Assembly: GCA_016936355.1 (NCBI GenBank)
Contig: JAFGYB010000001.1
Span: forward strand, 62,001 to 126,000
Source of the DNA: Bacteroidales bacterium
GTDB lineage: Bacteria; Bacteroidota; Bacteroidia; Bacteroidales; F082
Length of the DNA: 64,000 nt
Reading direction: 5' to 3'
The position numbers and the translations under genes are program-made. Under the pieces are notes generated by a model that searched no databases, was not told where the DNA came from, and saw only the letters and a list, made by a program, of their open reading frames with translations. Shown here in pieces: positions 1 to 64,000 of this stretch (position 1 is the stretch's first letter; each line of letters opens with the position of its first letter).

Positions 1-804
1 AACAAAACACTGCGTTTTCTCTCAGCACCCAACCTGCACTGGCCCGATACCATGTATACATACCTGGAGGAAGATCAGCTGTTGTTTACCTGCGACTCAT
101 TTGGATGCCACTTTGCAGATGATAAAATGTTTGATGATCTGGTAGACGACTTCGGTGTGGCATTCCGATATTATTTTGATGTGATCATTAAACCGTTCAG
201 TAAGTTTATGTTGAAGGCCATCGAAAAAATTGAACCTTTGGAAATTAAAGCAGTTTGTCCCGGTCACGGGCCCATTCTGCGTTCCAACTGGAAGCAACTC
301 GTGGACCTGACAAAATACTGGTCACAGAAATACCTGATGCAACCCCAAAAAAACCGGGTTTTTATACCTTATGTTTCTGCATATCATAAAACGGCTGATC
401 TTGCGGAAGAAATTGCCCGGGGGCTCAAGAGTACAGGGGAAGTTGAGGTGGAGTTGATGGATATTGAGCAGACCCATCTCGGTGAACTGGAAATGAAACT
501 GACCCAGTGCAATGCACTGATTGTGGGAAGTCCGACTATAAATCAAAATATTTTACTGCCGGTTTACCGGTTGTTTTCGGTGGTAAATCCATACCGAGAT
601 CATGGAAAACTGGCCGGATCTTTTGGTTCATACGGATGGAGTGGTGAAAATAAAGAGATGCTTACCGCTAATTTAAAATCACTGAAATTTAAGGTGCTTG
701 ACGAAGGGGTTTTTGTGAAATTCAACCCCACAGAGGACGAGAAGAAGCAGGCATTCCAGTATGGCATTAATTTTGGAAGAGAATTAATGGCCAGCGTGCA
801 CTGA
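1..804 (+). CDS. A-type flavodiiron protein (FprA family), 3' part
   Basis: The reading frame is open from base 1, so the start lies outside the window and 267 residues are visible. The first part is the end of the metallo-beta-lactamase-like diiron domain: APNLHWPDT, then TCDSFGCHF and CPGHGPILR, which in this family carry iron ligands (Asp and His). From about visible residue 119 (RVFIPYVSAYHKTADLAEE) a flavodoxin-like FMN domain follows, with the GSPTINQNILLPV and SYGWSGE loops. There is no C-terminal rubredoxin or reductase extension, so this is the plain class A form. Family knowledge: these cytoplasmic enzymes reduce O2 to water or NO to N2O and protect anaerobes. Which substrate dominates cannot be read from the sequence. 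Confidence 0.93.
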   Translation, partial: NKTLRFLSAPNLHWPDTMYTYLEEDQLLFTCDSFGCHFADDKMFDDLVDDFGVAFRYYFDVIIKPFSKFMLKAIEKIEPLEIKAVCPGHGPILRSNWKQLVDLTKYWSQKYLMQPQKNRVFIPYVSAYHKTADLAEEIARGLKSTGEVEVELMDIEQTHLGELEMKLTQCNALIVGSPTINQNILLPVYRLFSVVNPYRDHGKLAGSFGSYGWSGENKEMLTANLKSLKFKVLDEGVFVKFNPTEDEKKQAFQYGINFGRELMASVH

Positions 805-882
805 GGTTTGCAGGTAAAAAGTAGTACTTTTATACGACCGATAACCCTTGTGTACGATTTATTAATTTGAAACCGAACAAAT

Positions 883-1734
883 ATGATGAAGAATAAGGCG
901 TTTAGGAGTATTAGTTTTATCAGCCTGGTGCTGGTATTGTTTCCTTTTTCTCAGGTAGTTGGACAAACACAACGACGCATTGCCCGTGACTTTGTGAAAT
1001 CACTTGAGCAAACTAAAAAGGTCGTATTGATTACCGAACCGGATTATATTTACATGTATAATCTGAAAAAAGATATCCTGAAGAAATTTCCCGGAGCCAC
1101 CAAAGAGGAGCAGGATTCCTTGCTTTGGGCCCATTCCGATTTTATCAAACAAATCAGTGACAGCACTTTTTTTGTGCATTTCATGAAGGGGTTTACCAAA
1201 GAGTTGATAACTTTTAACCTGGTTCCATATATAAATAAGGTTCCGATGGGGATTACAGATCCAACTTATAAAGTGGATCTGGCGCAGGTTGAGTTGGAGG
1301 AACAGTACTATCCTTTCGTGGATACCGCTTATTACAATGATAAAGCTTTGGTTTTCAGAAAAGACCTGAATGCACTGGATTTCAGTATGTGGTTTAAGAT
1401 TCACTCTCTTCCTCAGGCAAAAAAGGATACCACAGTTCTGTTTGCAGAATATTTGTTATCGGATATGGTGAATGACGGCAGTTTTTTTATGCAAAATAAC
1501 GGTTCTATTGTGTATTACTATAAGATGGACAGGCTTACCATAAAGAAAATCTACAATTATGTGGAGAATCTGGGAAGAATTTATGCCGGTTACACATTTG
1601 ATTATATTTTAAATCAGTACATTCAAAATCATGTAACAGATTATAACAAAGAGAAAGACTACTGGCATTACGATCCTTACAACAAGAAACTATATACCGA
1701 CAACGAAAATCGTTTTATCAATATTAAAGATTAG
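883..1734 (+). CDS. Secreted protein of unknown function
   Basis: A 283-residue protein. Residues 1-27 form a signal peptide (basic MMKNK, hydrophobic core, cut near VVGQ), with no lipobox cysteine, so a periplasmic location is inferred. The mature part is rich in Tyr, Asp and Lys, has no further membrane segment and shows no family motif I recognise. The start ATG at 883 is the first that includes the whole signal peptide; 886 is also ATG. It stands 78 bp after the flavodiiron gene and 37 bp before the deacetylase gene, all on the same strand. A TACTTTTA sequence at 824-831 resembles the -7 box with one mismatch. No function is proposed. Confidence 0.75.
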   Translation: MMKNKAFRSISFISLVLVLFPFSQVVGQTQRRIARDFVKSLEQTKKVVLITEPDYIYMYNLKKDILKKFPGATKEEQDSLLWAHSDFIKQISDSTFFVHFMKGFTKELITFNLVPYINKVPMGITDPTYKVDLAQVELEEQYYPFVDTAYYNDKALVFRKDLNALDFSMWFKIHSLPQAKKDTTVLFAEYLLSDMVNDGSFFMQNNGSIVYYYKMDRLTIKKIYNYVENLGRIYAGYTFDYILNQYIQNHVTDYNKEKDYWHYDPYNKKLYTDNENRFINIKD

Positions 1735-1757
1735 TGAAACGGTTTCCTGATATTTCC

Positions 1758-1765
1758 TATTTTTG
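1758..1765 (+). promoter_or_regulatory. TAnnTTTG -7 promoter element for the deacetylase gene
   Basis: TATTTTTG matches the Bacteroidota -7 consensus and ends 6 nt before the ATG at 1772. The transcript would then be leaderless or nearly so. The position also argues against the TTG at 1763 as the start codon, because that codon lies inside the box. Confidence 0.5.
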
Positions 1766-1771
1766 GTGTGT

Positions 1772-3097
1772 ATGAAGGAACTTCTTATATACATTCCTAA
1801 GGAAACAAACCGTGTCCGGTATGTTCTCAGGCTTGTTTTTTTTGATTTATTGAAGGTTTCCTACAGTCTCACAACCGATCTGGATTCTTTTCAGTCTGCT
1901 GATCAACCAAAAATGATGTATGGGAACAAGGCGCATACCGATGATTTGTTTTTTAAATCGTCGGGGTTGCTCTTTGAAAGAGGAGTGAAGACTGTTGATA
2001 CCAACGTGATGGTTTTTAACGGTGATCCGGCGTTATTCCCGGTGTATGATGAGGATTCTGTTTTACCCTTTGATGTCTTTTCTGCCATATTTTATCTGGT
2101 ATCACGTTATGAAGAGTATCTGCCCTTTGTACGTGATCAACACGGAAGGTTTGCTGCTCATCTGAGCATCAGCACTAAGCTGAACATTCTGCAACGCCCC
2201 ATGGTGAATCTTTGGGCTTTGGAAGTGAAAAAAGTCATTCTGGAACGTTATCCTGAATTTCAATTCCCGGATAAAAAGTTCCGGTTCATCGCCACTTATG
2301 ATGTGGATTCGGCCTGGGCGTTTTCCCAGAAAGGTTTTTTCAGAACTCTTGGAGGCTTTTACCTGGCGTTGAAAAACTGGCGTCTCCGCGACATGTTGTT
2401 TCGGGCAAAGGTGTTGTTCAACAAAGAAAAGGATCCATTTGATACGTTTGATCTTCAAATGGAATACCAGAGAAAATATAACTTACGCCCCTTGTACTTC
2501 ATTTTATTTGGACAGTACACACGCTTTGATAAAAACATCAGCATCCACAACAGACGATTCAGGAGGCTTGTGAAATGGATTGCTGATTATGCAACGGTAG
2601 GTGTTCATCCTTCGTATTATTCAACAGACTTTCCGGAGTTGCTTAAAAAGGAAAAAACGGCGTTGGAGGATTTATTGAAAACCGATATTAAACACAGCCG
2701 GCAGCATTTTCTGAAACTGACATTGCCTGATACGTACCAAAATTTCATTGAAAACGACATTCTGGAAGATTACACCATGGGATATGCTGCTTTACCAGGG
2801 TTCCGGGCAGGAATTTGCGATACATACCGGTTTTATGATTTGGACCTGGAAGTGGAAACCAAGCTTCGGATCCATCCGTTTACGGTCATGGACGGTACCT
2901 TGAAAGATTATATGCATCTGGGGCCAACCGAAGCCATTGAACGTATCAGACAGCTTATGAACGAAGTAAAGCAGGTAAACGGAACATTTATATCCTTATG
3001 GCATAATGAATCACTGAGTAACAAAAAAAGATGGAGAGGATGGCGCAGAGTGTACGAAAACATGCTGGAAATGGCCTCCAATCCTAACCCCAGTTAA
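1772..3097 (+). CDS. Polysaccharide deacetylase-like protein (DUF7033 type)
   Basis: A 441-residue cytoplasmic-looking protein with no signal peptide. The N-terminal third resembles the DUF7033 domain of Bacteroidota proteins. The C-terminal part has NodB-like features: ATYDVDSAW (the metal-binding Asp region), GVHPSYYST and a final SLWHNESLS. Members of this carbohydrate esterase 4 relationship remove acyl groups from sugars, but the substrate here is unknown. The start is set at ATG 1772 because an upstream TTG at 1763 falls in the -7 box. The GNAT-fold gene begins 4 nt after the stop, so the two are probably co-transcribed, and a joint role in modifying a cell envelope polymer is inferred. 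Confidence 0.72.
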   Translation: MKELLIYIPKETNRVRYVLRLVFFDLLKVSYSLTTDLDSFQSADQPKMMYGNKAHTDDLFFKSSGLLFERGVKTVDTNVMVFNGDPALFPVYDEDSVLPFDVFSAIFYLVSRYEEYLPFVRDQHGRFAAHLSISTKLNILQRPMVNLWALEVKKVILERYPEFQFPDKKFRFIATYDVDSAWAFSQKGFFRTLGGFYLALKNWRLRDMLFRAKVLFNKEKDPFDTFDLQMEYQRKYNLRPLYFILFGQYTRFDKNISIHNRRFRRLVKWIADYATVGVHPSYYSTDFPELLKKEKTALEDLLKTDIKHSRQHFLKLTLPDTYQNFIENDILEDYTMGYAALPGFRAGICDTYRFYDLDLEVETKLRIHPFTVMDGTLKDYMHLGPTEAIERIRQLMNEVKQVNGTFISLWHNESLSNKKRWRGWRRVYENMLEMASNPNPS

Positions 3098-3101
3098 TCC
3101 C

Positions 3102-4043
3102 ATGATTCAATACCTGACACATGCCGAAATTGATAAAAAGAAATGGGATCACACCATTGATCAGGCTTTTAATGGAAATGTTTATGCGTATTCCTGGTAC
3201 CTCGACCGGGTTCATCCATACTGGGAAGCACTGATTGAAGGAGATTACGAACGGGTCATGCCTTTGACGGGCAACAAAAAATGGGGTGTGCATTATTTGT
3301 TTCAACCTTTTTTTACCCAACAACTGGGGGTTTATTCTATAAAAATCCTCTCGAAAGAGCATATCATCGATTTTATTGACAATATTCCGGAGAAATTCAG
3401 GTTTGCTGAATATAACCTGAACATTTATAATCATCCCGACTTAGGCTCCCCGTATCAATTAATCCCTCAAAGAAATTTTTTACTGGATTTAATTGATGAT
3501 TATGAGAAACTATATCGCCACTACAATTCAAATACCAAACGAAATTTAAAAAAAAGCCAGAAACACCAATTTTCCCTTTCCAAAAACATCAAACCGGAAC
3601 GCATAGTAGAGTTGTTTGTCGAAAACAAGGGAAAAGAGGTAACCGATTGGAAGCAAACAGAATACCTGCGTTTGCAAGGGCTGATGTATATGGCTCAGTA
3701 CAAAGGAAAAGGAATAACTTACGGAGTTTTTACCGGCAAAAACGAATTGTGTGCCGCAGCCTTTTTTCTCTATTCCAATCAGCACCTGACCTTCTTGTTT
3801 TCGGGAAGCAATAAATTTGCCAAACAATCAGGAGCTATGACCTTCTTATTTGACTCGGTAATCAGGGAGTATGCAGAAAATCAAATGATTATGGACTTCG
3901 AAGGATCCAACGATCCAGGGCTGGCAAGGTTTTACAAAGGCTTTGGGGCCAAGGAAGTTCAGTACAAGAGATTAGTTTACAACAAGCTCCCTTTCCCGTT
4001 AAAGCAAATGCTTGGTTTAAAGAAATTCATGAAAAAAAACTGA
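3102..4043 (+). CDS. GNAT-fold acyl/aminoacyltransferase, FemAB-like
   Basis: A 313-residue protein without membrane segments. The middle (around NSNTKRNLKKSQKH) and the C-terminal half (AAAFFLYSNQHLTFLFSGSN, then MDFEGSNDPGLARFYKGFGA) follow the pattern of Bacteroidota proteins annotated as acetyltransferase (GNAT) or FemAB-like. The SNDPGLARFYKGFGA stretch is the typical end of a FemX/GNAT core. FemAB relatives add amino acids or acyl groups to envelope precursors; the actual substrate is not visible. The gene follows the deacetylase-like gene after 4 nt and is followed by upp, which has its own promoter-like box. A partnership with the deacetylase is inference from spacing. Confidence 0.68.
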   Translation: MIQYLTHAEIDKKKWDHTIDQAFNGNVYAYSWYLDRVHPYWEALIEGDYERVMPLTGNKKWGVHYLFQPFFTQQLGVYSIKILSKEHIIDFIDNIPEKFRFAEYNLNIYNHPDLGSPYQLIPQRNFLLDLIDDYEKLYRHYNSNTKRNLKKSQKHQFSLSKNIKPERIVELFVENKGKEVTDWKQTEYLRLQGLMYMAQYKGKGITYGVFTGKNELCAAAFFLYSNQHLTFLFSGSNKFAKQSGAMTFLFDSVIREYAENQMIMDFEGSNDPGLARFYKGFGAKEVQYKRLVYNKLPFPLKQMLGLKKFMKKN

Positions 4044-4090
4044 TCGGTGAAAAAACATTTGGATTCGACATATTTTCAAGTTATTTCAGT

Positions 4091-4098
4091 TATTTTTG
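4091..4098 (+). promoter_or_regulatory. TAnnTTTG -7 promoter element for upp
   Basis: TATTTTTG lies 16 nt before the upp ATG at 4115 in the 71-bp gap after the GNAT-fold gene. No clear -33 TTTG is found at the usual 19-21 nt spacing. Confidence 0.55.
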
Positions 4099-4114
4099 CA
4101 ATAAGAACAAAGTT

Positions 4115-4774
4115 ATGGTACAGGAATTAGGTAAGCAAAACTCCCTTTTAAATCAGTTTCTTTCCGAACTGAGAGATGTCAATATTCAAATAGATCGCTT
4201 GCGTTTTCGCAAAAATATGGAACGAATTGGGGAGATCTTTGCTTACGAGATCAGTAAAGGACTGGAATATGTGGAGAAAGATGTGGTTACTCCTTTGGGA
4301 ACTGCCAAAATGCACGTCTTGAAAAGACAACCTTTTCTCGCCACAATTCTGAGAGCAGGATTACCTTTGCATCAGGGAATGTTGAATTACTTTGACCGAG
4401 CCGGTAATGCTTTTGTGTCGGCTTATAGAAAGTATGACCATGACGAGGACTTTGTGATTAAGCTGGACTATTTGTCGTCTCCTAACCTGCAGGATGGAGT
4501 CCTGATTCTGAGTGATCCCATGTTGGCTACGGGTGGTTCTTTAATTGCCTCGCTCAAAGGGTTGCTTGAAAAAGGGGAACCGGCAGAAATTCACATCGTC
4601 TCTGTTTTGTCCAGTAACGAAGGAATTGAAAACCTGAAAAGAAATTTCTCCAAAAGAAAACTAAAAATATGGACCTGTGCCGTCGATGATGAATTGACAG
4701 CGAAAGCCTATATTGTACCGGGTTTGGGCGATGCAGGTGACCTGGCCTATGGAGAGAAAGATGATACATTATGA
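4115..4774 (+). CDS. upp: Uracil phosphoribosyltransferase
   Basis: Converts uracil and PRPP to UMP and pyrophosphate in pyrimidine salvage, in the cytoplasm. The 219-residue length fits the family. The PRPP-binding loop SDPMLATGGSL is at 133-143, and the uracil-binding end YIVPGLGDAGDLAYG starts near residue 203. The usual family form of the latter is GDAGDRxFG, so the LAY variant is a small deviation. The stop overlaps the start of the following ABC permease gene by 4 bp (ATGA), which suggests translational coupling of two functionally unrelated genes. A -7 box lies 16 nt upstream. Confidence 0.95.
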   Translation: MVQELGKQNSLLNQFLSELRDVNIQIDRLRFRKNMERIGEIFAYEISKGLEYVEKDVVTPLGTAKMHVLKRQPFLATILRAGLPLHQGMLNYFDRAGNAFVSAYRKYDHDEDFVIKLDYLSSPNLQDGVLILSDPMLATGGSLIASLKGLLEKGEPAEIHIVSVLSSNEGIENLKRNFSKRKLKIWTCAVDDELTAKAYIVPGLGDAGDLAYGEKDDTL

Positions 4775-6024
4775 GTGATAGTAATTTCAAACTCATCAGA
4801 GAAAACATTAGAATTTCTCTGGAGTCAATCAAAAGTCATAGAGTACGTTCATCACTGACTGTACTAATAATTGCCTTTGGTATTATGGCTTTGGTTGGCA
4901 TCTTTACAGCCATCGATGCATTGAAATATTCTCTAAAGGAAAACTTTACCAGGATGGGGGCTAATACATTCAGTATCAGCAACAGAAGTCTTAGGGTAAG
5001 TTTTGGACATCGCCCCCGCAACGCAAAGGCCTATTCAATAATCTCTTATCAGCAGGCACAGGATTTTAAGCAGATGTATCATTTCCCGGCTGTTACTTCG
5101 GTGACAGTGCGCGGAACAGGAATCGCCACCATTAAGTACCAATCCTTAAAAACAAATCCCAATGTAAGTGTGATGGGGGTTGATGAAAATTACCTGACCA
5201 CTTCAGGAATGGATTTAGCTGAGGGTAGAAATTTTACACTCAACGAGGTACAAAGGGGAAATCATGTTGTGATTCTGGGGAGTGAAATAGTCTCAAAATT
5301 ATTTCCCAATAAAGAAAATCCCATTGGAAAAATAGTTTCGGTTGGACCGGGCCGATACAGAGTTATCGGAGTGCTGAAGTCCAAAGGGAGTAGTTCGGGC
5401 TTTAGCGGCGACAGGACTTGTTTGCTGGCATTGAATAACGTACGACAATACTTTTCTCGGCCCAACATGAACTATAACATCAGTGTTATGGTCACTAATT
5501 CGGCTCAGATGGATCCAGCTATTGGACAGGCAACAGGTACGTTCAGGCTGGTCAGAAAAGACAAACTGGGACAACCGGATTCGTTTTCCATTGAAAAAAG
5601 TGATAACCTGGCCAATATGTTTATCAGCCTCACATCTAAAATACGTTATGGAGCTGCTGTAATCGGTTTGATTACCCTTCTGGGAGCGGCTATTGGTCTG
5701 ATGAATATCATGCTGGTTTCAGTAACGGAGCGTACGCGAGAGATTGGTATAAGAAAGGCGCTGGGTGCCAGACGACATACCATCAGAAATCAATTCCTGT
5801 TTGAAGCCCTTGTCATTACTCAGATTGGGGGACTGTTGGGAATTGTCATGGGCATTATCATGGGGAACCTTGTTTCCTTCTTTACCCACAGTGCTTTTAT
5901 TATTCCGTGGTTGTGGATTTTGCTGGGAGTTGTAATATCAGCAGTTGTGGCCTTACTTTCGGGCATTATTCCTGCCGTTAAAGCAGCCCGACTTGATCCC
6001 ATTGAATCTCTACGGTATGAATAA
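4771..6024 (+). CDS. ABC transporter permease, MacB/FtsX type
   Basis: A 417-residue inner-membrane permease. Order of parts: a short cytoplasmic N-terminus, TM1 at about 28-50 (SSLTVLIIAFGIMALVGIF), a periplasmic MacB_PCD domain to about 285, then three TM segments of the FtsX domain. Between TM2 and TM3 is the coupling loop ERTREIGIRKALGARR, hallmark of MacB-like permeases that contact the ATPase. No ATPase or membrane-fusion gene is adjacent, so partners must be encoded elsewhere. Family knowledge: such permeases act in export or mechanotransmission of lipoproteins, antibiotics or peptides; substrate unknown. The start overlaps the upp stop. No clear terminator follows in the AT-rich gap. 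Confidence 0.9.
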   Translation: MSDSNFKLIRENIRISLESIKSHRVRSSLTVLIIAFGIMALVGIFTAIDALKYSLKENFTRMGANTFSISNRSLRVSFGHRPRNAKAYSIISYQQAQDFKQMYHFPAVTSVTVRGTGIATIKYQSLKTNPNVSVMGVDENYLTTSGMDLAEGRNFTLNEVQRGNHVVILGSEIVSKLFPNKENPIGKIVSVGPGRYRVIGVLKSKGSSSGFSGDRTCLLALNNVRQYFSRPNMNYNISVMVTNSAQMDPAIGQATGTFRLVRKDKLGQPDSFSIEKSDNLANMFISLTSKIRYGAAVIGLITLLGAAIGLMNIMLVSVTERTREIGIRKALGARRHTIRNQFLFEALVITQIGGLLGIVMGIIMGNLVSFFTHSAFIIPWLWILLGVVISAVVALLSGIIPAVKAARLDPIESLRYE

Positions 6025-6342
6025 TTGATCGTTTTCTTGTTGTTTCCTTAAATTTATTCCTTTCAATATTTACGTACAGAGGTACGTTTGTATCTGAATA
6101 TTCAATTCTCGTTAACTTCAGGTTTTGGATTTCACTGACTGCTTTCGTCTGCCGGGTAGGGGACCAGTGTCGAACATCCATTATTTAATACAATCCAACT
6201 TATTTAAGCGTTGCCAAGTAGATACGAAATTTACCAGAAGAACATCCGGGGACAGTAGACTAAGTTTACAAATGACAATTTACATAGATAATCAGTAAAT
6301 CGGTGTAAATTTAGATTTGTAAACAAAAAATAAATTGAAGAT

Positions 6343-6357
6343 AGTTTACAATTGTAC
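6343..6357. promoter_or_regulatory. Operator-like site with TACAATTGTA palindrome
   Basis: AGTTTACAATTGTAC contains the perfect 10-bp palindrome TACAATTGTA at 6347-6356. The same 14-base core recurs at 6556-6569. It is proposed as a binding site for the XRE protein encoded at 6643. Confidence 0.45.
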
Positions 6358-6555
6358 ATCACCAAAGAATTAGATATAAAACAAATATATATTTCTATTA
6401 TTCAGTTATTTAAAGTATATAAACTAAAATTTAAATCAGATATATTAGCAATAAAATAGGTGTGGAGTTTGAAAATTAAATTATAATATAACTATTTAGT
6501 ATGATTGATTTAAATGGTACAAAATAGTAATTAACTTTAGATTACTATTGATTAC

Positions 6556-6570
6556 AGTTTACAATTGTAT
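6556..6570. promoter_or_regulatory. Operator-like site, second TACAATTGTA copy
   Basis: AGTTTACAATTGTAT is identical over 14 bases to the site at 6343. It stands about 75 bp upstream of the XRE start codon. Confidence 0.45.
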
Positions 6571-6580
6571 ACTTTGTAAT

Positions 6581-6618
6581 TAACATTTATAAACTAATAC
6601 GTTTGTGAATAAATGTTA
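6581..6618. repeat. 10-bp inverted repeat before the XRE gene
   Basis: TAACATTTAT (6581-6590) and its exact reverse complement ATAAATGTTA (6609-6618) are separated by 18 nt. The right arm runs into the -7 box. It could form a stem or be a dyad for a dimeric repressor. Confidence 0.5.
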
Positions 6619-6630
6619 CATTTGTAAACT
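6617..6630 (+). promoter_or_regulatory. -7 promoter box overlapped by an operator-like site
   Basis: TACATTTG (6617-6624) fits the TAnnTTTG element and ends 18 nt before the ATG at 6643. The same bases start TACATTTGTAAACT, whose reverse complement AGTTTACAAATGTA is the operator-like core with one base changed. A protein bound here would block the promoter, suggesting autorepression. Confidence 0.5.
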
Positions 6631-6642
6631 AAATTGAATGTC

Positions 6643-7062
6643 ATGATAGAACGCATCAAATCTTTAATGAATCATTATGAGTTATCTGCTGCTCAATTTG
6701 CTGATCAAATTGGGGTTCAGCGTTCTGCATTATCTCATGTTCTTTCAGGGAGGAACCGGCCCAGTTTGGATTTTGTGATCAAAATTAAATCAGAATTCCC
6801 GGAAATAAATTTGGATTGGGTTACCATGGGTAATGGTCCAATGATTGGTGATGAAATTACAAGTGGGACTCAATATTCCTCAGAAGATCAGGAGGATCGG
6901 GCAATATTTTCACCACAGGTGGAGGAGCACTTAAAGCCAGGTGAGGATAGGGTTATTCATAAAAATACACAAGAGAAGCTACATTCGGCAGATGCAAAAG
7001 AGCTGAAAGAAATTGTCCTTTTCTATACGGATGGTACTTTTGAGCGGTTTGTACAGAAGTAA
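6643..7062 (+). CDS. XRE-family helix-turn-helix regulator
   Basis: A 139-residue DNA-binding protein. Residues 1-60 form a Cro/CI-type helix-turn-helix: LSAAQFADQIGVQRSALSHV followed by LSGRNRPSLDFVIKI, typical of XRE repressors. The rest is acidic, of low complexity and unassigned; it may serve for dimerisation. ATG 6643 is preferred over the in-frame TTG at 6634, as it gives a normal HTH start and leaves 18 nt to the -7 box. The upstream region has repeated palindromic sites, one overlapping the promoter, so autoregulation is likely (inference). No prophage or toxin gene is adjacent, so its wider targets are unknown. Confidence 0.82.
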   Translation: MIERIKSLMNHYELSAAQFADQIGVQRSALSHVLSGRNRPSLDFVIKIKSEFPEINLDWVTMGNGPMIGDEITSGTQYSSEDQEDRAIFSPQVEEHLKPGEDRVIHKNTQEKLHSADAKELKEIVLFYTDGTFERFVQK

Positions 7063-7072
7063 ATCTTTAAAA

Positions 7073-7096
7073 AAAGCCCGCTTTTCAGCAGGCTTT
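7073..7096. terminator. Hairpin between the convergent XRE and ndk genes
   Basis: AAAGCC (7073-7078) pairs with GGCTTT (7091-7096), with an inner GC/GC pair, one C/A mismatch and a TTTTCA loop. For the minus strand the stem is followed by TTTTAAAG, so it best serves ndk but may act both ways. Confidence 0.55.
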
Positions 7097-7116
7097 CGTC
7101 GTTTATTTTGAGTATG

Positions 7117-7536
7117 CTAAACCCATTCTCTTGATGAAAAATAGAAATTACTTTCAATAATGGCATTTTCATCGCTGTCAGAGCCATGAACGGCATTGGC
7201 TTCGATATTGGTACCGAATAAAGCCCTGATCGTGCCTTCTGCGGCATCTGAGGGATTAGTAGCACCGATATAATCGCGGTAGGCCTGTACAGCATTTTCT
7301 TTTTCCAGAACGGCTGCAATAATAGGACCCGATGACATGAAGTCTGTTAAACCATCAAAGAAAGGACGTTCGCTGTGTACAGCATAAAACCGCATGGCTT
7401 CTTCCTTCGTCAAACGGGTTAATTTCATTGCTTTGATTGTAAATCCGCCTTTGGCAATTTGCCCCAGAATATCAGCCATATAGCCTTTTCTCATTGCGGT
7501 GGGTTTGATCATGGTAAATGTGATGTTTCCTGCCAT
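7117..7536 (-). CDS. ndk: Nucleoside diphosphate kinase
   Basis: Transfers the gamma-phosphate from ATP to nucleoside diphosphates through a phosphohistidine. The 139-residue length is typical. The family signature NAVHGSDS is present, with the catalytic His at 117; KPTAMRKG near 11-18 and [11 protein letters not shown] near 94-104 are also conserved. The frame is open further upstream (to 7599), but ATG 7536 gives the conserved N-terminus [12 protein letters not shown], and the -7 box at 7563-7570 would lie inside a longer gene. It is transcribed alone, divergent from the NrnA-like gene. Confidence 0.96.
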
Positions 7537-7562
7537 TTTATAATTTGTTTTTAAATTTTGCG

Positions 7563-7570
7563 CAAAAGTA
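7563..7570 (-). promoter_or_regulatory. -7 promoter element for ndk
   Basis: CAAAAGTA reads TACTTTTG on the minus strand. It lies 26 nt before the ndk ATG at 7536 and decides that start over the longer frame. Confidence 0.55.
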
Positions 7571-7669
7571 ACAGATTTTTCTTTTGCAATGTTTTCCATT
7601 TGAAATTCAGCCTGAGATTGAAGGGGAGTCCTTCGTCAATTTCTTGTCTGACAGTCTGAGAGAAATCTT

Positions 7670-7677
7670 TACTTTTG
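7670..7677 (+). promoter_or_regulatory. -7 promoter element for the NrnA/FKBP operon
   Basis: TACTTTTG ends 17 nt before the ATG at 7695. A TTG at 7644-7646 stands 23 nt upstream, slightly longer than the usual -33 spacing. Confidence 0.55.
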
Positions 7678-7694
7678 TCACCTAAATCTGATAC

Positions 7695-8726
7695 ATGTTT
7701 GATACAACTACTATACGTGAAGTGAAGCAATTGCTTCTGCAACCCCGGGATATTGTTCTGGTTTCCCATAAAAACCCTGATGGAGATACCATCGGAGCAG
7801 CGTTGGGCCTGATGCATTACTTAAGACAACTGGGGCATCGTGTGGAGGCTTTGGTTCCCAATGAGTTTCCTTCTTTTTACCGGTGGCTTCCGGGAAGTGA
7901 TCAACTATTGATTTTTGATCAAAAGGCTAAAGAAGTTAAGGAAAAACTCAACAATGCATCCCTTGTATTTTGTGTTGATTTCAACAGTATGGACCGAACG
8001 GGAAATATGGCTTCTTTTCTCCAGGAAGCACCCGGTATAAAAATTGTGATTGATCACCATCTGCAGCCTTCTGACGAGTTTCAGCATTATTTTTCTGTTG
8101 TGGAAACCTCTTCAACGGGAGAGCTGGTTTATTCCTTCATCGAGGCAATGGATCATTTGCAGTATCTCAATAAGGAGATTGCCTTGGCGTTGTATACCGC
8201 CATTATGACGGATACGGGTTCATTTAGTTTTGCCTGCAACCAGGGAAGAACTTACGAGATTGTGGCTCGCCTGATCGATCTGGGGGTGGATCCCACATTG
8301 GTACATCGACTGGTTTACGATACTTTTACTGAAAGCCGTTTAAGGCTGTTGGGTCATTCCATTTCAAACAAGATGCGGGTTTGGAACGAATTGCATGCAG
8401 CCGCTATTTATCTGGATAAAAAAGATTTAAGTGATTTTAGTTATCAGGTAGGGGATACAGAAGGAGTAGTAAATTATCCTTTATCTATGGAACAAATCAA
8501 TCTTTCCATTTTACTGACTGAAAAAAATTCACTCATTCGAATGTCGTTCCGGTCCAAAGGCGGATTCGACTGCAATCTATTTGCAAGAAAGCATTACAAC
8601 GGAGGCGGACATAAAAATGCGGCCGGTGGAAATACGGCTTTACCGATGGATCAGGCACTGCAGCATTTGGAAGAAACCCTTTCTCAATACAAAAATGAAC
8701 TGGGCTATAAAATCGGATTTGAATGA
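7695..8726 (+). CDS. DHH-family phosphoesterase, NrnA-like
   Basis: A 343-residue cytoplasmic enzyme with DHH and DHHA1 domains. Metal-binding motifs in order: SHKNPDGDTIGA (His25, Asp29, Asp31), VDFN (Asp95), IDHH (120-122) and MTDTGSF (Asp173). The C-terminal GGGHKNAAGG near 305-315 is the DHHA1 substrate-binding motif. Family knowledge: NrnA degrades short oligoribonucleotides or pApA and dephosphorylates pAp; the exact substrate cannot be told from sequence. The stop overlaps the next gene by 4 bp (ATGA), so it probably heads a three-gene operon with two FKBP lipoproteins. In sulfate-assimilating bacteria pAp removal is useful, and an APS reductase gene lies 3 kb away. Confidence 0.88.
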   Translation: MFDTTTIREVKQLLLQPRDIVLVSHKNPDGDTIGAALGLMHYLRQLGHRVEALVPNEFPSFYRWLPGSDQLLIFDQKAKEVKEKLNNASLVFCVDFNSMDRTGNMASFLQEAPGIKIVIDHHLQPSDEFQHYFSVVETSSTGELVYSFIEAMDHLQYLNKEIALALYTAIMTDTGSFSFACNQGRTYEIVARLIDLGVDPTLVHRLVYDTFTESRLRLLGHSISNKMRVWNELHAAAIYLDKKDLSDFSYQVGDTEGVVNYPLSMEQINLSILLTEKNSLIRMSFRSKGGFDCNLFARKHYNGGGHKNAAGGNTALPMDQALQHLEETLSQYKNELGYKIGFE

Positions 8727-9247
8727 TGCGTCACTCATTGTTAGTACTCTTTTTATGTGTTTTTTTGTTTTCCTGTTCTTCCAACAGCCGGCAAAGCAAT
8801 ACCAAAACCAATTCCCAGTTATCTGAACAACAGTTGATAGCTATTAATCGGAAACTATTGGAAAATGAGAAAAAAAACATTGATGATTTTGTAAAATCCA
8901 AAGGCTGGCAGATGAAAACAACATCCACCGGCTTACGCTATATGTTTGTCAAACACGGAACGGGACCTCTAGCCAAAACAGGGCAGGTGGCCACCATAGC
9001 CTATACAATAAGGCTCATGAACGGCCCTGTGGTTTATTCTTCGGAACAAAGCGGATTAAAGTCTTTTGAGATTGGTCATGGTGGGGTGGTAGCCGGTCTG
9101 GAAGAAGGAATAATTTTATTAAAAGTAGGGGACAAAGCAAAATTCATCTTACCTTCGCATCTTGCATACGGGTTAACGGGCGATAGCCATAAGATTCCGC
9201 CTCATACTCCCATAATTTATACTGTTGAATTAGTAAATTTAAATTAA
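8723..9247 (+). CDS. FKBP-type prolyl isomerase lipoprotein with altered active site
   Basis: A 174-residue lipoprotein: signal sequence with lipobox FLFSC, Cys18 expected to be lipidated. The FKBP domain spans about 80-172 (from KTGQVATIAYTIRLMNG to TVELVNLN). Several active-site positions differ from standard FKBP: the FDSS segment reads VYSS and the Trp of GWDEG is Leu (GLEEG), so isomerase activity may be weak. It resembles the GldI-type FKBP lipoproteins of gliding Bacteroidota, but no gliding gene is nearby, so that name is not assigned. It overlaps the NrnA-like gene by 4 bp and stands 9 bp before a second FKBP gene. Confidence 0.82.
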   Translation: MMRHSLLVLFLCVFLFSCSSNSRQSNTKTNSQLSEQQLIAINRKLLENEKKNIDDFVKSKGWQMKTTSTGLRYMFVKHGTGPLAKTGQVATIAYTIRLMNGPVVYSSEQSGLKSFEIGHGGVVAGLEEGIILLKVGDKAKFILPSHLAYGLTGDSHKIPPHTPIIYTVELVNLN

Positions 9248-9256
9248 TCATCTTAT

Positions 9257-10168
9257 ATGAAAAAGTATCTTTTTATTGCAATTACTATGGTTACCGCAGG
9301 TCTGTTCCTGGCGTCATGTAATCAATCCGGTAAAAGCTATCCTGGCTTTACCAAAACTGCCGATGGCTTGTTTTATAAATTTTACAATCAAAGTGGGGAT
9401 ACCACTCAACCCAAGATGGGTGAGTTTTGTGAAGTGGAACTTGTGTATGGTACACCCGATTCAGTTCTGTTCAACAGCAAAAACCTTCCCGAGTCAAGAA
9501 AACCCATGATTATTCCGATGATCAAGTCATTATACAAAGGTGATATTTATGAAGGCCTTTCTCTGATGCACGTCGGTGACAGCGCTAAATTTATGACCAG
9601 TGCAGATTCAGTGTTCAAAAAATTGTTCCGTGTTCGTAAAATGCCTGCATTTATTGACTCAACCGGTGATATGTATTTCTCAGTTAAATTGCTGGCAGTT
9701 AAAACTCAACAGCAGTTACAGGCAGAACAAATGGCCAAAATGAAAAAAATGGAAGAAGCCGAAACTGCAGATAGAGATGCTTATCTGAAAAAGAATAAGA
9801 TTACTACCAAACCTACCAAAAGCGGTTTGTATGTAATTCATAAAAAATACGGAAGAGGCCCGCATCCTACAGTCGGTGATGTCGTAAAAGTGAATTACAC
9901 CGGTTATTTGTTGAACGGTACAAAATTCGACAGCTCATACGACCGCAAGAAACCTTTTGAATTTACACTGGGAAAACATCAGGTGATTGCCGGATGGGAC
10001 GAAGGAATTGCCATGCTCAGAAAAGGAGGTAAGGCAACTTTGATTATTCCTTCAACGTTGGGGTATGGACCCAGAACGGTAGGCCCCATTCCTCCTTATT
10101 CCACGCTGGTATTTGAAGTTGAACTGGTTGATTTTCACAAAGCACCAGCCAAAAAAACTAAAAAATAA
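9257..10168 (+). CDS. FKBP-type peptidyl-prolyl isomerase lipoprotein, two-domain
   Basis: A 303-residue lipoprotein with lipobox FLASC (Cys21). Two FKBP-like units are visible. The first (about 50-155, from GEFCEVELVYG) is degenerate and lacks the usual aromatic pocket. The second (about 205-295) is canonical: VNYTGYLLNGTKFDSSYD, VIAGWDEGIAMLRKGGKATL and GYGPRTVGPIPPYSTLVFEV. A charged linker rich in Lys, Met and Glu joins them (about 160-190). Expected role: folding of envelope proteins at the cell surface or in the periplasm. It is the last gene of the NrnA-FKBP-FKBP unit and is followed by a strong terminator. The neighbouring altered FKBP may be a paralogue. Confidence 0.9.
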   Translation: MKKYLFIAITMVTAGLFLASCNQSGKSYPGFTKTADGLFYKFYNQSGDTTQPKMGEFCEVELVYGTPDSVLFNSKNLPESRKPMIIPMIKSLYKGDIYEGLSLMHVGDSAKFMTSADSVFKKLFRVRKMPAFIDSTGDMYFSVKLLAVKTQQQLQAEQMAKMKKMEEAETADRDAYLKKNKITTKPTKSGLYVIHKKYGRGPHPTVGDVVKVNYTGYLLNGTKFDSSYDRKKPFEFTLGKHQVIAGWDEGIAMLRKGGKATLIIPSTLGYGPRTVGPIPPYSTLVFEVELVDFHKAPAKKTKK

Positions 10169-10189
10169 AGTCAGTATCTGATAAAAATG

Positions 10190-10221
10190 AAATCCCGGTT
10201 CCTTTGGTTCCGGGATTTTTT
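10190..10221. terminator. Rho-independent terminator after the FKBP operon
   Basis: AAATCCCGG (10190-10198) pairs with CCGGGATTT (10210-10218), followed by a run of T to 10221. The MATE gene on the other strand ends at 10220, so it can also serve that gene through the A-rich side. Confidence 0.85.
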
Positions 10222-11545
10222 ATTGGAAGGAGTAAACAGCTTTCCTGGAAACAATCCACATGCTAATGCCCCGGGCTATCATGAAAAGATTAATGGCCAG
10301 CCACAAAGCATCGTTTCCCCAATAAGGAAAGCCGAGATAATAGGCTGGAAGAAAAATTAAAACAGAAGAAATAATCATCGTGTTTCTCATGGCTTTTGAA
10401 GCCGTAACACCAATGTATACTCCATCCCAGATAAAAGCCGCAAAACTGGTCAGCGGAAGGATGATAATCCATACACTATAGCGATGAGCCAGGGAAAGCA
10501 ACTGCGTATCGCTGGTCATAACCTTCATGAAAAGGGGTAAGGCAACCCAATACACCAAACTGATGACAGCACCAATAAACCAACCCCACTTGAACAGATA
10601 GGCGACCGTCTTTTTTAAAAATTCGGGCTTTCCGGCACCTTTGGCTTTTCCTGTCAATGCTTCTCCGGCATAAGCAAAGCCATCAGCGAAGTAGGAGAAG
10701 AAAAAGAAAAACTGGAACAACAGAGAATTCACGGCCAGGATCTGGTTGTTTATTTTGGCCGATTGGCTCGTAAAGAAAGCCAGGGTGAGGATTAACAGCA
10801 GGGTGCGGATAAAGATATCACTGTTGACCTTAAAAAAACGAATAAAGGCTTCTTTGTGCAAAAAATCCTTTTTCCCATAAGGTTTGATATAGGATTTGTA
10901 CTTATAAAAAAGAAAACCTACTGCCACAATCAATCCACTGTACTGAGCCAGCACACTGGCCAGAGCCACCCCGTTGGAAGTCATCTTCAGCGCATAAACA
11001 AAAAAGAAATTGAGTCCGATGTTCACCACATTCACCAAAATGGCAATGATCATGGGGATCTTGGCATTCTGCATCCCTAAATACCATCCATAAAAACTGT
11101 AAAGTCCCAGGGTAGCCGGGGCCGCAAAGATCCGGATATAAAAATACTGTCTTGCTAATTCTTTAACCTCCCCGGATCCGTCCAGTAACTGGAAAGCGAC
11201 CCATTGAATGGGATATTGCAATAAAATAAGAGCTAGAGCTAAGATGGCGGCTACCAGCAGAGAACGCTTCAACGCCAGATTCATTTCTTTCACATTGCTG
11301 GCTCCATACGCCTGGGCAGTAAATCCACTGGTTCCCATTCGTAAAAAGGCCAGGCTCATGTATATGACATTAAAAATAGTGGTACCTAAAGCAATAGCTC
11401 CGACATAAACTGCGCTGTTGTCTTTCAGATGTCCCATCAATGCGAAATCGGCCATTCCCAGTAACGGAACCGTAATATTCGTAACAATGTTGGGTATAGT
11501 CAACCGGATGATATCCCGGTTGGTAGCATCCTGAAAGAGCTTCAT
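10220..11545 (-). CDS. MATE family efflux transporter
   Basis: A 441-residue inner-membrane protein with about 12 hydrophobic segments in two halves. The N-terminus RDIIRLTIPNIVTNITVPL and the following LGMADFALMGHL match the MATE family, nearest in style to the DinF branch. Family knowledge: drug or cation export coupled to Na+ or H+. The start is ATG 11545 (MKLFQDATNRDI); an in-frame GTG at 11572 would overlap the preceding gene. The gene begins 5 nt after the APS reductase stop and is probably co-transcribed with it, which does not by itself indicate the cargo. Its end abuts a bidirectional terminator. Confidence 0.92.
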   Translation of the reverse strand: MKLFQDATNRDIIRLTIPNIVTNITVPLLGMADFALMGHLKDNSAVYVGAIALGTTIFNVIYMSLAFLRMGTSGFTAQAYGASNVKEMNLALKRSLLVAAILALALILLQYPIQWVAFQLLDGSGEVKELARQYFYIRIFAAPATLGLYSFYGWYLGMQNAKIPMIIAILVNVVNIGLNFFFVYALKMTSNGVALASVLAQYSGLIVAVGFLFYKYKSYIKPYGKKDFLHKEAFIRFFKVNSDIFIRTLLLILTLAFFTSQSAKINNQILAVNSLLFQFFFFFSYFADGFAYAGEALTGKAKGAGKPEFLKKTVAYLFKWGWFIGAVISLVYWVALPLFMKVMTSDTQLLSLAHRYSVWIIILPLTSFAAFIWDGVYIGVTASKAMRNTMIISSVLIFLPAYYLGFPYWGNDALWLAINLFMIARGISMWIVSRKAVYSFQ

Positions 11546-11550
11546 AGGCT

Positions 11551-12258
11551 TTATCGTTTGTGCAGGCCGCACTCTTTGGTTTCAGGATTTTCCCACCACC
11601 ATCGGCCGGCTCTGACATCTTCACCGGCTGCTATGGCACGGGTACAGGGTTGACAGCCAATACTGGCAAATCCTTTTTTGTGTAATGCGTTTACAGGAAC
11701 TTTATGCTCGGCAATGTAATCCCATACGTCTTGTTCAGTCCAGTGTGCCAGTGGGTTGATCTTAAGAAGGTTATTGTTGTCATCCTGTTCAACCCATTGA
11801 AGATCTTTACGGGTAATGGATTGCTCTCTTCTCAAACCGGTGATCCAGGCATCCAACCCTTTGGTAGCGCGCATCAACGGTTTGATCTTACGGATGTTGC
11901 AACATTCTTTTCGGTTTTCGATGCTGTCGTAAAAAAGGTTAATTCCTTTTTTTTCCACCATTTCTTCCACTTCAGCAGCATCCGGAAAATAGACGCGGAT
12001 GTTGACTTTTAATTTTTTGTTGGTACGATCCATCAGATCGTAGGTCTCAGGGAAGACTCTCCCGGTATCCAGTGTAAAAATATTGGCCTTCGGATCAATT
12101 TGACTGATCATATGGGTGATTACCTGATCTTCAGGGCCAAGGCTGGTTGAAAAGGCAATTTTATCTTTGAAATGGTTGAGAAAGTAAGCAATAATTTCTT
12201 TGGAATCCCTGTTCCGAAATTGTTCGTTCCATTCCCGAATCTTCGTGTCGTCCATCAT
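11551..12258 (-). CDS. cysH: Assimilatory adenylyl-sulfate (APS) reductase
   Basis: A 235-residue cytoplasmic enzyme that reduces APS to sulfite for cysteine synthesis. Visible features: STSLGPEDQ (PP-loop-like, 37-45), TLDTGRVFPET (62-72), the cysteine pair KECCNIRK (Cys119-120), GCQPCTR (Cys202, Cys205) and the catalytic end ECGLH (Cys230). The four cysteines CC...CxxC hold a [4Fe-4S] cluster in APS-type enzymes and are absent from PAPS-only CysH, so APS is the expected substrate. The start is ATG 12258. A -7 box at 12280-12287 excludes the upstream TTG at 12282. It is followed 5 nt later by the MATE gene. Other sulfate genes are not in the window. Confidence 0.93.
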   Translation of the reverse strand: MMDDTKIREWNEQFRNRDSKEIIAYFLNHFKDKIAFSTSLGPEDQVITHMISQIDPKANIFTLDTGRVFPETYDLMDRTNKKLKVNIRVYFPDAAEVEEMVEKKGINLFYDSIENRKECCNIRKIKPLMRATKGLDAWITGLRREQSITRKDLQWVEQDDNNNLLKINPLAHWTEQDVWDYIAEHKVPVNALHKKGFASIGCQPCTRAIAAGEDVRAGRWWWENPETKECGLHKR

Positions 12259-12279
12259 AAATATGTATATTTTGCAGTG

Positions 12280-12311
12280 CAAAAGTAAGGCTTTCCCTCT
12301 TATTTTGCCAA
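12280..12311 (-). promoter_or_regulatory. Complete -33/-7 promoter for cysH
   Basis: On the minus strand TTG (12311-12309) is followed after 21 nt by TACTTTTG (12287-12280). Both elements and the spacing fit the Bacteroidota consensus. The -33 part lies inside the 3' end of the upstream membrane protein gene. Confidence 0.65.
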
Positions 12312-13160
12312 TTCAGCTTTGGTGGAGATTTGGTTATAAACGACGATCAGGCAGAGGACGAAAACGGCGGCGCCCACACCCAGGATGTCATTGAAGGGTG
12401 CGGGTGCTTCAAAAGCCAGTCGCATGATGATGGTGGCCAGGGCAAAGCCTGAATTTCTGAAAAGAATCTGATAGGCATTGCTGTATCGAAGGGAAATAAA
12501 TACGAGTAGGATATCGGTAAAAATCATGAACGTGAAGAAAATACGGAAGAAATTTAAAGGTTCAATTTCCATGAAGAAATAATATACGTCCATGACGATC
12601 ATAACGCCAAAAACAACCAGAAGTATCAGTCCAATGATTTTCTTGACTGAGATGAATGATTTCTGCATGTCGACACTGGCACAGATCCCCCGATGCTTGT
12701 CCAGACGGCGGATCAGTATTATAATTCCGAATAGGATCAATGCACCAAAAGCATCGGCAAACATATACATGATTTTTTCCTGCATCAGTGAAATCTGATA
12801 ATCGTTGGGGAACGATCCAAAAAGTTTAAAGGCATTTCGCAGCAAAATCAGGGAAAGGATCTGTAACTGAATTTCAACGGATTTTGAAACGGAATGCACC
12901 AGTGAAAAAACCATACTGATAACTTCAAAAAACAGCAAAAGAGTAAAAGCCAGTTCAATAGCCTTAAAATGATTGGCCGGGATAATTTCCCAGTGAATCA
13001 TCCCTGCATTTTTCAGTTCGATGAGAACCAATGTCAACAAAAAAGTGAGAATCAATGCAGAAGCCAGCCATCTGGCAAACGAATGGCTATGCCATTTCTT
13101 TTCGGCATAATCAAAGGTATTGCCGAAAATTTTAGTGATTTTGCTTTCTGTGTAATGCAT
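12300..13160 (-). CDS. Multi-pass membrane protein of unknown function
   Basis: A 286-residue protein with about seven hydrophobic segments (for example ALILTFLLTLVLIEL, FTLLLFFEVISMVF, FGALILFGIIILIRRL, GLILLVVFGVMIVMDVYYF, FFTFMIFTDILLVFISLRY and VGAAVFVLCLIVVYN). The N-terminal 30 residues are charged and cytoplasmic by the positive-inside rule. No transporter or enzyme signature is recognised. Start ATG 13160 follows directly from the frame. It lies upstream of cysH on the same strand, 41 bp away, but cysH has its own promoter. It diverges from the Mur ligase gene. Confidence 0.75.
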   Translation of the reverse strand: MHYTESKITKIFGNTFDYAEKKWHSHSFARWLASALILTFLLTLVLIELKNAGMIHWEIIPANHFKAIELAFTLLLFFEVISMVFSLVHSVSKSVEIQLQILSLILLRNAFKLFGSFPNDYQISLMQEKIMYMFADAFGALILFGIIILIRRLDKHRGICASVDMQKSFISVKKIIGLILLVVFGVMIVMDVYYFFMEIEPLNFFRIFFTFMIFTDILLVFISLRYSNAYQILFRNSGFALATIIMRLAFEAPAPFNDILGVGAAVFVLCLIVVYNQISTKAELAK

Positions 13161-13260
13161 TTTTTGAGTTTGGTATAAATATAGAAAATATTTTAAGAAG
13201 CTGATTTTCGGTTCAATGACAAAAATTATTGTTTTGTCTGAAGCCGGGTGTATTTCTGAT

Positions 13261-13268
13261 TATTTTTG
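13261..13268 (+). promoter_or_regulatory. -7 element 4 nt before a start codon
   Basis: TATTTTTG ends only 4 nt before ATG 13273. TTTG at 13233-13236 could be a -33 element with a rather long 24-nt spacer. The mRNA of the Mur ligase gene would be leaderless or nearly so. Confidence 0.5.
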
Positions 13269-13272
13269 AGAG

Positions 13273-14637
13273 ATGAAAAACTTAAAAATCCATTTTATTG
13301 CCATCGGAGGGAGTGCCATGCATAACCTGGCCATCGCATTGAAGAAGAAGGGGATGAAGGTAACCGGTTCAGATGATGAGATTTTTGAACCCTCAAAAAG
13401 CCGCCTGCAACGATATGGCTTGTTACCGTTGGAAGAAGGTTGGCACCCCGAATCAGTCAACACTTCAATTGATGTGATTATTTTGGGAATGCATGCCCGC
13501 AAAGACAATCCGGAATTGCTAAAGGCTCAGAAACTGGGGTTAAAAATATATTCCTATCCTGAATTTCTGTTCCAGCACGCTCAAAATAAAAAAAGGGTGG
13601 TCATTGGTGGAAGTCATGGGAAAACCACAATTACAGCCATGGTGATGCACGTCTTAAAAAAACAGGACAAGTCGTTTGATTACCTGGTAGGTTCTCAGCT
13701 GAAGGACTTTGAAGTGATGACCCGCTTGAGTAATGAGGCTCCGGTGATGGTATTTGAAGGAGACGAATATCTTAGCTCTCCGCTGGATCCCCGGCCTAAG
13801 TTTCACTGGTATCGACCCCATGTGGCCTTACTCAGCGGCATAGCCTGGGATCATATGAATGTTTTTCCTGATTTTGAACGCTACCTGGATCAGTTTGCTC
13901 TGTTCATTGAATTGATGGAAGAGGGGGGGACATTGATTTATAATGAGACGGATGAACACCTGAGAAAATTGGTTTCGAAAACCAAAAAAGACCTCCATTT
14001 TATTCCCTATAATCAGCTTGAGTATGAGATTCTAAATGGGATAACCCATGTATTCTATAAAAACAAAAAGTTTCCTCTAAAGGTGTTTGGAAGGCATAAT
14101 TTGCAGAATTTAAACGGGGCCCGATTGATATGCAATCAAATGGGAATTGATGATTTGTCATTTTTTGAAGCCATTCAAAGCTTTTCAGGTACGGCTAACC
14201 GTCTGGAGTTGATCAGTGCAAACGGAAATTCCAGGTTATTCAAAGATTTTGCCCATGCTCCCTCGAAACTGCGTGCCACACTGGATGCCGTGCGGGAACA
14301 ATTTCCAGAACAGAAACTGGTGGCTTGTTTCGAACTGCATACGTTTAGCAGTTTAAATGCCGCATTTCTGGAACAGTATGAAGACACCATGAACAGTGCA
14401 GATGAAGCATTGGTGTATTTTAATCCACATGCATTGGAAATGAAGCGGTTACCCATGCTGGACGAAAGACAAATTACCGATGCATTCAACAGAAATGATT
14501 TAAAAGTCTTCAGAGATGCAGATAAAATGGTGGACGAATTAAAGAAATTCTCAGGAGTGAACACCGTATACCTGATGATGAGTTCGGGAAATTTTGACGG
14601 AATACAAATGAATGAATTAGCAGCTCAACTGCTGTGA
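13273..14637 (+). CDS. Mur ligase family protein, Mpl/MurC-like
   Basis: A 454-residue cytoplasmic ligase. The N-terminal Rossmann part HFIAIGGSAMHNLAIALKKK (7-26) and TGSDDEIFEPSKSRL match MurC/Mpl. The ATP loop GGSHGKTT is at 112-119 and FEGDEY near 160 is the central domain metal region. The C-terminal part has GTANRLELI and DFAHAPSKL, typical of Mpl-type enzymes. Family knowledge: Mpl joins the recycled tripeptide to UDP-MurNAc, MurC adds L-Ala. The Mpl assignment is preferred because the gene stands alone, outside the usual mur-fts cluster, but I cannot exclude another amide ligase. A perfect hairpin terminator follows the stop. Confidence 0.82.
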   Translation: MKNLKIHFIAIGGSAMHNLAIALKKKGMKVTGSDDEIFEPSKSRLQRYGLLPLEEGWHPESVNTSIDVIILGMHARKDNPELLKAQKLGLKIYSYPEFLFQHAQNKKRVVIGGSHGKTTITAMVMHVLKKQDKSFDYLVGSQLKDFEVMTRLSNEAPVMVFEGDEYLSSPLDPRPKFHWYRPHVALLSGIAWDHMNVFPDFERYLDQFALFIELMEEGGTLIYNETDEHLRKLVSKTKKDLHFIPYNQLEYEILNGITHVFYKNKKFPLKVFGRHNLQNLNGARLICNQMGIDDLSFFEAIQSFSGTANRLELISANGNSRLFKDFAHAPSKLRATLDAVREQFPEQKLVACFELHTFSSLNAAFLEQYEDTMNSADEALVYFNPHALEMKRLPMLDERQITDAFNRNDLKVFRDADKMVDELKKFSGVNTVYLMMSSGNFDGIQMNELAAQLL

Positions 14638-14640
14638 ATA

Positions 14641-14673
14641 AAAAAAGCTGCCTTGATAAAAGACAGCTTTTTT
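14641..14673. terminator. Bidirectional terminator between the Mur ligase and rho genes
   Basis: AAAAAAGCTG (14641-14650) pairs perfectly with CAGCTTTTTT (14664-14673) around a 13-nt loop. The A-rich arm gives a U-tract for the minus-strand rho transcript and the T-rich arm one for the plus strand. Confidence 0.85.
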
Positions 14674-14691
14674 GGGGATATTATAATTTGA

Positions 14692-16509
14692 CTATCCATT
14701 CATGGAAATCAAAAATTCTTCGTTGGAATTGGTGAACTTCATTTTGTCTTTCAGGAATTCCATGGCTTCCACAGGATTCATGTCTGACAAATGATTTCTC
14801 AGGATCCAGATTCGTTTCAGTACGTCAGGTTCCAGCAAAAGATCTTCACGACGGGTACTCGATGAAACGATGTCGATGGCAGGGAAGATCCGTTTGTTGG
14901 AAAGTCGTCTGTCAAGCTGCAGTTCCATGTTACCGGTTCCTTTAAATTCTTCAAAGATAACTTCGTCCATTTTTGAACCTGTATCAATCAATGCAGTTGC
15001 CAGAATAGTCAGTGAACCACCGTTTTCAATCTGACGGGCAGCACCGAAGAATCGTTTAGGCTTTTGCAGGGCATTGGCTTCCACACCACCCGATAAAACC
15101 TTACCGGAAGCAGGGGAGACTGTGTTGTAGGCCCTGGCCAGACGAGTAATGGAGTCCAGCAATATCACAACATCATGGCCGCTTTCGGTCATCCGTTTGG
15201 CTTTTTCAAGTACCAGGTTGGCAATTTTTACATGTTTTTCTGCCGGCTCATCAAAAGTTGAGGCAACCACTTCAGCATTCACGCTGCGGGCCATATCGGT
15301 AACTTCTTCAGGACGTTCGTCGATGAGCAGGATGATCAGGTATACTTCAGGATGATTGTATGCAATGGCATTGGCCACCTCTTTCAGCAATACCGTTTTA
15401 CCGGTCTTCGGCTGAGAAACAATTAAACCACGCTGGCCCTTACCAATAGGACAAAACATATCCATAACCCTGGTGGAAATAGATTCTTTGGGATGACCCG
15501 TTAGTTTGAATTTAGTTTCCGGGAAAAGAGGGGTAAGAAAATCAAATGGCACGCGGTCGCGGATTTCCTCGGGAGTACGGTTGTTAATTGAAATAACCTT
15601 GATCAGAGGGAAATATTTTTCACTTTCACGCGGTGGGCGAATGGTTCCTTTAACAGTATCTCCTGTTTTCAGACCAAAAAGTTTCACCTGTGACTGTGAT
15701 ACATAAATATCATCGGGAGAATTTAAGTAATTATAATCCGATGAACGCAGAAAACCGTAGCCGTCAGGCATAATTTCCAATACGCCTTCCGATTCGATGA
15801 TCCCTTCTTCTTCAAAGGCGTACAAAGCCTTTTTAATGGGGGTATCTTTTTTATCCTGTTGATTCGGTGTGTGTGTATGTTTGTTGTTTTCCACCGGTCT
15901 CTTCAGGTTCTCAGGCTTGGCAATTTCCTTATTTTGAGGGTTCGTTACCGGCTGTTTAACCGGAGGGGGAGTAGTAGAGTCTGTTTCCTGTCCAGGAATG
16001 CGTGTTCGTTTGTTTTTGGATTCAAATTCAGCCAGATGAGACTTACGTCTGTCCTGGTTTTCCTGATTTTGTTTGTTCCTGTTTACCGGGTGGTTGTGGT
16101 GATTTTTATTTTCCTCAGTTTGTTTGACCGGATGAATTTCCTTTTTGGTTTCAGCAACCGGTTCTGTTTTCGGTTTGTTTTCCTGATTTTCTTTGATGAC
16201 TTCCTGATTCGAAGAGGCTATGGGAGCATTCGATTTTCTGGGACGTCCTCTTCTCTTGGGACGATCTCCCTGATTTTCCTTCTTTTTAGGTTGATCTTCA
16301 GTTCTGTTAGAGGGGTTATTTTGGGTTTCTTTTACTGTATCTGCAGCCTTCTTAAGTTGATTGTTGCTGGGGTTATCAGCTTGAAAATCAAGAATTTTAT
16401 AGATCAAATCCTGTTTTAGCAACTTTTCAGTTTTAGGAATGTCTAACTCCTTGGCAATTTGGCGCAATTCAGATACCAGCTTGCTGTTAAGCTCAATGAT
16501 GTCGTACAT
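14692..16509 (-). CDS. rho: Transcription termination factor Rho with large N-terminal insert
   Basis: A 605-residue RNA helicase that terminates transcription. Order: Rho_N domain about 1-45; a disordered Asn/Gln/Lys/Pro-rich insert about 47-228, holding the AT-hook-like KRRGRPRKS near 85-93; a cold-shock-type RNA-binding domain about 238-308 ([15 protein letters not shown]); the ATPase with Walker A QPKTGKT (366-372), [10 protein letters not shown] and Walker [18 protein letters not shown]. coli Rho has 419 residues, and the insert explains the difference; such inserts are common in Bacteroidota. A TATATTTG -7 box at 16616-16609 predicts a 5' leader of about 100 nt, where autoregulation could act. 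Confidence 0.97.
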
Positions 16510-16608
16510 ATTTTTGAATTATTTCTTGCAAAAAAAGCAATATTGATGTTAATTATTTAGGCTTTTTTATACTTGTAAATCAGTAGGGAACTCGGAATAA
16601 ATGATGGG

Positions 16609-16616
16609 CAAATATA
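16609..16616 (-). promoter_or_regulatory. -7 promoter element for rho
   Basis: CAAATATA reads TATATTTG on the minus strand, about 100 nt before the rho start codon at 16509. The leader contains TTGC, seven T and GCAAG, a weak hairpin close to the start codon. Confidence 0.5.
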
Positions 16617-16719
16617 CATAAAAATTATATGATAGTTCAGAAAGACAATAAATATTTTTTCAACAATCAGATGCTAATAACTTGTGATGATGGATTTTAA
16701 ATTGGAGATAGTTAGTCTG

Positions 16720-17721
16720 TTAGTATTTATTGTTCTCATACCATTGGATGGTTTCTGTCATTCCTTTCAATAGGTCATAGGACGGAGTGAATTTAAATTC
16801 TTTGTGGAATGTATGGGAATCGCACAACCAGTTCATACTGTTCAACCCCCGGAATTTATCAGTGTTTAATAATACCTTTCTGTTCAAGAGCCTGGAAACC
16901 GGTTCGTTAATGAGCGCTATCCAGTGAATGATCCATCCCGGAAATACGATACGTATGGTTTTTTTTTGGATGAGTTTTTTGATCACTTTTACCAGGTCTC
17001 TGCTGGTATAGTATTGCCCGTCGGAGACAAAAAATATTTTTCCGGTCACATTCGATTCGACTGCCGTATAGACTGCATGAGCCAAATCCTTTACAAAGAT
17101 CAGACTAATATGTTGCCGGGTGCTTTTAATATAGATTTCAAAACCATTTCGGGCTGCCCGTATAATCTTAGTATAATCCTGATCTCTCGGGCCATAAACT
17201 CCGGTTGGTCGCAAAATTAGATAGGGAATAACCCTCTGGGATGTTAGAAAATGTTCGGCCTGTAATTTGCTTTTTCCGTACATGGAAATGGGGTGGGGAA
17301 TGGAGTTTTCGTCAACGGGCTGAAAATTTTTTTCATCACCGGGTCCCACAGCTTCCTGACTACTGATAAAGATGAATTTATCAGGTATGGAGTTGCTCTC
17401 AATGAGCGCATTGACCAGGTTTTGAGTATATTTTGTATTGATGGTGTAAAAATCGTCATGTTTCAAAACCTTGGTGGCACCCGCGTTGTGTATGATGTAT
17501 TGAAAACGGATTCCCTTTTGTTTGTATTCAGTCAACTGCTCAGATAGCTTTTGCTTATCGGACAAATCCATCATCCAAAAGTTGATTTTTGGGTCCGATA
17601 AAAACGCTTTGTTGCTGCTTTTTCTGATTCCGGCATATACCTGATAATTTCTTTTCAGGCCTTCTTCAACCAAGAAACTGCCGATAAATCCACTGGCTCC
17701 GGTGATCAACACATTCTTCAT
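16720..17721 (-). CDS. NAD(P)-dependent sugar epimerase/dehydratase (extended SDR)
   Basis: A 333-residue Rossmann-fold enzyme. GASGFIGSFL at 8-17 is the dinucleotide-binding GxxGxxG motif, MMDLSD near 50 the second strand acid, HNAGATK near 79 the structural NAG motif and YGKSK at 148-152 the catalytic Tyr and Lys. The C-terminal part (LRPTGVYGPRDQDY, then FVSDGQYYTSRDL) fits the family annotated as NAD-dependent epimerase/dehydratase. The substrate is unknown; nucleotide sugars and sterol-like compounds are both possible. Start ATG 17721 has a -7 box 38 nt upstream. It lies divergent from the acyl-CoA ligase gene. Confidence 0.85.
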   Translation of the reverse strand: MKNVLITGASGFIGSFLVEEGLKRNYQVYAGIRKSSNKAFLSDPKINFWMMDLSDKQKLSEQLTEYKQKGIRFQYIIHNAGATKVLKHDDFYTINTKYTQNLVNALIESNSIPDKFIFISSQEAVGPGDEKNFQPVDENSIPHPISMYGKSKLQAEHFLTSQRVIPYLILRPTGVYGPRDQDYTKIIRAARNGFEIYIKSTRQHISLIFVKDLAHAVYTAVESNVTGKIFFVSDGQYYTSRDLVKVIKKLIQKKTIRIVFPGWIIHWIALINEPVSRLLNRKVLLNTDKFRGLNSMNWLCDSHTFHKEFKFTPSYDLLKGMTETIQWYENNKY

Positions 17722-17759
17722 GTAAGGACTTTGTTGATTATTGGAAAATAAATTCTATT

Positions 17760-17767
17760 CAAAAGTA
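17760..17767 (-). promoter_or_regulatory. -7 promoter element for the SDR gene
   Basis: CAAAAGTA reads TACTTTTG on the minus strand, 38 nt before ATG 17721. No -33 element is evident. Confidence 0.45.
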
Positions 17768-17915
17768 CTCAAAAAGGAAAGTTAGTTGATGAGAAACGAC
17801 GGTTTAACTTTATTTTAACAACTTCCTTTAAGAGCAGGCAAAAGCCGATCATAATATATCAAAGATAGTTATTTATATGTATTTGATAATGAGTATTTTT
17901 AATAAGTTTATTTCC

Positions 17916-17948
17916 TTTGCTTCCATAAATTGTTTTTTCTTACATTTG
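17916..17948 (+). promoter_or_regulatory. Complete -33/-7 promoter for the acyl-CoA ligase gene
   Basis: TTTG (17916-17919), a 21-nt spacer and TACATTTG (17941-17948) fit both consensus elements. The box lies inside the longer open frame from 17930 and so supports ATG 17975 as the start. Confidence 0.68.
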
Positions 17949-17974
17949 TGAATACAACACATAACTCATCATCC

Positions 17975-19624
17975 ATGATTAAAGAAAATTTGTCTTCCTA
18001 TTTTTTGGAAGCTATTAAGAAAAACTTTGATTTGCCGGCCATTTCTGATTACGGTGGTAAAACATTGTCCTATAAAGAAGTGGGAGAGGCCCTTCAGAAA
18101 TTCCACATCACGTTTAAAAAAACCGGAATTAAAAAGGGGGACAAAATTGCTCTGATCGGAAAAAATTCAGCCAACTGGGGCGTTGCCTATCTGGCAGTAG
18201 TTACCTACGGCGCTGTCATTGTACCTATTTTGCCCGACTTTTTAGTGAAAGATGTACACTACATTGTTAACCATAGTGAGTCGAAAGTACTGTTTGCAGC
18301 TTCTTCCATCTGGTCTAAGCTGGATGTGGAGCAGATGCCGGATCTGAAATATGTTTTTGGCGTGGAAGAGTTGATGCCGTTGTACTCACGCATCGAACAT
18401 CTGGATGAAGTGATTCATTCGCTCAACGGATGGTTGAAGGAAAAGTTCCCCAAAGGATTAACGGCCGAACACTACGATTTTCCGCTCATTAATAATTCGG
18501 ATTTGGCAGAAATCAGTTATACATCCGGGACCACAGGTTTTTCAAAGGGTGTTATGTTGTTGCACAACAGCCTCGCAGCTAATATTCGTTTTGCTCAAAA
18601 TCATATGCCTTTGTTGCCGGGGGACAAAATTGTTTCCTTCTTACCGTTGGCTCATGCCTATGGTTTGGCTTTTGAATTTTTATTCCCGTTTTCGCTGGGA
18701 TGCCACATCACTTTTTTAACGAAAACGCCAACCCCGGCCATCATTACGAAAGCATTCCAGGAAATCAGACCCCGTTTGATCTTGTCGGTTCCGCTGGTGA
18801 TTGAAAAGATTTATAAGAAAAGAATCTTACCGGTAATCAGGAAAGCTCCTTTGAAATACCTGCTGAAAACCCCTGGAGTCAATAAATTATTGTACAAAAA
18901 GGTGTTGACCAGTGTTAGTGAAGGATTTGGTGGCAATTTTACAGAGGTCGTAGTAGGAGGAGCTGCGTTGAGTGAGGAAATCGAAAGTTTTTTCAAAAAA
19001 ATTGGTTTCCCCATAACAGTTGGCTATGGTATGACCGAATGCGGTCCGTTGATTTCCTATGTTTCACCCAAAGAAGCTAAATTAGGATCCTGCGGGAAGG
19101 CAGTCGATTCTCTGGAAGTCAGGATTGACTCCGAAGATCCGCAACATAAAGTGGGAGAAATTCTGATGAAAGGTGAAAATGTAATGGTCGGATACTACAA
19201 AAACAAAGAAGCGACTGATTTGGCCATAGATAAAGACGGATGGCTCCATTCCGGGGACCTGGGTATCATTGATAACGAAGGTTTTATCTTCATTAAAGGA
19301 AGAAGTAAAAGTATGATTCTCGGACCCTCCGGACAAAATATTTATCCCGAAGAAATTGAAGCCCTGATTAACAACAGAGCCTGTGTAGCCGAATCGTTGG
19401 TTGTACAGAGGGATGAACGGATTGTAGCGTTGATTTATCCCGATGAGGAAGTGGTTAAATCCATGAATATGACTCAGAAAGAACTGGAGGAAAAACTTGA
19501 ATTATACAGAAAAGAGCTCAACGGTCATTTCCCCTCTTATATGGCTGTAACCCGCATGGTTATTCATGCTGAACCCTTTGAGAAAACGCCCAAACAAAGT
19601 ATCAAACGTTTCCTCTATCAGTAG
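17975..19624 (+). CDS. Long-chain acyl-CoA synthetase (AMP-forming)
   Basis: A 549-residue ANL-superfamily enzyme that activates fatty acids to acyl-CoA through an acyl-AMP. The AMP-binding loop YTSGTTGFSKG is at 182-192, FLPLAHAYGL near 225 is the linker region, GYGMTECGP the adenine motif and LHSGDLG the ribose-binding Asp motif. The C-terminal Lys domain includes GRSKSMILGPSGQNIYPEE, and KTPKQSIKRF near the end supplies the catalytic Lys. The frame extends to 17930, but the promoter lies there, so ATG 17975 (MIKENLSSYF) is chosen. The nuclease gene follows after 15 bp. Chain-length specificity cannot be told. Confidence 0.92.
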   Translation: MIKENLSSYFLEAIKKNFDLPAISDYGGKTLSYKEVGEALQKFHITFKKTGIKKGDKIALIGKNSANWGVAYLAVVTYGAVIVPILPDFLVKDVHYIVNHSESKVLFAASSIWSKLDVEQMPDLKYVFGVEELMPLYSRIEHLDEVIHSLNGWLKEKFPKGLTAEHYDFPLINNSDLAEISYTSGTTGFSKGVMLLHNSLAANIRFAQNHMPLLPGDKIVSFLPLAHAYGLAFEFLFPFSLGCHITFLTKTPTPAIITKAFQEIRPRLILSVPLVIEKIYKKRILPVIRKAPLKYLLKTPGVNKLLYKKVLTSVSEGFGGNFTEVVVGGAALSEEIESFFKKIGFPITVGYGMTECGPLISYVSPKEAKLGSCGKAVDSLEVRIDSEDPQHKVGEILMKGENVMVGYYKNKEATDLAIDKDGWLHSGDLGIIDNEGFIFIKGRSKSMILGPSGQNIYPEEIEALINNRACVAESLVVQRDERIVALIYPDEEVVKSMNMTQKELEEKLELYRKELNGHFPSYMAVTRMVIHAEPFEKTPKQSIKRFLYQ

Positions 19625-19639
19625 AATAATTGGAACCTA

Positions 19640-22441
19640 ATGGCAGAACAGCAAAAATTTTTAGAAAAAGTTGCGGATTTTCTGTTGGAGAAGTGTTCGG
19701 ACGGTTTTACCGATACCGTTGTTGTGTTTCCCAATCATCGGTCCATAGTTTTCCTGAAAAAGTACTTAAGTCGGAAAACTGCTGGTGATTTGTGGTTACC
19801 CGATATGGTGACCATTGATGAACTGATGATTCAACTGTCAGGACTAACAGTAGTTGATCCTTTGCTTGCAGAATTTGAACTGTTTAAAATCCATTCACAA
19901 ATTGCCGGTTCAGAAGCCAGGAGTCTCGATGACTTTTTAGGGTGGGCACCACTTATTTTAAACGATTTCAGTGATATTGACTATTACCTCGCAGACACCG
20001 GAAAACTTTTTGACGAGCTTTCGGAAATCAAGGTCCTGGAAAAGTGGAATCTGGGTGAGCAACCTCTGACAGACCTGCAAAAAAATTACCTGGAATTCTT
20101 TCGCTCTTTAACGGTTTATTATACCAAATTACACCAACAGTTTCTGAAAAAGAACCTGTCGTATAAGGCTATGGCTTATCGATATGTAGCTGAACATACG
20201 GATGTGGTCTTGGAAAAGGGAACGGACTGGAATCATTTTATTTTTGCCGGAATCAATGCTCTGACACCATCGGAAATAGCTGTAGTAAAGGCGTTAAAGG
20301 ATCGGACATTGGTTGATTTTCTGGTGGATGCAGATCGTTTTTATTTCGATAATCAGGGGAAGAATACTCACGAAGCATCTGTTTTTCTGAAAAAATCGGT
20401 GAAGGAACTTCATTTGGACCCGGTACAGTGGATTGAACGGCATTTACTGGATGATCAGAAGAAAATTGAAGTAGTGGGTGTGCCCCAACAGATGGGACAG
20501 GTCCGTTTTGCGGGAACTAAGTTGTTTGAATGGATAACTGAAAATCCCGAAAACCTGCAAAATACGGCTGTAGTATTGGCTGATGAGGGCTTGCTCATGC
20601 CTCTGCTCAGTTATGTTCCAATTGAAACGATGGATAATAAACCTATTCCTTATAATGTGACCTTGGGGTATTCTTTGTCTGAGAGTCCTTTGTTTCATTT
20701 AGTTTCCGGCTGGCTGGATTTGTTGATTGTACAGCAAAATTCAAGTGCTAAATTTCCACTGAACGAAGTGATGATCTTCCTGAAAAACCCTGTTTTTGAG
20801 CTGTTTTCTCCTGCAACGTTAAGTGATCTTATTACAAAACTTAAGCAGGAAAATAATTCATTTATAGAACCGGAGAAACTGAAGCTATTTTGCGATCAAA
20901 CTGAAAACAGAAACTTGTTCAATCTGTTTTTCAGTCCGGGTGTTGGATTCGATAAATTGTTGCATCATTTGATTCGTTTCTTACAGGAAGTACAGAAGCC
21001 TTTGGAAGAACATCACGGACTATTACATTCTCAGGTGTCGTTGCTTTTCAGGGTGCTGAAGAATTTGTCGATTGTGCTGGATAATGTTTCAGGGCTTGGT
21101 CTCCAGGCATTTCGTAAAATTTTACTTCGGGAAATTCAAAGGCAGCAGGTAAGCCTTAAAGGAGAGCCGTTAACGGGAGTTCAGATTATGGGATTGCTCG
21201 AAACCCGGAACCTGGATTTTAAGAATTTAATCATTTTAAGTGCCAATGAAGGAATTTTGCCCAAAACCGGTTTCCAGGATTCTTTTATTCCGTTTGATTT
21301 AAAAAGATCCTATGGTATGCCTTTGCCCAACAACAAAACATCCGTATTTTCTTATCATGTATTCCGGCTTCTGCAACGGGCAGAAAATATTGTCTTTGTG
21401 TACAATACAGAACCCGATGTATTGGGAGGTGGTGAACCCAGCAGATTCATTCTTCAAATGGAACAGGAACTGATGCGGGCTAACCCACGCATCCAATTCA
21501 CCAAAAGAATTTTACCCATAGCGGTCAAAAATACAGAGCTGGGCTCTGATATTTTGATAGAACGTACTGCTACTGTTAAGAATAAACTCAGTGAACTGGC
21601 TCAATCAGGAATAGCCCCTTCGGCCATCAACTCATTCGTTAATTGTTCGTTGCAATTTTATTTTAAATATGTGTTGAGAACAAAAGTGCCTGATAATTCC
21701 GAAAAGGCCATTGAATCAGATACATTTGGGAATGTGATTCACGGAGTTTTACAAAAAATCTACAGTCAATTTAGAGGTGAAAACATCGATCGGACTGTGT
21801 TGAAGACCACCATTCAAGAGTTGGATCCCTTACTTGCTGAACAATTCCAAAAACACTATGGTCAGAGCGATTTCGTTTATGGCAAGAATCGCTTGATCTA
21901 TCAGGTAGCCAAAGAATATCTGCGACGATTTCTTGAATCCGAAGCTGATGCAAAACAGGCTAGAAAATTAATGGCCGTTGAATTACCTTTGTCACATCAG
22001 ATGCAAATAGATGGAATGTCAATTCTTTTTAAGGGTAAGATTGATCGCGTGGATGAATATGCGGGTGGTATGGTTCAGATTCTGGACTATAAAACCGGCA
22101 GGGTAGACAATAAGGATGTGAAAGCTAAAGACCTGAATCTGTTGTATGATGATCCCCAGTTTTCGAAGGCCCTTCAGGTAGCCAGTTATGGATGGCTTTT
22201 TCACAAAAATAATCCAGGTACGGCATCGTTACAGGCTGGTTTGATCAGTCTGAGATCTGCATCCGGTCAGATTCAAAATGTTTCCTATAATGATGAGAAT
22301 TTACTGTTGTGGATGACACAATTCGAAACAGGATTAGTACACTTATTGAAGCAAATCTTTTTGGATGAAGAACCTTTTTCCCGGACCCGGGATATCAATC
22401 GTTGCACCTATTGTGACTTCAAAAATTTGTGCAACCGGTAA
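19640..22441 (+). CDS. AddB-like PD-(D/E)XK nuclease with iron-sulfur cysteines
   Basis: A 933-residue protein. The N-terminal and middle parts resemble the inactivated helicase of AddB/RexB (VVVFPNHRSIVFLKKYL near 27-43, then LETRNLDFKNLIILSANEG near 518), with no Walker A motif. The C-terminal nuclease domain has GNVIHGVLQKIYSQF, GKIDRVDEY (Asp802) and ILDYKTGR (Asp816, Lys818). Four cysteines fit the [4Fe-4S] pattern of AddB: Cys669 (FVNCSLQFYF) and CTYCDFKNLC at the end (922, 925, 931). Expected role: resection of DNA double-strand breaks together with an AddA helicase-nuclease, which is not in this window. It is 15 bp behind the acyl-CoA ligase, probably the same transcript. Confidence 0.85.
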   Translation: MAEQQKFLEKVADFLLEKCSDGFTDTVVVFPNHRSIVFLKKYLSRKTAGDLWLPDMVTIDELMIQLSGLTVVDPLLAEFELFKIHSQIAGSEARSLDDFLGWAPLILNDFSDIDYYLADTGKLFDELSEIKVLEKWNLGEQPLTDLQKNYLEFFRSLTVYYTKLHQQFLKKNLSYKAMAYRYVAEHTDVVLEKGTDWNHFIFAGINALTPSEIAVVKALKDRTLVDFLVDADRFYFDNQGKNTHEASVFLKKSVKELHLDPVQWIERHLLDDQKKIEVVGVPQQMGQVRFAGTKLFEWITENPENLQNTAVVLADEGLLMPLLSYVPIETMDNKPIPYNVTLGYSLSESPLFHLVSGWLDLLIVQQNSSAKFPLNEVMIFLKNPVFELFSPATLSDLITKLKQENNSFIEPEKLKLFCDQTENRNLFNLFFSPGVGFDKLLHHLIRFLQEVQKPLEEHHGLLHSQVSLLFRVLKNLSIVLDNVSGLGLQAFRKILLREIQRQQVSLKGEPLTGVQIMGLLETRNLDFKNLIILSANEGILPKTGFQDSFIPFDLKRSYGMPLPNNKTSVFSYHVFRLLQRAENIVFVYNTEPDVLGGGEPSRFILQMEQELMRANPRIQFTKRILPIAVKNTELGSDILIERTATVKNKLSELAQSGIAPSAINSFVNCSLQFYFKYVLRTKVPDNSEKAIESDTFGNVIHGVLQKIYSQFRGENIDRTVLKTTIQELDPLLAEQFQKHYGQSDFVYGKNRLIYQVAKEYLRRFLESEADAKQARKLMAVELPLSHQMQIDGMSILFKGKIDRVDEYAGGMVQILDYKTGRVDNKDVKAKDLNLLYDDPQFSKALQVASYGWLFHKNNPGTASLQAGLISLRSASGQIQNVSYNDENLLLWMTQFETGLVHLLKQIFLDEEPFSRTRDINRCTYCDFKNLCNR

Positions 22442-22512
22442 CTTCCTGAAATATTCACAATTTACTGTTTTAAACACGGCAATCCTTGTCGTTTCCTGAA
22501 TAAAAAATTGTT

Positions 22513-22520
22513 TATATTTG
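22513..22520 (+). promoter_or_regulatory. -7 promoter element for the kinase/CheR/CheB operon
   Basis: TATATTTG lies 53 nt before the ATG at 22574. TTG at 22486-22488 is 24 nt upstream. It probably drives all four genes to 30490. Confidence 0.5.
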
Positions 22521-22573
22521 CTTACTGCAGAAGCATTTTTTAAATCTATTTTCAGGAATTTAAGTAACACTTT

Positions 22574-24613
22574 ATGGGAAAGAAAAAATACAATATTCTT
22601 TTGGTGGATGACAGGCCTGAGAACCTCTTAACGCTGGAAGGAATATTAGATAGCCCTGAATTTAACCTGGTCAAAGCTTCATCCGGGAATGAGGCCTTGG
22701 GCTTGTTGCTCGAATATAATTTTGCATTGGTTTTAATGGATGTACAGATGCCCGGAATGGATGGCTTTGAGACAGCTGAAATCATGCGAAGCAACGATCG
22801 AACCAAACACATTCCCATTATCTTCATTACAGCCATCAGCAAACAAAGAAAACACATCTTTCAGGGCTATGAATCCGGGGCTGTGGACTATTTATACAAG
22901 CCGTTGGATATGGAAATTCTGAAGAGTAAGATCTCGGCTTTTATCGAATTTTTCAAATACAAAGAGGCATTGGAAGAAACTACCAATGCCTTGCAAAACA
23001 CCATAGAAGAACTGCATTCGGCCAAAGAAGAGGCAGAAACTGCCAACAGGGCCAAAAGTTCGTTCCTGGCATCAATGAGTCATGAGATCAGAACCCCGCT
23101 GAACGGGATTATTGGAGTGGCTGAACTGGGGCTGCTGGATAAAGATTTGGCACCGATGGACGCTGAACGCTATCTGGACATAAAAACTTCAGGTCAGAAC
23201 CTGCTTGAAATCATCAACGATATCCTGGATATTTCTAAAATTGAAGCCAGTAAACTGGATCTGGAGGAAATTGATTTTAGTCTGCGGGATATTATCGACA
23301 AAGTGATTAAAATCATACAGGTTCAACTGAAAGACGGGTCGTTTGAGCTGGTTGTGGATATGGACCCTCAGATTCCGGATGGAATCATCGGAGATCCTTT
23401 GCGTTTGAGGCAGATTCTAACCAATTTACTGAGCAATGCGGTGAAATTTACCCATAATGGTTATGTCAAACTGGTAGTCAACATGGTGGACCTGATTGAG
23501 GAACAAATCAGGTTGCATTTTGAAGTAATTGACACGGGTGAAGGCATTGCTCCTGAAAAACAAAAAATACTTTTTGAACAGTATACACAGGCTGATTCTT
23601 CGGTAGCCCGTCAGTTTGGTGGTACCGGACTCGGACTCAGCATTGCACGGAAACTGGTGAATTTGATGGGAGGAGATATTGAACTGGAAAGTGATGTGGA
23701 TCTGGGGAGTAAGTTTTATTTTTCACTGAATCTGATCACTGGTGATCAAAATTATGAACCCAAAGAACTGAATGTTGCCGATTCGTTTGCCCATAAAAAA
23801 GTGCTTATTGTTGATGATCATCATGAAACAATAAATGCTTTTAAGCGATTGATGGAATTTTGGGATTTTAAAGTTGTCTGGGGCAAATCTCTCGAAGAAG
23901 GAACAAAATTGTTGGGAAAAGAGGATTTTGATCTTGTTTTCATTGATTTCAACCTCGAAAATAAAGATCCCGAAGAAATTCTTGACAAAATGAAATCGGC
24001 CAGAAAAGGAGTAAAAATTGTATTTCTGACTTCGACAAAATCCAGTTTGGCCATTGACCGAATCAAAAAACTGGGTTCTTATCAGTTTTTGCTAAAACCC
24101 CTGCAGCAGAATGACCTGAAATATCTTCTGGAAGGTAAGACCAACGAAAGCATGGTGAAAGAACAGATCAAGAAGGTTATTCACGATCAGGAATTACAGC
24201 ATACAGAACCCGGTCAAAAGAAATTGCCGTTTGGAGCGACCGGAAAGATTCTGGTGGCAGAAGATCAGATCATTAATCAGAAAGTGATTTCGCAGTTCCT
24301 TACCCGGAAGGGGTGGGAAGTGGATGTAGTAGATAACGGACAGAAAGCGCTGGATACTATCAAAGAATCCCACGATAAGTATTTCATGGTTTTAATGGAT
24401 GTTCAGATGCCCGAGATGGATGGTTTTGAATCAACTGTCAGGGTACGGGAATTTGAACTTGAAAACGGAGGTCATATTCCGATCATTGCGATGACGGCTC
24501 TTGCCATGGTCGGCGACAAAGAAAAATGTATTGCTGCAGGCATGGATGACTACCTGACCAAGCCTATCAATCCTGATGAATTGTATGAGGTAGTTGAAAG
24601 ATACCAGAAATAA
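22574..24613 (+). CDS. Hybrid histidine kinase, REC-HisKA-HATPase-REC-REC
   Basis: A 679-residue soluble signalling protein without membrane segments. REC1 at about 6-125 has the acceptor Asp56 ([10 protein letters not shown]). A short coiled coil (131-160) leads to HisKA with His170 ([12 protein letters not shown]). The ATPase domain has N-box [17 protein letters not shown] and [12 protein letters not shown]2 at about 408-520 (VLIVDDHHE, Asp458 in FIDFN) lacks the usual Asp-Met/Leu-Pro tail and may be partly degenerate. REC3 at about 557-677 has Asp609 ([10 protein letters not shown]). It likely takes a signal from another kinase through REC1. It heads a four-gene unit with a second hybrid kinase, CheR and CheB, each separated by no more than 14 bp. 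Confidence 0.93.
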
Positions 24614-24627
24614 AAGTACTGCGAAAC

Positions 24628-27600
24628 ATGAAGTCCAAAGAAAAGAATGAATACATTGATTACAATGAAACCAATCGTTGGGAACGGCTAAAGTTTTCGC
24701 TGCGTACCTGGCGTAATATTGGAGTAGGTAAATCGCTGTTTATCTGGTTTCTGGCCATATCCTTTGTTCCTCTGGCAGCCGTTAGTTTCATCAATTACCT
24801 GAACGCCTATCAGGGGTTAACCATTGTAGCGGAGAAATCGCTGAACTCTTCGTCCCAGTTGCGGTTGAAATACATTTATACGTTTTTCGACGAGGCCAGT
24901 GATTATCTGAAGATCAACAGTGATTCAAAGTTAAAAAAGGAGCAGTTTTCGAAACTCGAAGAGGCGTTTCGAAAGAGTAAACAAAATGCCAATCAATTTG
25001 TAAATTCGGATCCCTGGAAAAAGCTGACACATTCGCTGGAAGTAGAAATTAAACCTTCGCTGAAACTCCAGGGATTTTATGACATGCTGTTTATCGATAC
25101 CCGTGGGAACATTCTTTTCCGTACCAAGCCTGATTCGGATCTGGGGGATAATGTTTTTCGGGGAAGTCTGGAAAATTCGAAACTGGCCCGGACACTCAGA
25201 AACAGTCTGGAGGAACATAAGATGCTTTTCTCTGATCTGGAACATTACGAACCCAGCCTCGGAATGATTTCCGGTTTTTTTGTGGATCCGATGGTCGGTG
25301 ATCATAACAAAACCATTGGTTTTCTGGTGCTTCAAATCAATATGCAAAGCATTAATGATATGATCCAGCAGGAGGCAGGATACGGTAAAACAGGGGAGGC
25401 TTTTCTTATTGGCAGCGATCTGCTCCTTCGGTCAGCCACCCGTTTCGGGAGTGAAAACGAAATCCTTAAAAAGAAAATTGACAATAAAAAAACCAGGGAA
25501 TGGCTCGATTATCTGAAGCACAGGGACGATAAAGCTTATTTAAAGGCCAATGAACTGGACGAAGAAAGAGTAACTACGTTCAATGCCAATGGAAAAGGCA
25601 ATTGGGTATTGGGTATTTACAGAAATTTGAACCGGCTCGATCAGTATGGTGTGCACTGGGCATTGGTAGAGGAGATATCCCATTCGGAAGCATTTGCCTA
25701 TGCGCGCAAGCTGTCGGATATGGTAAAACTCAGTTTTCTCATCACCATTTTAGTAGTAGTATTTATCTCCATATTGGTAACCCGTTGGTTTGTGAATCCG
25801 ATCAAGCATTTGTCGTCCTGGGGAAAACAGATTTCAACAGGCCACTTGATTGAAAAAGATGTCAAGGCTCCGCACAACGAAATTGGCGAAATGAAGGACA
25901 CGTTTAACAGATTGGTTAAAGCACTGATCAGTTATGCGGATATTGCCCAATTGGTTGCCAAAGGAGACCTTTCCAAGAGGGTTCAGGAACGCAGTGAAGA
26001 AGATGTACTGGCCCAGTCTCTGAACCAGATGGTTGAAAGTTTTCGCTCGGTGGTTCAACAGGCGAATCAGATTGCTGAAGGCGATTATGATACATTTATC
26101 AAACCGCGCAGCGAACATGATGCGTTGGGAAAAGCGTTGTTTAAAATGACGGAGACCCTGCGAACCAATGATGAGAAATTCAAGAATGAAGACTGGTTGA
26201 AATCCGGGTTGAATGAGCTGGACAATGTACTCAAAGGGAAAAATAACCTGAAAGAAATGGCCGATGCCATTGTTACCTTCTTTGCGACTTATCTTGAAAG
26301 TCAGATGGGGGTGTTGTATCTGTTCGATGCAGAAGAAGAGAAGCTTAAATTTACTTCGGGATTTGCAGTCTCAGAGAGATCACAAAATATTAAAAAGGAA
26401 TTTGCACCCGGAGAAGGAATCATTGGTCAGGTCTTTAAAGACGGTAAGAAACAAATTATTACACAAAAGGATCAGAAGGAAGCAACCATTGATTTAGGTC
26501 TGGGTGAAAAGAATCCCCAAAGTCTGATCGTTGTACCGTTTTCATTTGAGAACAGCGTCGTTGGGGTAATGGAACTGGCATCTGTAACCAAGATCACGGA
26601 CCTGCAGTTACAGTTTATTGATCTGTCGGCTCAGGATCTTGCCCTGGCAGTGATCACACTTCAGTCTAATCTGAAGGTGCGTGAATTGCTCGTACAAACT
26701 CAGGAACAGGCTAAGATTCTTGAAGTGCAACAGGAGGAGCTCAGACAAGCCAACGAAGAACTCCAGGAACAAACCACTGCCTTAAAGAAATCGGAGGAAA
26801 ATCTGCAGACCCAGCAGGAAGAACTCAAAGTCACCAACGAAGAACTGGAAGAGCGTACCAAAGCGCTTGAAATCCAACGGGATGCTATCAAACGAAAAAA
26901 TCGAGAACTGGAAGATGCCCGGAAAGAAATTGAGAAAAAGGCACACGATCTGGAACAAGCAAGCCGGTATAAATCAGAGTTTCTGGCCAATATGTCACAC
27001 GAACTCAGAACACCGCTCAACAGTATCATTGTATTGTCCCAGTTGCTGAACGATAATAAAAACCATAACCTCACTCCCAAAGAACAGGAGTTTGCGAAAA
27101 CCATCAATTCATCAGGCCTTGATCTGCTTAGCCTGATCAATGACATCCTCGATTTATCGAAAGTTGAATCGGGTCGCATTGATCTGAATATAGAGCGCTT
27201 GTATGTGGATGATATGATTGAATTTGTCGAAGGAAATTTTGCTCCCATTCTGGAAGAGAAAAAACTCAAACTGGAAATTGCAAAGGGTGATCCTCTGCCT
27301 GAATTCATTGAAACCGATGCTCAAAGGGTGCAACAAGTAATCAAGAATCTGATTTCCAATGCCATCAAATTCACAGAAGAAGGGAGTATTACCTTTGAGA
27401 TTTCTCTGGAACAGGATCCTCACAGAATTAAAAAGCTGGGGATGAAAGAAAAACAACTACTGGCTCTTACTGTTCGCGATACAGGGATCGGCATTCCCAA
27501 AGAAAAGCAGGACGTCATCTTTGAAGCCTTCAAGCAGGCTGATGGAACCACCAGTCGCAAATACGGCGGGACAGGCCTGGGGCTGAGTATTTCCAGAAGT

Positions 27601-28998
27601 TTTGCCGATCTTTTGGGAGGTGCCATGGGACTGGAAAGTGAAGAAAACAAGGGCGCTGCATTTACTCTTTATCTGCCCCTGAAATTCGTTCCTGAAACAA
27701 ACAACGAAGAAAAGACTGCTGTCCCTGAAGAGAAAAAAGAGCGTAGACCCTCAGTGGAAGTGGTTGCTGAGGAGATCAAGGAAACTCCGGAACCGGCAGA
27801 TGATCGTTCTACACTGACACCAAAAGACAAAAAGATTCTGATTATTGAAGATGATCTGAATTTTGCCGGTGTCTTGAGGAATTTGGCACATGACCATGGG
27901 TTTAAAGCCATCATAGCTGCCGACGGTGAAACCGGTATTTATTATGCTGATTATTATCAGCCTGATGCCCTGATCCTGGATGTGGGCCTTCCTCAGATGG
28001 ATGGAAAAGAAGTGATCGATTATCTGAAGGAAAACCGCAAAACCCGGGCCATTCCTATTCATGTGATCTCTGCACGCGATTTCGATATGGATATCATGCG
28101 GAAAGGGGCTATTGGATATCTGACCAAGCCTGTGACCAAAGAACAAGTTGACGAAGTTTTTGATAAGATCGAAAAGTTAATTTCCAAACCGTTGAAGAGA
28201 CTTCTGGTGGTCGAGGATGAAGCCATCACGAGGAAGAGCATTGAAAAATTGATGGAAGACGGTGCGGTGGAAATCATATCGGTTGAAAAGGGCGAAGAAG
28301 CTATTAAACAGTTGAAGAAAGATAAATTTGACTGTATGATTCTTGACCTTAGCCTGGAAGGAATGAGCGGCTTCGAGGTGCTGGAACAGATGCAGAAGAA
28401 TGAAAAATTGCTGAATGTACCGGTTGTAATTTACACGGGGCATGATCTGAGTGAGCAGGAAAATGATCAGTTGAAAAAATATGCCAAAAGCATTGTCCTG
28501 AAAGGAGCTCATTCGTTTGAAAGACTGTTGGATGAAACCACATTATTCCTGCATCAGGTGGACGACAATTTCCCCACGGAGAAAAAGGAAATGCTGGATA
28601 AAATCCATGGACAAAGTGATATTTTAAACGGGAAAACCATTCTACTGGTCGACGACGATATGCGCAATGTTTTTGCTCTGTCCAGTTTGCTGGAAAGCAA
28701 CGGTATGAAAGTACTTGTTGGAAAGAACGGGAAAGTGGGCCTGGAAAAGCTTCATGAACATCAGGAGGTGGATTTGGTTCTGATGGACATAATGATGCCT
28801 GAAATGGACGGGTATGAAGCCATGCGTCAGATCAGAAGCGAGAAAAAATATGCAAAACTTCCGATCATAGCCCTTACGGCGAAAGCACTGAAAGGGGACC
28901 GCGAGAAATGCCTGGCTGCCGGTGCCAATGAATACCTCGCCAAACCGGTAGAGAAAGACAAATTGATGTCCCTGCTCAGAGTATGGCTTTATAAATAA
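24628..28998 (+). CDS. Very large membrane hybrid histidine kinase with GAF and three REC domains
   Basis: A 1456-residue inner-membrane sensor. Order: TM1 about 36-56; an extracytoplasmic sensor domain about 57-365 of cache-like character ([20 protein letters not shown]); TM2 about 368-387; a HAMP domain and a second HAMP-like unit to about 520; a GAF domain about 545-690; a long coiled coil about 690-780 rich in Glu, Gln and Leu; HisKA with His791 ([12 protein letters not shown]); the ATPase with GGTGLGLSI; three REC domains with Asp1118 ([10 protein letters not shown]), Asp1240 ([10 protein letters not shown]) and Asp1387 ([10 protein letters not shown]). It is downstream of the soluble hybrid kinase by 14 bp and upstream of cheR. 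Output is probably by phosphotransfer to other proteins, as no DNA-binding domain is present. Confidence 0.93.
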
Positions 28999-29004
28999 TG
29001 CAGC

Positions 29005-29847
29005 ATGGTTTCCGACAATGAAACACAAGACCGGATAGTGAACCTGGAACTGGAACTTTTGTTGCAGGCCATTCAGCAGCAGTACGATTATGATTTCAGA
29101 GAATACAGCCGGGCCCATGTAAAAAGACGGGTGCTTCATTATTTGAATGCCAATGGAATTCCACATATTTCTGAATTGCAGCACCGTTTGCTGACGGACG
29201 AACAATGTTTCAGAAAATTACTGAAAGAGCTTTCCATTAATGTAACGGAAATGTTCCGGAATCCTTCGTTTTACAAAACGATTCGGGAGAAAGTTGTGGG
29301 ACTCTTAAAAACATACCCTTTTCTGAAAATATGGCATGCCGGATGTGCAACCGGTGAAGAAGTTTATTCTTTTGCTATTTTGCTGAAGGAAGAAGGGCTG
29401 TACGATCGTACTCAGATTTATGCTACTGATTTTAACGGTGATGTCATAAAAAAAGCCAAGACCGGCTCGTTTTCCATTCGAAACATCCGGGATTATACTT
29501 CCAATTATCAGCAATCCGGAGGCAAAGAATCATTTTCCGATTATTATCACGCAACGGATAATCGGGTTCTTTTTGATAAGAGCCTGTCAAAAAATATTGT
29601 CTTTGCCGAACATAACCTGGTTTCCGACGGTGTTTTTTCCGAAGTGAATATGGTGATTTCCAGGAATGTGCTGATCTATTTCAACAGGGAATTGCAGAAC
29701 AGGGTTTTGAATCTGATGGACAGGAGTCTGGTCACGGGCGGTTTTCTGGGTTTGGGATCCAAAGAAACCATAATGTTTTCAGATATTGCAGCAAAGTACA
29801 AAGCAGTAGATTCTAAAGAACGAATTTTTAAAAAGATTCATGTCTAA
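29005..29847 (+). CDS. CheR-type protein-glutamate methyltransferase
   Basis: A 280-residue protein. The N-terminal helical CheR domain (about 12-80, DYDFREYSRAHVKRRV) precedes the SAM-dependent methyltransferase domain with AGCATGEEVYSFAI near 111-124, YATDFNGDVIKKAK near 140, and VISRNVLIYFNRE near 219, all standard CheR marks. Family knowledge: CheR methylates glutamates of chemoreceptors. No receptor (MCP), CheA or CheW is encoded here; the long coiled coil and HAMP segments of the upstream kinase may be the substrate (inference). It starts 6 bp after the kinase stop and overlaps cheB by 8 bp. Confidence 0.92.
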   Translation: MVSDNETQDRIVNLELELLLQAIQQQYDYDFREYSRAHVKRRVLHYLNANGIPHISELQHRLLTDEQCFRKLLKELSINVTEMFRNPSFYKTIREKVVGLLKTYPFLKIWHAGCATGEEVYSFAILLKEEGLYDRTQIYATDFNGDVIKKAKTGSFSIRNIRDYTSNYQQSGGKESFSDYYHATDNRVLFDKSLSKNIVFAEHNLVSDGVFSEVNMVISRNVLIYFNRELQNRVLNLMDRSLVTGGFLGLGSKETIMFSDIAAKYKAVDSKERIFKKIHV

Positions 29848-30490
29848 TCAAAAAACATACGAGGCTATTGTGATGGGAACCTCTGCCGGCGGCCTGTCAG
29901 CTTTGAAGAAGATGTTGCCCGGTTTCCCTGCAGATTTTCCGTGTCCGGTCCTGGTAGTCCAGCACATCAGTCCCCAGTCCGACAGTTATTTAATCAAAAT
30001 GTTGGACGAATTGTGTCCAATGAAAGTGAAAGAGGCAGTGGATACGGAACAAATCGAATCCGGTACAATTTATTTTGCTCCCCCTGATTATCATTTACTC
30101 GTAGAAACTGACCGGTCGATGAGCCTGACAGTGGATGAAAAAGTCAATTATTCCCGCCCGTCCATTGATGTGTTGTTTGAAACGGCTGCAGAAGCTTATG
30201 GCGAAAATCTCATCGGAATAATTCTGACGGGTGCCAATGCAGATGGTGCAGTAGGGTTGTTAAAAATTAAAAACTACGGGGGCTATACGATGGTTCAGGA
30301 TCCCAACGATGCAGAAAATGCTGTGATGCCTGAAAAAGCCATGCGTATGGTTTTGCCTGATCAGGTACTAACAATAGATGAAATGGTGCCGTTTCTTTTG
30401 AAAATGAATTATCATGCTTCAGAGAAAGAATCTCCAGACCAGGTAGATCAGGGTAAAAACAGTAAAAAAGACAATTCCGATCCAGGATAG
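29840..30490 (+). CDS. CheB-type methylesterase without receiver domain
   Basis: A 216-residue protein made only of the CheB methylesterase domain. The catalytic triad is visible: Ser15 in MGTSAGG, His42 in VVQHIS and Asp135 in LTGANADGAVGL. Standard CheB has an N-terminal REC domain, missing here; activity may be controlled by binding to the neighbouring kinases. The last 24 residues (from ASEKESPDQ) are hydrophilic and poorly conserved in character. They are encoded in bases shared with the opposite-strand Nramp-like gene (30419-30490). It overlaps cheR by 8 bp. Confidence 0.92.
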   Translation: MSNQKTYEAIVMGTSAGGLSALKKMLPGFPADFPCPVLVVQHISPQSDSYLIKMLDELCPMKVKEAVDTEQIESGTIYFAPPDYHLLVETDRSMSLTVDEKVNYSRPSIDVLFETAAEAYGENLIGIILTGANADGAVGLLKIKNYGGYTMVQDPNDAENAVMPEKAMRMVLPDQVLTIDEMVPFLLKMNYHASEKESPDQVDQGKNSKKDNSDPG

Positions 30491-31669
30491 TATTTTCAAC
30501 AATGAACCCGGTCGGGCTTCTTCAGGAAAATGGTTACTGGTAACAGTTTTATAATTGATCCAGGCCAAAGCCGGTGAAAAGACAAAGGATAGGGTGGTGG
30601 CCAAATCCACCATACTTCGCATGCTTTTGGCAAAAAACAGGATAATAGCCAACGTCCCCCCAAAAATCACAAACAACCATACATTGTTCATCCGGTTGGT
30701 ATTCTGTGCTTTACTTTTTGGAAAATAAAATGAATACAGGGGTGTCAACACGCGTGCATAGGCATCCAATACCGTTATGGTGGTGCTGTACATAGTGGTA
30801 AAGGCAGCTATCGAGATGATCCAATAAGACCAGTTGCCGATGCTTTTCGTATACATGTTGATCAGTTGCTGGGCAAATACGGTTCCATTGGGAGATAATT
30901 TCTCACCGGTTCCGAACATTACCAATGCTCCCAGCGAAAGAAAACCGATGGCCAGAATGGCTGTCCCCACATAGCCAAAGCGGAATTCAGCCAGCGCCTC
31001 TTTTAATTTCGGTCGATAACCCAGCTCTTTGGCTTTTTCAACATTCCACAATGAGGTCCATACTGACACATCTATGGGAGCTGGCATCCAGCCTACAAAG
31101 GCAATTAAAAAGAAGATGTTGGCTTTGTTTGAAAAGTTAAAGCGGGTAATGAATTCGGGATTGATTTCCTTTGGGATGTCCAAAGCAGCAAAAACAGCTA
31201 CTACGGTGGTCACAGATAAAAGAATTATAATGGTTTTCATTAAACGGTCCAGCATGGAATATTTTCCAACTGCCAGTATGATAATAGACAACAACAAAAG
31301 AAATGCGGCCAGCACTGTTGTGTTGATGTGAATATTAAAGATGAACGAAAAAAGTCCGGCCGTGACGACAGTGATAGCTACTTCGATTACAAACATGGAT
31401 ACTACGGTGAGTACAGTAAAAAGGTCAACGGCCCACCTCCCGATTTTGGCATAGCCTTCAATCAGGCTGTTCCCAGTGGCTGTAGCATAGCGGGTACCAT
31501 AATCGAAAAACGGATATTTGACCAAATTGGCAAAAATAAGTACCCATAGCAGATCAAAATTGAAAGAACTTCCGGCCCGGGTGGATTGCACCAGGTGAGA
31601 AACTCCGATGGCTGCACCGGCGTAAAGCAGTCCCGGTCCCATGATCTTTAATACGCCTTTAATGTTCAT
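30419..31669 (-). CDS. Nramp-related membrane transporter lacking the standard metal motif
   Basis: A 416-residue protein with about 11 TM segments. The N-terminus KIMGPGLLYAGAAIGVSHL places it in the Nramp superfamily. In Nramp metal transporters TM1 carries DPGN; here the corresponding position reads IGVS. TM6 carries MPH in Mn/Fe transporters; here FVGWMPAP. Metal coordination in the classic way is therefore unlikely. Such variants are widespread in Bacteroidota and their substrate is unknown to me. The start overlaps the end of the AsmA-like gene by 11 bp, so the two are translationally linked. The 3' end overlaps the cheB gene tail to tail by 72 bp. Confidence 0.82.
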   Translation of the reverse strand: MNIKGVLKIMGPGLLYAGAAIGVSHLVQSTRAGSSFNFDLLWVLIFANLVKYPFFDYGTRYATATGNSLIEGYAKIGRWAVDLFTVLTVVSMFVIEVAITVVTAGLFSFIFNIHINTTVLAAFLLLLSIIILAVGKYSMLDRLMKTIIILLSVTTVVAVFAALDIPKEINPEFITRFNFSNKANIFFLIAFVGWMPAPIDVSVWTSLWNVEKAKELGYRPKLKEALAEFRFGYVGTAILAIGFLSLGALVMFGTGEKLSPNGTVFAQQLINMYTKSIGNWSYWIISIAAFTTMYSTTITVLDAYARVLTPLYSFYFPKSKAQNTNRMNNVWLFVIFGGTLAIILFFAKSMRSMVDLATTLSFVFSPALAWINYKTVTSNHFPEEARPGSLLKILSWIGIVFFTVFTLIYLVWRFFL

Positions 31670-34600
31670 TTTTTTCGGCAGATTTTTTGGTTTTCCTTTC
31701 TGTTTGTTTCATTGATTTTTTCTCCTGTCGCTGTTGTTTGTTGTTGTAGCCAAGGGTGGACAGTATACCGCTTAAACTGGATTTCCACAGGTAATTAATA
31801 AACGACTTGTGAGGATCTCTTTCGTAGTAAACAATTCCTTTTCTGGGTGGTTTAAGGAATTTAGGATTCCTGGATCGGATCATCAGGTTGTTCAGCATAA
31901 AATTGACAAAAGGACTACCCAGACTCTTGTTTGTAATGGCTTTTTTACGGTTATATAAACGGAGTTTTAAGTTTTTGTATTCAAACAACATATTGCCTTT
32001 GGCCGTTTCATCATTTCCGGATACATATTGAACATCGGCTCGTCCCATGCCTTTCTTGATGGAGATTCCCACAATGTTTTCCATGAGTGAATTAAACTGG
32101 CTTAAGTCGGCCCACTGAGTCTGGGCAGAGAACCAAAACTGATTGTGAGGAGCAAAATAAGGCGTTACCAAAACAAAATTCAACGGTGTTTCACGCATCA
32201 GGTTTCCTTTTCCGCTTATTTTGAGTACAGAATTGGAATTCAGCAATGAGCTGTCATTGGAAACATCCAGAAAGTAAACATTAAAGTCATCTATAAAGAA
32301 AATACCGGGTAACAACGATTTCTTTTCAAACTCATAGTAGGATACCAGACTTCTGCTCAATTCAACCGAGTCGAGTTTGAAGTTGTAAGGAATTTCCTTA
32401 AGCAACTGTAATGGCATCGGTTTAGTGGTGGTATCAATGGGGTAATGCTTATCTCTTTCTATGAGGATATTAAATTTATCGAAGCTTAAATTTCCTGCTC
32501 TGAAGATTTTTTTGTAGAATAAATCCGGGAAATCAAAATTGTGGATGTTCACACTTTTACCGTAAATGGAAATGCGATCGGTCTGTGTTTTGGATCGCGC
32601 AAAGAAATCATTTCTGTTGAAACGGGGAAGCAGGGTGATGGAATCCAGTGTAATCTGCTTTTGGGGCAGGTTGATGCGAATATCCTTGGTATGAAAGATA
32701 TAAAGACTGTCGCCGCTAACAATGGATTTATTTCGGGTGTCGATGATCATTTGACGGAATAAATTTTCCCCTGAGTTTAGCGTAGTATCGATGTGAATGG
32801 TCCCGATTTGGATCTTTTCGTTCAGCAAACTGACTTGTTTTTTGGCGTTGTCGTAAGAATACAGAATATCCACATTGTCGAACATTGCCGTATCAATCCG
32901 AATGTTGTTCAGCAGGTTGTTTTGTTTGTTTAGAAGACTGACAGAAAGCGATCTTTTTTCGGCCTTATTTTTTTCTGTGCCGTTGTTCGTGATGTGCACC
33001 CATACGGAAGGAACCGACCATTTCTTAATGTGCAAACTGCCCAGGCTGTCGGCGCGCATGAAAAGGCCGTCCCATTGAATGTCTTTCAGATTAAAGGATG
33101 CTACTACCTTTTTAGCCTCTGTACTGGTTTGTGATGATTTGTTGCTGCCGCTGAGTAACCCTATACTTAAACGTTCCTTTTCTGCCTGGAGTGCTATCTG
33201 GTCAGCAATTACCTGAAAATGCGTAAGCGAATCGGAAACGGCCAGTTTTTTCAGTGTAATATTCCAGTCGCTCAGCACGTTTTGGGTACTGTCTTTTTTA
33301 AGCTGTGTGTTCGAAAGTGGCAGGTACATAGTATTTAAATCCGACCCTTCCAAAAGATAAGGTTTTGACGCCGGTGGTAAGGATAATTTAAAATCTGCAT
33401 GACTTAGCTGGAGACTGTCGAACCGTACATCCCATTTTTTCAAAAAGTGCTCAATACCCGATTTTTGTTTTTTCAGAGTTGCCTGTAAGCTGGATCCGAA
33501 AAGGAGGATTTTACTAAAATGCACTTTATTTTCAGACAACAGTAGGGGATAATCAATTCCGGAGAAATCAACCTTAGGGATTTCCAGGTGGAGGTTTTGA
33601 GAAGTTCGGGTCAAGTTAAAACCTGTTGCTGATAAACTACTGGAATCACTCTGAGCATCCAGTTGACCAATCTGTCCCTTGAAGTCACCATAGGAGAAAA
33701 GGGTATGAGAAAGTCCCAGATTCCAGTTCTTACGAAAGGCAATGTGAAAGCCCGAATCCCGGGTCCACTGAAAATGATCAAATTCTAATTTGAAATCAGC
33801 TTGAAGGTGCAAACTGTCTTTCCCGGTTTCTCCTGAAAGATCAATTTTCCCATCCTGAATATGGAGTTTGGCAAGATTGATTTCTTTCAGGAAAGTCAGC
33901 TTCGATCGCGACTTTGTGGACGCAGAAAGGTGCAGTTCAATGACCGGATCGCGAAGCAACAAATCACGGGCTTCCAACTCATGGTTTTGAAGCAGGTACG
34001 GCAGGTTCAATTTTTTTAACTGAATGACCGGAAGCATAAACGTCATGCTTTGATTGTTTGCCTCCTGTTGGAACCGGCATTGCTCGGCCTTCAATATGTG
34101 AGGAGTCCACGTCAGAGCTCTTGATGAGAAACTTATTTTGTTGTTCAGGTTCTGATAGTATGAATTGGATGCCGTAAGCGATAAACTATCGGGTTGAAAG
34201 GTTGTAGGGGCAGAAATCAGAGATTGGAAATCATTGGTATAACCATTCAGCCCTTGTATACTAAGTGTGTCGTTCTGTCGCCCGATAAACAGGAGGTTGG
34301 CTTGAATCAACTTGATTCCTTCGGGTATGATTAGCTCAGGTTCCTTTTCGGTGAATGTCCGGTTTTTAGTACAGTTTTTGCTTAGACGGATTGTTATATT
34401 CGGATCTGTAGCCCGGAGCCAAACTCTTTGTGGTTTGTTCTTTAGGAAATTTTTTACAATGAGATTTTGAACTGAAAATTCAGGTACATGAGCCCAGAAC
34501 TGATCAGCGTCACCAGCCGAGCATTTTTTCTTCCAGTACACATTTTCCAGCTTCAGTTCTTTCTCAGCGGAACTATATTGTGCCCGTAGGGTGTTAATAG

Positions 34601-35795
34601 AATTAATTCCGTCGTCGTCTTTCCATGTTACTTTCTGCATATTTACCCGCATACTGCTGTATTCCAGATGATTCAAGATCTTTTTAGGATCTTTTTCAGA
34701 AATCCTGACATCTTCAATTCCAATAGCTGCCTGATGAGCACTCATTAAGGTATCTTGTGCCTGATTCACCACTGTCCAGTGTAAACGATGTACTGCTAAG
34801 CTGTCCAGTTCAACAGCCTGATAATGTTTAAAAATTTTATTTAAAAGGATTTCCGGATCCATCCGGTTTTTATGAGTTCGGGGACTATTTTGGAAGGAAA
34901 TGGCACCCCCGTCGGCCTTTAATGAGTGAAAGTGCAGGAAAATATTTTTTTCAATGGTATCGGTCTTCATCCCGGTCAGGGTAATGTTGTTGAAACGCAA
35001 ACGGAGCGGGCTTTTGGCCTGACTCTTTTCCGGAAGCGATTCATAATGAAAACCTCCGATAAACAACCTGTGACCTTGCGAAAGATAGTGCAGCGAGTCG
35101 ACCACAAACCGGAACCGGTCCTTTTTTGAAAAACGATTGAGATCGTGTATGGTAAGTTTTAAACTTCCGTATTGCAACGGGGTTAAACCATTTTGTTCAC
35201 GGGCAGCTAATGATTGCAAATTGTCAATGGACAAGGTATACTTGGCAGAACCGTAGGATGAAGAATCGTCTTTTTGAAGCAACTGAACTACCCCGTTGAG
35301 TATCTGAGTATGGTTGATATGGAACCGAAACGGTAATTCCGGTAGCCGTTTGGTTTGTAATAAATGAATTATCTCCAGAGGATCAAACGACTCCTGGTTG
35401 TTCAGCTCAACCAGTGAATCCTGGGTTCCTAAGTAAAAAGAGGGGTTACTGACCGTGAGGCTGTTGATATAATATTCGCCGTAAAGGAAAAGTTTCCATA
35501 GGGAAAGGTTGTGTATTTGCAGTTGATTAAAAGTGGAACGCTGCAGCAACAAGCCGTTTTTTTTGTCCAGATAAATTCCTTCAAACTGAACTGAAGGCTT
35601 GTAAACTACAAGCCTTCGCTTAAAAACATCCAGTCTGATTTTCTGAAAATCAAGACTCGCTTGTCCGTTGGTACGGATGGAGATTTCCCTTTTTAAATAG
35701 TATTGCATCCACTGATTTCGGGTTACATAAATTGTTACCAGCGATGCTACCATCAGCACAAGCAAAAACCATTTAATAATTTTTTTCCACTTCAT
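31659..35795 (-). CDS. Giant AsmA/DUF748-like membrane-anchored protein
   Basis: A 1378-residue protein. Residues 7-24 form a single N-terminal TM anchor, followed by a very long periplasmic part of repeated beta-strand-like segments (many LNNITLTG or DNLQSLA type stretches) and a basic C-terminal tail (RQEKKSMKQTERKTKKS). This architecture is that of AsmA, YhdP, TamB and DUF748 proteins, which are thought to bridge the envelope for lipid or outer-membrane protein transport. I assign it by architecture and not by a short motif. It is 11 bp after the EEP-fold gene and overlaps the Nramp-like gene by 11 bp; the three are probably one operon. Confidence 0.68.
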   Translation of the reverse strand: MKWKKIIKWFLLVLMVASLVTIYVTRNQWMQYYLKREISIRTNGQASLDFQKIRLDVFKRRLVVYKPSVQFEGIYLDKKNGLLLQRSTFNQLQIHNLSLWKLFLYGEYYINSLTVSNPSFYLGTQDSLVELNNQESFDPLEIIHLLQTKRLPELPFRFHINHTQILNGVVQLLQKDDSSSYGSAKYTLSIDNLQSLAAREQNGLTPLQYGSLKLTIHDLNRFSKKDRFRFVVDSLHYLSQGHRLFIGGFHYESLPEKSQAKSPLRLRFNNITLTGMKTDTIEKNIFLHFHSLKADGGAISFQNSPRTHKNRMDPEILLNKIFKHYQAVELDSLAVHRLHWTVVNQAQDTLMSAHQAAIGIEDVRISEKDPKKILNHLEYSSMRVNMQKVTWKDDDGINSINTLRAQYSSAEKELKLENVYWKKKCSAGDADQFWAHVPEFSVQNLIVKNFLKNKPQRVWLRATDPNITIRLSKNCTKNRTFTEKEPELIIPEGIKLIQANLLFIGRQNDTLSIQGLNGYTNDFQSLISAPTTFQPDSLSLTASNSYYQNLNNKISFSSRALTWTPHILKAEQCRFQQEANNQSMTFMLPVIQLKKLNLPYLLQNHELEARDLLLRDPVIELHLSASTKSRSKLTFLKEINLAKLHIQDGKIDLSGETGKDSLHLQADFKLEFDHFQWTRDSGFHIAFRKNWNLGLSHTLFSYGDFKGQIGQLDAQSDSSSLSATGFNLTRTSQNLHLEIPKVDFSGIDYPLLLSENKVHFSKILLFGSSLQATLKKQKSGIEHFLKKWDVRFDSLQLSHADFKLSLPPASKPYLLEGSDLNTMYLPLSNTQLKKDSTQNVLSDWNITLKKLAVSDSLTHFQVIADQIALQAEKERLSIGLLSGSNKSSQTSTEAKKVVASFNLKDIQWDGLFMRADSLGSLHIKKWSVPSVWVHITNNGTEKNKAEKRSLSVSLLNKQNNLLNNIRIDTAMFDNVDILYSYDNAKKQVSLLNEKIQIGTIHIDTTLNSGENLFRQMIIDTRNKSIVSGDSLYIFHTKDIRINLPQKQITLDSITLLPRFNRNDFFARSKTQTDRISIYGKSVNIHNFDFPDLFYKKIFRAGNLSFDKFNILIERDKHYPIDTTTKPMPLQLLKEIPYNFKLDSVELSRSLVSYYEFEKKSLLPGIFFIDDFNVYFLDVSNDSSLLNSNSVLKISGKGNLMRETPLNFVLVTPYFAPHNQFWFSAQTQWADLSQFNSLMENIVGISIKKGMGRADVQYVSGNDETAKGNMLFEYKNLKLRLYNRKKAITNKSLGSPFVNFMLNNLMIRSRNPKFLKPPRKGIVYYERDPHKSFINYLWKSSLSGILSTLGYNNKQQRQEKKSMKQTERKTKKSAEKNEH

Positions 35796-35806
35796 CTATG
35801 GCCTTG

Positions 35807-36811
35807 TCATTTTACGGCTGAGATTTCAATATAAACGGGCAAATGATCACTGATGCCACCGTGATATTTAAAGCCCTCGTAGCTTCGGAAGGCTTTTACC
35901 CCCGAAAACTTTGAATCCCTTTCCAAAAGAAATCCCACATCAAATATATGAAAGCTTTTGTCTTTTACAAACAGGCCTGTTGAATCAGTTATCAACGACT
36001 TAGACACAATCATCTGATCGTAAACGGACCAGACAGATCCTCGTTTGATGCTTCCCTTTGCGTTTCCAAAATCTGGTTTTGGATCCAGATTGTAAAGAGA
36101 TTCAGCGTTCCGGGTAAGGAATTTAATGGCGGGCCCACCGGGAGTTTCATTGAAGTCACCCATCACCAGGAGATTTGCATGGGGATTGATGGATTGGATC
36201 GAATCAAGGGTCTGCTTTAACGTGTGGGCTGCCAGCAACCTTTTCGGGCGGTTTCTCATTAACCCTGAATATGACGAAGGCCAGTGGTTGACAAATACAT
36301 GCACTGTATCGTTTAACAGCAATCCTTTCACGTACAAAATATCACGGGTTCTGAATGTGGGTGCTTCAGGACTAACAACCGGAATTCTTTTGGCATAAAG
36401 TGGGTTAAACTGGGCAACTTGATACAGTAATGCCACGTCGATTCCCCTGCGATCAGGGGATTCAAAATGAATGATTTTATAGTTCTTTTGGTTTAGCGGT
36501 GTTTGAGAAATCAAATCAGACAGAACTTTTTTGTTCTCCACTTCGGCCAAGCCTATTATTGCTACCGGTAGATTCCCCTCCAAAGCTACGAGGGTCTTAT
36601 AAATCATCATAAGTTTTTTCCGGTATCGGTACTCATTCCAGTGATGGTCACCATCCGAATCAAACTGATTGTATGCAACAGATGAGTCGGATTGCACATC
36701 AAAAAGGTTTTCAACGTTATAAAATACAATACGGATCGGGGAAAAAACCTGTTGCCCAATGACTGTTGGGCTTATGAGTAACAATAACAAATAAAGTAAA
36801 GGTGTTTTCAT
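35807..36811 (-). CDS. Secreted endonuclease/exonuclease/phosphatase-fold protein
   Basis: A 334-residue protein with a signal peptide at 1-19 (cut near VIGQ), so periplasmic or surface-located. EEP-fold catalytic motifs are visible in order: FYNVENLFD (metal ligand Asn), GLAEVENK (Glu), VNHWPSS (His), MGDFNETPGG (Asp and Asn) and SDHLPVYIEI (final Asp-His). The family includes DNases and lipid or sugar phosphatases; the substrate is unknown. It is the first gene of the operon with the AsmA-like and Nramp-like genes, so a role in envelope lipid or phosphate turnover is possible, by context only. It diverges from the DUF134 gene. Confidence 0.87.
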   Translation of the reverse strand: MKTPLLYLLLLLISPTVIGQQVFSPIRIVFYNVENLFDVQSDSSVAYNQFDSDGDHHWNEYRYRKKLMMIYKTLVALEGNLPVAIIGLAEVENKKVLSDLISQTPLNQKNYKIIHFESPDRRGIDVALLYQVAQFNPLYAKRIPVVSPEAPTFRTRDILYVKGLLLNDTVHVFVNHWPSSYSGLMRNRPKRLLAAHTLKQTLDSIQSINPHANLLVMGDFNETPGGPAIKFLTRNAESLYNLDPKPDFGNAKGSIKRGSVWSVYDQMIVSKSLITDSTGLFVKDKSFHIFDVGFLLERDSKFSGVKAFRSYEGFKYHGGISDHLPVYIEISAVK

Positions 36812-36931
36812 AGCTTTAGGGCTACAATATAAGATATTTTAGTGGAGAATCAAATTATATTGACCGGATTTAAATTGAAGTTTCAGGGGAAAAAAGAGAT
36901 TGATTTATTCTTTATATGAACAATAGTTCAA

Positions 36932-36939
36932 TATATTTG
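36932..36939 (+). promoter_or_regulatory. -7 promoter element for the DUF134 operon
   Basis: TATATTTG ends 17 nt before ATG 36957 and probably drives the three genes to 39115. Confidence 0.55.
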
Positions 36940-36956
36940 CAATCAAATTACACTGC

Positions 36957-37583
36957 ATGTCTCCCAGACCGAAGCGAACACGCATATTGAAAGAACCCCC
37001 TACATTTTCAGGATTTTTTCCCATGGGAGGAGAATACGACACTAAATCAGTCGTGGTGTTGCATTTTGAGGAATATGAAGCCCTCAGGTTGTCGGATTAT
37101 CAGTCATTAAATCAGGAAGAAGCAGCCAATCAATTGCAGGTATCCCGTCCGACTTATACCCGCATATACAGTGCAGCCCGGAAAAAAGTGGCTACGGCAC
37201 TGGCAGAAAACCGCCCGATCGTAGTTACGGGAGGTGATGTAGAATTTGATACTCGTTGGTATGAGTGCAAAAACTGCAGTTGTGTATTCAAAGCACAGGA
37301 AGAAAAAATGACAATGGATACCTGTCCGGTTTGTAATTCAGAAGAAATCATACCTGTACAACAAGCGGGTGAGCACCGGAATTTTGGAGAGGGAAGAGGC
37401 AGGAAATCATCCCATCAGGGTGAAGAAATGTGTATCTGTCCCAAATGTGATCACGAGATCCCGCATCAGATGGGAATACCCTGCAACAGCAATCTTTGCC
37501 CGAAGTGCAACATTCGGATGATGCGAAAAGGATCAAACCGACATGCATTTGTTTTAAAAAAACGTCAAAATAAAGAATCATGA
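36957..37583 (+). CDS. DUF134 helix-turn-helix protein with zinc-ribbon tail
   Basis: A 208-residue protein. Residues 1-95 match DUF134: RPKRTRILKEPPTFSGF, then VVLHFEEYEALRLSDYQ and the sigma-region-4-like helix-turn-helix LNQEEAANQLQVSRPTYTRI. The C-terminal half has cysteine pairs CKNC and CPVC (one putative zinc ribbon), then CICPKC and CPKC (a second). Family knowledge: DUF134 genes sit beside NifX/NifB-type and MRP-type iron-sulfur genes in anaerobes and are presumed regulators. That fits here, since a NifX-like gene overlaps the stop by 4 bp. DNA binding and metal sensing are inferred, not shown. Confidence 0.9.
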   Translation: MSPRPKRTRILKEPPTFSGFFPMGGEYDTKSVVVLHFEEYEALRLSDYQSLNQEEAANQLQVSRPTYTRIYSAARKKVATALAENRPIVVTGGDVEFDTRWYECKNCSCVFKAQEEKMTMDTCPVCNSEEIIPVQQAGEHRNFGEGRGRKSSHQGEEMCICPKCDHEIPHQMGIPCNSNLCPKCNIRMMRKGSNRHAFVLKKRQNKES

Positions 37584-37921
37584 GTAAAGTAAAATTAGCC
37601 ATTCCTGTAGACAACGGTCTCTTATCCGAACACTTCGGACATACCCGGCTTTTTGAGTTCTTCGAAATAGAAGATAAAAAAATAACCCATAACGAGCAGC
37701 TGATTCCGCCACCGCATGAAGAAGGGGTTTTGCCCAGGTGGTTGATTGATAACGGGGTCACAGACTTGCTTACAGGAGGAATTGGTCCCAAGGCCATCAA
37801 TATTTTGTACAACAAAGGCATCAATGTATATGTGGGTGTACAAAAAGACAGTGCTGAAAATCTGGCGTTGAATTTCATCAATGACAGTTTAACTTTTGGA
37901 AAAAATTATTGTCATCATTAA
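37580..37921 (+). CDS. NifX/NifB-like dinitrogenase cofactor-binding family protein
   Basis: A 113-residue single-domain protein of the NifX/NafY/MTH1175 family: KLAIPVDNGLLSEHFGH at the start, LFEFFEIED, and LLTGGIGPKAINIL with the GIG loop. The C-terminus ends CHH, a possible metal ligand. In nitrogen fixers relatives bind FeMo-co or its precursors; no nif gene is present here and non-fixing anaerobes carry these proteins widely, so a role in iron-sulfur or metal cofactor handling is more likely. It overlaps the DUF134 gene by 4 bp and the trans-sulfuration gene follows after 12 bp. Confidence 0.88.
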   Translation: MSKVKLAIPVDNGLLSEHFGHTRLFEFFEIEDKKITHNEQLIPPPHEEGVLPRWLIDNGVTDLLTGGIGPKAINILYNKGINVYVGVQKDSAENLALNFINDSLTFGKNYCHH

Positions 37922-37933
37922 TACTTATAAACT

Positions 37934-39115
37934 ATGGACACAAAAAATACAGGATTTAATTCAAAACTCATCCACGCCGGAGGCATCCACGATGAAATGG
38001 GCAGTGCAGTGACCCCCATTTATCAGACCTCCACTTTTAAGTTTAAAAATGCCGATCAGGGAGCCCGTCGATTTGCCGGCGAAGAAAGCGGATATATTTA
38101 CACACGTTTGGGGAATCCCACCATCGAAGATCTGGAAAATACTCTGGCAGAACTTGAAAACGGTTATAAGGCTGTGGTGACTTCATCCGGCATGGCTGCT
38201 GTAAATACGGTATATATGGCATTTCTGGCCTCAGGCGATCACATGATCGGGCACAATGCAGTGTACGGTCCCTCAAGAGGCGTAATGGAAAAGATTTTTC
38301 CCAAATATGGTGTGGAGAGTTCGTTTATTGACTGTACAAATATTGAAAACATTAAAAAGGCCATCAAGCCGAATACCAAACTTTTGTATCTCGAAACTCC
38401 TGCCAATCCGACTATTGGGATCACGGACCTGAAAGCGGCTTCGAAACTGGCTCACGAACACAACATCCTGGTTTGTGTAGACAATACTTTTTGCAGTCCT
38501 TATCTCCAAAAACCACTTGATCTCGGTGCTGATATTGTTTTGCATTCTATGACCAAGTTTATCAACGGTCATGCTGATATTGTAGGAGGAGCGGTTATTG
38601 CCAGTACCAAAGAACTTTTCGATCCCATTGCTTTTGTGATGAAAAACATCGGGTTCAACATGGATCCGCATCAGGCATGGCTTACACGCCGGGGATTGAA
38701 AACACTTTCCATCCGGATCGACAAGGCGCAGGAAAACGCACAGAAGGTAGCAGAATTCCTGGAAAACCATCCCAAAGTGGAATGGGTACTTTATCCGGGA
38801 TTGAAATCACATCCTCAGTATGAATTAGCCAAACAGCAGATGAATGGCCCGGGAGCGATGATGTCATTTGAAGTAAAAGGGGGACTGGAATCCGGGAAAA
38901 AAGTAATGGACAACGTAAAAATGGCGCTGTTGGCCGTTTCGCTGGGCGGTATTGAAACGTTGATACAGCATCCTGCTTCCATGACCCATTCCAAAATATC
39001 AAGGGAAGGAAAACTGGAAGCCGGTATTACCGATGGTTTGATTCGCCTTTCGGTAGGTATTGAGGATGCTGAAGACATTATTGCCGATCTGGAACAAGCT
39101 CTGGCCATTGCATAA
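37934..39115 (+). CDS. Trans-sulfuration family PLP enzyme (methionine gamma-lyase or cystathionine gamma-lyase/synthase)
   Basis: A 393-residue PLP enzyme of the Cys/Met metabolism family. Signatures: TPIYQTSTF near 27-35, YTRLGNPT near 54-61, SSGMAAVN near 80, and the PLP Lys208 in SMTKFINGH. GGIETLIQHPASMTH near the C-terminus holds the substrate-binding region. The cysteine typical of well-studied methionine gamma-lyases (after the YG of their TLYG motif) is replaced here (AVYGPSRG), so lyase versus synthase activity is open. It forms an operon with DUF134 and NifX-like genes, linking sulfur amino acid breakdown to iron-sulfur or metal handling by inference. A long hairpin follows the stop. 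Confidence 0.87.
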   Translation: MDTKNTGFNSKLIHAGGIHDEMGSAVTPIYQTSTFKFKNADQGARRFAGEESGYIYTRLGNPTIEDLENTLAELENGYKAVVTSSGMAAVNTVYMAFLASGDHMIGHNAVYGPSRGVMEKIFPKYGVESSFIDCTNIENIKKAIKPNTKLLYLETPANPTIGITDLKAASKLAHEHNILVCVDNTFCSPYLQKPLDLGADIVLHSMTKFINGHADIVGGAVIASTKELFDPIAFVMKNIGFNMDPHQAWLTRRGLKTLSIRIDKAQENAQKVAEFLENHPKVEWVLYPGLKSHPQYELAKQQMNGPGAMMSFEVKGGLESGKKVMDNVKMALLAVSLGGIETLIQHPASMTHSKISREGKLEAGITDGLIRLSVGIEDAEDIIADLEQALAIA

Positions 39116-39132
39116 ATATTCAGATCGTCGAG

Positions 39133-39169
39133 TACAAACCGGGATAAAACTTAACGATCCCGGTTTGTA
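39133..39169 (+). terminator. 13-bp perfect hairpin after the trans-sulfuration gene
   Basis: TACAAACCGGGAT (39133-39145) pairs exactly with ATCCCGGTTTGTA (39157-39169) around an 11-nt loop. There is no T-run after it, so termination may need Rho, or the hairpin may stabilise the 3' end. Confidence 0.65.
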
Positions 39170-39227
39170 TTGGGGCATTTACTATTGGATAATTGCCAAG
39201 GAAGACCATCCTTTTTGAAGAAATTTA

Positions 39228-39235
39228 TATTTTTG
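39228..39235 (+). promoter_or_regulatory. -7 promoter element for the DUF349 gene
   Basis: TATTTTTG lies 59 nt before ATG 39295. No -33 element at normal spacing. Confidence 0.48.
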
Positions 39236-39294
39236 CACTGATAGAATCCTACTAACCGGTGACAAAATTGTTACCGGCTCTTTAAATAAGTAAA

Positions 39295-41322
39295 ATGGAA
39301 AAACAAAATCTCAACGATCAGAATCCTGAAAAATCCGAAATGATGATTCAGGAGGAGAAGTCTACAACAGCAAAAAAGACAGTCAAAAAGAAAGCTGTGA
39401 AAGTGCCAAAACAGGTAGATGAAGAACTTAGGAATACCATTGTTGAACGCTTCAGTGATGGTATAAAGGACAAGAATGACGAACCGGAAAAACCGACCCC
39501 GGTATTGCCACAGATATCGGAAGAAGAACGCAATGTGATCATCCGGATGTTCATGGATACGCAAGCGGCGCTCAGTATGGATAATACAGTTTATGAAGAC
39601 ATCGACTACGACCATCTGAACAAACAGGAACTGGTGGAAATGCTGGAAGAGATCGTTGAAGAAAAAGACGTTTCCAAGATTAAACAGCAGGTTTCTTTCA
39701 TCAAGGGAGCTTTTTACAGGAGGAATAAGGAAGATATTGAAAGTAAGCGTCAGGATTTTATTGCTGAAGGCGGCAATGCTGATGATTTTCAATCGATCCC
39801 CGATCCGTTGGAAATAAGGTTTAACAACGCGTTTTCAGTTTACCGGCACAACAAAGCGAAGTTTACCGAAGAACTGGAAAAGCAAAAGCAATCGAACCTG
39901 GCCGAGAAGTATAAGATTCTGGATGAATTAAGAGAACTGATTAATTCGGAGGAAACGCTGAAAAAAACGTATGATCAGTTTCAGGAACTGCAGGAAAAAT
40001 GGAAAAGCATCGGCATTGTTCCTATTGCCGAAAACAACAACCTTTGGCAGAATTACCATTTTCTGGTAGAGCGTTTTTTTGATAAGGTTCGTATTAACAA
40101 AGAATTACGCGATCTGGACCTGAAGAAAAATCTTGAGCAAAAAATCGAGTTGTGCGAAAAAGCGGAAGAGTTACTACAGGCAGAACCTACCTACAGGACA
40201 TTCAAATTATTGCAGAAATACCACGACGAATGGCGTGAAATTGGACCGGTACCCAGGGAAAACAACGAAGAAATTTGGGAGCGGTTTAAAAAAGCGAGTG
40301 ACCAGATTAATCAACAACGTCGTGACCACTATAAAGGACTTCAGGAAGATCAAAAGCAGAATTACGAGCTAAAGAAGGGACTTTGTGAACAAATTGAGAC
40401 CCTGGTTTCGGACATTGACTTTTCCTCCATTAAAAGCGTTGAGAAATATTCTGATAAAATAGCTGAACTGATTAAAACCTGGAAAACCATTGGCCGGGCT
40501 CCCAAAGCCCAAAACGATGAAATCTGGGATCGGTTCAAATCATCTTTGGATGCATTTTATCAGAAGAAACGTGATTTTTTTGCTGATCTGAAAAAACAGC
40601 AAATGGAAAATTACAATGCAAAGGTAAGGTTATGCGAACGTGCTGAAGCCATTCAGGACAGTACTTCCTGGCGCATCACTACCGACGAGCTTATTGGACT
40701 CCAAAAAGAATGGAAATCTATTGGACCGGTACCCCGAAAGTTTTCAGACAAGATATGGAAAAGATTCCGGGCAGCCTGTGATATTTTCTTCAACAATAAA
40801 GCAGCTTTTTATAAATCCCGTAAGGAGGACGAAGAAGACAACCTCAAAAAGAAAGAAGCCATTATTGATGAAATGATTCATTTTGTTTCTAAGGCAACCA
40901 AAGAAGAGAATATGGCTGCTGTACGCGAACTCAGAAAGCGATGGGACGAAATTGGTCATGTGGTGTATAAGGAAAAAGATAAGATTCAAAATAAGTATAG
41001 GGAATCCTATAATGAATTGTTGAAAAAACTTTCCATTGCTTCCGGAGAAGTGGCCAACAGTCAGTTCAGGCAAAAACTGGAAACGTTCAAGAATTCGGGG
41101 CAAGGGGAACAACAGATATTGAAAGAACGTTCACACTTGTATGCCAAAATAAAGAAACTGAAAGAAGAGATTATCCTATGGGAAAATAACATAGGTTTTT
41201 TCTCAGATTCGAAACAGTCCAACGCACTGAAGACCGAGTTTGAAAAGAAAATTGCCAAAGCGAAAACAGAGTTAAAAAGCCTGAACGATAAGTTACGCCT
41301 GATTGATCAGGAACTTGGTTAA
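39295..41322 (+). CDS. DUF349 repeat protein
   Basis: A 675-residue, highly charged, helical cytoplasmic protein. After a Lys/Glu-rich N-terminus (1-60) it has five DUF349 repeats of about 78 residues. Their core is recognisable near residues 235 (KWKSIGIVP), 311 (EWREIGPVP), 395 (TWKTIGRAP), 472 (EWKSIGPVP) and 549 (RWDEIGHVV), each followed by a WxRF-type helix. A coiled coil closes the protein (about 615-675). The function of DUF349 proteins is not established; the helical repeats suggest a scaffold. The gene stands alone with its own -7 box and a perfect terminator. Confidence 0.9.
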   Translation: MEKQNLNDQNPEKSEMMIQEEKSTTAKKTVKKKAVKVPKQVDEELRNTIVERFSDGIKDKNDEPEKPTPVLPQISEEERNVIIRMFMDTQAALSMDNTVYEDIDYDHLNKQELVEMLEEIVEEKDVSKIKQQVSFIKGAFYRRNKEDIESKRQDFIAEGGNADDFQSIPDPLEIRFNNAFSVYRHNKAKFTEELEKQKQSNLAEKYKILDELRELINSEETLKKTYDQFQELQEKWKSIGIVPIAENNNLWQNYHFLVERFFDKVRINKELRDLDLKKNLEQKIELCEKAEELLQAEPTYRTFKLLQKYHDEWREIGPVPRENNEEIWERFKKASDQINQQRRDHYKGLQEDQKQNYELKKGLCEQIETLVSDIDFSSIKSVEKYSDKIAELIKTWKTIGRAPKAQNDEIWDRFKSSLDAFYQKKRDFFADLKKQQMENYNAKVRLCERAEAIQDSTSWRITTDELIGLQKEWKSIGPVPRKFSDKIWKRFRAACDIFFNNKAAFYKSRKEDEEDNLKKKEAIIDEMIHFVSKATKEENMAAVRELRKRWDEIGHVVYKEKDKIQNKYRESYNELLKKLSIASGEVANSQFRQKLETFKNSGQGEQQILKERSHLYAKIKKLKEEIILWENNIGFFSDSKQSNALKTEFEKKIAKAKTELKSLNDKLRLIDQELG

Positions 41323-41341
41323 CCCCAAAAATATAATGGAT

Positions 41342-41370
41342 AAAAAGAGGCCCGAAAGGCCTCTTTTTTT
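41342..41370. terminator. Strong bidirectional terminator after the DUF349 gene
   Basis: AAAAAGAGGCC (41342-41352) and GGCCTCTTTTT (41358-41368) form a perfect 11-bp stem with a CGAAA loop, then more T. It lies between convergent genes. Confidence 0.92.
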
Positions 41371-41372
41371 AT

Positions 41373-42044
41373 TTATTGGATCAGGTTTGCTGCTTTCAGA
41401 CTGAACGAAGCCGTATCCCCTTTGTAGGATCTTATCCAGCGGATCAGTCCATATTTGGGTGCAAAGTAAAAGTCAAAGTTGGTAGTATCGCCTTGAGCAA
41501 ACACAGCTTTTTCTCTGGTGTGATAGATGCTGGTAAAGTTCATACCGTTAAAGGACATGTTGGGAATGGAATCCACATTGGTGTAAATGCCTTCCATTCC
41601 ACCCAAAAGTTGTTCTTCACCAAATTTATATCCCGGCGCAAAAGCCAGAACAAAAGTGCTGTCGGTGAAGAAAATACGGTACAGTCCTCCCTGACCACTA
41701 GCTCCGTCGGGACCGGCAAAGATTCCGGAGGAAGCAAAATTAAAACTGTTGGTGTCGTACAGGGTTTCCACCACATCATAACTAAAAGAAGGTGAAATAT
41801 CATTTTGGGCATGGTAGGCAACATAGGAAGCGATATCACCTGCTTTAATCGTATCACTTATTCCTGTGCTGTCGTTTTGATATACCCAGTAACTTCCGGT
41901 ATCAAAAAAACAGTATTCCTTCATCGTCGGCGACAACTTGTAATAAGGAGTATTGCTTTTAAAAATACTGTTGCATCCTGAAACGAAAACAGCTACAGCT
42001 GTTAAAAAGGCCAGGATGATTAAATTTGTGCTATGTTTGTTCAT
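41373..42044 (-). CDS. Lipoprotein of unknown function
   Basis: A 223-residue protein. Signal sequence with lipobox FVSGC (Cys24 lipidated), so anchored in the inner or outer membrane. The mature part starts with a Ser/Asn-rich linker, then YCFFDTGSYWVYQND, a pattern often seen in Bacteroidota surface lipoproteins, and is rich in aromatic residues and Gly. No catalytic motif. It is a single gene with a -7 box at 42082-42089, divergent from aroC. Confidence 0.78.
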   Translation of the reverse strand: MNKHSTNLIILAFLTAVAVFVSGCNSIFKSNTPYYKLSPTMKEYCFFDTGSYWVYQNDSTGISDTIKAGDIASYVAYHAQNDISPSFSYDVVETLYDTNSFNFASSGIFAGPDGASGQGGLYRIFFTDSTFVLAFAPGYKFGEEQLLGGMEGIYTNVDSIPNMSFNGMNFTSIYHTREKAVFAQGDTTNFDFYFAPKYGLIRWIRSYKGDTASFSLKAANLIQ

Positions 42045-42081
42045 AAATTATGATTTCAATAATCAGGGAACTCAATTAATG

Positions 42082-42089
42082 CAAAAATA
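42082..42089 (-). promoter_or_regulatory. -7 promoter element for the lipoprotein gene
   Basis: CAAAAATA reads TATTTTTG on the minus strand, 37 nt before the start at 42044. It lies in the 59-bp gap before aroC. Confidence 0.5.
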
Positions 42090-42103
42090 TACATTACATA
42101 ATA

Positions 42104-43198
42104 ATGGCAGGGAATAGCTTTGGAAAAATTTTCACACTCACCAGTTTTGGTGAATCGCACGGAAGAGGCATAGGAGGTATTATCGACGGATTACCCGCCG
42201 GACTTCCTGTGGATATGGATTTTATACAAAATGAACTGAACAGAAGGCGTCCGGGCCAGTCAAAATGGGTTAGTCCCAGGCAGGAAGCGGATCGTTTTGA
42301 AATATTATCGGGTGTTTTCGACAAAGTAACCCTGGGAACACCCATTGGATTCATTATCTGGAACAAGGATCAGCATTCGGATGATTACGACCATCTGAAA
42401 GATACCTACAGACCGTCGCATGCAGATTATACTTACGATCAGAAGTACGGAGTGAGAGATCACCGGGGCGGAGGACGTTCTTCGGCACGTGAAACCATCG
42501 CAAGGGTGGTGGCGGGTGCCTTTGCAAAATTATTTCTGAAAGAAATAGGAATAGAGATCCATGCATACGTTAGGCAACTCAACCTGATAGTTCTTCCGAA
42601 AGAGCCATCGCTTGAAGCATTGCGAAAAGTTGATAATTCACCGTTGCGTTGCCCTGATGAACAAACCACGCAACAAATGATGGCCTTAATCGAATCAACA
42701 GCAGAAGAAGGTGATACATTGGGAGGGATCATTGGTTGCGTCGCCACTGGAATGCCCCCGGGCTTGGGAGCTCCTGTCTTTGACAAGCTGCATGCCGACC
42801 TGGGCAAAGCCATGTTGAGTATTAATGCGGTAAAAGGATTTGAATATGGTTCCGGATTTTCTGCACCCCTGATGAAAGGTTCGGAGCACAACGATCAGTT
42901 CAAAGAAGAAAACGGAGAACTGAAAACAGTGACCAACTATTCCGGTGGAGTTCAGGGGGGAATATCCAACGGCAGCGATGTTTATTTTAATGTGGCTTTT
43001 AAACCCATTGCCACGGTGATGAAAGATCAGAAAACCGTTGATAAAGATGGGAAAGATGTTGTACTCAAGGGAAAAGGCCGCCACGATGTAACAGTTCTGC
43101 CCCGCGCTGTTCCCATTGTAGAAGCCATGACAGCCATGGTTTTAGCCGATCATTATCTGCTGAACAGAGTCTCTTCCATGAAGTATCTCAAAGACTGA
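42104..43198 (+). CDS. aroC: Chorismate synthase
   Basis: Converts 5-enolpyruvylshikimate-3-phosphate to chorismate, the last shared step of aromatic amino acid synthesis, with reduced FMN. The 364-residue length is normal. The family signatures are all present: [17 protein letters not shown] at 15-31, then [15 protein letters not shown] near 47 and [16 protein letters not shown] near 121, and [13 protein letters not shown] near 281. The protein starts [20 protein letters not shown] as expected. It is a single gene; a perfect hairpin terminator follows the stop, shared with convergent clpC. Confidence 0.98.
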
Positions 43199-43201
43199 CA
43201 T

Positions 43202-43233
43202 AAAAAAAACCGGTTTTTTAACCGGTTTTTTTT
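43202..43233. terminator. 14-bp bidirectional terminator between aroC and clpC
   Basis: AAAAAAAACCGGTT (43202-43215) and AACCGGTTTTTTTT (43220-43233) pair perfectly around TTTT. Both strands have the form of a Rho-independent terminator. Confidence 0.92.
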
Positions 43234-43241
43234 ATTAGTTA

Positions 43242-45809
43242 TTACTTAGTTTTTGGCTTCGTCGGTGTCTTCTTCTTTGCTGTCTTCGTGGCAGCCTTTC
43301 TGATCTTGACCGAAATCTCATCTTTTTTGGCATCAAAGTCAACTGAAATTGTATCTCCATCCTTGATGCTGCTTTTGATAATCTGTTCGGCCAGTTCATC
43401 TTCCACATATTTCTGAATGGCACGTTTCAGCGGACGGGCACCGTATTGTTCGTCCCAGCCTTTCTCAATAATGAAATCCTTGGCTTTGGAAGTTACACTG
43501 ATTTTGAAGCCCATGTCATGGATTCGTCCATACAGATGGGAAAGTTCAATGTCGATGATCTTGTAAATGTCTTCACGTTCCAGAGAATCAAAGATGACAA
43601 CATCATCAATACGGTTCAGAAACTCAGGGGCAAAGGCACGTTTCAGGGCATTTTCAATGACTCCGAATGCATGATTGGCGCGGCTTTGCTTACGGGCTTC
43701 GGTACTGAAACCGATGCCTTCTCCAAAATCTTTAAGTTGTCGCGATCCGATGTTGGATGTCATAATGATGATGGTATTCTTAAAATCGACTTTTCTGCCC
43801 AGACTATCGGTCAGCACTCCGTCGTCTAACATCTGCAGCAGCAAATGGAATACATCGGGATGCGCTTTTTCAATTTCGTCCAGCAAAATAATAGAGTAGG
43901 GACGGCGTCTGACTTTTTCGGTCAACTGACCGCCTTCTTCATACCCTACATATCCGGGAGGCGCTCCCACCAGACGCGATACAGCAAATTTTTCCATGTA
44001 TTCACTCATGTCGATGCGAATCAACGCATCTTCCGTATCAAACATGAATTTGGCCAGCATCTTAGCCAGATAGGTTTTACCAACACCTGTAGGACCTAAG
44101 AAAATGAATGACCCGATAGGCTTGTTGGGATCTTTCAGTCCGGCACGGTTACGCCGAATGGCTTTCACTACCTTGGCAATGGCTGCATTTTGACCGATCA
44201 CTTCCGTTTCCAGCTCACTTTCCATATTCATCAGCCGTTCACTTTCGCTCTGAGCAATATTGGTGACCGGTATTCCGGTCATCATAGCCACAACTTCGGC
44301 TACATTCTCTTCTGTAACATTTTCGCGGTGAAGATTGGATTCTTCTTCCCACTTTTTCTTGCTTTTTTCCAGTTGTTCCAGATAGCGACGTTCAATATCC
44401 CTGAACTGGGCAGCCTCTTCAAATTTCTGAGCACTGATGGCCTGTACTTTTTTCTGCTTGATTTCTTCAATGGATTTCTCCAGATTGATGATTTCTGCAG
44501 GAACATGGATGTTACTGATGTGCACGCGGGCACCGGCTTCATCCAAAGCGTCAATGGCCTTATCGGGAAGGTAACGATCACTGATGTACCGTTCTGTCAG
44601 GCTGACACAGGATTTGACCGCTTCTGGAGTATAGCGCACCAAGTGATGATCTTCATATTTTTCCTTAATGTTTTCCAGGATGTGTTCGGTTTCATCCGGT
44701 GTGGTCGGATCTACCAATACCTTCTGGAACCGGCGTTCCAATGCTCCGTCTTTCTCAATGTACTGGCGGTATTCATCCAATGTGGTAGCACCAATACATT
44801 GGAGTTCGCCACGGGCCAGTGCCGGTTTAAACAAGTTGGATGCATCCAGTGAACCGGTTGCATTTCCGGCTCCCACAATGGTGTGAATCTCGTCGATGAA
44901 TAAAATGATATCCGGATTTTTTGTCAGTTCATTCAAAACGGCTTTCATGCGCTCCTCAAACTGCCCCCTGTATTTGGTTCCAGCCACAAGTGAAGCCAGA
45001 TCCAGGGTTACAATTCGTTTGTTAAACAATACCCGGGAAACTTTCCGGTGCACAATGCGCAAGGCCAGTCCCTCAGCAATGGCAGACTTACCAACACCGG
45101 GTTCTCCAATTAAAATAGGATTGTTCTTTTTGCGTCGGCTCAACACCTGTGAAATACGTTCCAGTTCCTTGTTACGCCCGACAATGGGATCCAGGCGTCC
45201 TTCCTGAGCAGCTTTGGTCAGATCGTTGCCAAAATTATCCAGTACCGGTGTGCTGGACTTGGACTCACCTTTTTTCGATCCCATAGGCGGTTTTTCTTCT
45301 GAAAAATCATCGCCTTCTTCTTCGTTGGAGAAACTGGCGCTGGGTCCTGGTTTCTGGAGGCTGTCCTCGTTGTTTTTTAATATAATCCTGAGCTCGTCTT
45401 TAAAACTGTCGTAATCTATACCCGAAAGAGCCAGTTTGTGGGTGACCAAATTGTTCTCATCTTTCAGGATTGCTAACATTAAATGTTCGGTATCAATCAG
45501 TTCGCTTTTTAATACCTTAGCTTCCAGATAAGTGATTTTCAGGGCTTTTTCAGCTTGCTTCACCACGGGAATATTTTCCATCTGAATTTTGATGTCGTCT
45601 GAATTTCTGACAGAGTTTTCAATTTCTTTTTTCAGTTTTTTCATGTCTACACCAAAATAATGGAGAATCTGAACAGCTATTCCTTCTCCTTCCCGTAAAA
45701 TTCCAAGCAATAAATGTTCAAGACCTATATAATTGTTCCCCAGTCGTATAGCCTCTTCACGGCTGTACGACATTACATCTTTCATTCGGTTTGAAAATTT
45801 AGTATCCAT
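43242..45809 (-). CDS. clpC: ClpC ATPase subunit of Clp protease
   Basis: An 855-residue AAA+ unfoldase. Order: Clp_N repeats (about 1-145, [17 protein letters not shown]); first ATPase with Walker A GEPGVGKS near 232; a middle coiled coil with a UVR-like part ([15 protein letters not shown] near 455); second ATPase with Walker A GPTGVGKT near 571; ClpP-contact loop GEGIGF near 697, whose IGF tripeptide shows that it works with ClpP; ClpB-type D2-small domain; a Lys/Thr/Pro-rich tail ([14 protein letters not shown]). The tail is an extra over well-known ClpC. clpP is elsewhere. Two -7 boxes lie upstream in the 290-bp gap to gyrA. Confidence 0.96.
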
Positions 45810-45833
45810 AGATAATTCCTCAATATTTCATTG

Positions 45834-45841
45834 CAAAATTA
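45834..45841 (-). promoter_or_regulatory. Proximal -7 element for clpC
   Basis: CAAAATTA reads TAATTTTG on the minus strand, 24 nt before the clpC start. A TTG at 45860-45858 is 16 nt upstream, shorter than usual. Confidence 0.45.
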
Positions 45842-45929
45842 AGCATAAGCTTTATATCAATGATGCATCTATCAAAAAATAAGCCAAAGCAGTTCTGGCA
45901 GAATTTTTCTAGATCAACCATGATATATA

Positions 45930-45962
45930 CAAAGATAGTCCGGCCCGTATCCATTTGACAAA
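45930..45962 (-). promoter_or_regulatory. Distal complete -33/-7 promoter for clpC
   Basis: On the minus strand TTTG (45962-45959), a 21-nt spacer and TATCTTTG (45937-45930) fit the consensus with both elements. With the proximal box this suggests two start points for clpC. Confidence 0.55.
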
Positions 45963-46048
45963 AAAGCGATTGATTTTACAAACACATTATTGTTGAAACA
46001 ATTTCATACTTAGAACTTAGAAAGCTTTTTATTTTCTATAATAAATAG

Positions 46049-46056
46049 TATTTTTG
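46049..46056 (+). promoter_or_regulatory. -7 promoter element for gyrA
   Basis: TATTTTTG lies 43 nt before ATG 46100. No -33 element at the usual spacing. Confidence 0.5.
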
Positions 46057-46099
46057 CTCCCTTGTGTTTTTTAATAATTAACGACTAGGAGTTGAATGC

Positions 46100-48643
46100 A
46101 TGGAAAGTATTCATGAAGGAGAAAAGATAGTAAGAGTTAACATCGAGAACCAGATGAAATCGGCCTACATCGATTATTCGATGTCGGTGATTGTTTCCCG
46201 TGCTTTGCCTGATGTTCGTGATGGAATGAAACCGGTTCACCGAAGGGTGTTGTTCGGTATGCACGAGTTGGGCGTATATTCCAATCGTCCCTACAAAAAA
46301 TCCGCCAGGATTGTAGGGGAGGTGCTGGGTAAATTTCACCCCCACGGCGACAGTTCAGTTTACGATACGATGGTACGTATGGCACAGGACTGGTCGCTGC
46401 GTTATCCCCTGGTAGACGGTCAGGGAAACTTTGGTTCAGTGGACGGTGATAGTCCGGCCGCTATGCGTTATACGGAAGCCCGATTGAAGAAGGTGGCTGA
46501 AGAAATGCTCGTCGACCTGGAAAAAGATACGGTAGATCATCAGAACAATTTTGATGATAGTTTAAGAGAACCCACGGTTCTGCCGGCTCTGATTCCCAAT
46601 TTGCTGGTAAACGGAGCTTCAGGGATTGCTGTTGGGATGGCTACCAATATGCCGCCTCACAATCTTTCAGAAGTGGTGGATGGTATTATTGCTTACATTA
46701 ACGACAATGATATTTCCATCAGTGAGCTGATGAATTATGTCAAAGCACCCGATTTTCCGACCGGTGGAATCATTTATGGTTATGAAGGCATCAAGGAGGC
46801 TTACGAAACCGGCAGAGGACGTATCGTTATGCGGGGCCAGATCAGCGAGGAAGATACAGAGAGTGGTAAAGTCCGACTGATTGTAACGGAGTTACCTTAT
46901 ATGGTGAACAAAGCCGAGATGATCCGAAAGACGGCCGACCTGGTCAACGAAAAGAAAATTGAAGGCATCAGCGACATTAATGATGAGTCGGACCGAAACG
47001 GGATGCGCATTGTTTATGAGTTGAAAAGAGATGCCATTCCCAGTATTGTCATCAATCAATTGTACAAGCATACTGCCCTACAGAGTTCGTTCAGTGTGAA
47101 CAACATTGCACTGGTGAACGGCCGTCCGGAAATGCTGAATCTGAAGGATCTGATCAAACATTATGTGAATCACCGCCACGAAGTGGTGATCCGCAGAACA
47201 AGGTATGATCTGCAGGAAGCTGAAAAGAAGGCGCACATTCTGGAAGGTTTGCTGATTGCTCTGGATCATATTGATGAGGTAATCGCCTTAATCAGAGCAT
47301 CCAAAACACCGGAAGAAGCCCGTGAAGGATTGATGAGCAAGTTTGAACTCTCTGAAATTCAGGCCAGAGCTATTCTCGACATGCGTCTGCAGAAGCTGAC
47401 GGGTCTGGAAAGAGACAAGATTAAAGATGACTATGCCGAACTTCAGAAGTTAATTACAGAGCTGAAGGCTATTCTGGAAGATGTGAACCTCAGAATGGAC
47501 ATCATCAAGAATGAATTGCTGGGTATCAAAGATAAATATGGTGATGAACGACGTTCTGTCATTGTTTATTCTGCCGAAGACATTCGTATGGAAGATGTTA
47601 TTCCGGACGAACCGGTGGTGATTACCATTTCTCATTTGGGATACATCAAAAGAACCTCACTTACCGAATACCGGGTGCAGGGCAGGGGAGGCAAAGGCTC
47701 CCGGGGCAGCACAACAAGGGATGAGGACTTCCTGGAACATTTGTTTATCGGGACCAATCACAACTACTTCCTGATGTTCACGGAACAAGGGAAGGTATTC
47801 TGGTTGCGCGTATTCGAAATTCCTGAAGGATCCAAAACCTCTAAAGGAAGGGCTATTCAAAATCTGATTCAAATCAGTCCGGATGATTCGGTGAAAGCCT
47901 TTATCAATGTGATTGACCTGAAAGATGAGGAATACATCAACAATAATTTCATTATCCTTGCGACCAAGAAAGGGGTAATCAAGAAAACTTCCCTGGAAGC
48001 ATATTCCCGCCCGAGACAAGGCGGTATCAATGCCATTACTGTGCGGGAAGGTGATGAATTGCTGGAAGCCAGGCTGACCAGCGGAAGCAGTGAAGTAATG
48101 CTGGCTCTGCGGTCGGGTAGGGCCATTCGTTTTCCGGAAGATACAGTTCGCCCCATGGGACGTACCGCATCAGGAGTGCGGGGTATAACACTGGCCGGTC
48201 CGAAAGACGAAGTTATTGGCATGATCTGTATCGATGATACAGAAACTCAGGACGTACTGGTGGTATCTGAAAAAGGATACGGAAAACGTTCCAACGTGGA
48301 TGAATACAGAATCACCAATCGCGGCGGAAAAGGTGTTAAAACACTGAATATCACTGATAAAACAGGTGATTTAATTGCCATTAAGAATGTAACGGATCAG
48401 GATGACCTGATGATTATTAATAAATCCGGTATTACCATCCGTATTTCTGTCAGCCAGCTCAGGACTATGGGCCGTGCTACTCAGGGCGTTCGCCTGATTA
48501 CACTCAACGAAGAAGATGAAATCGCTGCTGTCGCCAAGGTGGAAGTACCTGAAGAAGAGGAAGCATTCATAGAAAATAATGATGTGCAAACAGAGGGTGA
48601 ATCACCTGAAACCAACGAAAATACGGACCCTGTGGAACAGTAA
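46100..48643 (+). CDS. gyrA: DNA gyrase subunit A
   Basis: An 847-residue subunit of the type II topoisomerase that introduces negative supercoils with GyrB. Catalytic Tyr124 lies in [10 protein letters not shown]. The quinolone-determining segment reads [10 protein letters not shown], with Ser85 and Asp89 at the positions of E. coli Ser83 and Asp87, so no resistance change is seen there. The GyrA box QGRGGKG at 527-533 marks true gyrase rather than ParC. The beta-pinwheel C-terminal domain follows and ends in an acidic tail. gyrB is not in the window. The gene diverges from clpC and is followed 90 bp later by a TPR protein gene with its own promoter. Confidence 0.98.
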
Positions 48644-48704
48644 ATGAAGATATGTGGTGCTGTAAAACTTAACATTTTTTATATGGCATCACTTTTGTAT
48701 TTGG

Positions 48705-48712
48705 TATATTTG
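48705..48712 (+). promoter_or_regulatory. -7 promoter element for the TPR protein gene
   Basis: TATATTTG ends 21 nt before ATG 48734. It lies inside the longer open frame from 48644 and so rules that longer start out. Confidence 0.55.
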
Positions 48713-48733
48713 CAAAAATTTAAAACACTAAAA

Positions 48734-49876
48734 ATGAAAAAATTAATCTTACTTGTTGTAATGGGCTTGCTGGTAACAGCAAGTGGTTTTGCGCAAAAAA
48801 GTAACCGTACTAAGGCTTACCTTTATTTAGAAAAAGGACAGTTGGATAAAGCAAAGGAAGCCATTGACGAAGCTGTAAAAAATGAGAAAACGAAAGACGA
48901 TCCGAAAACCTGGTTGTTTTATGGCGAAATCTATTACGGCATATCAGACAGTCCGTTGCCAGCTTACAAGAAACTGGATACCCTGGCTGCTCAGAAAGCA
49001 CTTGACGCCTTACAAAAGGTAAAATCACTGGATCAAAAAGGGCATATGATTAAGGATGCCAATGATTACATCCAGAAATTATCTCCTGTTTTTTACAAGA
49101 ATGCCAATAAAGCATTCAAGGCTAAGAACTACATTGGAGCCATGAACAATTTCGGCTATGCTTATAAAGTTGGACAGATTATTGGCAAGACAGATACCAC
49201 AGCTGCTTTCAATGCCGGAATTAGTGGATTGTTGGGACATGATCCCAAAATGGCTGCCGGATATCTGAAAAAAAGCATTGACGATGGGTATGAAGATGCA
49301 AAGGCTTATATTTATTACAGCCGTTCACTGAAGGAAATGGGGGATACCACTGCAGCTGCAGCAGCAATTACTGAAGGAAGAAAAGTACATCCCGAAGATC
49401 TAGGTCTGTTGCTGGAGCAAGCTCAGATGTATCTTGAAAAAGGACAGTCAAAAGAGCTGATTACCAGTTTGAAAGAAGCTATTGCCAAAGAACCGAACAG
49501 TCCGAGCAATGCGAATTTGTATTTCCTCATCGGAAAAAGTTACGATGATTTGCACGATACAGCACAGGCTGAAGAAAATTATAAGAAATCGCTGGCGATT
49601 AATCCGAATTTCTTTTTGTCGTACTACAACATAGGTGCTATTTATATTAACAAAGCCGCCAAATTGCAGAAAAAGGCCAATAGCTTGCCCTTGAGCGCAC
49701 AAAAGGAATACGATTCAATCAACAAGGAAGCCAATGCCAATCTGAAAATTGCCATTCCGTGGTTGGAAAAAGCCATTAAAATCAAACCTGATGACAAACA
49801 GACGTATAATGCTCTGAAAGAAGCGTACACTCGTTTGAAAATGAACGATAAGCTGAAAGAGCTGATGAATAAATAA
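48734..49876 (+). CDS. Secreted tetratricopeptide repeat protein
   Basis: A 380-residue protein with a signal peptide at 1-21 (MKKLILLVVMGLLVTASGFAQ). Several TPR units follow, for example AYLYLEKGQLDKAKEAIDEA near 27, DAKAYIYYSRSLKEMGDT near 196, LLLEQAQMYLEKGQSKELI near 233, and NLYFLIGKSYDDLHDTAQAEENY near 263. The expected role is a periplasmic protein-protein scaffold. The start is moved to ATG 48734: the 30 residues encoded upstream overlap the promoter and precede a complete signal peptide. It ends at a clear terminator. It follows gyrA but is probably transcribed separately. Confidence 0.88.
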   Translation: MKKLILLVVMGLLVTASGFAQKSNRTKAYLYLEKGQLDKAKEAIDEAVKNEKTKDDPKTWLFYGEIYYGISDSPLPAYKKLDTLAAQKALDALQKVKSLDQKGHMIKDANDYIQKLSPVFYKNANKAFKAKNYIGAMNNFGYAYKVGQIIGKTDTTAAFNAGISGLLGHDPKMAAGYLKKSIDDGYEDAKAYIYYSRSLKEMGDTTAAAAAITEGRKVHPEDLGLLLEQAQMYLEKGQSKELITSLKEAIAKEPNSPSNANLYFLIGKSYDDLHDTAQAEENYKKSLAINPNFFLSYYNIGAIYINKAAKLQKKANSLPLSAQKEYDSINKEANANLKIAIPWLEKAIKIKPDDKQTYNALKEAYTRLKMNDKLKELMNK

Positions 49877-49882
49877 AATCGT

Positions 49883-49916
49883 AAAAAGGGAAGGTAGCTC
49901 ATTACTTTCCCTTTTT
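49883..49916 (+). terminator. Terminator after the TPR gene
   Basis: AAAAAGGGAA (49883-49892) pairs with TTCCCTTTTT (49907-49916) around a 14-nt loop, ending in a T-run. Confidence 0.85.
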
Positions 49917-49941
49917 ATTTAATATTTATAATTTAACATAA

Positions 49942-49957
49942 TATAAATTATAGGACA
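49942..49957 (+). repeat. 16-bp direct repeat, left copy
   Basis: TATAAATTATAGGACA is identical to 51024-51039. Its left part also forms a 9-bp inverted repeat with 49927-49935 (TATAATTTA and TAAATTATA). It marks the left edge of the AT-rich segment holding the PIN-like gene. Confidence 0.6.
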
Positions 49958-50095
49958 ATTATTAAAATGTTAAATAATTGATATACAGTATATTAAAATC
50001 TTGAAATGTGTTAGAAAGTAAACTTGTGCGGAAATATTTCCTCTTTTCTTGTACAGGTTTGTAAAAGAATTAATTATGTGTCTAAACAATGTTCT

Positions 50096-50103
50096 TAGCT
50101 TTG
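50096..50103 (+). promoter_or_regulatory. -7 promoter element for the PIN-like gene
   Basis: TAGCTTTG lies 50 nt before ATG 50154. No -33 element is clear. Confidence 0.4.
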
Positions 50104-50153
50104 TATTATGGCATTACCAATAATTAAATAAAAAGAAAACTAAATTGAAGTAA

Positions 50154-50945
50154 ATGACTAGAAATAAAGTAGTTTGTGATCTAAATGTTTGGTACGAATT
50201 TGCTAAAGGAACTATAAACCCAAATTTATTGAGTCATCAATATTTGGTTGCTACATTTGTGAATATAACAGAATTAGCGCAAGCCCCAAATATGATAAAG
50301 AATCCACGTTTATTTGGAAATGTTCTTTTTGCAATAAAGAGAAACTATTCATCTGTTATTAAGGCCAATCCTTGGGAATATTTGATTCAGGCCTTTTTTA
50401 ATGATTTTCAGCCTGATATCTCTGTTGCCAATAAAATATTGAGTGGGTTTGATGCATACATGGATACCTCCCCTAATTCAATACCTATTAATGTAATTGA
50501 AGAAACAAGAGTAGAAATTAACAAAGTTATATCTGAAAAAAAATCAATTTCAGAACCAATAAACAATGCATTAATACCAGTTAGACAAAATATTAAAGAG
50601 ACTGGTGGAAAAAAACAGCGTCATAAAAGGACTACAATCACTTCTTGGAAAAGATTCTTATCGGATACAGCTCTTATTTATTCAAAGGAATTTCTGGACA
50701 AAGAATATAAAATTGAACTAGACCATCCTTCTTGGCGCCATTTCGAATTATTGATTTTGACATTTGAAGAGTATTTTTTGAGATTAGAAATATCTAATAA
50801 CAGAAAATTTCACATGAATGATTGGCCAGATTTGATAAATCTGGTTTACGTTCAACCTTCTGATAAATATTGGACTTTTGAAAACAAGTGGAATACTCTT
50901 TTTCGGGAAACAGGAAGTTTGGCAAAATATGTATATGGAGCATAA
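50154..50945 (+). CDS. PIN-like domain protein, AT-rich accessory gene
   Basis: A 263-residue soluble protein without clear homology from memory. It has features of a PIN-like nuclease: a beta strand ending in an acid at the start (VVCDLNVW, Asp9), Glu40 in NITELAQ, and near the C-terminus NDWPDLINLVYV (Asp223, Asp226) followed by QPSDKYWTFENKW (Asp237), the order of acids usual in PIN domains. PIN nucleases cut RNA, often as toxins. The gene is visibly richer in A and T than its neighbours and lies between two 16-bp direct repeats. No antitoxin-like small gene is adjacent. A weak 7-bp hairpin (50954-50970) follows the stop. Recent acquisition is inferred. Confidence 0.6.
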   Translation: MTRNKVVCDLNVWYEFAKGTINPNLLSHQYLVATFVNITELAQAPNMIKNPRLFGNVLFAIKRNYSSVIKANPWEYLIQAFFNDFQPDISVANKILSGFDAYMDTSPNSIPINVIEETRVEINKVISEKKSISEPINNALIPVRQNIKETGGKKQRHKRTTITSWKRFLSDTALIYSKEFLDKEYKIELDHPSWRHFELLILTFEEYFLRLEISNNRKFHMNDWPDLINLVYVQPSDKYWTFENKWNTLFRETGSLAKYVYGA

Positions 50946-51023
50946 AAAAGGTTTAATAATGCGATTATTATACCCTATTTTCATGTATAATAATGGCCTG
51001 TAAGTATTTGATTTTAAGCAAAT

Positions 51024-51039
51024 TATAAATTATAGGACA
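51024..51039 (+). repeat. 16-bp direct repeat, right copy
   Basis: TATAAATTATAGGACA is identical to 49942-49957 and lies 79 bp after the PIN-like gene. The two copies enclose about 1.07 kb. Confidence 0.6.
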
Positions 51040-51110
51040 TTTGATACGAAACTATTCAATAGAAAGAAAACAAGATTTAATACAGAAATCAAAGTTCAAC
51101 CCAACATAGA

Positions 51111-51704
51111 TTAAAACCGCACAGAAACCCCGCCGTTTACAATACCCTTATAGCCGAATCCCAGTTCTCCAAAAAGTCCAATGGTTTTGCCCACACGAAA
51201 TCCTGCCAGTGTAAACTGAAAATTGATGTGGTTGTGTTTGTCGTTGGTATCCGGATTGTTGTCGGTGCGCATCAGACTGGCACTGGCCTGGGTAAAACCA
51301 ATGCCAAAACCACTGTACATCTGAAAGAAGCCGCCGCTCACATATTGGTAATTGGCTTCGGCGGCCACAGTATAATAAGTATTTTTCTGTGTTCCTATTT
51401 TACTGCCCTGAACATAAGCGTCAGCCGTGCTCTTTTCATAGGAAACAGTCAACCCGATCAGCCAGCGGTCATTAATCAGGTTGCGGTACCCCGCATTGAT
51501 AATGCCGGTATAGGTCGCATTTTTTGATTCGTATCCGGCAATGGATGTGATTATTTCGCCAAAGATATTGGCCAGGTCGTCGGTGGAAACAACGCCGTAA
51601 CTGGCGGAGAATTCACTGTTTCGGCTTCCCTGGGCCAGTACAGTCTGGACAGGAAAAACGAATATCAGCAGTAAAGCGAAGAATAAGATCTTTTTCATAT
51701 CCAT
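51111..51704 (-). CDS. Outer-membrane beta-barrel-like protein
   Basis: A 197-residue protein with a signal peptide at about 1-25 (MKKILFFALLLIFVFPVQTVLAQ after MD). The mature part has alternating strands with Gly and aromatic residues (YTGIINAGYRNLI, IGLTVSYEKS, YYTVAAEANYQYV, FQMYSGFGIGFTQAS) and ends in VRF, a terminal aromatic typical of outer-membrane barrels. Its strand count suggests a small barrel of about eight strands; no ligand is known. A TAAGTTTG -7 box lies at 51731-51724. It is downstream of argH on the same strand, 84 bp away, probably its own unit. Confidence 0.75.
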   Translation of the reverse strand: MDMKKILFFALLLIFVFPVQTVLAQGSRNSEFSASYGVVSTDDLANIFGEIITSIAGYESKNATYTGIINAGYRNLINDRWLIGLTVSYEKSTADAYVQGSKIGTQKNTYYTVAAEANYQYVSGGFFQMYSGFGIGFTQASASLMRTDNNPDTNDKHNHINFQFTLAGFRVGKTIGLFGELGFGYKGIVNGGVSVRF

Positions 51705-51723
51705 GAGTTTTTTGCGTGTATTA

Positions 51724-51731
51724 CAAACTTA
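51724..51731 (-). promoter_or_regulatory. -7 promoter element for the beta-barrel gene
   Basis: CAAACTTA reads TAAGTTTG on the minus strand, 19 nt before the start at 51704. Confidence 0.45.
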
Positions 51732-51788
51732 AGAAACAAATGGATACGAAAGTAACTTTCTGAATATTAGCCTAAAAGCCGGGTGAAA

Positions 51789-53075
51789 TCAGCATTTTTC
51801 GTACATTTTCCATTTCTCCCGGATTTCCTCCAGACACAGATTCCCGATACTGCCTTCGTGTGTGTATTGAATGTTCTTTTGCGGACTAAAACTTCCGTCC
51901 GTCAACTCCTTCCCTACCTTTTTATAGGCATCACGGAAGGGCATCCCGTTTAATACCAGCTGGTTGGCCGTTTCCACACTGAATAAAGGATCATACATTT
52001 TTTGCTCCAGTATATCAGGTGTAGGCTGAGCTTCTGGTAATATGTCACACAAGACCGTCAGATTTTCTTTTACTTCTTCTACAGAACGCATTAAACTTTC
52101 TTTTAATAGCTGGAAATCACGATGATAACCACTGGTTAGGTTGTTGGTCATCAGAATAATCTCAGCCGGAAGGCTTTGAATTTTGTTGCTCCGACCGCGA
52201 AGAAGTTCAAATACATCAGGATTTTGTTTGTGCGGCATGATGCTCGAACCGGTGGTGAATTCCCTGGGAAAACTCAGAAAACCAAAGTTGGGGCTCATAT
52301 ACAAAATAATATCCGAGGCCATCTTCGACAGCGTACCCGACACAGATGCTAGCGCAAAAGCAAGCGTTTTTTCCAGTTTTCCACGGCTCATTTGGGCAGC
52401 AACAGCGTTATATTTTAATATTTTAAACCCCATTAGTTCAGTTGTATAGCTTCGATCCACCGGGAAACTGGTTCCATAACCGGCTGCCGAGCCCAGTGGG
52501 TTCTGATCGGCTACCTGTGCAACTGTTTCCAACAGAATCAAGTCATCAATCATGCTTTCGGCATACGAAGAGAACCACATTCCGAACGACGACGGCATAG
52601 CCATTTGCAAATGGGTATAACCCGGCAGTAGCACTGTTTTGTGTTTTTCAGCGAGTTGCAGCAGAGTATCAAATAACCGGTACATGACCGTTTTGATTTG
52701 CTTGATTTCTTCTTTTACATACAAATGCAGCGCCACCAGCACCTGATCGTTGCGCGAGCGGGCTGTGTGGATTTTTTTCCCGGCATCACCCGTATTTTCC
52801 GTTAGCAGGTATTCAATTTTACTGTGCATGTCTTCAAATCCCTCTTCAATGACAAAAGAACCGGCTTCAATGGACTGTTGGATTTCGTCCAGCGTTGTAA
52901 TCAGTTTGTCCAGTTCTTCCTGAGAAAGAACATCGATCTTTTGCAGCATCTGTGCATGGGCCTTGCTGGCCTGTACATCGTATTTTGCTAGTTTCAGGTC
53001 CAGAATCCGGTCGTTCCCGACGGTGAATTTTTCCACCCATTGTGCGGCTGAATAGCCTTTGTCCCAGAGTTTCAT
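51789..53075 (-). CDS. argH: Argininosuccinate lyase
   Basis: Splits argininosuccinate into arginine and fumarate, the final step of arginine synthesis. A 428-residue member of the fumarase/aspartase superfamily. The signature GSSIMPHKQNPD is present, as are TARSRNDQV and the TH of LLPGYTHLQMA, whose His is part of the active site. Last gene of the arginine operon, 23 bp after the argE-like gene. The family is usually about 450-460 residues, so this is slightly short but complete at both ends. Confidence 0.96.
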   Translation of the reverse strand: MKLWDKGYSAAQWVEKFTVGNDRILDLKLAKYDVQASKAHAQMLQKIDVLSQEELDKLITTLDEIQQSIEAGSFVIEEGFEDMHSKIEYLLTENTGDAGKKIHTARSRNDQVLVALHLYVKEEIKQIKTVMYRLFDTLLQLAEKHKTVLLPGYTHLQMAMPSSFGMWFSSYAESMIDDLILLETVAQVADQNPLGSAAGYGTSFPVDRSYTTELMGFKILKYNAVAAQMSRGKLEKTLAFALASVSGTLSKMASDIILYMSPNFGFLSFPREFTTGSSIMPHKQNPDVFELLRGRSNKIQSLPAEIILMTNNLTSGYHRDFQLLKESLMRSVEEVKENLTVLCDILPEAQPTPDILEQKMYDPLFSVETANQLVLNGMPFRDAYKKVGKELTDGSFSPQKNIQYTHEGSIGNLCLEEIREKWKMYEKC

Positions 53076-53098
53076 TGTTTAAAATTTAGGATTACTAA

Positions 53099-54160
53099 TT
53101 ACAGGATTTCTTTTAAAATATTGATATACAAACTGATTCCTTCCTCCAGTTCATTCAGAAAAATGAATTCATCGGCCTGATGCGATCGCTTGGAATCACC
53201 GGGGCCCATTTTAAGTGAAGGACACGAAAGTACGGATTGATCAGAAAGAGTGGGAGATCCGTAGGTTTCCCTCCCCCACTTTTTCCCCGCTTTGACGATC
53301 GGATGTCCGGGATCAATAAATGAAGGATTCAAATGGAACGAACGGGCCACCATGTTGCTTTGAGTATGCTGCTGGATAAACTCAAAGAGTTCCTCATTCC
53401 GATAGTGTTCGTTTACCCGGATGTCCACCACAAAATGACATTCAGCAGGTACCACATTATGCGCTGACCCCGCATTGATTTGGGTTACCGTCATCTTTAC
53501 CTTCCCCAGTAAGGGCGACTCCTTGGGAAATGTATACTTTCTGAACCAGTTGATGTCGTCCAGCGCGTTGTAAATGGCGTTATCTGTATTCGTATGTGCT
53601 GCATGGCCGGCAATGCCTGGAGCATATCCGTCCAGCACCAGCAGCCCTTTTTCGGCAATAGCCATCTGCATTTGTGTGGGTTCTCCCACGAGGGCAAAAC
53701 TGAGTTCAGGCAATTCCTGCAACAGGCTGTTCAAACCGTTGGGACCCGAGCTTTCTTCCTCACCTGTTGCTGCCATAACCAGATTGTACCTCAGATGGGG
53801 TTTGTCATAAAAATAAACAAAGGTGCTGAGCAATGAAACCAGGGAGGCACCGGCATCGTTGCTGCCCAGGCCATACAATTTACCGTTTTCAATTTGTGCC
53901 TGGTAGGGATTGCGGCTGTACCCGGTATTGGGCAGAACCGTATCATGGTGCGAATTGAGCAGGATTGTCGGTTGGGCCGGATCAAAATATTTGTTCAAAG
54001 CCCATACGTTGTTGTGGGTTAAGAAAGAACTGATTCCCTGTTTCTCCAGCCAATTCCGTATCAGTTGTGCTGTGGGTTCCTCTTCTCCGGAAAGCGACGG
54101 AGTTTCTATCAACTTTTTCAGCAGATCCAGCGCAAAGTTGTAGCTGTTTTTATTTTGCAT
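53099..54160 (-). CDS. argE: Acylornithine/acylcitrulline deacylase, M20 family (ArgE-like)
   Basis: A 353-residue metallopeptidase of the M20 family. Zinc-binding motifs: NSHHDTVLPN near 68-77, GLGSNDAGASLVSL near 97-110 and TGEEESSGPNGL near 131-142. Its place in the operon shows a role in removing the acyl group from an arginine precursor. Whether the substrate is N-acetylornithine or an N-acylcitrulline (as in Bacteroidota that use N-acyl-ornithine carbamoyltransferase) cannot be told here, as the carbamoyltransferase is outside the window. It lies 6 bp after argB. Confidence 0.88.
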   Translation of the reverse strand: MQNKNSYNFALDLLKKLIETPSLSGEEEPTAQLIRNWLEKQGISSFLTHNNVWALNKYFDPAQPTILLNSHHDTVLPNTGYSRNPYQAQIENGKLYGLGSNDAGASLVSLLSTFVYFYDKPHLRYNLVMAATGEEESSGPNGLNSLLQELPELSFALVGEPTQMQMAIAEKGLLVLDGYAPGIAGHAAHTNTDNAIYNALDDINWFRKYTFPKESPLLGKVKMTVTQINAGSAHNVVPAECHFVVDIRVNEHYRNEELFEFIQQHTQSNMVARSFHLNPSFIDPGHPIVKAGKKWGRETYGSPTLSDQSVLSCPSLKMGPGDSKRSHQADEFIFLNELEEGISLYINILKEIL

Positions 54161-54166
54161 GATAAT

Positions 54167-54952
54167 TTATTTTGAATCTAAAATTAACCGGGTACACACA
54201 CTGGAATCGCTGGTCAAAACAGCTGGATTACCAATCTTAACAGAATGAACATTTCGTTTCAATGCTTCGAAACCATTGTGCAGTTTAGGCAACATACCGT
54301 TCAGAAACTGTCCCTTATTTTTTCCTTCTTCAAAACCTTTCCAATTCAGTTTTTCCAGAACTGATTCATCGTTATTGATGTTACTCAGAACTCCTTTTTT
54401 CTCAAAAATATAAATCAGTTCGGTTTGATAAATGGAACTTAATCCGGCCCCCAATTCTGATGCAATGGTATCGGCATTGGTATTCAATAAGTGACCGGAA
54501 CCATCGTGTGTGATAGCACTGAAAACGGGCGCAAGTCCCTGTTCCATTAACATTGAAATCCATTGGCTGTTTACCTTTTTTACATCCCCTACCCAACCGT
54601 AATCGGTTTCCTTCACCGGTCTTTTTTCGGAGACAATGGTATTGGCATCGGCCCCCGAGAGTCCCACCGCCTGACAGCCCCTATGTTGTAATTGGACTAC
54701 CAGATTTTTGTTGATCCAACCGGCATATACCATGGTCACAATCCGAAGATCTTCTTCCGATGTAATCCTTCTTCCTTGGTGCATTTGTGGTATTATTCCC
54801 AGCTTCCGGCTGAGTTCACTGGCCAGTTTACCTCCGCCATGCACCAGTATTTTGGGGCCATTCATAGCGGAAAAATTATCCAGGACGTGATCCAAATCTG
54901 ATTCAGAATCGAGAATAGTACCACCGATTTTTACAATTTTGAGCTTTTTCAT
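54167..54952 (-). CDS. argB: Acylglutamate kinase (ArgB)
   Basis: A 261-residue amino acid kinase. KIGGTILDSESDL at the start is the phosphate-binding Lys-Gly-Gly motif, LVHGGGKLASEL near 36 the GGGK motif, and VGLSGADANTI near 96 binds substrate. It phosphorylates N-acetylglutamate, or N-succinylglutamate as known in some Bacteroides. There is no N-terminal extension of the type linked to arginine feedback inhibition in longer ArgB proteins, so enzyme-level feedback may be absent (inference). That makes the leader-based control upstream more relevant. It lies 14 bp after argD. Confidence 0.93.
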   Translation of the reverse strand: MKKLKIVKIGGTILDSESDLDHVLDNFSAMNGPKILVHGGGKLASELSRKLGIIPQMHQGRRITSEEDLRIVTMVYAGWINKNLVVQLQHRGCQAVGLSGADANTIVSEKRPVKETDYGWVGDVKKVNSQWISMLMEQGLAPVFSAITHDGSGHLLNTNADTIASELGAGLSSIYQTELIYIFEKKGVLSNINNDESVLEKLNWKGFEEGKNKGQFLNGMLPKLHNGFEALKRNVHSVKIGNPAVLTSDSSVCTRLILDSK

Positions 54953-54966
54953 TTTGCAGCATATGT

Positions 54967-56103
54967 TTACTTTTCGGACAATACCCGCATCAGTGCTTCA
55001 TGGAAAATAGTAATCTGTTCTTCACTGATGTTGAGTGGCGGAAGAATACGCATCAGGTTGGGATTTGTTGATGATCCCGTCAGGATATGATGTTCCAACA
55101 ACAGTTTCTTACGTAATTCCTGAACCGGGAACCCCAATTCAATCCCCAACATCAGCCCTTTGCCCTTGATCTTTTTGATGGGAGCAATGTTCAGCAATGC
55201 ACTTTTCAGGTACGCGCTTACTTTGTTCACATTTTCTATGATGTCTTCCTGTTCCATCACATCCAATACTGCAAGACCTGCAGCACAGGCCAACGGATTG
55301 CCCCCAAAAGTGGTTCCCAGCATACCGTACTCGTTATTAATTTCAGGACTGATCAATACCCCTGCAACAGGGAAGCCGTTGCCCATCCCTTTGGCTACGG
55401 TAATCAAATCAGGACGAATGCCGGCATACTGATGGGCAAAAAACTTTCCCGAACGGCCATATCCGCTCTGTATTTCATCCAGAATCAATAAGACATCATG
55501 CTGCTTCGTTAGTTCCGAAAGGGTCTTTAAAAAGGATTCGGATGGCATATCCAGTCCTCCAACTCCCTGAATGCCCTCTACAATCACAGCGCAAACATCC
55601 TTCCCTGAAAGGGCATTCTGCATGGCCTTTTTATCGTTCAATTCCAAAAATTCTACTTCAAAGCCGTCTTTGTTCAAAGGAGCCGACAACTTGGGGGCAT
55701 CGGTTACCGAAACGGCTGCAGATGTTCGGCCGTGGAAGCTCTTTTTGAATGCGACCACTTTTTTCTTCCCGGTTTGAAATGAAGCCAGTTTCAATGCATT
55801 TTCGTTGGCTTCAGCGCCCGAATTACAGAGGAACAGATTATAATCCGGATAACCGGAAATCTTTCCCAATTGCATTGCAAATGCCTCTTGTATGGGAAGT
55901 TGCACTGAGTTGGAATAAAAAGCCAGCTTCTGTAGCTGCTCGGTCAGCTTCTGAACATAATGCGGATGAGTATGACCGATTGAAATAACACCGTGGCCCC
56001 CGTAAAGATCCAGATACTGCGTGCCGTCCGATCCGTAAACATAGACCCCACCTGCCTTCACAAGCTCTATGTCAAAACGGGAATAAACATCAAATAATTT
56101 CAT
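54967..56103 (-). CDS. argD: Acylornithine aminotransferase
   Basis: A 378-residue class III PLP aminotransferase. It makes N-acylornithine from the N-acylglutamate semialdehyde, with glutamate as amino donor. Visible motifs: NSGAEANENALKLA near 97, LILDEIQSGYGRSGKF near 211 with the PLP-ring Asp, and VAKGMGNGFPVA near 237 with the Schiff-base Lys. The length is a little under the usual 390-400, with both ends intact. It stands 13 bp after argC and 14 bp before argB. Confidence 0.95.
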   Translation of the reverse strand: MKLFDVYSRFDIELVKAGGVYVYGSDGTQYLDLYGGHGVISIGHTHPHYVQKLTEQLQKLAFYSNSVQLPIQEAFAMQLGKISGYPDYNLFLCNSGAEANENALKLASFQTGKKKVVAFKKSFHGRTSAAVSVTDAPKLSAPLNKDGFEVEFLELNDKKAMQNALSGKDVCAVIVEGIQGVGGLDMPSESFLKTLSELTKQHDVLLILDEIQSGYGRSGKFFAHQYAGIRPDLITVAKGMGNGFPVAGVLISPEINNEYGMLGTTFGGNPLACAAGLAVLDVMEQEDIIENVNKVSAYLKSALLNIAPIKKIKGKGLMLGIELGFPVQELRKKLLLEHHILTGSSTNPNLMRILPPLNISEEQITIFHEALMRVLSEK

Positions 56104-56116
56104 GGTGTGATTGTTT

Positions 56117-57094
56117 TTAAAAATAGTTGGCTTTCAATGAGAGCCCTTTATCCTGTGGAAATCCAACCATCAGGTTCATATTCTCTACGGCCTGACCGGC
56201 TGCTCCTTTCAGTAAATTATCTATGGCCACCGTAACCAGCGCTTTGCCATTGATCTTTTCCACATGAACCAAACCGTAATTGGAGTTTACCACCTGTTTC
56301 ATGTGGATGGGATTTGCACTGACAAAGGTGAAAGGAGCATGCTGATAATAACCTTGATACAATTTGTTCAGTTCCTCATCACTTAGTTCTATTTCTGTGT
56401 ACAGCGAAATGAAGATGCCCCGGGTAAAGTCACCGCGGACGGGAATGAAATTCAGCTCCTGATCAAATTCCGGCTGGAGTGTTTTCACCGTTTCACCGAT
56501 TTCACCCAGATGCTGATGCACAAAAGGTTTGTACACCGAAATATTATTGTTCCGCCAGCTAAAATGAGTGGTTTCGGCAAACTGATTTCCCGCTCCGGTG
56601 GAACCGGTGATACCATAAATATGCACACTGCCGGTCAGTTTGTGATCAGAAGCCAGCGGCAGCAATCCAAGCTGAATGGCCGTGGCAAAACAACCCGGAT
56701 TGGCAATGGAATCAGATTGACTGATCAGACTTTTATTTGTTTCGGGAAGTCCGTAAACAAATGTCCGTTCGGCAAACTGTGCGTCTTCATTCAACCGAAA
56801 ATCGTTGCTCATGTCAATGATTTTGGTGCCACCGGAAACAGGATTCTCCTGAAGCCATTTTTTTGATAACCCGTGCCCCAGGCTCAAAAACAGTACATCT
56901 GTATCTTTCAATACCTGATCTGTAAATTTCATTTCTGTAGCAGCAAACAGATCCTGATGCACCTCACTGATCTTTTTTCCGGCCTGAGAATGACTGTATA
57001 CAAAGCTCAGTTCCGTTTCAGGATGCTGCAACAGCAACCGAATGAGCTCACCTGCCACATAACCCGTACCGCCTATGATACCTACTTTAATCAT
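56117..57094 (-). CDS. argC: N-acyl-gamma-glutamyl-phosphate reductase
   Basis: A 325-residue NADPH-dependent reductase. GGTGYVAGELIRLLLQHPE at the N-terminus is the NADP-binding Rossmann motif, NPGCFAT near 132 has the catalytic Cys, and HQHLGEIGE near 193 lies in the substrate region. It converts the acylglutamyl phosphate to its semialdehyde. The start overlaps the argG stop by 4 bp, so the two are translationally coupled. Confidence 0.96.
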   Translation of the reverse strand: MIKVGIIGGTGYVAGELIRLLLQHPETELSFVYSHSQAGKKISEVHQDLFAATEMKFTDQVLKDTDVLFLSLGHGLSKKWLQENPVSGGTKIIDMSNDFRLNEDAQFAERTFVYGLPETNKSLISQSDSIANPGCFATAIQLGLLPLASDHKLTGSVHIYGITGSTGAGNQFAETTHFSWRNNNISVYKPFVHQHLGEIGETVKTLQPEFDQELNFIPVRGDFTRGIFISLYTEIELSDEELNKLYQGYYQHAPFTFVSANPIHMKQVVNSNYGLVHVEKINGKALVTVAIDNLLKGAAGQAVENMNLMVGFPQDKGLSLKANYF

Positions 57095-58278
57095 GAGTTT
57101 ACGTTTTGATAAATTTTCACCGGATTGGCCAGGATTCTCACAAAACCTTTTACGTCCTCCCCGGTCCAGGCTTTGTTTACCTCACCGTAATGTCCGAATT
57201 CGGGATTCATCAGATCATGTTTGGATTCGATTCCCAGTATTTCAAAACGATAAGGATGTAAAGTTATATTTACATCGCCTGTCACATTAATCTGACTATC
57301 CGAAAGAAAAGTTTCAATATTTCTCATCACCGGATCAAAAAACTGTGCTTCGTGCAGGAACATGCCGTACCAGTTGGCCAGCTGATCTTTCCAGTAAAGT
57401 TGCCACTTGGTCAACGTATGTTTTTCCAGCACATGGTGGGCTTTTATTAAAATGCTTGCAGCGGCTGCTTCAAAACCGATTCGTCCTTTGATACCGATAA
57501 TGGTATCCCCGGTGTGCATATCGCGTCCGATGGCATAAGGAGTTGCCCAGGCTTCAATTTGCTGAATGATTTGTACGGGATTCATTTCGCTACCATTCAA
57601 TGCTGCTGGCTGGCCTTTTTCAAAAGAAAGGGCAAAGGTTTTGGGTTCACTTTCTGAAAGTAAATTTCCATAAGCTTCTTCCGGCAGCGGCTGATCAGAG
57701 GTCAGGGTTTCTTTGCCTCCTATACTGGTACCCCAGAGCCCTTTGTTTAGTGAATACTTGGATACCTGACTGTCAATTTTAATGCCGTGTTGCAATAAAT
57801 AGTCCGTTTCAGCCTGACGCGAGAGTTGTTGATCGCGAATGGGAGTCAGTATCTCCAGTTCGGGAGCAAGCAGTTGGAAAACCAGGTCGAAACGGACCTG
57901 ATCGTTTCCTGCTCCTGTGCTGCCATGGGCGATGTAGTCGGCTCCGATGGACAGTGCATATTCGGCCAGGGCTTTGGCCTGATACACCCGTTCGGCACTG
58001 ACGGACAAAGGATACGTGCTGTTTTTCAACACGTTGCCAAATATTAGATACTTGATAATGTTCTCATAAAAATCAGTGGTTCCGTCAATGGTTTTGTGTG
58101 ACTTCGCCCCCAGCTTATAGGCATGTGCTTCAATTTGTTGCTCTTCTACCGGCTTGAAACCACCGGTATTTACGATGGCTGTATGTACTTCCAGGTTTTG
58201 TTCGTGCATGAGGTACAACACACAATAGGATGTATCGAGTCCGCCACTGAAGGCCAACAATACTTTCTTCTTACTCAT
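57091..58278 (-). CDS. argG: Argininosuccinate synthase
   Basis: A 395-residue N-type ATP pyrophosphatase that joins citrulline and aspartate. The PP-loop AFSGGLDTSY is at 9-18, and AHGSTGAGNDQVRFD near 119 and YSLNKGLWG near 178 match the family. It comes second in the operon, before argC, although it acts late in the pathway. Overlaps the upstream GNAT gene and the downstream argC by 4 bp each, so three genes are tightly coupled. Confidence 0.97.
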   Translation of the reverse strand: MSKKKVLLAFSGGLDTSYCVLYLMHEQNLEVHTAIVNTGGFKPVEEQQIEAHAYKLGAKSHKTIDGTTDFYENIIKYLIFGNVLKNSTYPLSVSAERVYQAKALAEYALSIGADYIAHGSTGAGNDQVRFDLVFQLLAPELEILTPIRDQQLSRQAETDYLLQHGIKIDSQVSKYSLNKGLWGTSIGGKETLTSDQPLPEEAYGNLLSESEPKTFALSFEKGQPAALNGSEMNPVQIIQQIEAWATPYAIGRDMHTGDTIIGIKGRIGFEAAAASILIKAHHVLEKHTLTKWQLYWKDQLANWYGMFLHEAQFFDPVMRNIETFLSDSQINVTGDVNITLHPYRFEILGIESKHDLMNPEFGHYGEVNKAWTGEDVKGFVRILANPVKIYQNVNS

Positions 58279-58943
58279 TTGTTCAGTAGTTTATTAATTT
58301 TCGGGTAGACAGAATTTCTCAATTGCGATACCTGCTTTTGGTTTGCCAGGAAGGTCTTGAACTGTTTCCAGCGAATGGCACCCCGTTTTTCCTTTTCTTT
58401 GGGTAACGTAGCCAGGTTTGCCGGATCGCAAACCATGCCCGTACAAAGACACATTTTGCGGTCCGTACGCAGCAGAATATCATAGTTGGAACAGCTCTGG
58501 CATCCTTTCCAAAACGTTTCATCCTCAGTTAGTTCAGAAAATGTAACCGGCTTATATCCCAGTTCCGAGTTGATTTTCATAACGGCCAGACTGGTAGTAA
58601 TTCCGAATATTTTGGCTTCCGGAAATTTCTTTCGCGACAACTCAAATGTCTTGGTCTTGATTTGCTTGGCGAGCCCGGTCTGACGGTATTCAGGATGGAC
58701 GATCAGTCCGGAGTTGGCGACAAACTTATGTCCCTGCCAACTCTCAATGTAACAAAACCCCACAACCCTTCCGTCATCCAGAGCAATGACAGACTTACCT
58801 TCCAGAATTTTTTTGCTGATGTATTCCGGTTCCCGTTTGGCAATACCGGTCCCCCGCAAACGGGCAGCATCTTCAATCATGGTGCACACTTGCTGTGCAT
58901 ATTTTTCGTGACTTTCATCAGCCACGACAACAATTACCTGCAT
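58275..58943 (-). CDS. GNAT acyltransferase heading the arginine operon (probable N-acylglutamate synthase), with cysteine-rich tail
   Basis: A 222-residue protein. The GNAT core spans about 1-140 with the acyl-CoA loop HPEYRQTGLAKQI near 83-95 (RQTGLA replaces the usual QxxGxG/A). After it comes an unusual tail with Cys148 and Cys151 (KGCQSC), Cys165, Cys167 and Cys172 (MCLCTGMVC), which could hold zinc or an iron-sulfur cluster. No argA or argJ-type gene is in the operon, and this gene is first and overlaps argG by 4 bp. It is therefore the natural candidate for acylation of glutamate (inference). Start ATG 58941-58943 is followed by MQVIVVV. It is preceded by the arginine-rich leader. Confidence 0.78.
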   Translation of the reverse strand: MQVIVVVADESHEKYAQQVCTMIEDAARLRGTGIAKREPEYISKKILEGKSVIALDDGRVVGFCYIESWQGHKFVANSGLIVHPEYRQTGLAKQIKTKTFELSRKKFPEAKIFGITTSLAVMKINSELGYKPVTFSELTEDETFWKGCQSCSNYDILLRTDRKMCLCTGMVCDPANLATLPKEKEKRGAIRWKQFKTFLANQKQVSQLRNSVYPKINKLLNK

Positions 58944-59018
58944 ATCAGTAATTATTAAAATGAATTTATGTAAATAAAATAATAGGAAAGGCAGAGTACG
59001 TAACTCCGCGAGAATAAA
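58944..59018 (-). promoter_or_regulatory. Putative attenuator hairpin region before the arginine operon
   Basis: On the minus strand, GCGGAGT (59009-59003) pairs with ACTCTGC (58997-58991), 7 pairs with one G-U and a 5-nt loop. A U-rich tract from 58990 downwards (CTTTCCTATTATTTTATTT) follows. The left arm, extended to TCGCGGAGT (59011-59003), can instead pair over 9 bases with ACTCTGCGA at 59099-59091 inside the leader ORF. Two exclusive structures are the mark of an attenuator. The stem is short, so terminator strength is uncertain. Confidence 0.55.
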
Positions 59019-59129
59019 TTACGCCCTAAGGCGCCTAAGTCGCCTGTTGGCAGAAATGGAATAACACAGCAATTCCGATACGAACGAATATCGCAGAGTA
59101 GAATGGATTGATGTGTTTGTTTGTTTCAT
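59019..59129 (-). CDS. Arginine-rich leader peptide of the arginine operon
   Basis: A 36-codon ORF on the minus strand, starting ATG 59129 (MKQTNTSIHSTLRYSF) and ending NRRLRRLRA-TAA at 59019. Five of the last eight codons are Arg (AGG, CGA, AGG, CGC, AGG, at 59045-59025). A TACTTTTG -7 box ends 8 nt before the ATG, so the ORF is the first thing transcribed and nearly leaderless. The first structural gene of the arginine operon starts 75 nt after its stop. Ribosome stalling at the Arg codons when arginyl-tRNA is scarce is the expected control, by analogy with trp, his and leu leaders of enteric bacteria. The direction of the switch is not proven by inspection. Confidence 0.62.
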   Translation of the reverse strand: MKQTNTSIHSTLRYSFVSELLCYSISANRRLRRLRA

Positions 59130-59137
59130 GATGGCAA

Positions 59138-59145
59138 CAAAAGTA
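59138..59145 (-). promoter_or_regulatory. -7 promoter element of the arginine operon
   Basis: CAAAAGTA reads TACTTTTG on the minus strand. It ends 8 nt before the leader ATG at 59129 and about 190 nt before the first structural gene. No TTG was found at the -33 position. Confidence 0.55.
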
Positions 59146-59246
59146 TTGCTTTCTTAATAACCGTGAATCATTTTTACGATTTTTTTTCGAAAACGGAATT
59201 CTTGGCCGGTACAGAATGAAGCAGATTGCTTGATTGAAAACGATTG

Positions 59247-60065
59247 TTATAAGTTTGATTCAAACATGTCCGGAACAAAAGTTTGTTCCTGCATGGGAGG
59301 CCTTACATAGCCTTTTTCGGGCTTTCTAGGTGTTAATTCAATGGATTTGGCAGGAAGTTCTTTATAAGGAATCATGCTCAGAAAATGATGGATTGTATTG
59401 AGATGAGCTCTCTTCTTGTCGTCGGCTTCCACTACATACCAGGGGGCAATTTTGGTATCGGTATAGGCAAACATTTCGTCTTTGGCTTTGGAATATTCTA
59501 CCCATTTGTCCCTTGATTTCAAATCCATCAAACTGAATTTCCATCGTTTGGTCGGGTCATTCAACCGTTTCTGGAAGCGTTTTTCCTGTTCTTCCTCACT
59601 GACGGAAAACCAGTATTTAAGAAGGATAATGCCCGAACGGATGAGCATACGCTCGAAATAAGGACAGGAACGCAGGAAATCCCAGTACTCATCATCGGTA
59701 CAAAATCCCATAACCCGTTCGATTCCTGCCCTGTTGTACCAGGAACGATCAAATAAGACGACTTCACCTGCAGCCGGCAAATGAGGGACATAGCGTTGAA
59801 AATACCACTGGGTTTTTTCTTTTTCAGTGGGAACACCCAGCGCCACAACCCTTACCACACGCGGGTTGAGCGTTGCAGTCATTCGCTTGATGACACCGCT
59901 CTTTCCGGCGGTATCACGTCCTTCAAAAAGAACCACAACCTTCAGTCCTTTGGCTTTCACCCATTCCTGAAGCTTTACCAGTTCTACCTGAAGTTTGTCT
60001 AATTCCTTAACAAAAACTTCATTTCTTAATTTGCCGTGTTTGTTCAGAATTTTTACCTCTTCCAT
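59247..60065 (-). CDS. ppk2: Polyphosphate kinase 2 family protein
   Basis: A 272-residue cytoplasmic kinase that uses polyphosphate to phosphorylate nucleotides, or the reverse. Walker A FEGRDTAGKS at 48-57, Walker B VLFDRSWYNRAG with Asp106, and the lid KRLNDPTKRWKFSLMD near 183. The single-domain size fits class I PPK2 (nucleoside diphosphate to triphosphate). The frame is open to 60098, but a -7 box at 60082-60089 lies there; ATG 60065 (MEEVKILNKHGKL) is therefore chosen. It diverges from the E1 gene and is followed by about 100 bp without a clear terminator before the arginine promoter. Confidence 0.95.
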   Translation of the reverse strand: MEEVKILNKHGKLRNEVFVKELDKLQVELVKLQEWVKAKGLKVVVLFEGRDTAGKSGVIKRMTATLNPRVVRVVALGVPTEKEKTQWYFQRYVPHLPAAGEVVLFDRSWYNRAGIERVMGFCTDDEYWDFLRSCPYFERMLIRSGIILLKYWFSVSEEEQEKRFQKRLNDPTKRWKFSLMDLKSRDKWVEYSKAKDEMFAYTDTKIAPWYVVEADDKKRAHLNTIHHFLSMIPYKELPAKSIELTPRKPEKGYVRPPMQEQTFVPDMFESNL

Positions 60066-60081
60066 AACCTGTTGTTTTTTA

Positions 60082-60089
60082 CAAATATA
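60082..60089 (-). promoter_or_regulatory. -7 promoter element for ppk2
   Basis: CAAATATA reads TATATTTG on the minus strand, 16 nt before ATG 60065. It decides that start over the longer frame. Confidence 0.55.
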
Positions 60090-60199
60090 AGATTTCATTA
60101 GTTACAAGAATCGTTAAATAAATTTAATAACAATGGCTTATTCAGTAATTTGCATCAGTAAGGGGGCAAGGCATACTTATTTAGAATCGTTATAATTGT

Positions 60200-60217
60200 T
60201 ATATTTGCGATCGCAAA
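60200..60217 (+). promoter_or_regulatory. -7 element overlapped by a 14-bp perfect palindrome
   Basis: TATATTTG (60200-60207) is the -7 box for the E1 gene. TTTGCGATCGCAAA (60204-60217) is a perfect palindrome that covers the end of the box and the expected start point, 10 nt before ATG 60228. This is the position of a repressor operator. Confidence 0.5.
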
Positions 60218-60227
60218 ATGCGACCCA

Positions 60228-62645
60228 ATGGCAAAACAGAACATCTCAAAACTTTTAAATCTTACCAGGGAGGACATATTAACAGATTACCGAACAGCTT
60301 ACGAAAGCAGGCAGGCCAGTTTGCTCGGCAGAAGAGAAGTGCTGACCGGGAAAGCCAAGTTTGGTATTTTCGGGGACGGTAAAGAAATTCCGCAACTGGC
60401 TATGGCCCGTGTTTTTGAACCGGGCGACTGGCGCTCAGGTTATTACCGCGATCAGACGTTTATGCTGGCTGCCAATATGATGGAACTGGAAGAATTCTTT
60501 TCCCAACTTTATGGGGATACGGATCTGAAAATGAATCCCTCCCATGGTGGCAGGCTAATGAATAACCACTTTGCTTCCCGCAGTCTGGATGAGGAAGGAA
60601 ACTGGAAAGATCTGACCCAACAAAAAAATACGGCACCTGACTCCTCTCCCACTGCCAGCCAGATGCCCCGTTTGCTGGGACTTGCCAGTGCCTCCAAACA
60701 CTTTAGGTATCACAAACAACCCGAAAATTTCAAGAATTTCTCCAATAAAGGAAGTGAAGTTGCCTTCGGTACCATCGGAGATGCTTCTACTTCAGAAGGA
60801 CATTTTTTTGAAACAATGAATGCAGCAGCAGTTCTGGGAGTTCCCATGGCTGTGTCTGTATGGGACGACCAGTGGGGTATTTCTGTACACAATGAATACC
60901 AAACTGTTAAGGGAAATATATCGGAAGCACTGAAAGGTTTTGAGAAAGACACAAACACGAACGGAATCAAAATTTACCGGGCAAAATGCTTTGATTATCC
61001 CGAACTCATACAGACGTATCGGGAAGGGATTGCCGAGTGCCGTAAAAACCACATCCCTGTTTTGTTTCACATTACCGGCTGTACCCAGCCTCAGGGCCAT
61101 TCTACTTCCGGTTCCCACGAGCGGTATAAGACCCCCGAACAACTGAAAGACGAACAGGAAAGAGATGGAATTCTGAAGATGCGTCAATGGATCATAGCCG
61201 AAGGTATTGCAACTGAAGAGGAACTGGTCACACTGGAAAAAGGAGCCAGTGAAAGAGTGAAGCAGGCCAGAAGAAATGCCTGGAAGAATTTCACCGATCC
61301 CATCAAAAAGAAAAGAGACGAGCTGATCAACATGCTGGATACTGTCACTTGTTACTGTGAACGACACAACAAGATCAGTCAGATACAGAAAGAACTGGCA
61401 CAAATTGGCGAACCCATCAGAAAAGATGTGGTCAGCGCTGCCCGTAAAATGCTGTATTTGTTGTGTAACCAATGCAGTTTTGAAGATGCGCCCCTGAAAA
61501 AAGTACTTCGTGAGTGGTTGTTAGCCGAAGAAAAGGATGACCATCATCGCTACAGTTCACACTTGTACAGTCAGTCGAAGCTTTCCCCGCTTAAAATTCA
61601 GGGAATTGCTCCTGTTTACGATGATCAGGCTGCAACCGTTCCGGGTAGGGAGATTTTAAGAGACAATTTCGATTACAATTTTGAACACAATCCATCCCTG
61701 ATTATTTTTGGAGAAGATGTGGGCAAAATTGGTGGTGTGAACCAGACCTATGAAGGGCTTCAGAAAAAATACGGCGAGAATCGTATTTTTGATACCGGAA
61801 TCAGGGAGAGTACTATCATTGGTCAGGGAGTGGGTATGGCCTTACGAGGACTGAGACCCATTGCCGAGATTCAATATCTGGACTACATACTGTACGGACT
61901 TCAGGTGATCAGTGACGATCTGGCCACCATGCATTATCGAACACGCGGAGGCCAGAAAGCCCCCCTCATCATCAGCACCCGCGGTCACCGGCTGGAAGGG
62001 ATCTGGCATGCCGGCTCCCCCATGGGCATGCTGTTGCATTCTGTCCGCGGTGTACATGTGGCTGTCCCCCGAAACATGACTCAGGCAGCCGGATTTTACA
62101 ATACCTATCTGGCATCAGATCAACCGGTCATTATCATCGAACCTCTGAATGGATACCGGATCCGTGAAAAGAAACCTTCCAACATCGGAACGTACCGCAC
62201 CCCTGTAGGAATCCCTGAAATCCTGAAGGAAGGTAACGATGTTACCTTAGTTACATACGGTTCCTGCGTCAGAATTGCTGAAGAGGCTATTGAGCGTTTG
62301 AGCGAATTCGAGGTAGATGTGGAGCTGATCGATGTACAAACGCTCATTCCCTTCGATTTAAATGGCACTATTGTCAATTCATTGAAGAAGACCAATAAAA
62401 TTGTCTTTTTTGATGAAGATGTGCATGGAGGGACCACGGCTTATATGATGAACAGAGTGCTGGAAGTCCAGAAAGGATTTTTCTATCTCGACATGGAACC
62501 CCGTTCTATTGCTGGCGAATCGCACCGTACAGCCTACAGTACCGACGGTGATTATTTCTCCAATCCCAATGCGGAAGATGTATTCGAAACCATTTACGAG
62601 ATGATGAGCGAATACGATCCCAAAAAGTACCCGAGTATTTTTTAA
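60228..62645 (+). CDS. 2-oxoacid dehydrogenase E1, fused alpha and beta subunits
   Basis: An 805-residue thiamine diphosphate enzyme. The alpha half (about 1-440) has GDASTSEGHFFETMNAA at 184-200, the ThDP-Mg motif, ending VWDDQWGIS where the usual form ends in NN. The beta half starts near 465 (REILRDNFDYNFEHNPSLIIFGEDVG) and includes FDTGIRESTIIGQGVGMALRGL and HSVRGVHVAVP. Separate alpha and beta subunits are the common arrangement; the fusion is usual in Bacteroidota. Substrate (pyruvate or branched-chain oxoacids) is not decided by sequence; E2 and E3 are not nearby. A palindrome at the promoter suggests specific control. Confidence 0.92.
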   Translation: MAKQNISKLLNLTREDILTDYRTAYESRQASLLGRREVLTGKAKFGIFGDGKEIPQLAMARVFEPGDWRSGYYRDQTFMLAANMMELEEFFSQLYGDTDLKMNPSHGGRLMNNHFASRSLDEEGNWKDLTQQKNTAPDSSPTASQMPRLLGLASASKHFRYHKQPENFKNFSNKGSEVAFGTIGDASTSEGHFFETMNAAAVLGVPMAVSVWDDQWGISVHNEYQTVKGNISEALKGFEKDTNTNGIKIYRAKCFDYPELIQTYREGIAECRKNHIPVLFHITGCTQPQGHSTSGSHERYKTPEQLKDEQERDGILKMRQWIIAEGIATEEELVTLEKGASERVKQARRNAWKNFTDPIKKKRDELINMLDTVTCYCERHNKISQIQKELAQIGEPIRKDVVSAARKMLYLLCNQCSFEDAPLKKVLREWLLAEEKDDHHRYSSHLYSQSKLSPLKIQGIAPVYDDQAATVPGREILRDNFDYNFEHNPSLIIFGEDVGKIGGVNQTYEGLQKKYGENRIFDTGIRESTIIGQGVGMALRGLRPIAEIQYLDYILYGLQVISDDLATMHYRTRGGQKAPLIISTRGHRLEGIWHAGSPMGMLLHSVRGVHVAVPRNMTQAAGFYNTYLASDQPVIIIEPLNGYRIREKKPSNIGTYRTPVGIPEILKEGNDVTLVTYGSCVRIAEEAIERLSEFEVDVELIDVQTLIPFDLNGTIVNSLKKTNKIVFFDEDVHGGTTAYMMNRVLEVQKGFFYLDMEPRSIAGESHRTAYSTDGDYFSNPNAEDVFETIYEMMSEYDPKKYPSIF

Positions 62646-62678
62646 CATAGTTTCATTTTATTTTGTTGAAATACCTTC

Positions 62679-62686
62679 TATTTTTG
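62679..62686 (+). promoter_or_regulatory. -7 promoter element for the DUF493-like gene
   Basis: TATTTTTG ends 20 nt before GTG 62707. It lies 33 bp after the E1 stop and probably drives the three small genes to 63985. Confidence 0.5.
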
Positions 62687-62706
62687 CAACACCTTAACAT
62701 TCAAGA

Positions 62707-63024
62707 GTGAAGAAACATAAATTAAACGGGAACCAGAAAAAAGATCAAGCCTCTGCTGCAATGAATCAGGAGGAATTGAAGTTCCCCATTTCCTACCACT
62801 TGAAAGCCATTTTTATTCTTCCTGAGAAAAAAGAATTTTATATGGACGAACTGGCCAAAGCCTTTGATAGTTTGTTGATTGAGCATAAACTTCAGAACGA
62901 AAAGTTTAGCAAAAAGGGAAATTATGTCAGCTTCACCTATCTGGTACATCTGGACAACAGAGTTCAGATGGAAAAAATGTATGAGGCCCTGAAAATGATT
63001 GAAGGATTGAAATTTGCACTATAA
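62707..63024 (+). CDS. DUF493 (YbeD)-like small protein
   Basis: About 105 residues from GTG 62707, or 87 from ATG 62761. The core FPISYHLKAIFI, a central helix MDELAKAFDSLLIE, and KKGNYVSFTYLVHLDN with MYEALKMIEGLKFAL at the end match DUF493, a small ACT-like fold family whose function is not established. The basic N-terminal segment encoded between the two starts is not part of the domain, so ATG 62761 is also plausible. The GTG is 20 nt from the -7 box, which favours the longer form weakly. The stop shares one base with the crcB start. Confidence 0.75.
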   Translation: MKKHKLNGNQKKDQASAAMNQEELKFPISYHLKAIFILPEKKEFYMDELAKAFDSLLIEHKLQNEKFSKKGNYVSFTYLVHLDNRVQMEKMYEALKMIEGLKFAL

Positions 63025-63398
63025 TGATTGAAAAATTACTGGCGGTTGCTTTCGGTGGCAGCATCGGTGCCGTTTTGCGTTTTGTTATTTACGAACTCAT
63101 CGAATCCAAACACAAAAGTGATTTTCCCTGGGGTACATTAACGGTCAATCTGCTGGGCTCTCTCGTAATTGGCTTTTTGTGGGGGTATTTTTCCCGGGTA
63201 TACATTTCTCCCAGTCTTCGAATGCTCATTTTTGTTGGCATTTTGGGTAGCTTTACCACCTTTTCAACTTTTGCATTCGACAATTTCAGTTTGATCCGTA
63301 ACGGTGAGTTCACACTAATGACGGTTTATGTTTTGGTTACCAACCTGTTTGGTATTGCGCTGAGTTTTGCAGGATATACATTATCCAGAACACTGTAA
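63024..63398 (+). CDS. crcB: Fluoride channel CrcB (Fluc)
   Basis: A 124-residue inner-membrane protein with four TM segments that exports fluoride as a dual-topology dimer. Family motifs are visible: GGSIGAVLRF at 11-20, GTLTVNLLGSLVIG near 38-51 with the pore Asn, and GILGSFTTFSTF near 72-83 with the Phe-box phenylalanines. The ATG overlaps the previous stop by one base, so there is no room for a fluoride riboswitch directly before it; I also saw none before the DUF493-like gene. A small unknown gene follows 20 bp later. Confidence 0.95.
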   Translation: MIEKLLAVAFGGSIGAVLRFVIYELIESKHKSDFPWGTLTVNLLGSLVIGFLWGYFSRVYISPSLRMLIFVGILGSFTTFSTFAFDNFSLIRNGEFTLMTVYVLVTNLFGIALSFAGYTLSRTL

Positions 63399-63418
63399 TT
63401 GATTAAAAATCTATTCCG

Positions 63419-63985
63419 ATGCACGACATTGAACCTTATTACCGGTGGAGTTCCTTGTATTCGGCTTCGCAGGACAATAAATCCCCGTTTTTCGGGAAGC
63501 AAAATAATGAAGTGTATTTCGAACACGTCATTTACAATCATTACATCCATCCTCAATGGGATGATTTCGGTTCGCTGACACTGTATATGAAATTACTGTT
63601 TGCTGATTATGATAAACAGTACTGTATTATTGAACTGATGGGCGAATGGAACGACATTCTGTACAATGATGTGATGTATTTATATCGGAATGTCATTGAA
63701 TATATGATGGATGAAGGGATTCAGTATTATATTCTGATCGGTGAAAATGTACTGGATTTTCATGTGGATTCGGACGATTATTATGCGGAGTGGTTTGATA
63801 ATCTGGATGAAGGCTGGATTGTCGGGCTCAATTTCAGAGACCATGTGTTGCACGAATTCTCCAAGGGGAATATTGATCAGTATATATCATTTGGCGGTCG
63901 ATTCAACGATTTTGGCTGGCGCAGCCTGCATCCCGATCAGCTTTATGCTGCCATCAGCGATCAAATGATGAAGCGTCTAACCTGA
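63419..63985 (+). CDS. Conserved-looking protein of unknown function
   Basis: A 188-residue acidic, aromatic-rich soluble protein (many Tyr, Asp and Trp; for example YYRWSSLYSASQDNKSPFFG, then WNDILYNDVMYLYRNVIEYM and WFDNLDEGWIVGLNF). No signal peptide, membrane segment or catalytic motif that I recognise. It follows crcB by 20 bp on the same strand and is likely co-transcribed. Start ATG 63419 is the first in frame. The function is unknown. Confidence 0.75.
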   Translation: MHDIEPYYRWSSLYSASQDNKSPFFGKQNNEVYFEHVIYNHYIHPQWDDFGSLTLYMKLLFADYDKQYCIIELMGEWNDILYNDVMYLYRNVIEYMMDEGIQYYILIGENVLDFHVDSDDYYAEWFDNLDEGWIVGLNFRDHVLHEFSKGNIDQYISFGGRFNDFGWRSLHPDQLYAAISDQMMKRLT

Positions 63986-63990
63986 AAACC

Positions 63991-64000
63991 ATGAACAAGA
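63991..64000 (+). CDS. Possible start of a further gene, cut by the window edge
   Basis: An ATG at 63991 (MNK visible), 5 nt after the previous stop, is open to the window end. The spacing is like that of operon neighbours, but only three codons are visible. Confidence 0.25.

What the first reader, a model, noticed from the sequence alone, without database searches (positions are those of the whole stretch)
58944..59145. Arginine-codon leader peptide and alternative hairpins before the arginine operon
Seen: on the minus strand a TACTTTTG box is followed after 8 nt by a 36-codon ORF (59129-59019) ending NRRLRRLRA-stop, with Arg codons AGG, CGA, AGG, CGC and AGG. Then GCGGAGT and ACTCTGC can form a hairpin followed by a U-rich tract. 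The first arm, as TCGCGGAGT, can instead pair with ACTCTGCGA at 59099-59091 inside the ORF; this pairing is longer (9 against 7). The Arg codons themselves lie in a small hairpin (AGGCG 59045-59041 with CGCCT 59033-59029). Known: leader peptides rich in the product amino acid control trp, his, leu and thr operons by attenuation. Inference: this operon is controlled by charged arginyl-tRNA. Arginine leaders of this kind are, as far as I know, rarely described in bacteria, and the operon has no ARG-box that I can see. The polarity is unclear, because arm TCGCGGAGT lies only 7 nt after the leader stop.
Basis: partly seen in the sequence, partly recalled or inferred. Interest (0 to 1): 0.88.

Follow-up and report, generated by a model that had tools for sequence, protein, structure and literature searches.

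The report
Arginine leader-peptide switch in Bacteroidota
Upstream of the arginine-making genes lies a tiny gene packed with arginine codons and followed by a conserved RNA hairpin; it recurs in many Bacteroidota that lack the usual arginine repressor gene beside these genes, and it looks like a translation-based arginine sensor built differently from the textbook attenuators of the same genus.

Summary
All 9 genus genomes with the GNAT gene (of 12 searched) carry a 34-37-codon leader ORF ending in Arg codons. Arg-rich leaders precede GNAT in 41 of 82 loci (3.0 expected from shuffles) and in 68 of 131 loci of a second set, 6 of them shared with the first (121 without adjacent ArgR: 68, 4.5 expected; 10 with ArgR: 0). 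After the leader stop comes hairpin C with a UNYGY loop; all 7 pairs show changes on both sides. An in-frame Arg codon lies 26-29 nt before hairpin C in 35 of 35 sequences.
Hairpin C has no U tract in 34 of 35, and the 9-bp alternative pairing is not generally conserved. His, trp and ilv leaders of the genus have U-tract terminators in 24 of 24 loci tested. Best reading: ribosome position, on Arg codons or on the stop, controls hairpin C, as described for Salmonella speF. The output step (Rho, decay or a trans factor) is unknown. Rfam has no match. A new variant of a known kind.

The parts
59138..59145 (-). Bacteroidota-type -7 promoter element TACTTTTG, 8 nt before the leader ATG (short or no 5' UTR expected)
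   Evidence: TANNTTTG 5-10 nt before the ATG in 24 of 38 rows, further away in 3, not found in 11; that TANNTTTG is the -7 box is recalled
59019..59129 (-). leader ORF, 36 codons + TAA, MKQTNTSIHSTLRYSFVSELLCYSISANRRLRRLRA
   Evidence: ORF of 34-37 codons in 9 of 9 genus genomes that have GNAT
59025..59045 (-). Arg codon cluster AGG CGA (CTT) AGG CGC (CTT) AGG; AGG 59036-59034 is the Arg codon 27 nt before hairpin C
59021..59034 (-). hairpin B (GCGCC-TTAG-GGCGT) over the last codons and the first base of the stop codon; CCCC/GGGG in most relatives
   Evidence: (helix B 82.1% of cells paired)
59010..59018 (-). U-rich linker between leader stop and hairpin C (61% T over 35 sequences)
58991..59009 (-). 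hairpin C, GCGGAGT-UACGU-ACUCUGC, covarying stem with UNYGY loop
   Evidence: R1 match 58990-59036, E 2.8e-13
58944..58990 (-). G-poor spacer to the GNAT start
   Evidence: 35 spacers: C 18.5%, G 7.5%; controls (upstream of 340 ORFs C 19.5%, G 15.6%; upstream of GNAT in 47 loci without listed hairpin C, C 20.8%, G 12.0%)
58275..58943 (-). first gene of the operon: GNAT-family acetyltransferase, probably the N-acetylglutamate synthase of the pathway (inferred)
   Evidence: (Acetyltransf_1 over its cut-off)
51789..58278 (-). argG, argC, argD, argB, argE/dapE-like deacylase, argH
   Evidence: argC, argB and argH over their cut-offs; argG, argD and the deacylase match these families best but below cut-off

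Best explanation
A cis-acting arginine sensor made of a leader peptide and two hairpins controls the GNAT-argGCDBEH operon. Shown by comparison: a leader ORF with clustered Arg codons (mostly AGG), an Arg codon 26-29 nt before hairpin C, hairpin B over that codon and the stop region, and a covarying hairpin C usually 6-12 nt after the stop. Inferred mechanism: transcription starts just before the leader ATG. When Arg-tRNA is scarce, the ribosome pauses on the Arg codons, melts hairpin B and leaves hairpin C free to form, and the operon is read. When arginine is plentiful, the ribosome runs to the stop codon and covers the 5' arm of hairpin C while RNA polymerase passes, and expression is lowered by a step that is not a U-tract terminator: Rho-dependent termination in the G-poor spacer, RNA decay, or loss of a factor that binds hairpin C.
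For: Arg enrichment in two sets (41 of 82 against 3.0; 68 of 121 ArgR-less loci against 4.5; 65 of the 125 loci not shared with the first set). Leader and adjacent ArgR gene never together (0 of 131; ArgR in the held stretch of 0 of 80 named loci; ArgR domain in 0 of 12 genus genomes). Hairpin C: 7 of 7 pairs with double-sided changes, 98.4% of cells paired (sequences chosen by eye); UNYGY hairpins in 18 of 131 loci of the second set against 0.45 from shuffles. Arg codon 26-29 nt before C in 35 of 35; predicted P(C) median 0.98 with a ribosome on Arg and 0.63 with one on the stop. AGG is 71 of 119 leader Arg codons, against 16 of 129 in nine window genes. Precedent: in Salmonella speF, pausing at Arg codons lets a downstream-of-stop hairpin form and pausing at the stop prevents it (PMC6386406, abstract and passages).
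Against: No expression, TSS or 3'-end data exist here. In L051 and L113 the stop lies 17 nt before C, too far for occlusion (P(C) at stop 0.99 and 0.78); several others keep high P(C) with a ribosome at the stop (e.g. L071 and L079 1.00); in L052, L053 and L073 C is hardly predicted without a ribosome (0.03, 0.09, 0.00). Most Arg leaders of the second set lack the R1 element: R1 at E below 0.001 in 2 of 131, UNYGY hairpin or R1 in 16 of 68. Part of the AGG bias and of the Arg-to-C spacing comes from hairpin B and from the model that selected the sequences. P(C) is a thermodynamic estimate with an assumed footprint of 13 nt.
Confidence: 0.6

Rival explanations
1. Direct-occlusion attenuator: hairpin B with the U-rich linker is itself a weak intrinsic terminator; a ribosome stalled on the Arg codon at its base prevents it, and no antiterminator is needed (pyrBI-like, recalled). 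Hairpin C is an accessory.
For: The Arg codon sits at the base of B; the linker is 61% T; the last paired base of the local B fold lies 10-14 nt before C in 20 of 35; B with linker is the best terminator-like hit in 7 of 35; the polarity is right.
Against: 27 of 35 have no terminator-like hit between the last 10 leader codons and GNAT; over an equal 320 nt upstream, 14 of 35 have one, against 24 of 24 his, trp and ilv loci. B has mostly 4-6 pairs and the U tract is interrupted. It does not explain the conserved loop of C.
Confidence: 0.2
2. Hairpin C is the binding site of a trans-acting factor (protein, or the ribosome itself) that recognises the UNYGY loop; the leader only controls its exposure or is secondary.
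For: Loop conserved while the stem changes. One family has another conserved loop, AGGUGAGUCC, on covarying stems in 6 loci. The loop read as U-NCG-Y resembles an anticodon (NCG) or a codon (CGY) of arginine.
Against: UNYGY also fits a merely stable UNCG-type loop (recalled). UAUGY variants (2 of 35, more) break the arginine readings. No binder is known.
Confidence: 0.25
3. Classical trp/his-type attenuation with a terminator and a competing antiterminator.
For: Arg-codon leader; 9-bp alternative pairing in the window and in L053/L054; contiguous complements of 7 or more in 16 of 35 against 8.9; U tract after C in G007 (L045); classical-looking terminators after the Arg leader in L216 and L219.
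Against: No U tract after C in 34 of 35; duplex energies of the alternative pairing at chance overall; his, trp and ilv leaders of the same genus show terminators in 24 of 24 loci.
Confidence: 0.1
4. Free-arginine (or ornithine) ribosome arrest by the nascent peptide, like TnaC, SpeFL or the fungal arginine attenuator peptide.
For: Seven of nine genus peptides end R-x(1-2)-RPP(F/S)GV-stop; leader length is conserved.
Against: C-termini vary widely (LRA, PLAGI, PRA, RLWA, PLLG, SRP), and hairpin B constrains the nucleotides there.
Confidence: 0.07
5. The ORF is incidental and only the RNA structure matters, or the whole is chance.
For: AGGCCCC in hairpin B forces R-P in one frame.
Against: Further Arg codons lie upstream of hairpin B; Arg enrichment also holds in loci without R1.
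Confidence: 0.04

Closest known systems
Salmonella orf34/speF leader (PMC6386406; abstract and passages seen)
   Same: 34-codon leader ORF; Arg codons sense arginine by ribosome pausing; a hairpin just downstream of the leader stop forms when the ribosome pauses at Arg and not when it pauses at the stop
   Different: No homology seen or expected; Gammaproteobacteria; controls ornithine decarboxylase; long leader with RNase G and Rho steps; sensing Arg codons at positions 12 and 13, here near the end
trp/his/ilv ribosome-mediated transcription attenuators (such leaders also in this genus)
   Same: Leader ORF with product-amino-acid codons before a biosynthetic operon
   Different: No U-tract terminator at hairpin C in 34 of 35, no generally conserved antiterminator; conserved hairpin loop
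Staphylococcus aureus rbfL (PMC13009471; passages seen)
   Same: Arg codons AGA/AGG of a leader peptide sense arginine limitation by pausing
   Different: 8-residue peptide that occludes the rbf ribosome-binding site; a different output; not arginine biosynthesis
Pseudomonas aeruginosa carA leader (mentioned in PMC4997734, one passage seen)
   Same: Leader peptide upstream of a gene of arginine and pyrimidine synthesis
   Different: Different phylum and gene; details not seen
Bacteroid-trp RNA, RF01692 (table row in PMC2864571)
   Same: Bacteroidota motif marked as probably cis-regulatory and named for trp
   Different: No Rfam family matches this locus

Membership tests
Ribosome-mediated transcription attenuator (trp/his type) | Translatable leader ORF with clustered codons of the regulated amino acid | tested here: met
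   (ORF and codons; translation itself not shown)
Ribosome-mediated transcription attenuator (trp/his type) | Intrinsic terminator (hairpin + U tract) between leader and first gene | tested here: not met
   hairpin C followed by at least 6 T in 8 nt in 1 of 35; any terminator-like hit after the leader end in 8 of 35, 7 of them hairpin B, or in 14 of 35 over 320 nt, against 24 of 24 for his, trp, ilv
Ribosome-mediated transcription attenuator (trp/his type) | Conserved mutually exclusive antiterminator pairing | tested here: not met
   mean rank 0.47, 5 of 35 at 0.05 or lower: window, L046, L053, L054, L062; contiguous complements mildly raised, 16 of 35 against 8.9
Ribosome-mediated transcription attenuator (trp/his type) | Expression rises when the amino acid is scarce | not testable with these tools
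   no expression data
Downstream-of-stop hairpin switch (Salmonella speF type) | Hairpin close enough to the leader stop to be blocked by a terminating ribosome, free with the ribosome at Arg codons | tested here: inconclusive
   stop to C 6-12 nt in 32 of 35, 14-17 in 3; P(C) median 0.98 against 0.63
Arrest-peptide systems (TnaC, SpeFL, fungal AAP) | Conserved arrest sequence at the peptide C-terminus | tested here: not met
   C-termini variable apart from Arg across the phylum, though shared by seven of nine genus members
ArgR repressor regulon | ArgR encoded in the genome | tested here: not met
   PF02863 found in 0 of 12 genus genomes, 12 of 60 genomes searched and 8 of 14 controls
Rfam families (T-box, riboswitches, Bacteroid-trp and others) | Match to a covariance model | tested here: not met
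   0 matches in the window at gathering, 0 at E up to 10 for 58900-59200, 0 in 12 loci at gathering

The most novel reading that the evidence does not exclude
Hairpin C with its UNYGY loop (and the AGGUGAGUCC loop of one family) is a new RNA module, recognised by a trans factor or by the ribosome, that turns the position of a leader-peptide ribosome into expression of the arginine operon. In much of Bacteroidia the leader module stands where other lineages have an ArgR gene at the head of the operon.
Probability: 0.3. Interest if true: 0.82.

Novelty: new variant of a known kind. Interest (0 to 1): 0.7.

Why it matters
Arginine synthesis in bacteria is usually pictured as ArgR-controlled (recalled). 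Here about half of the sampled Bacteroidia GNAT loci carry an arginine leader peptide, a smaller part carry ArgR next to GNAT, and none of 131 carries both. In one genus the his, trp and ilv leaders look like textbook attenuators while the arg leader does not, a natural comparison of two ways to read out the same kind of sensor. The conserved hairpin and loop give a defined target for mutational tests.

Tried and rejected
Intrinsic terminator at hairpin C: rejected for 34 of 35 sequences. Frameshift at CCCCCC before the hairpin: the frame relative to hairpin C is not conserved and the window lacks CCCCCC (inspection). Loop C as a tRNA-Arg anticodon or codon mimic: fits 33 of 35 loops (NCG/CGY) but UAUGY variants break it; kept only as a lead. 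Loop C pairing with the leader end (CGTAA with TTACG in the window): judged by eye not to recur in several relatives; not tested by computation. Hairpin C in argS, his, trp or ilv loci: over 37 loci the only R1 match below E 1 was the GNAT locus L126. R1 over 395 class genomes gave only G000 and G162, but only up to 15 candidates per genome were scored, so absence there means little. GNAT tree of 96 rows: the 36 rows of the leader-with-hairpins type need 9 changes, 4 forced by well-supported branches, FastTree only: clustered, one origin not shown. Literature: searches listed no paper that I could recognise, from titles and the starts of abstracts, as describing an arginine leader in Bacteroidota (25 of 106 papers listed, 15 of 45); one search looked for speFL. 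One paper reports clues for leader-peptide attenuation upstream of amino-acid operons in Flavobacterium psychrophilum without naming arginine in the passages seen (PMC9723704); its supplement was not available. The library lacks most subscription papers.

Full report
What is there. On the minus strand a TACTTTTG box (59145-59138) is followed after 8 nt by a 36-codon ORF (59129-59019), then by the operon GNAT-argG-argC-argD-argB-argE/dapE-like-argH. The upstream neighbour is a polyphosphate kinase 2 gene (59247-60098).

Conservation in the genus. GNAT was found in 23 of 60 genomes searched, among them 9 of the 12 genomes of the window's genus. All 9 have argG in the stretch held and a leader ORF (34-37 codons) at the same place: two end in RRLRA (window, G007), seven in R-x(1-2)-RPPFGV or RPPSGV. 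The hairpin pattern GCGGRGTTNCGTAYYCTGC occurs once in each of 8 of the 12 genomes; G007 has a loop variant; the other three have no GNAT match. Its stem shows A-T to G-C exchanges. The Arg repressor domain PF02863 was not found in any of the 12 genus genomes, including a single-contig one, and was found in 12 of the 60.

Conservation across the phylum. A scan of GTDB genomes with the genus GNAT alignment gave 435 relatives, of which the best 80 are held as named loci (Bacteroidales, Fulvivirga and other Cytophagales, Saprospirales, Flavobacteriales, Balneola, Rhodothermia and Ignavibacteriae by record title); seven are the same genomes as genus members (matching contig lengths). argG lies in the stretch held in 69 of the 80; one of the 11 others has almost no downstream DNA, and what follows GNAT in the rest was not examined. 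Over 82 distinct loci, an ATG ORF with at least 3 Arg in the last 12 codons occurs in 41 (22 with at least 4), against 3.0 (0.6) in dinucleotide shuffles and 6 (0) on the reverse strand; the other amino acids tested show no comparable excess. A second sample came from 395 Bacteroidia genomes (133 with GNAT), of which 131 upstream regions were read (29 loci and 102; the window's own genome and G054, seen before, left out). Arg leader in 68, adjacent ArgR in 10, both in 0. Among the 121 without ArgR, 68 against 4.5 expected; among the 10 with ArgR, 0. Six of the 131 share sequence with the first set; without them it is 65 of 125, ArgR 10, both 0. None of the 80 named loci has an ArgR gene in the stretch held. 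About half of the ArgR-less loci thus show no Arg leader by this criterion, which also misses the two-Arg leaders of most genus members.

The RNA element. Three pieces recur: hairpin B over the last Arg codon and the stop region (CCCC/GGGG, or CGCC/GGCG in the window), a U-rich linker, and hairpin C. On a 27-sequence alignment helix C is paired in 98.4% of cells and all 7 pairs have double-sided changes; 46 double-changed cells for the whole structure against 12.0 in shuffles and at most 11 in slid controls; helix B is weaker, 82.1%. The 27 were chosen by eye after a loop filter, so the paired percentage is inflated. A covariance model (R1) over the window and 80 loci (548 kb) gave 38 matches at E up to 1; 37 lie directly upstream of GNAT and 35 have E below 0.001; most of these are seed members or their close kin. 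In the second set R1 passes E 0.001 in 2 of 131 (L164, L197). A looser test, hairpins with a UNYGY loop in the last 170 nt before GNAT, finds 18 of 131 loci against 0.45 from shuffles, on many different stems; in the 43 first-set loci outside the by-eye list, 4 against 0.40. So the loop-and-stem element reaches beyond the R1 group, but it is in a minority of Arg-leader loci (16 of 68, and 5 of 63 without such a leader, counting R1 hits).

Geometry. In 35 sequences (9 from the genus) the stop-to-C gap is 6-17 nt and an in-frame Arg codon lies 26-29 nt before C in 35 of 35 (the Arg codon nearest to 27 nt was taken). Part of this spacing is imposed by the model that links hairpins B and C, but the reading frame is not, and where the AGG at the base of B is missing (L052, L085, L089) another Arg codon sits at the same distance. 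AGG makes up 71 of 119 Arg codons in these leaders, against 16 of 129 in nine window genes.

Not a classical attenuator. T content in the first 8 nt after C equals that of the spacer as a whole (3.29 against 3.34; at least 6 T in 1 of 35). The arm of C has no generally conserved alternative partner (see observation check for the exceptions and the mild excess). Within the same genus the his (HHHH), trp (WWW) and ilv (Ile/Val/Leu-rich) leaders carry hairpins with U tracts in 9 of 9, 6 of 6 and 9 of 9 loci tested (320 nt upstream of the match); between the leader end and GNAT 8 of 35 Arg leaders meet the same criterion, 7 of these through hairpin B, and over an equal 320 nt 14 of 35 do. The window's own genome has no HisG match, so its his operon is not among these. 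argS shows no such leader by inspection of 10 loci. R1 finds nothing below E 1 in the his, trp, ilv and argS loci.

How it may work. Predicted formation of C is high without a ribosome (median 0.98) and with one on the Arg codon (0.98), and lower with one on the stop (0.63). This matches the published Salmonella speF scheme, in which pausing at Arg codons allows, and pausing at the stop prevents, a downstream-of-stop hairpin (PMC6386406, abstract and passages), and it gives the polarity a biosynthetic operon needs. The spacer after C is poor in G (C 18.5%, G 7.5%; C above G in 32 of 35), against C 19.5%, G 15.6% upstream of 340 ORFs and C 20.8%, G 12.0% upstream of GNAT in 47 loci without a listed hairpin C; this would suit Rho but does not show it. 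The U-rich linker after B leaves a B-terminator or an RNA polymerase pause as a rival. All of this is inference from sequence.

What is known. Arg-codon sensing by leader peptides has precedents in Salmonella speF, S. aureus rbfL (PMC13009471, passages) and, as mentioned in one passage of PMC4997734, a leader peptide at P. aeruginosa carA. Clues for leader-peptide attenuation upstream of amino-acid operons have been noted in Flavobacterium psychrophilum without naming arginine in the passages seen (PMC9723704). No Rfam family matches. I recognised no description of an arginine leader in Bacteroidota in the listings; the library is open-access only.

Verdict. Observation confirmed; interpretation partly supported. 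An Arg leader peptide in cis control of the operon is very likely; the hairpin-C switch is the best current reading; the output step is open.

Noticed in passing
L175, L176, L180, L184, L186, L188 (one family of Bacteroidia): Upstream of GNAT, in 5 of these 6 after an Arg-rich leader, a hairpin with a different conserved apical loop, AGGUGAGUCC (Shine-Dalgarno-like AGGUGA), on covarying stems, 58-69 nt before GNAT.
   Followed up: partly
L127-L135 (his), L146-L151 (trp), L136-L144 (ilv): Textbook-like leader peptides (HHHH, WWW, Ile/Val/Leu-rich) with hairpin + U-tract terminators in the window's genus.
   Followed up: yes
L216, L219: Short Arg leader upstream of GNAT followed by a strong U-tract terminator, so at least one lineage may combine the Arg leader with ordinary attenuation.
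   Followed up: no
L084, L088, L096, L097, L107 (Ancylomarina, Marinifilaceae): A conserved ORF of roughly 46 aa with an RLRLR stretch directly before GNAT in place of a short Arg leader, by eye.
   Followed up: no
window 58275-58943: The GNAT protein has a Cys-rich C-terminal part (CxxC at 148-151, CxC at 165-167, both invariant in the 9-row genus alignment); function unknown.
   Followed up: no
L080, L083, L087, L090, L095, L121 (Balneola group): Very Arg-rich leader ending RRIPRRR-stop before GNAT, without an R1 match.
   Followed up: no
L081, L101, L111, L122: R1 leader element directly before GNAT, but no argG within about 2.4-2.9 kb downstream, so the element may head differently arranged operons.
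   Followed up: no
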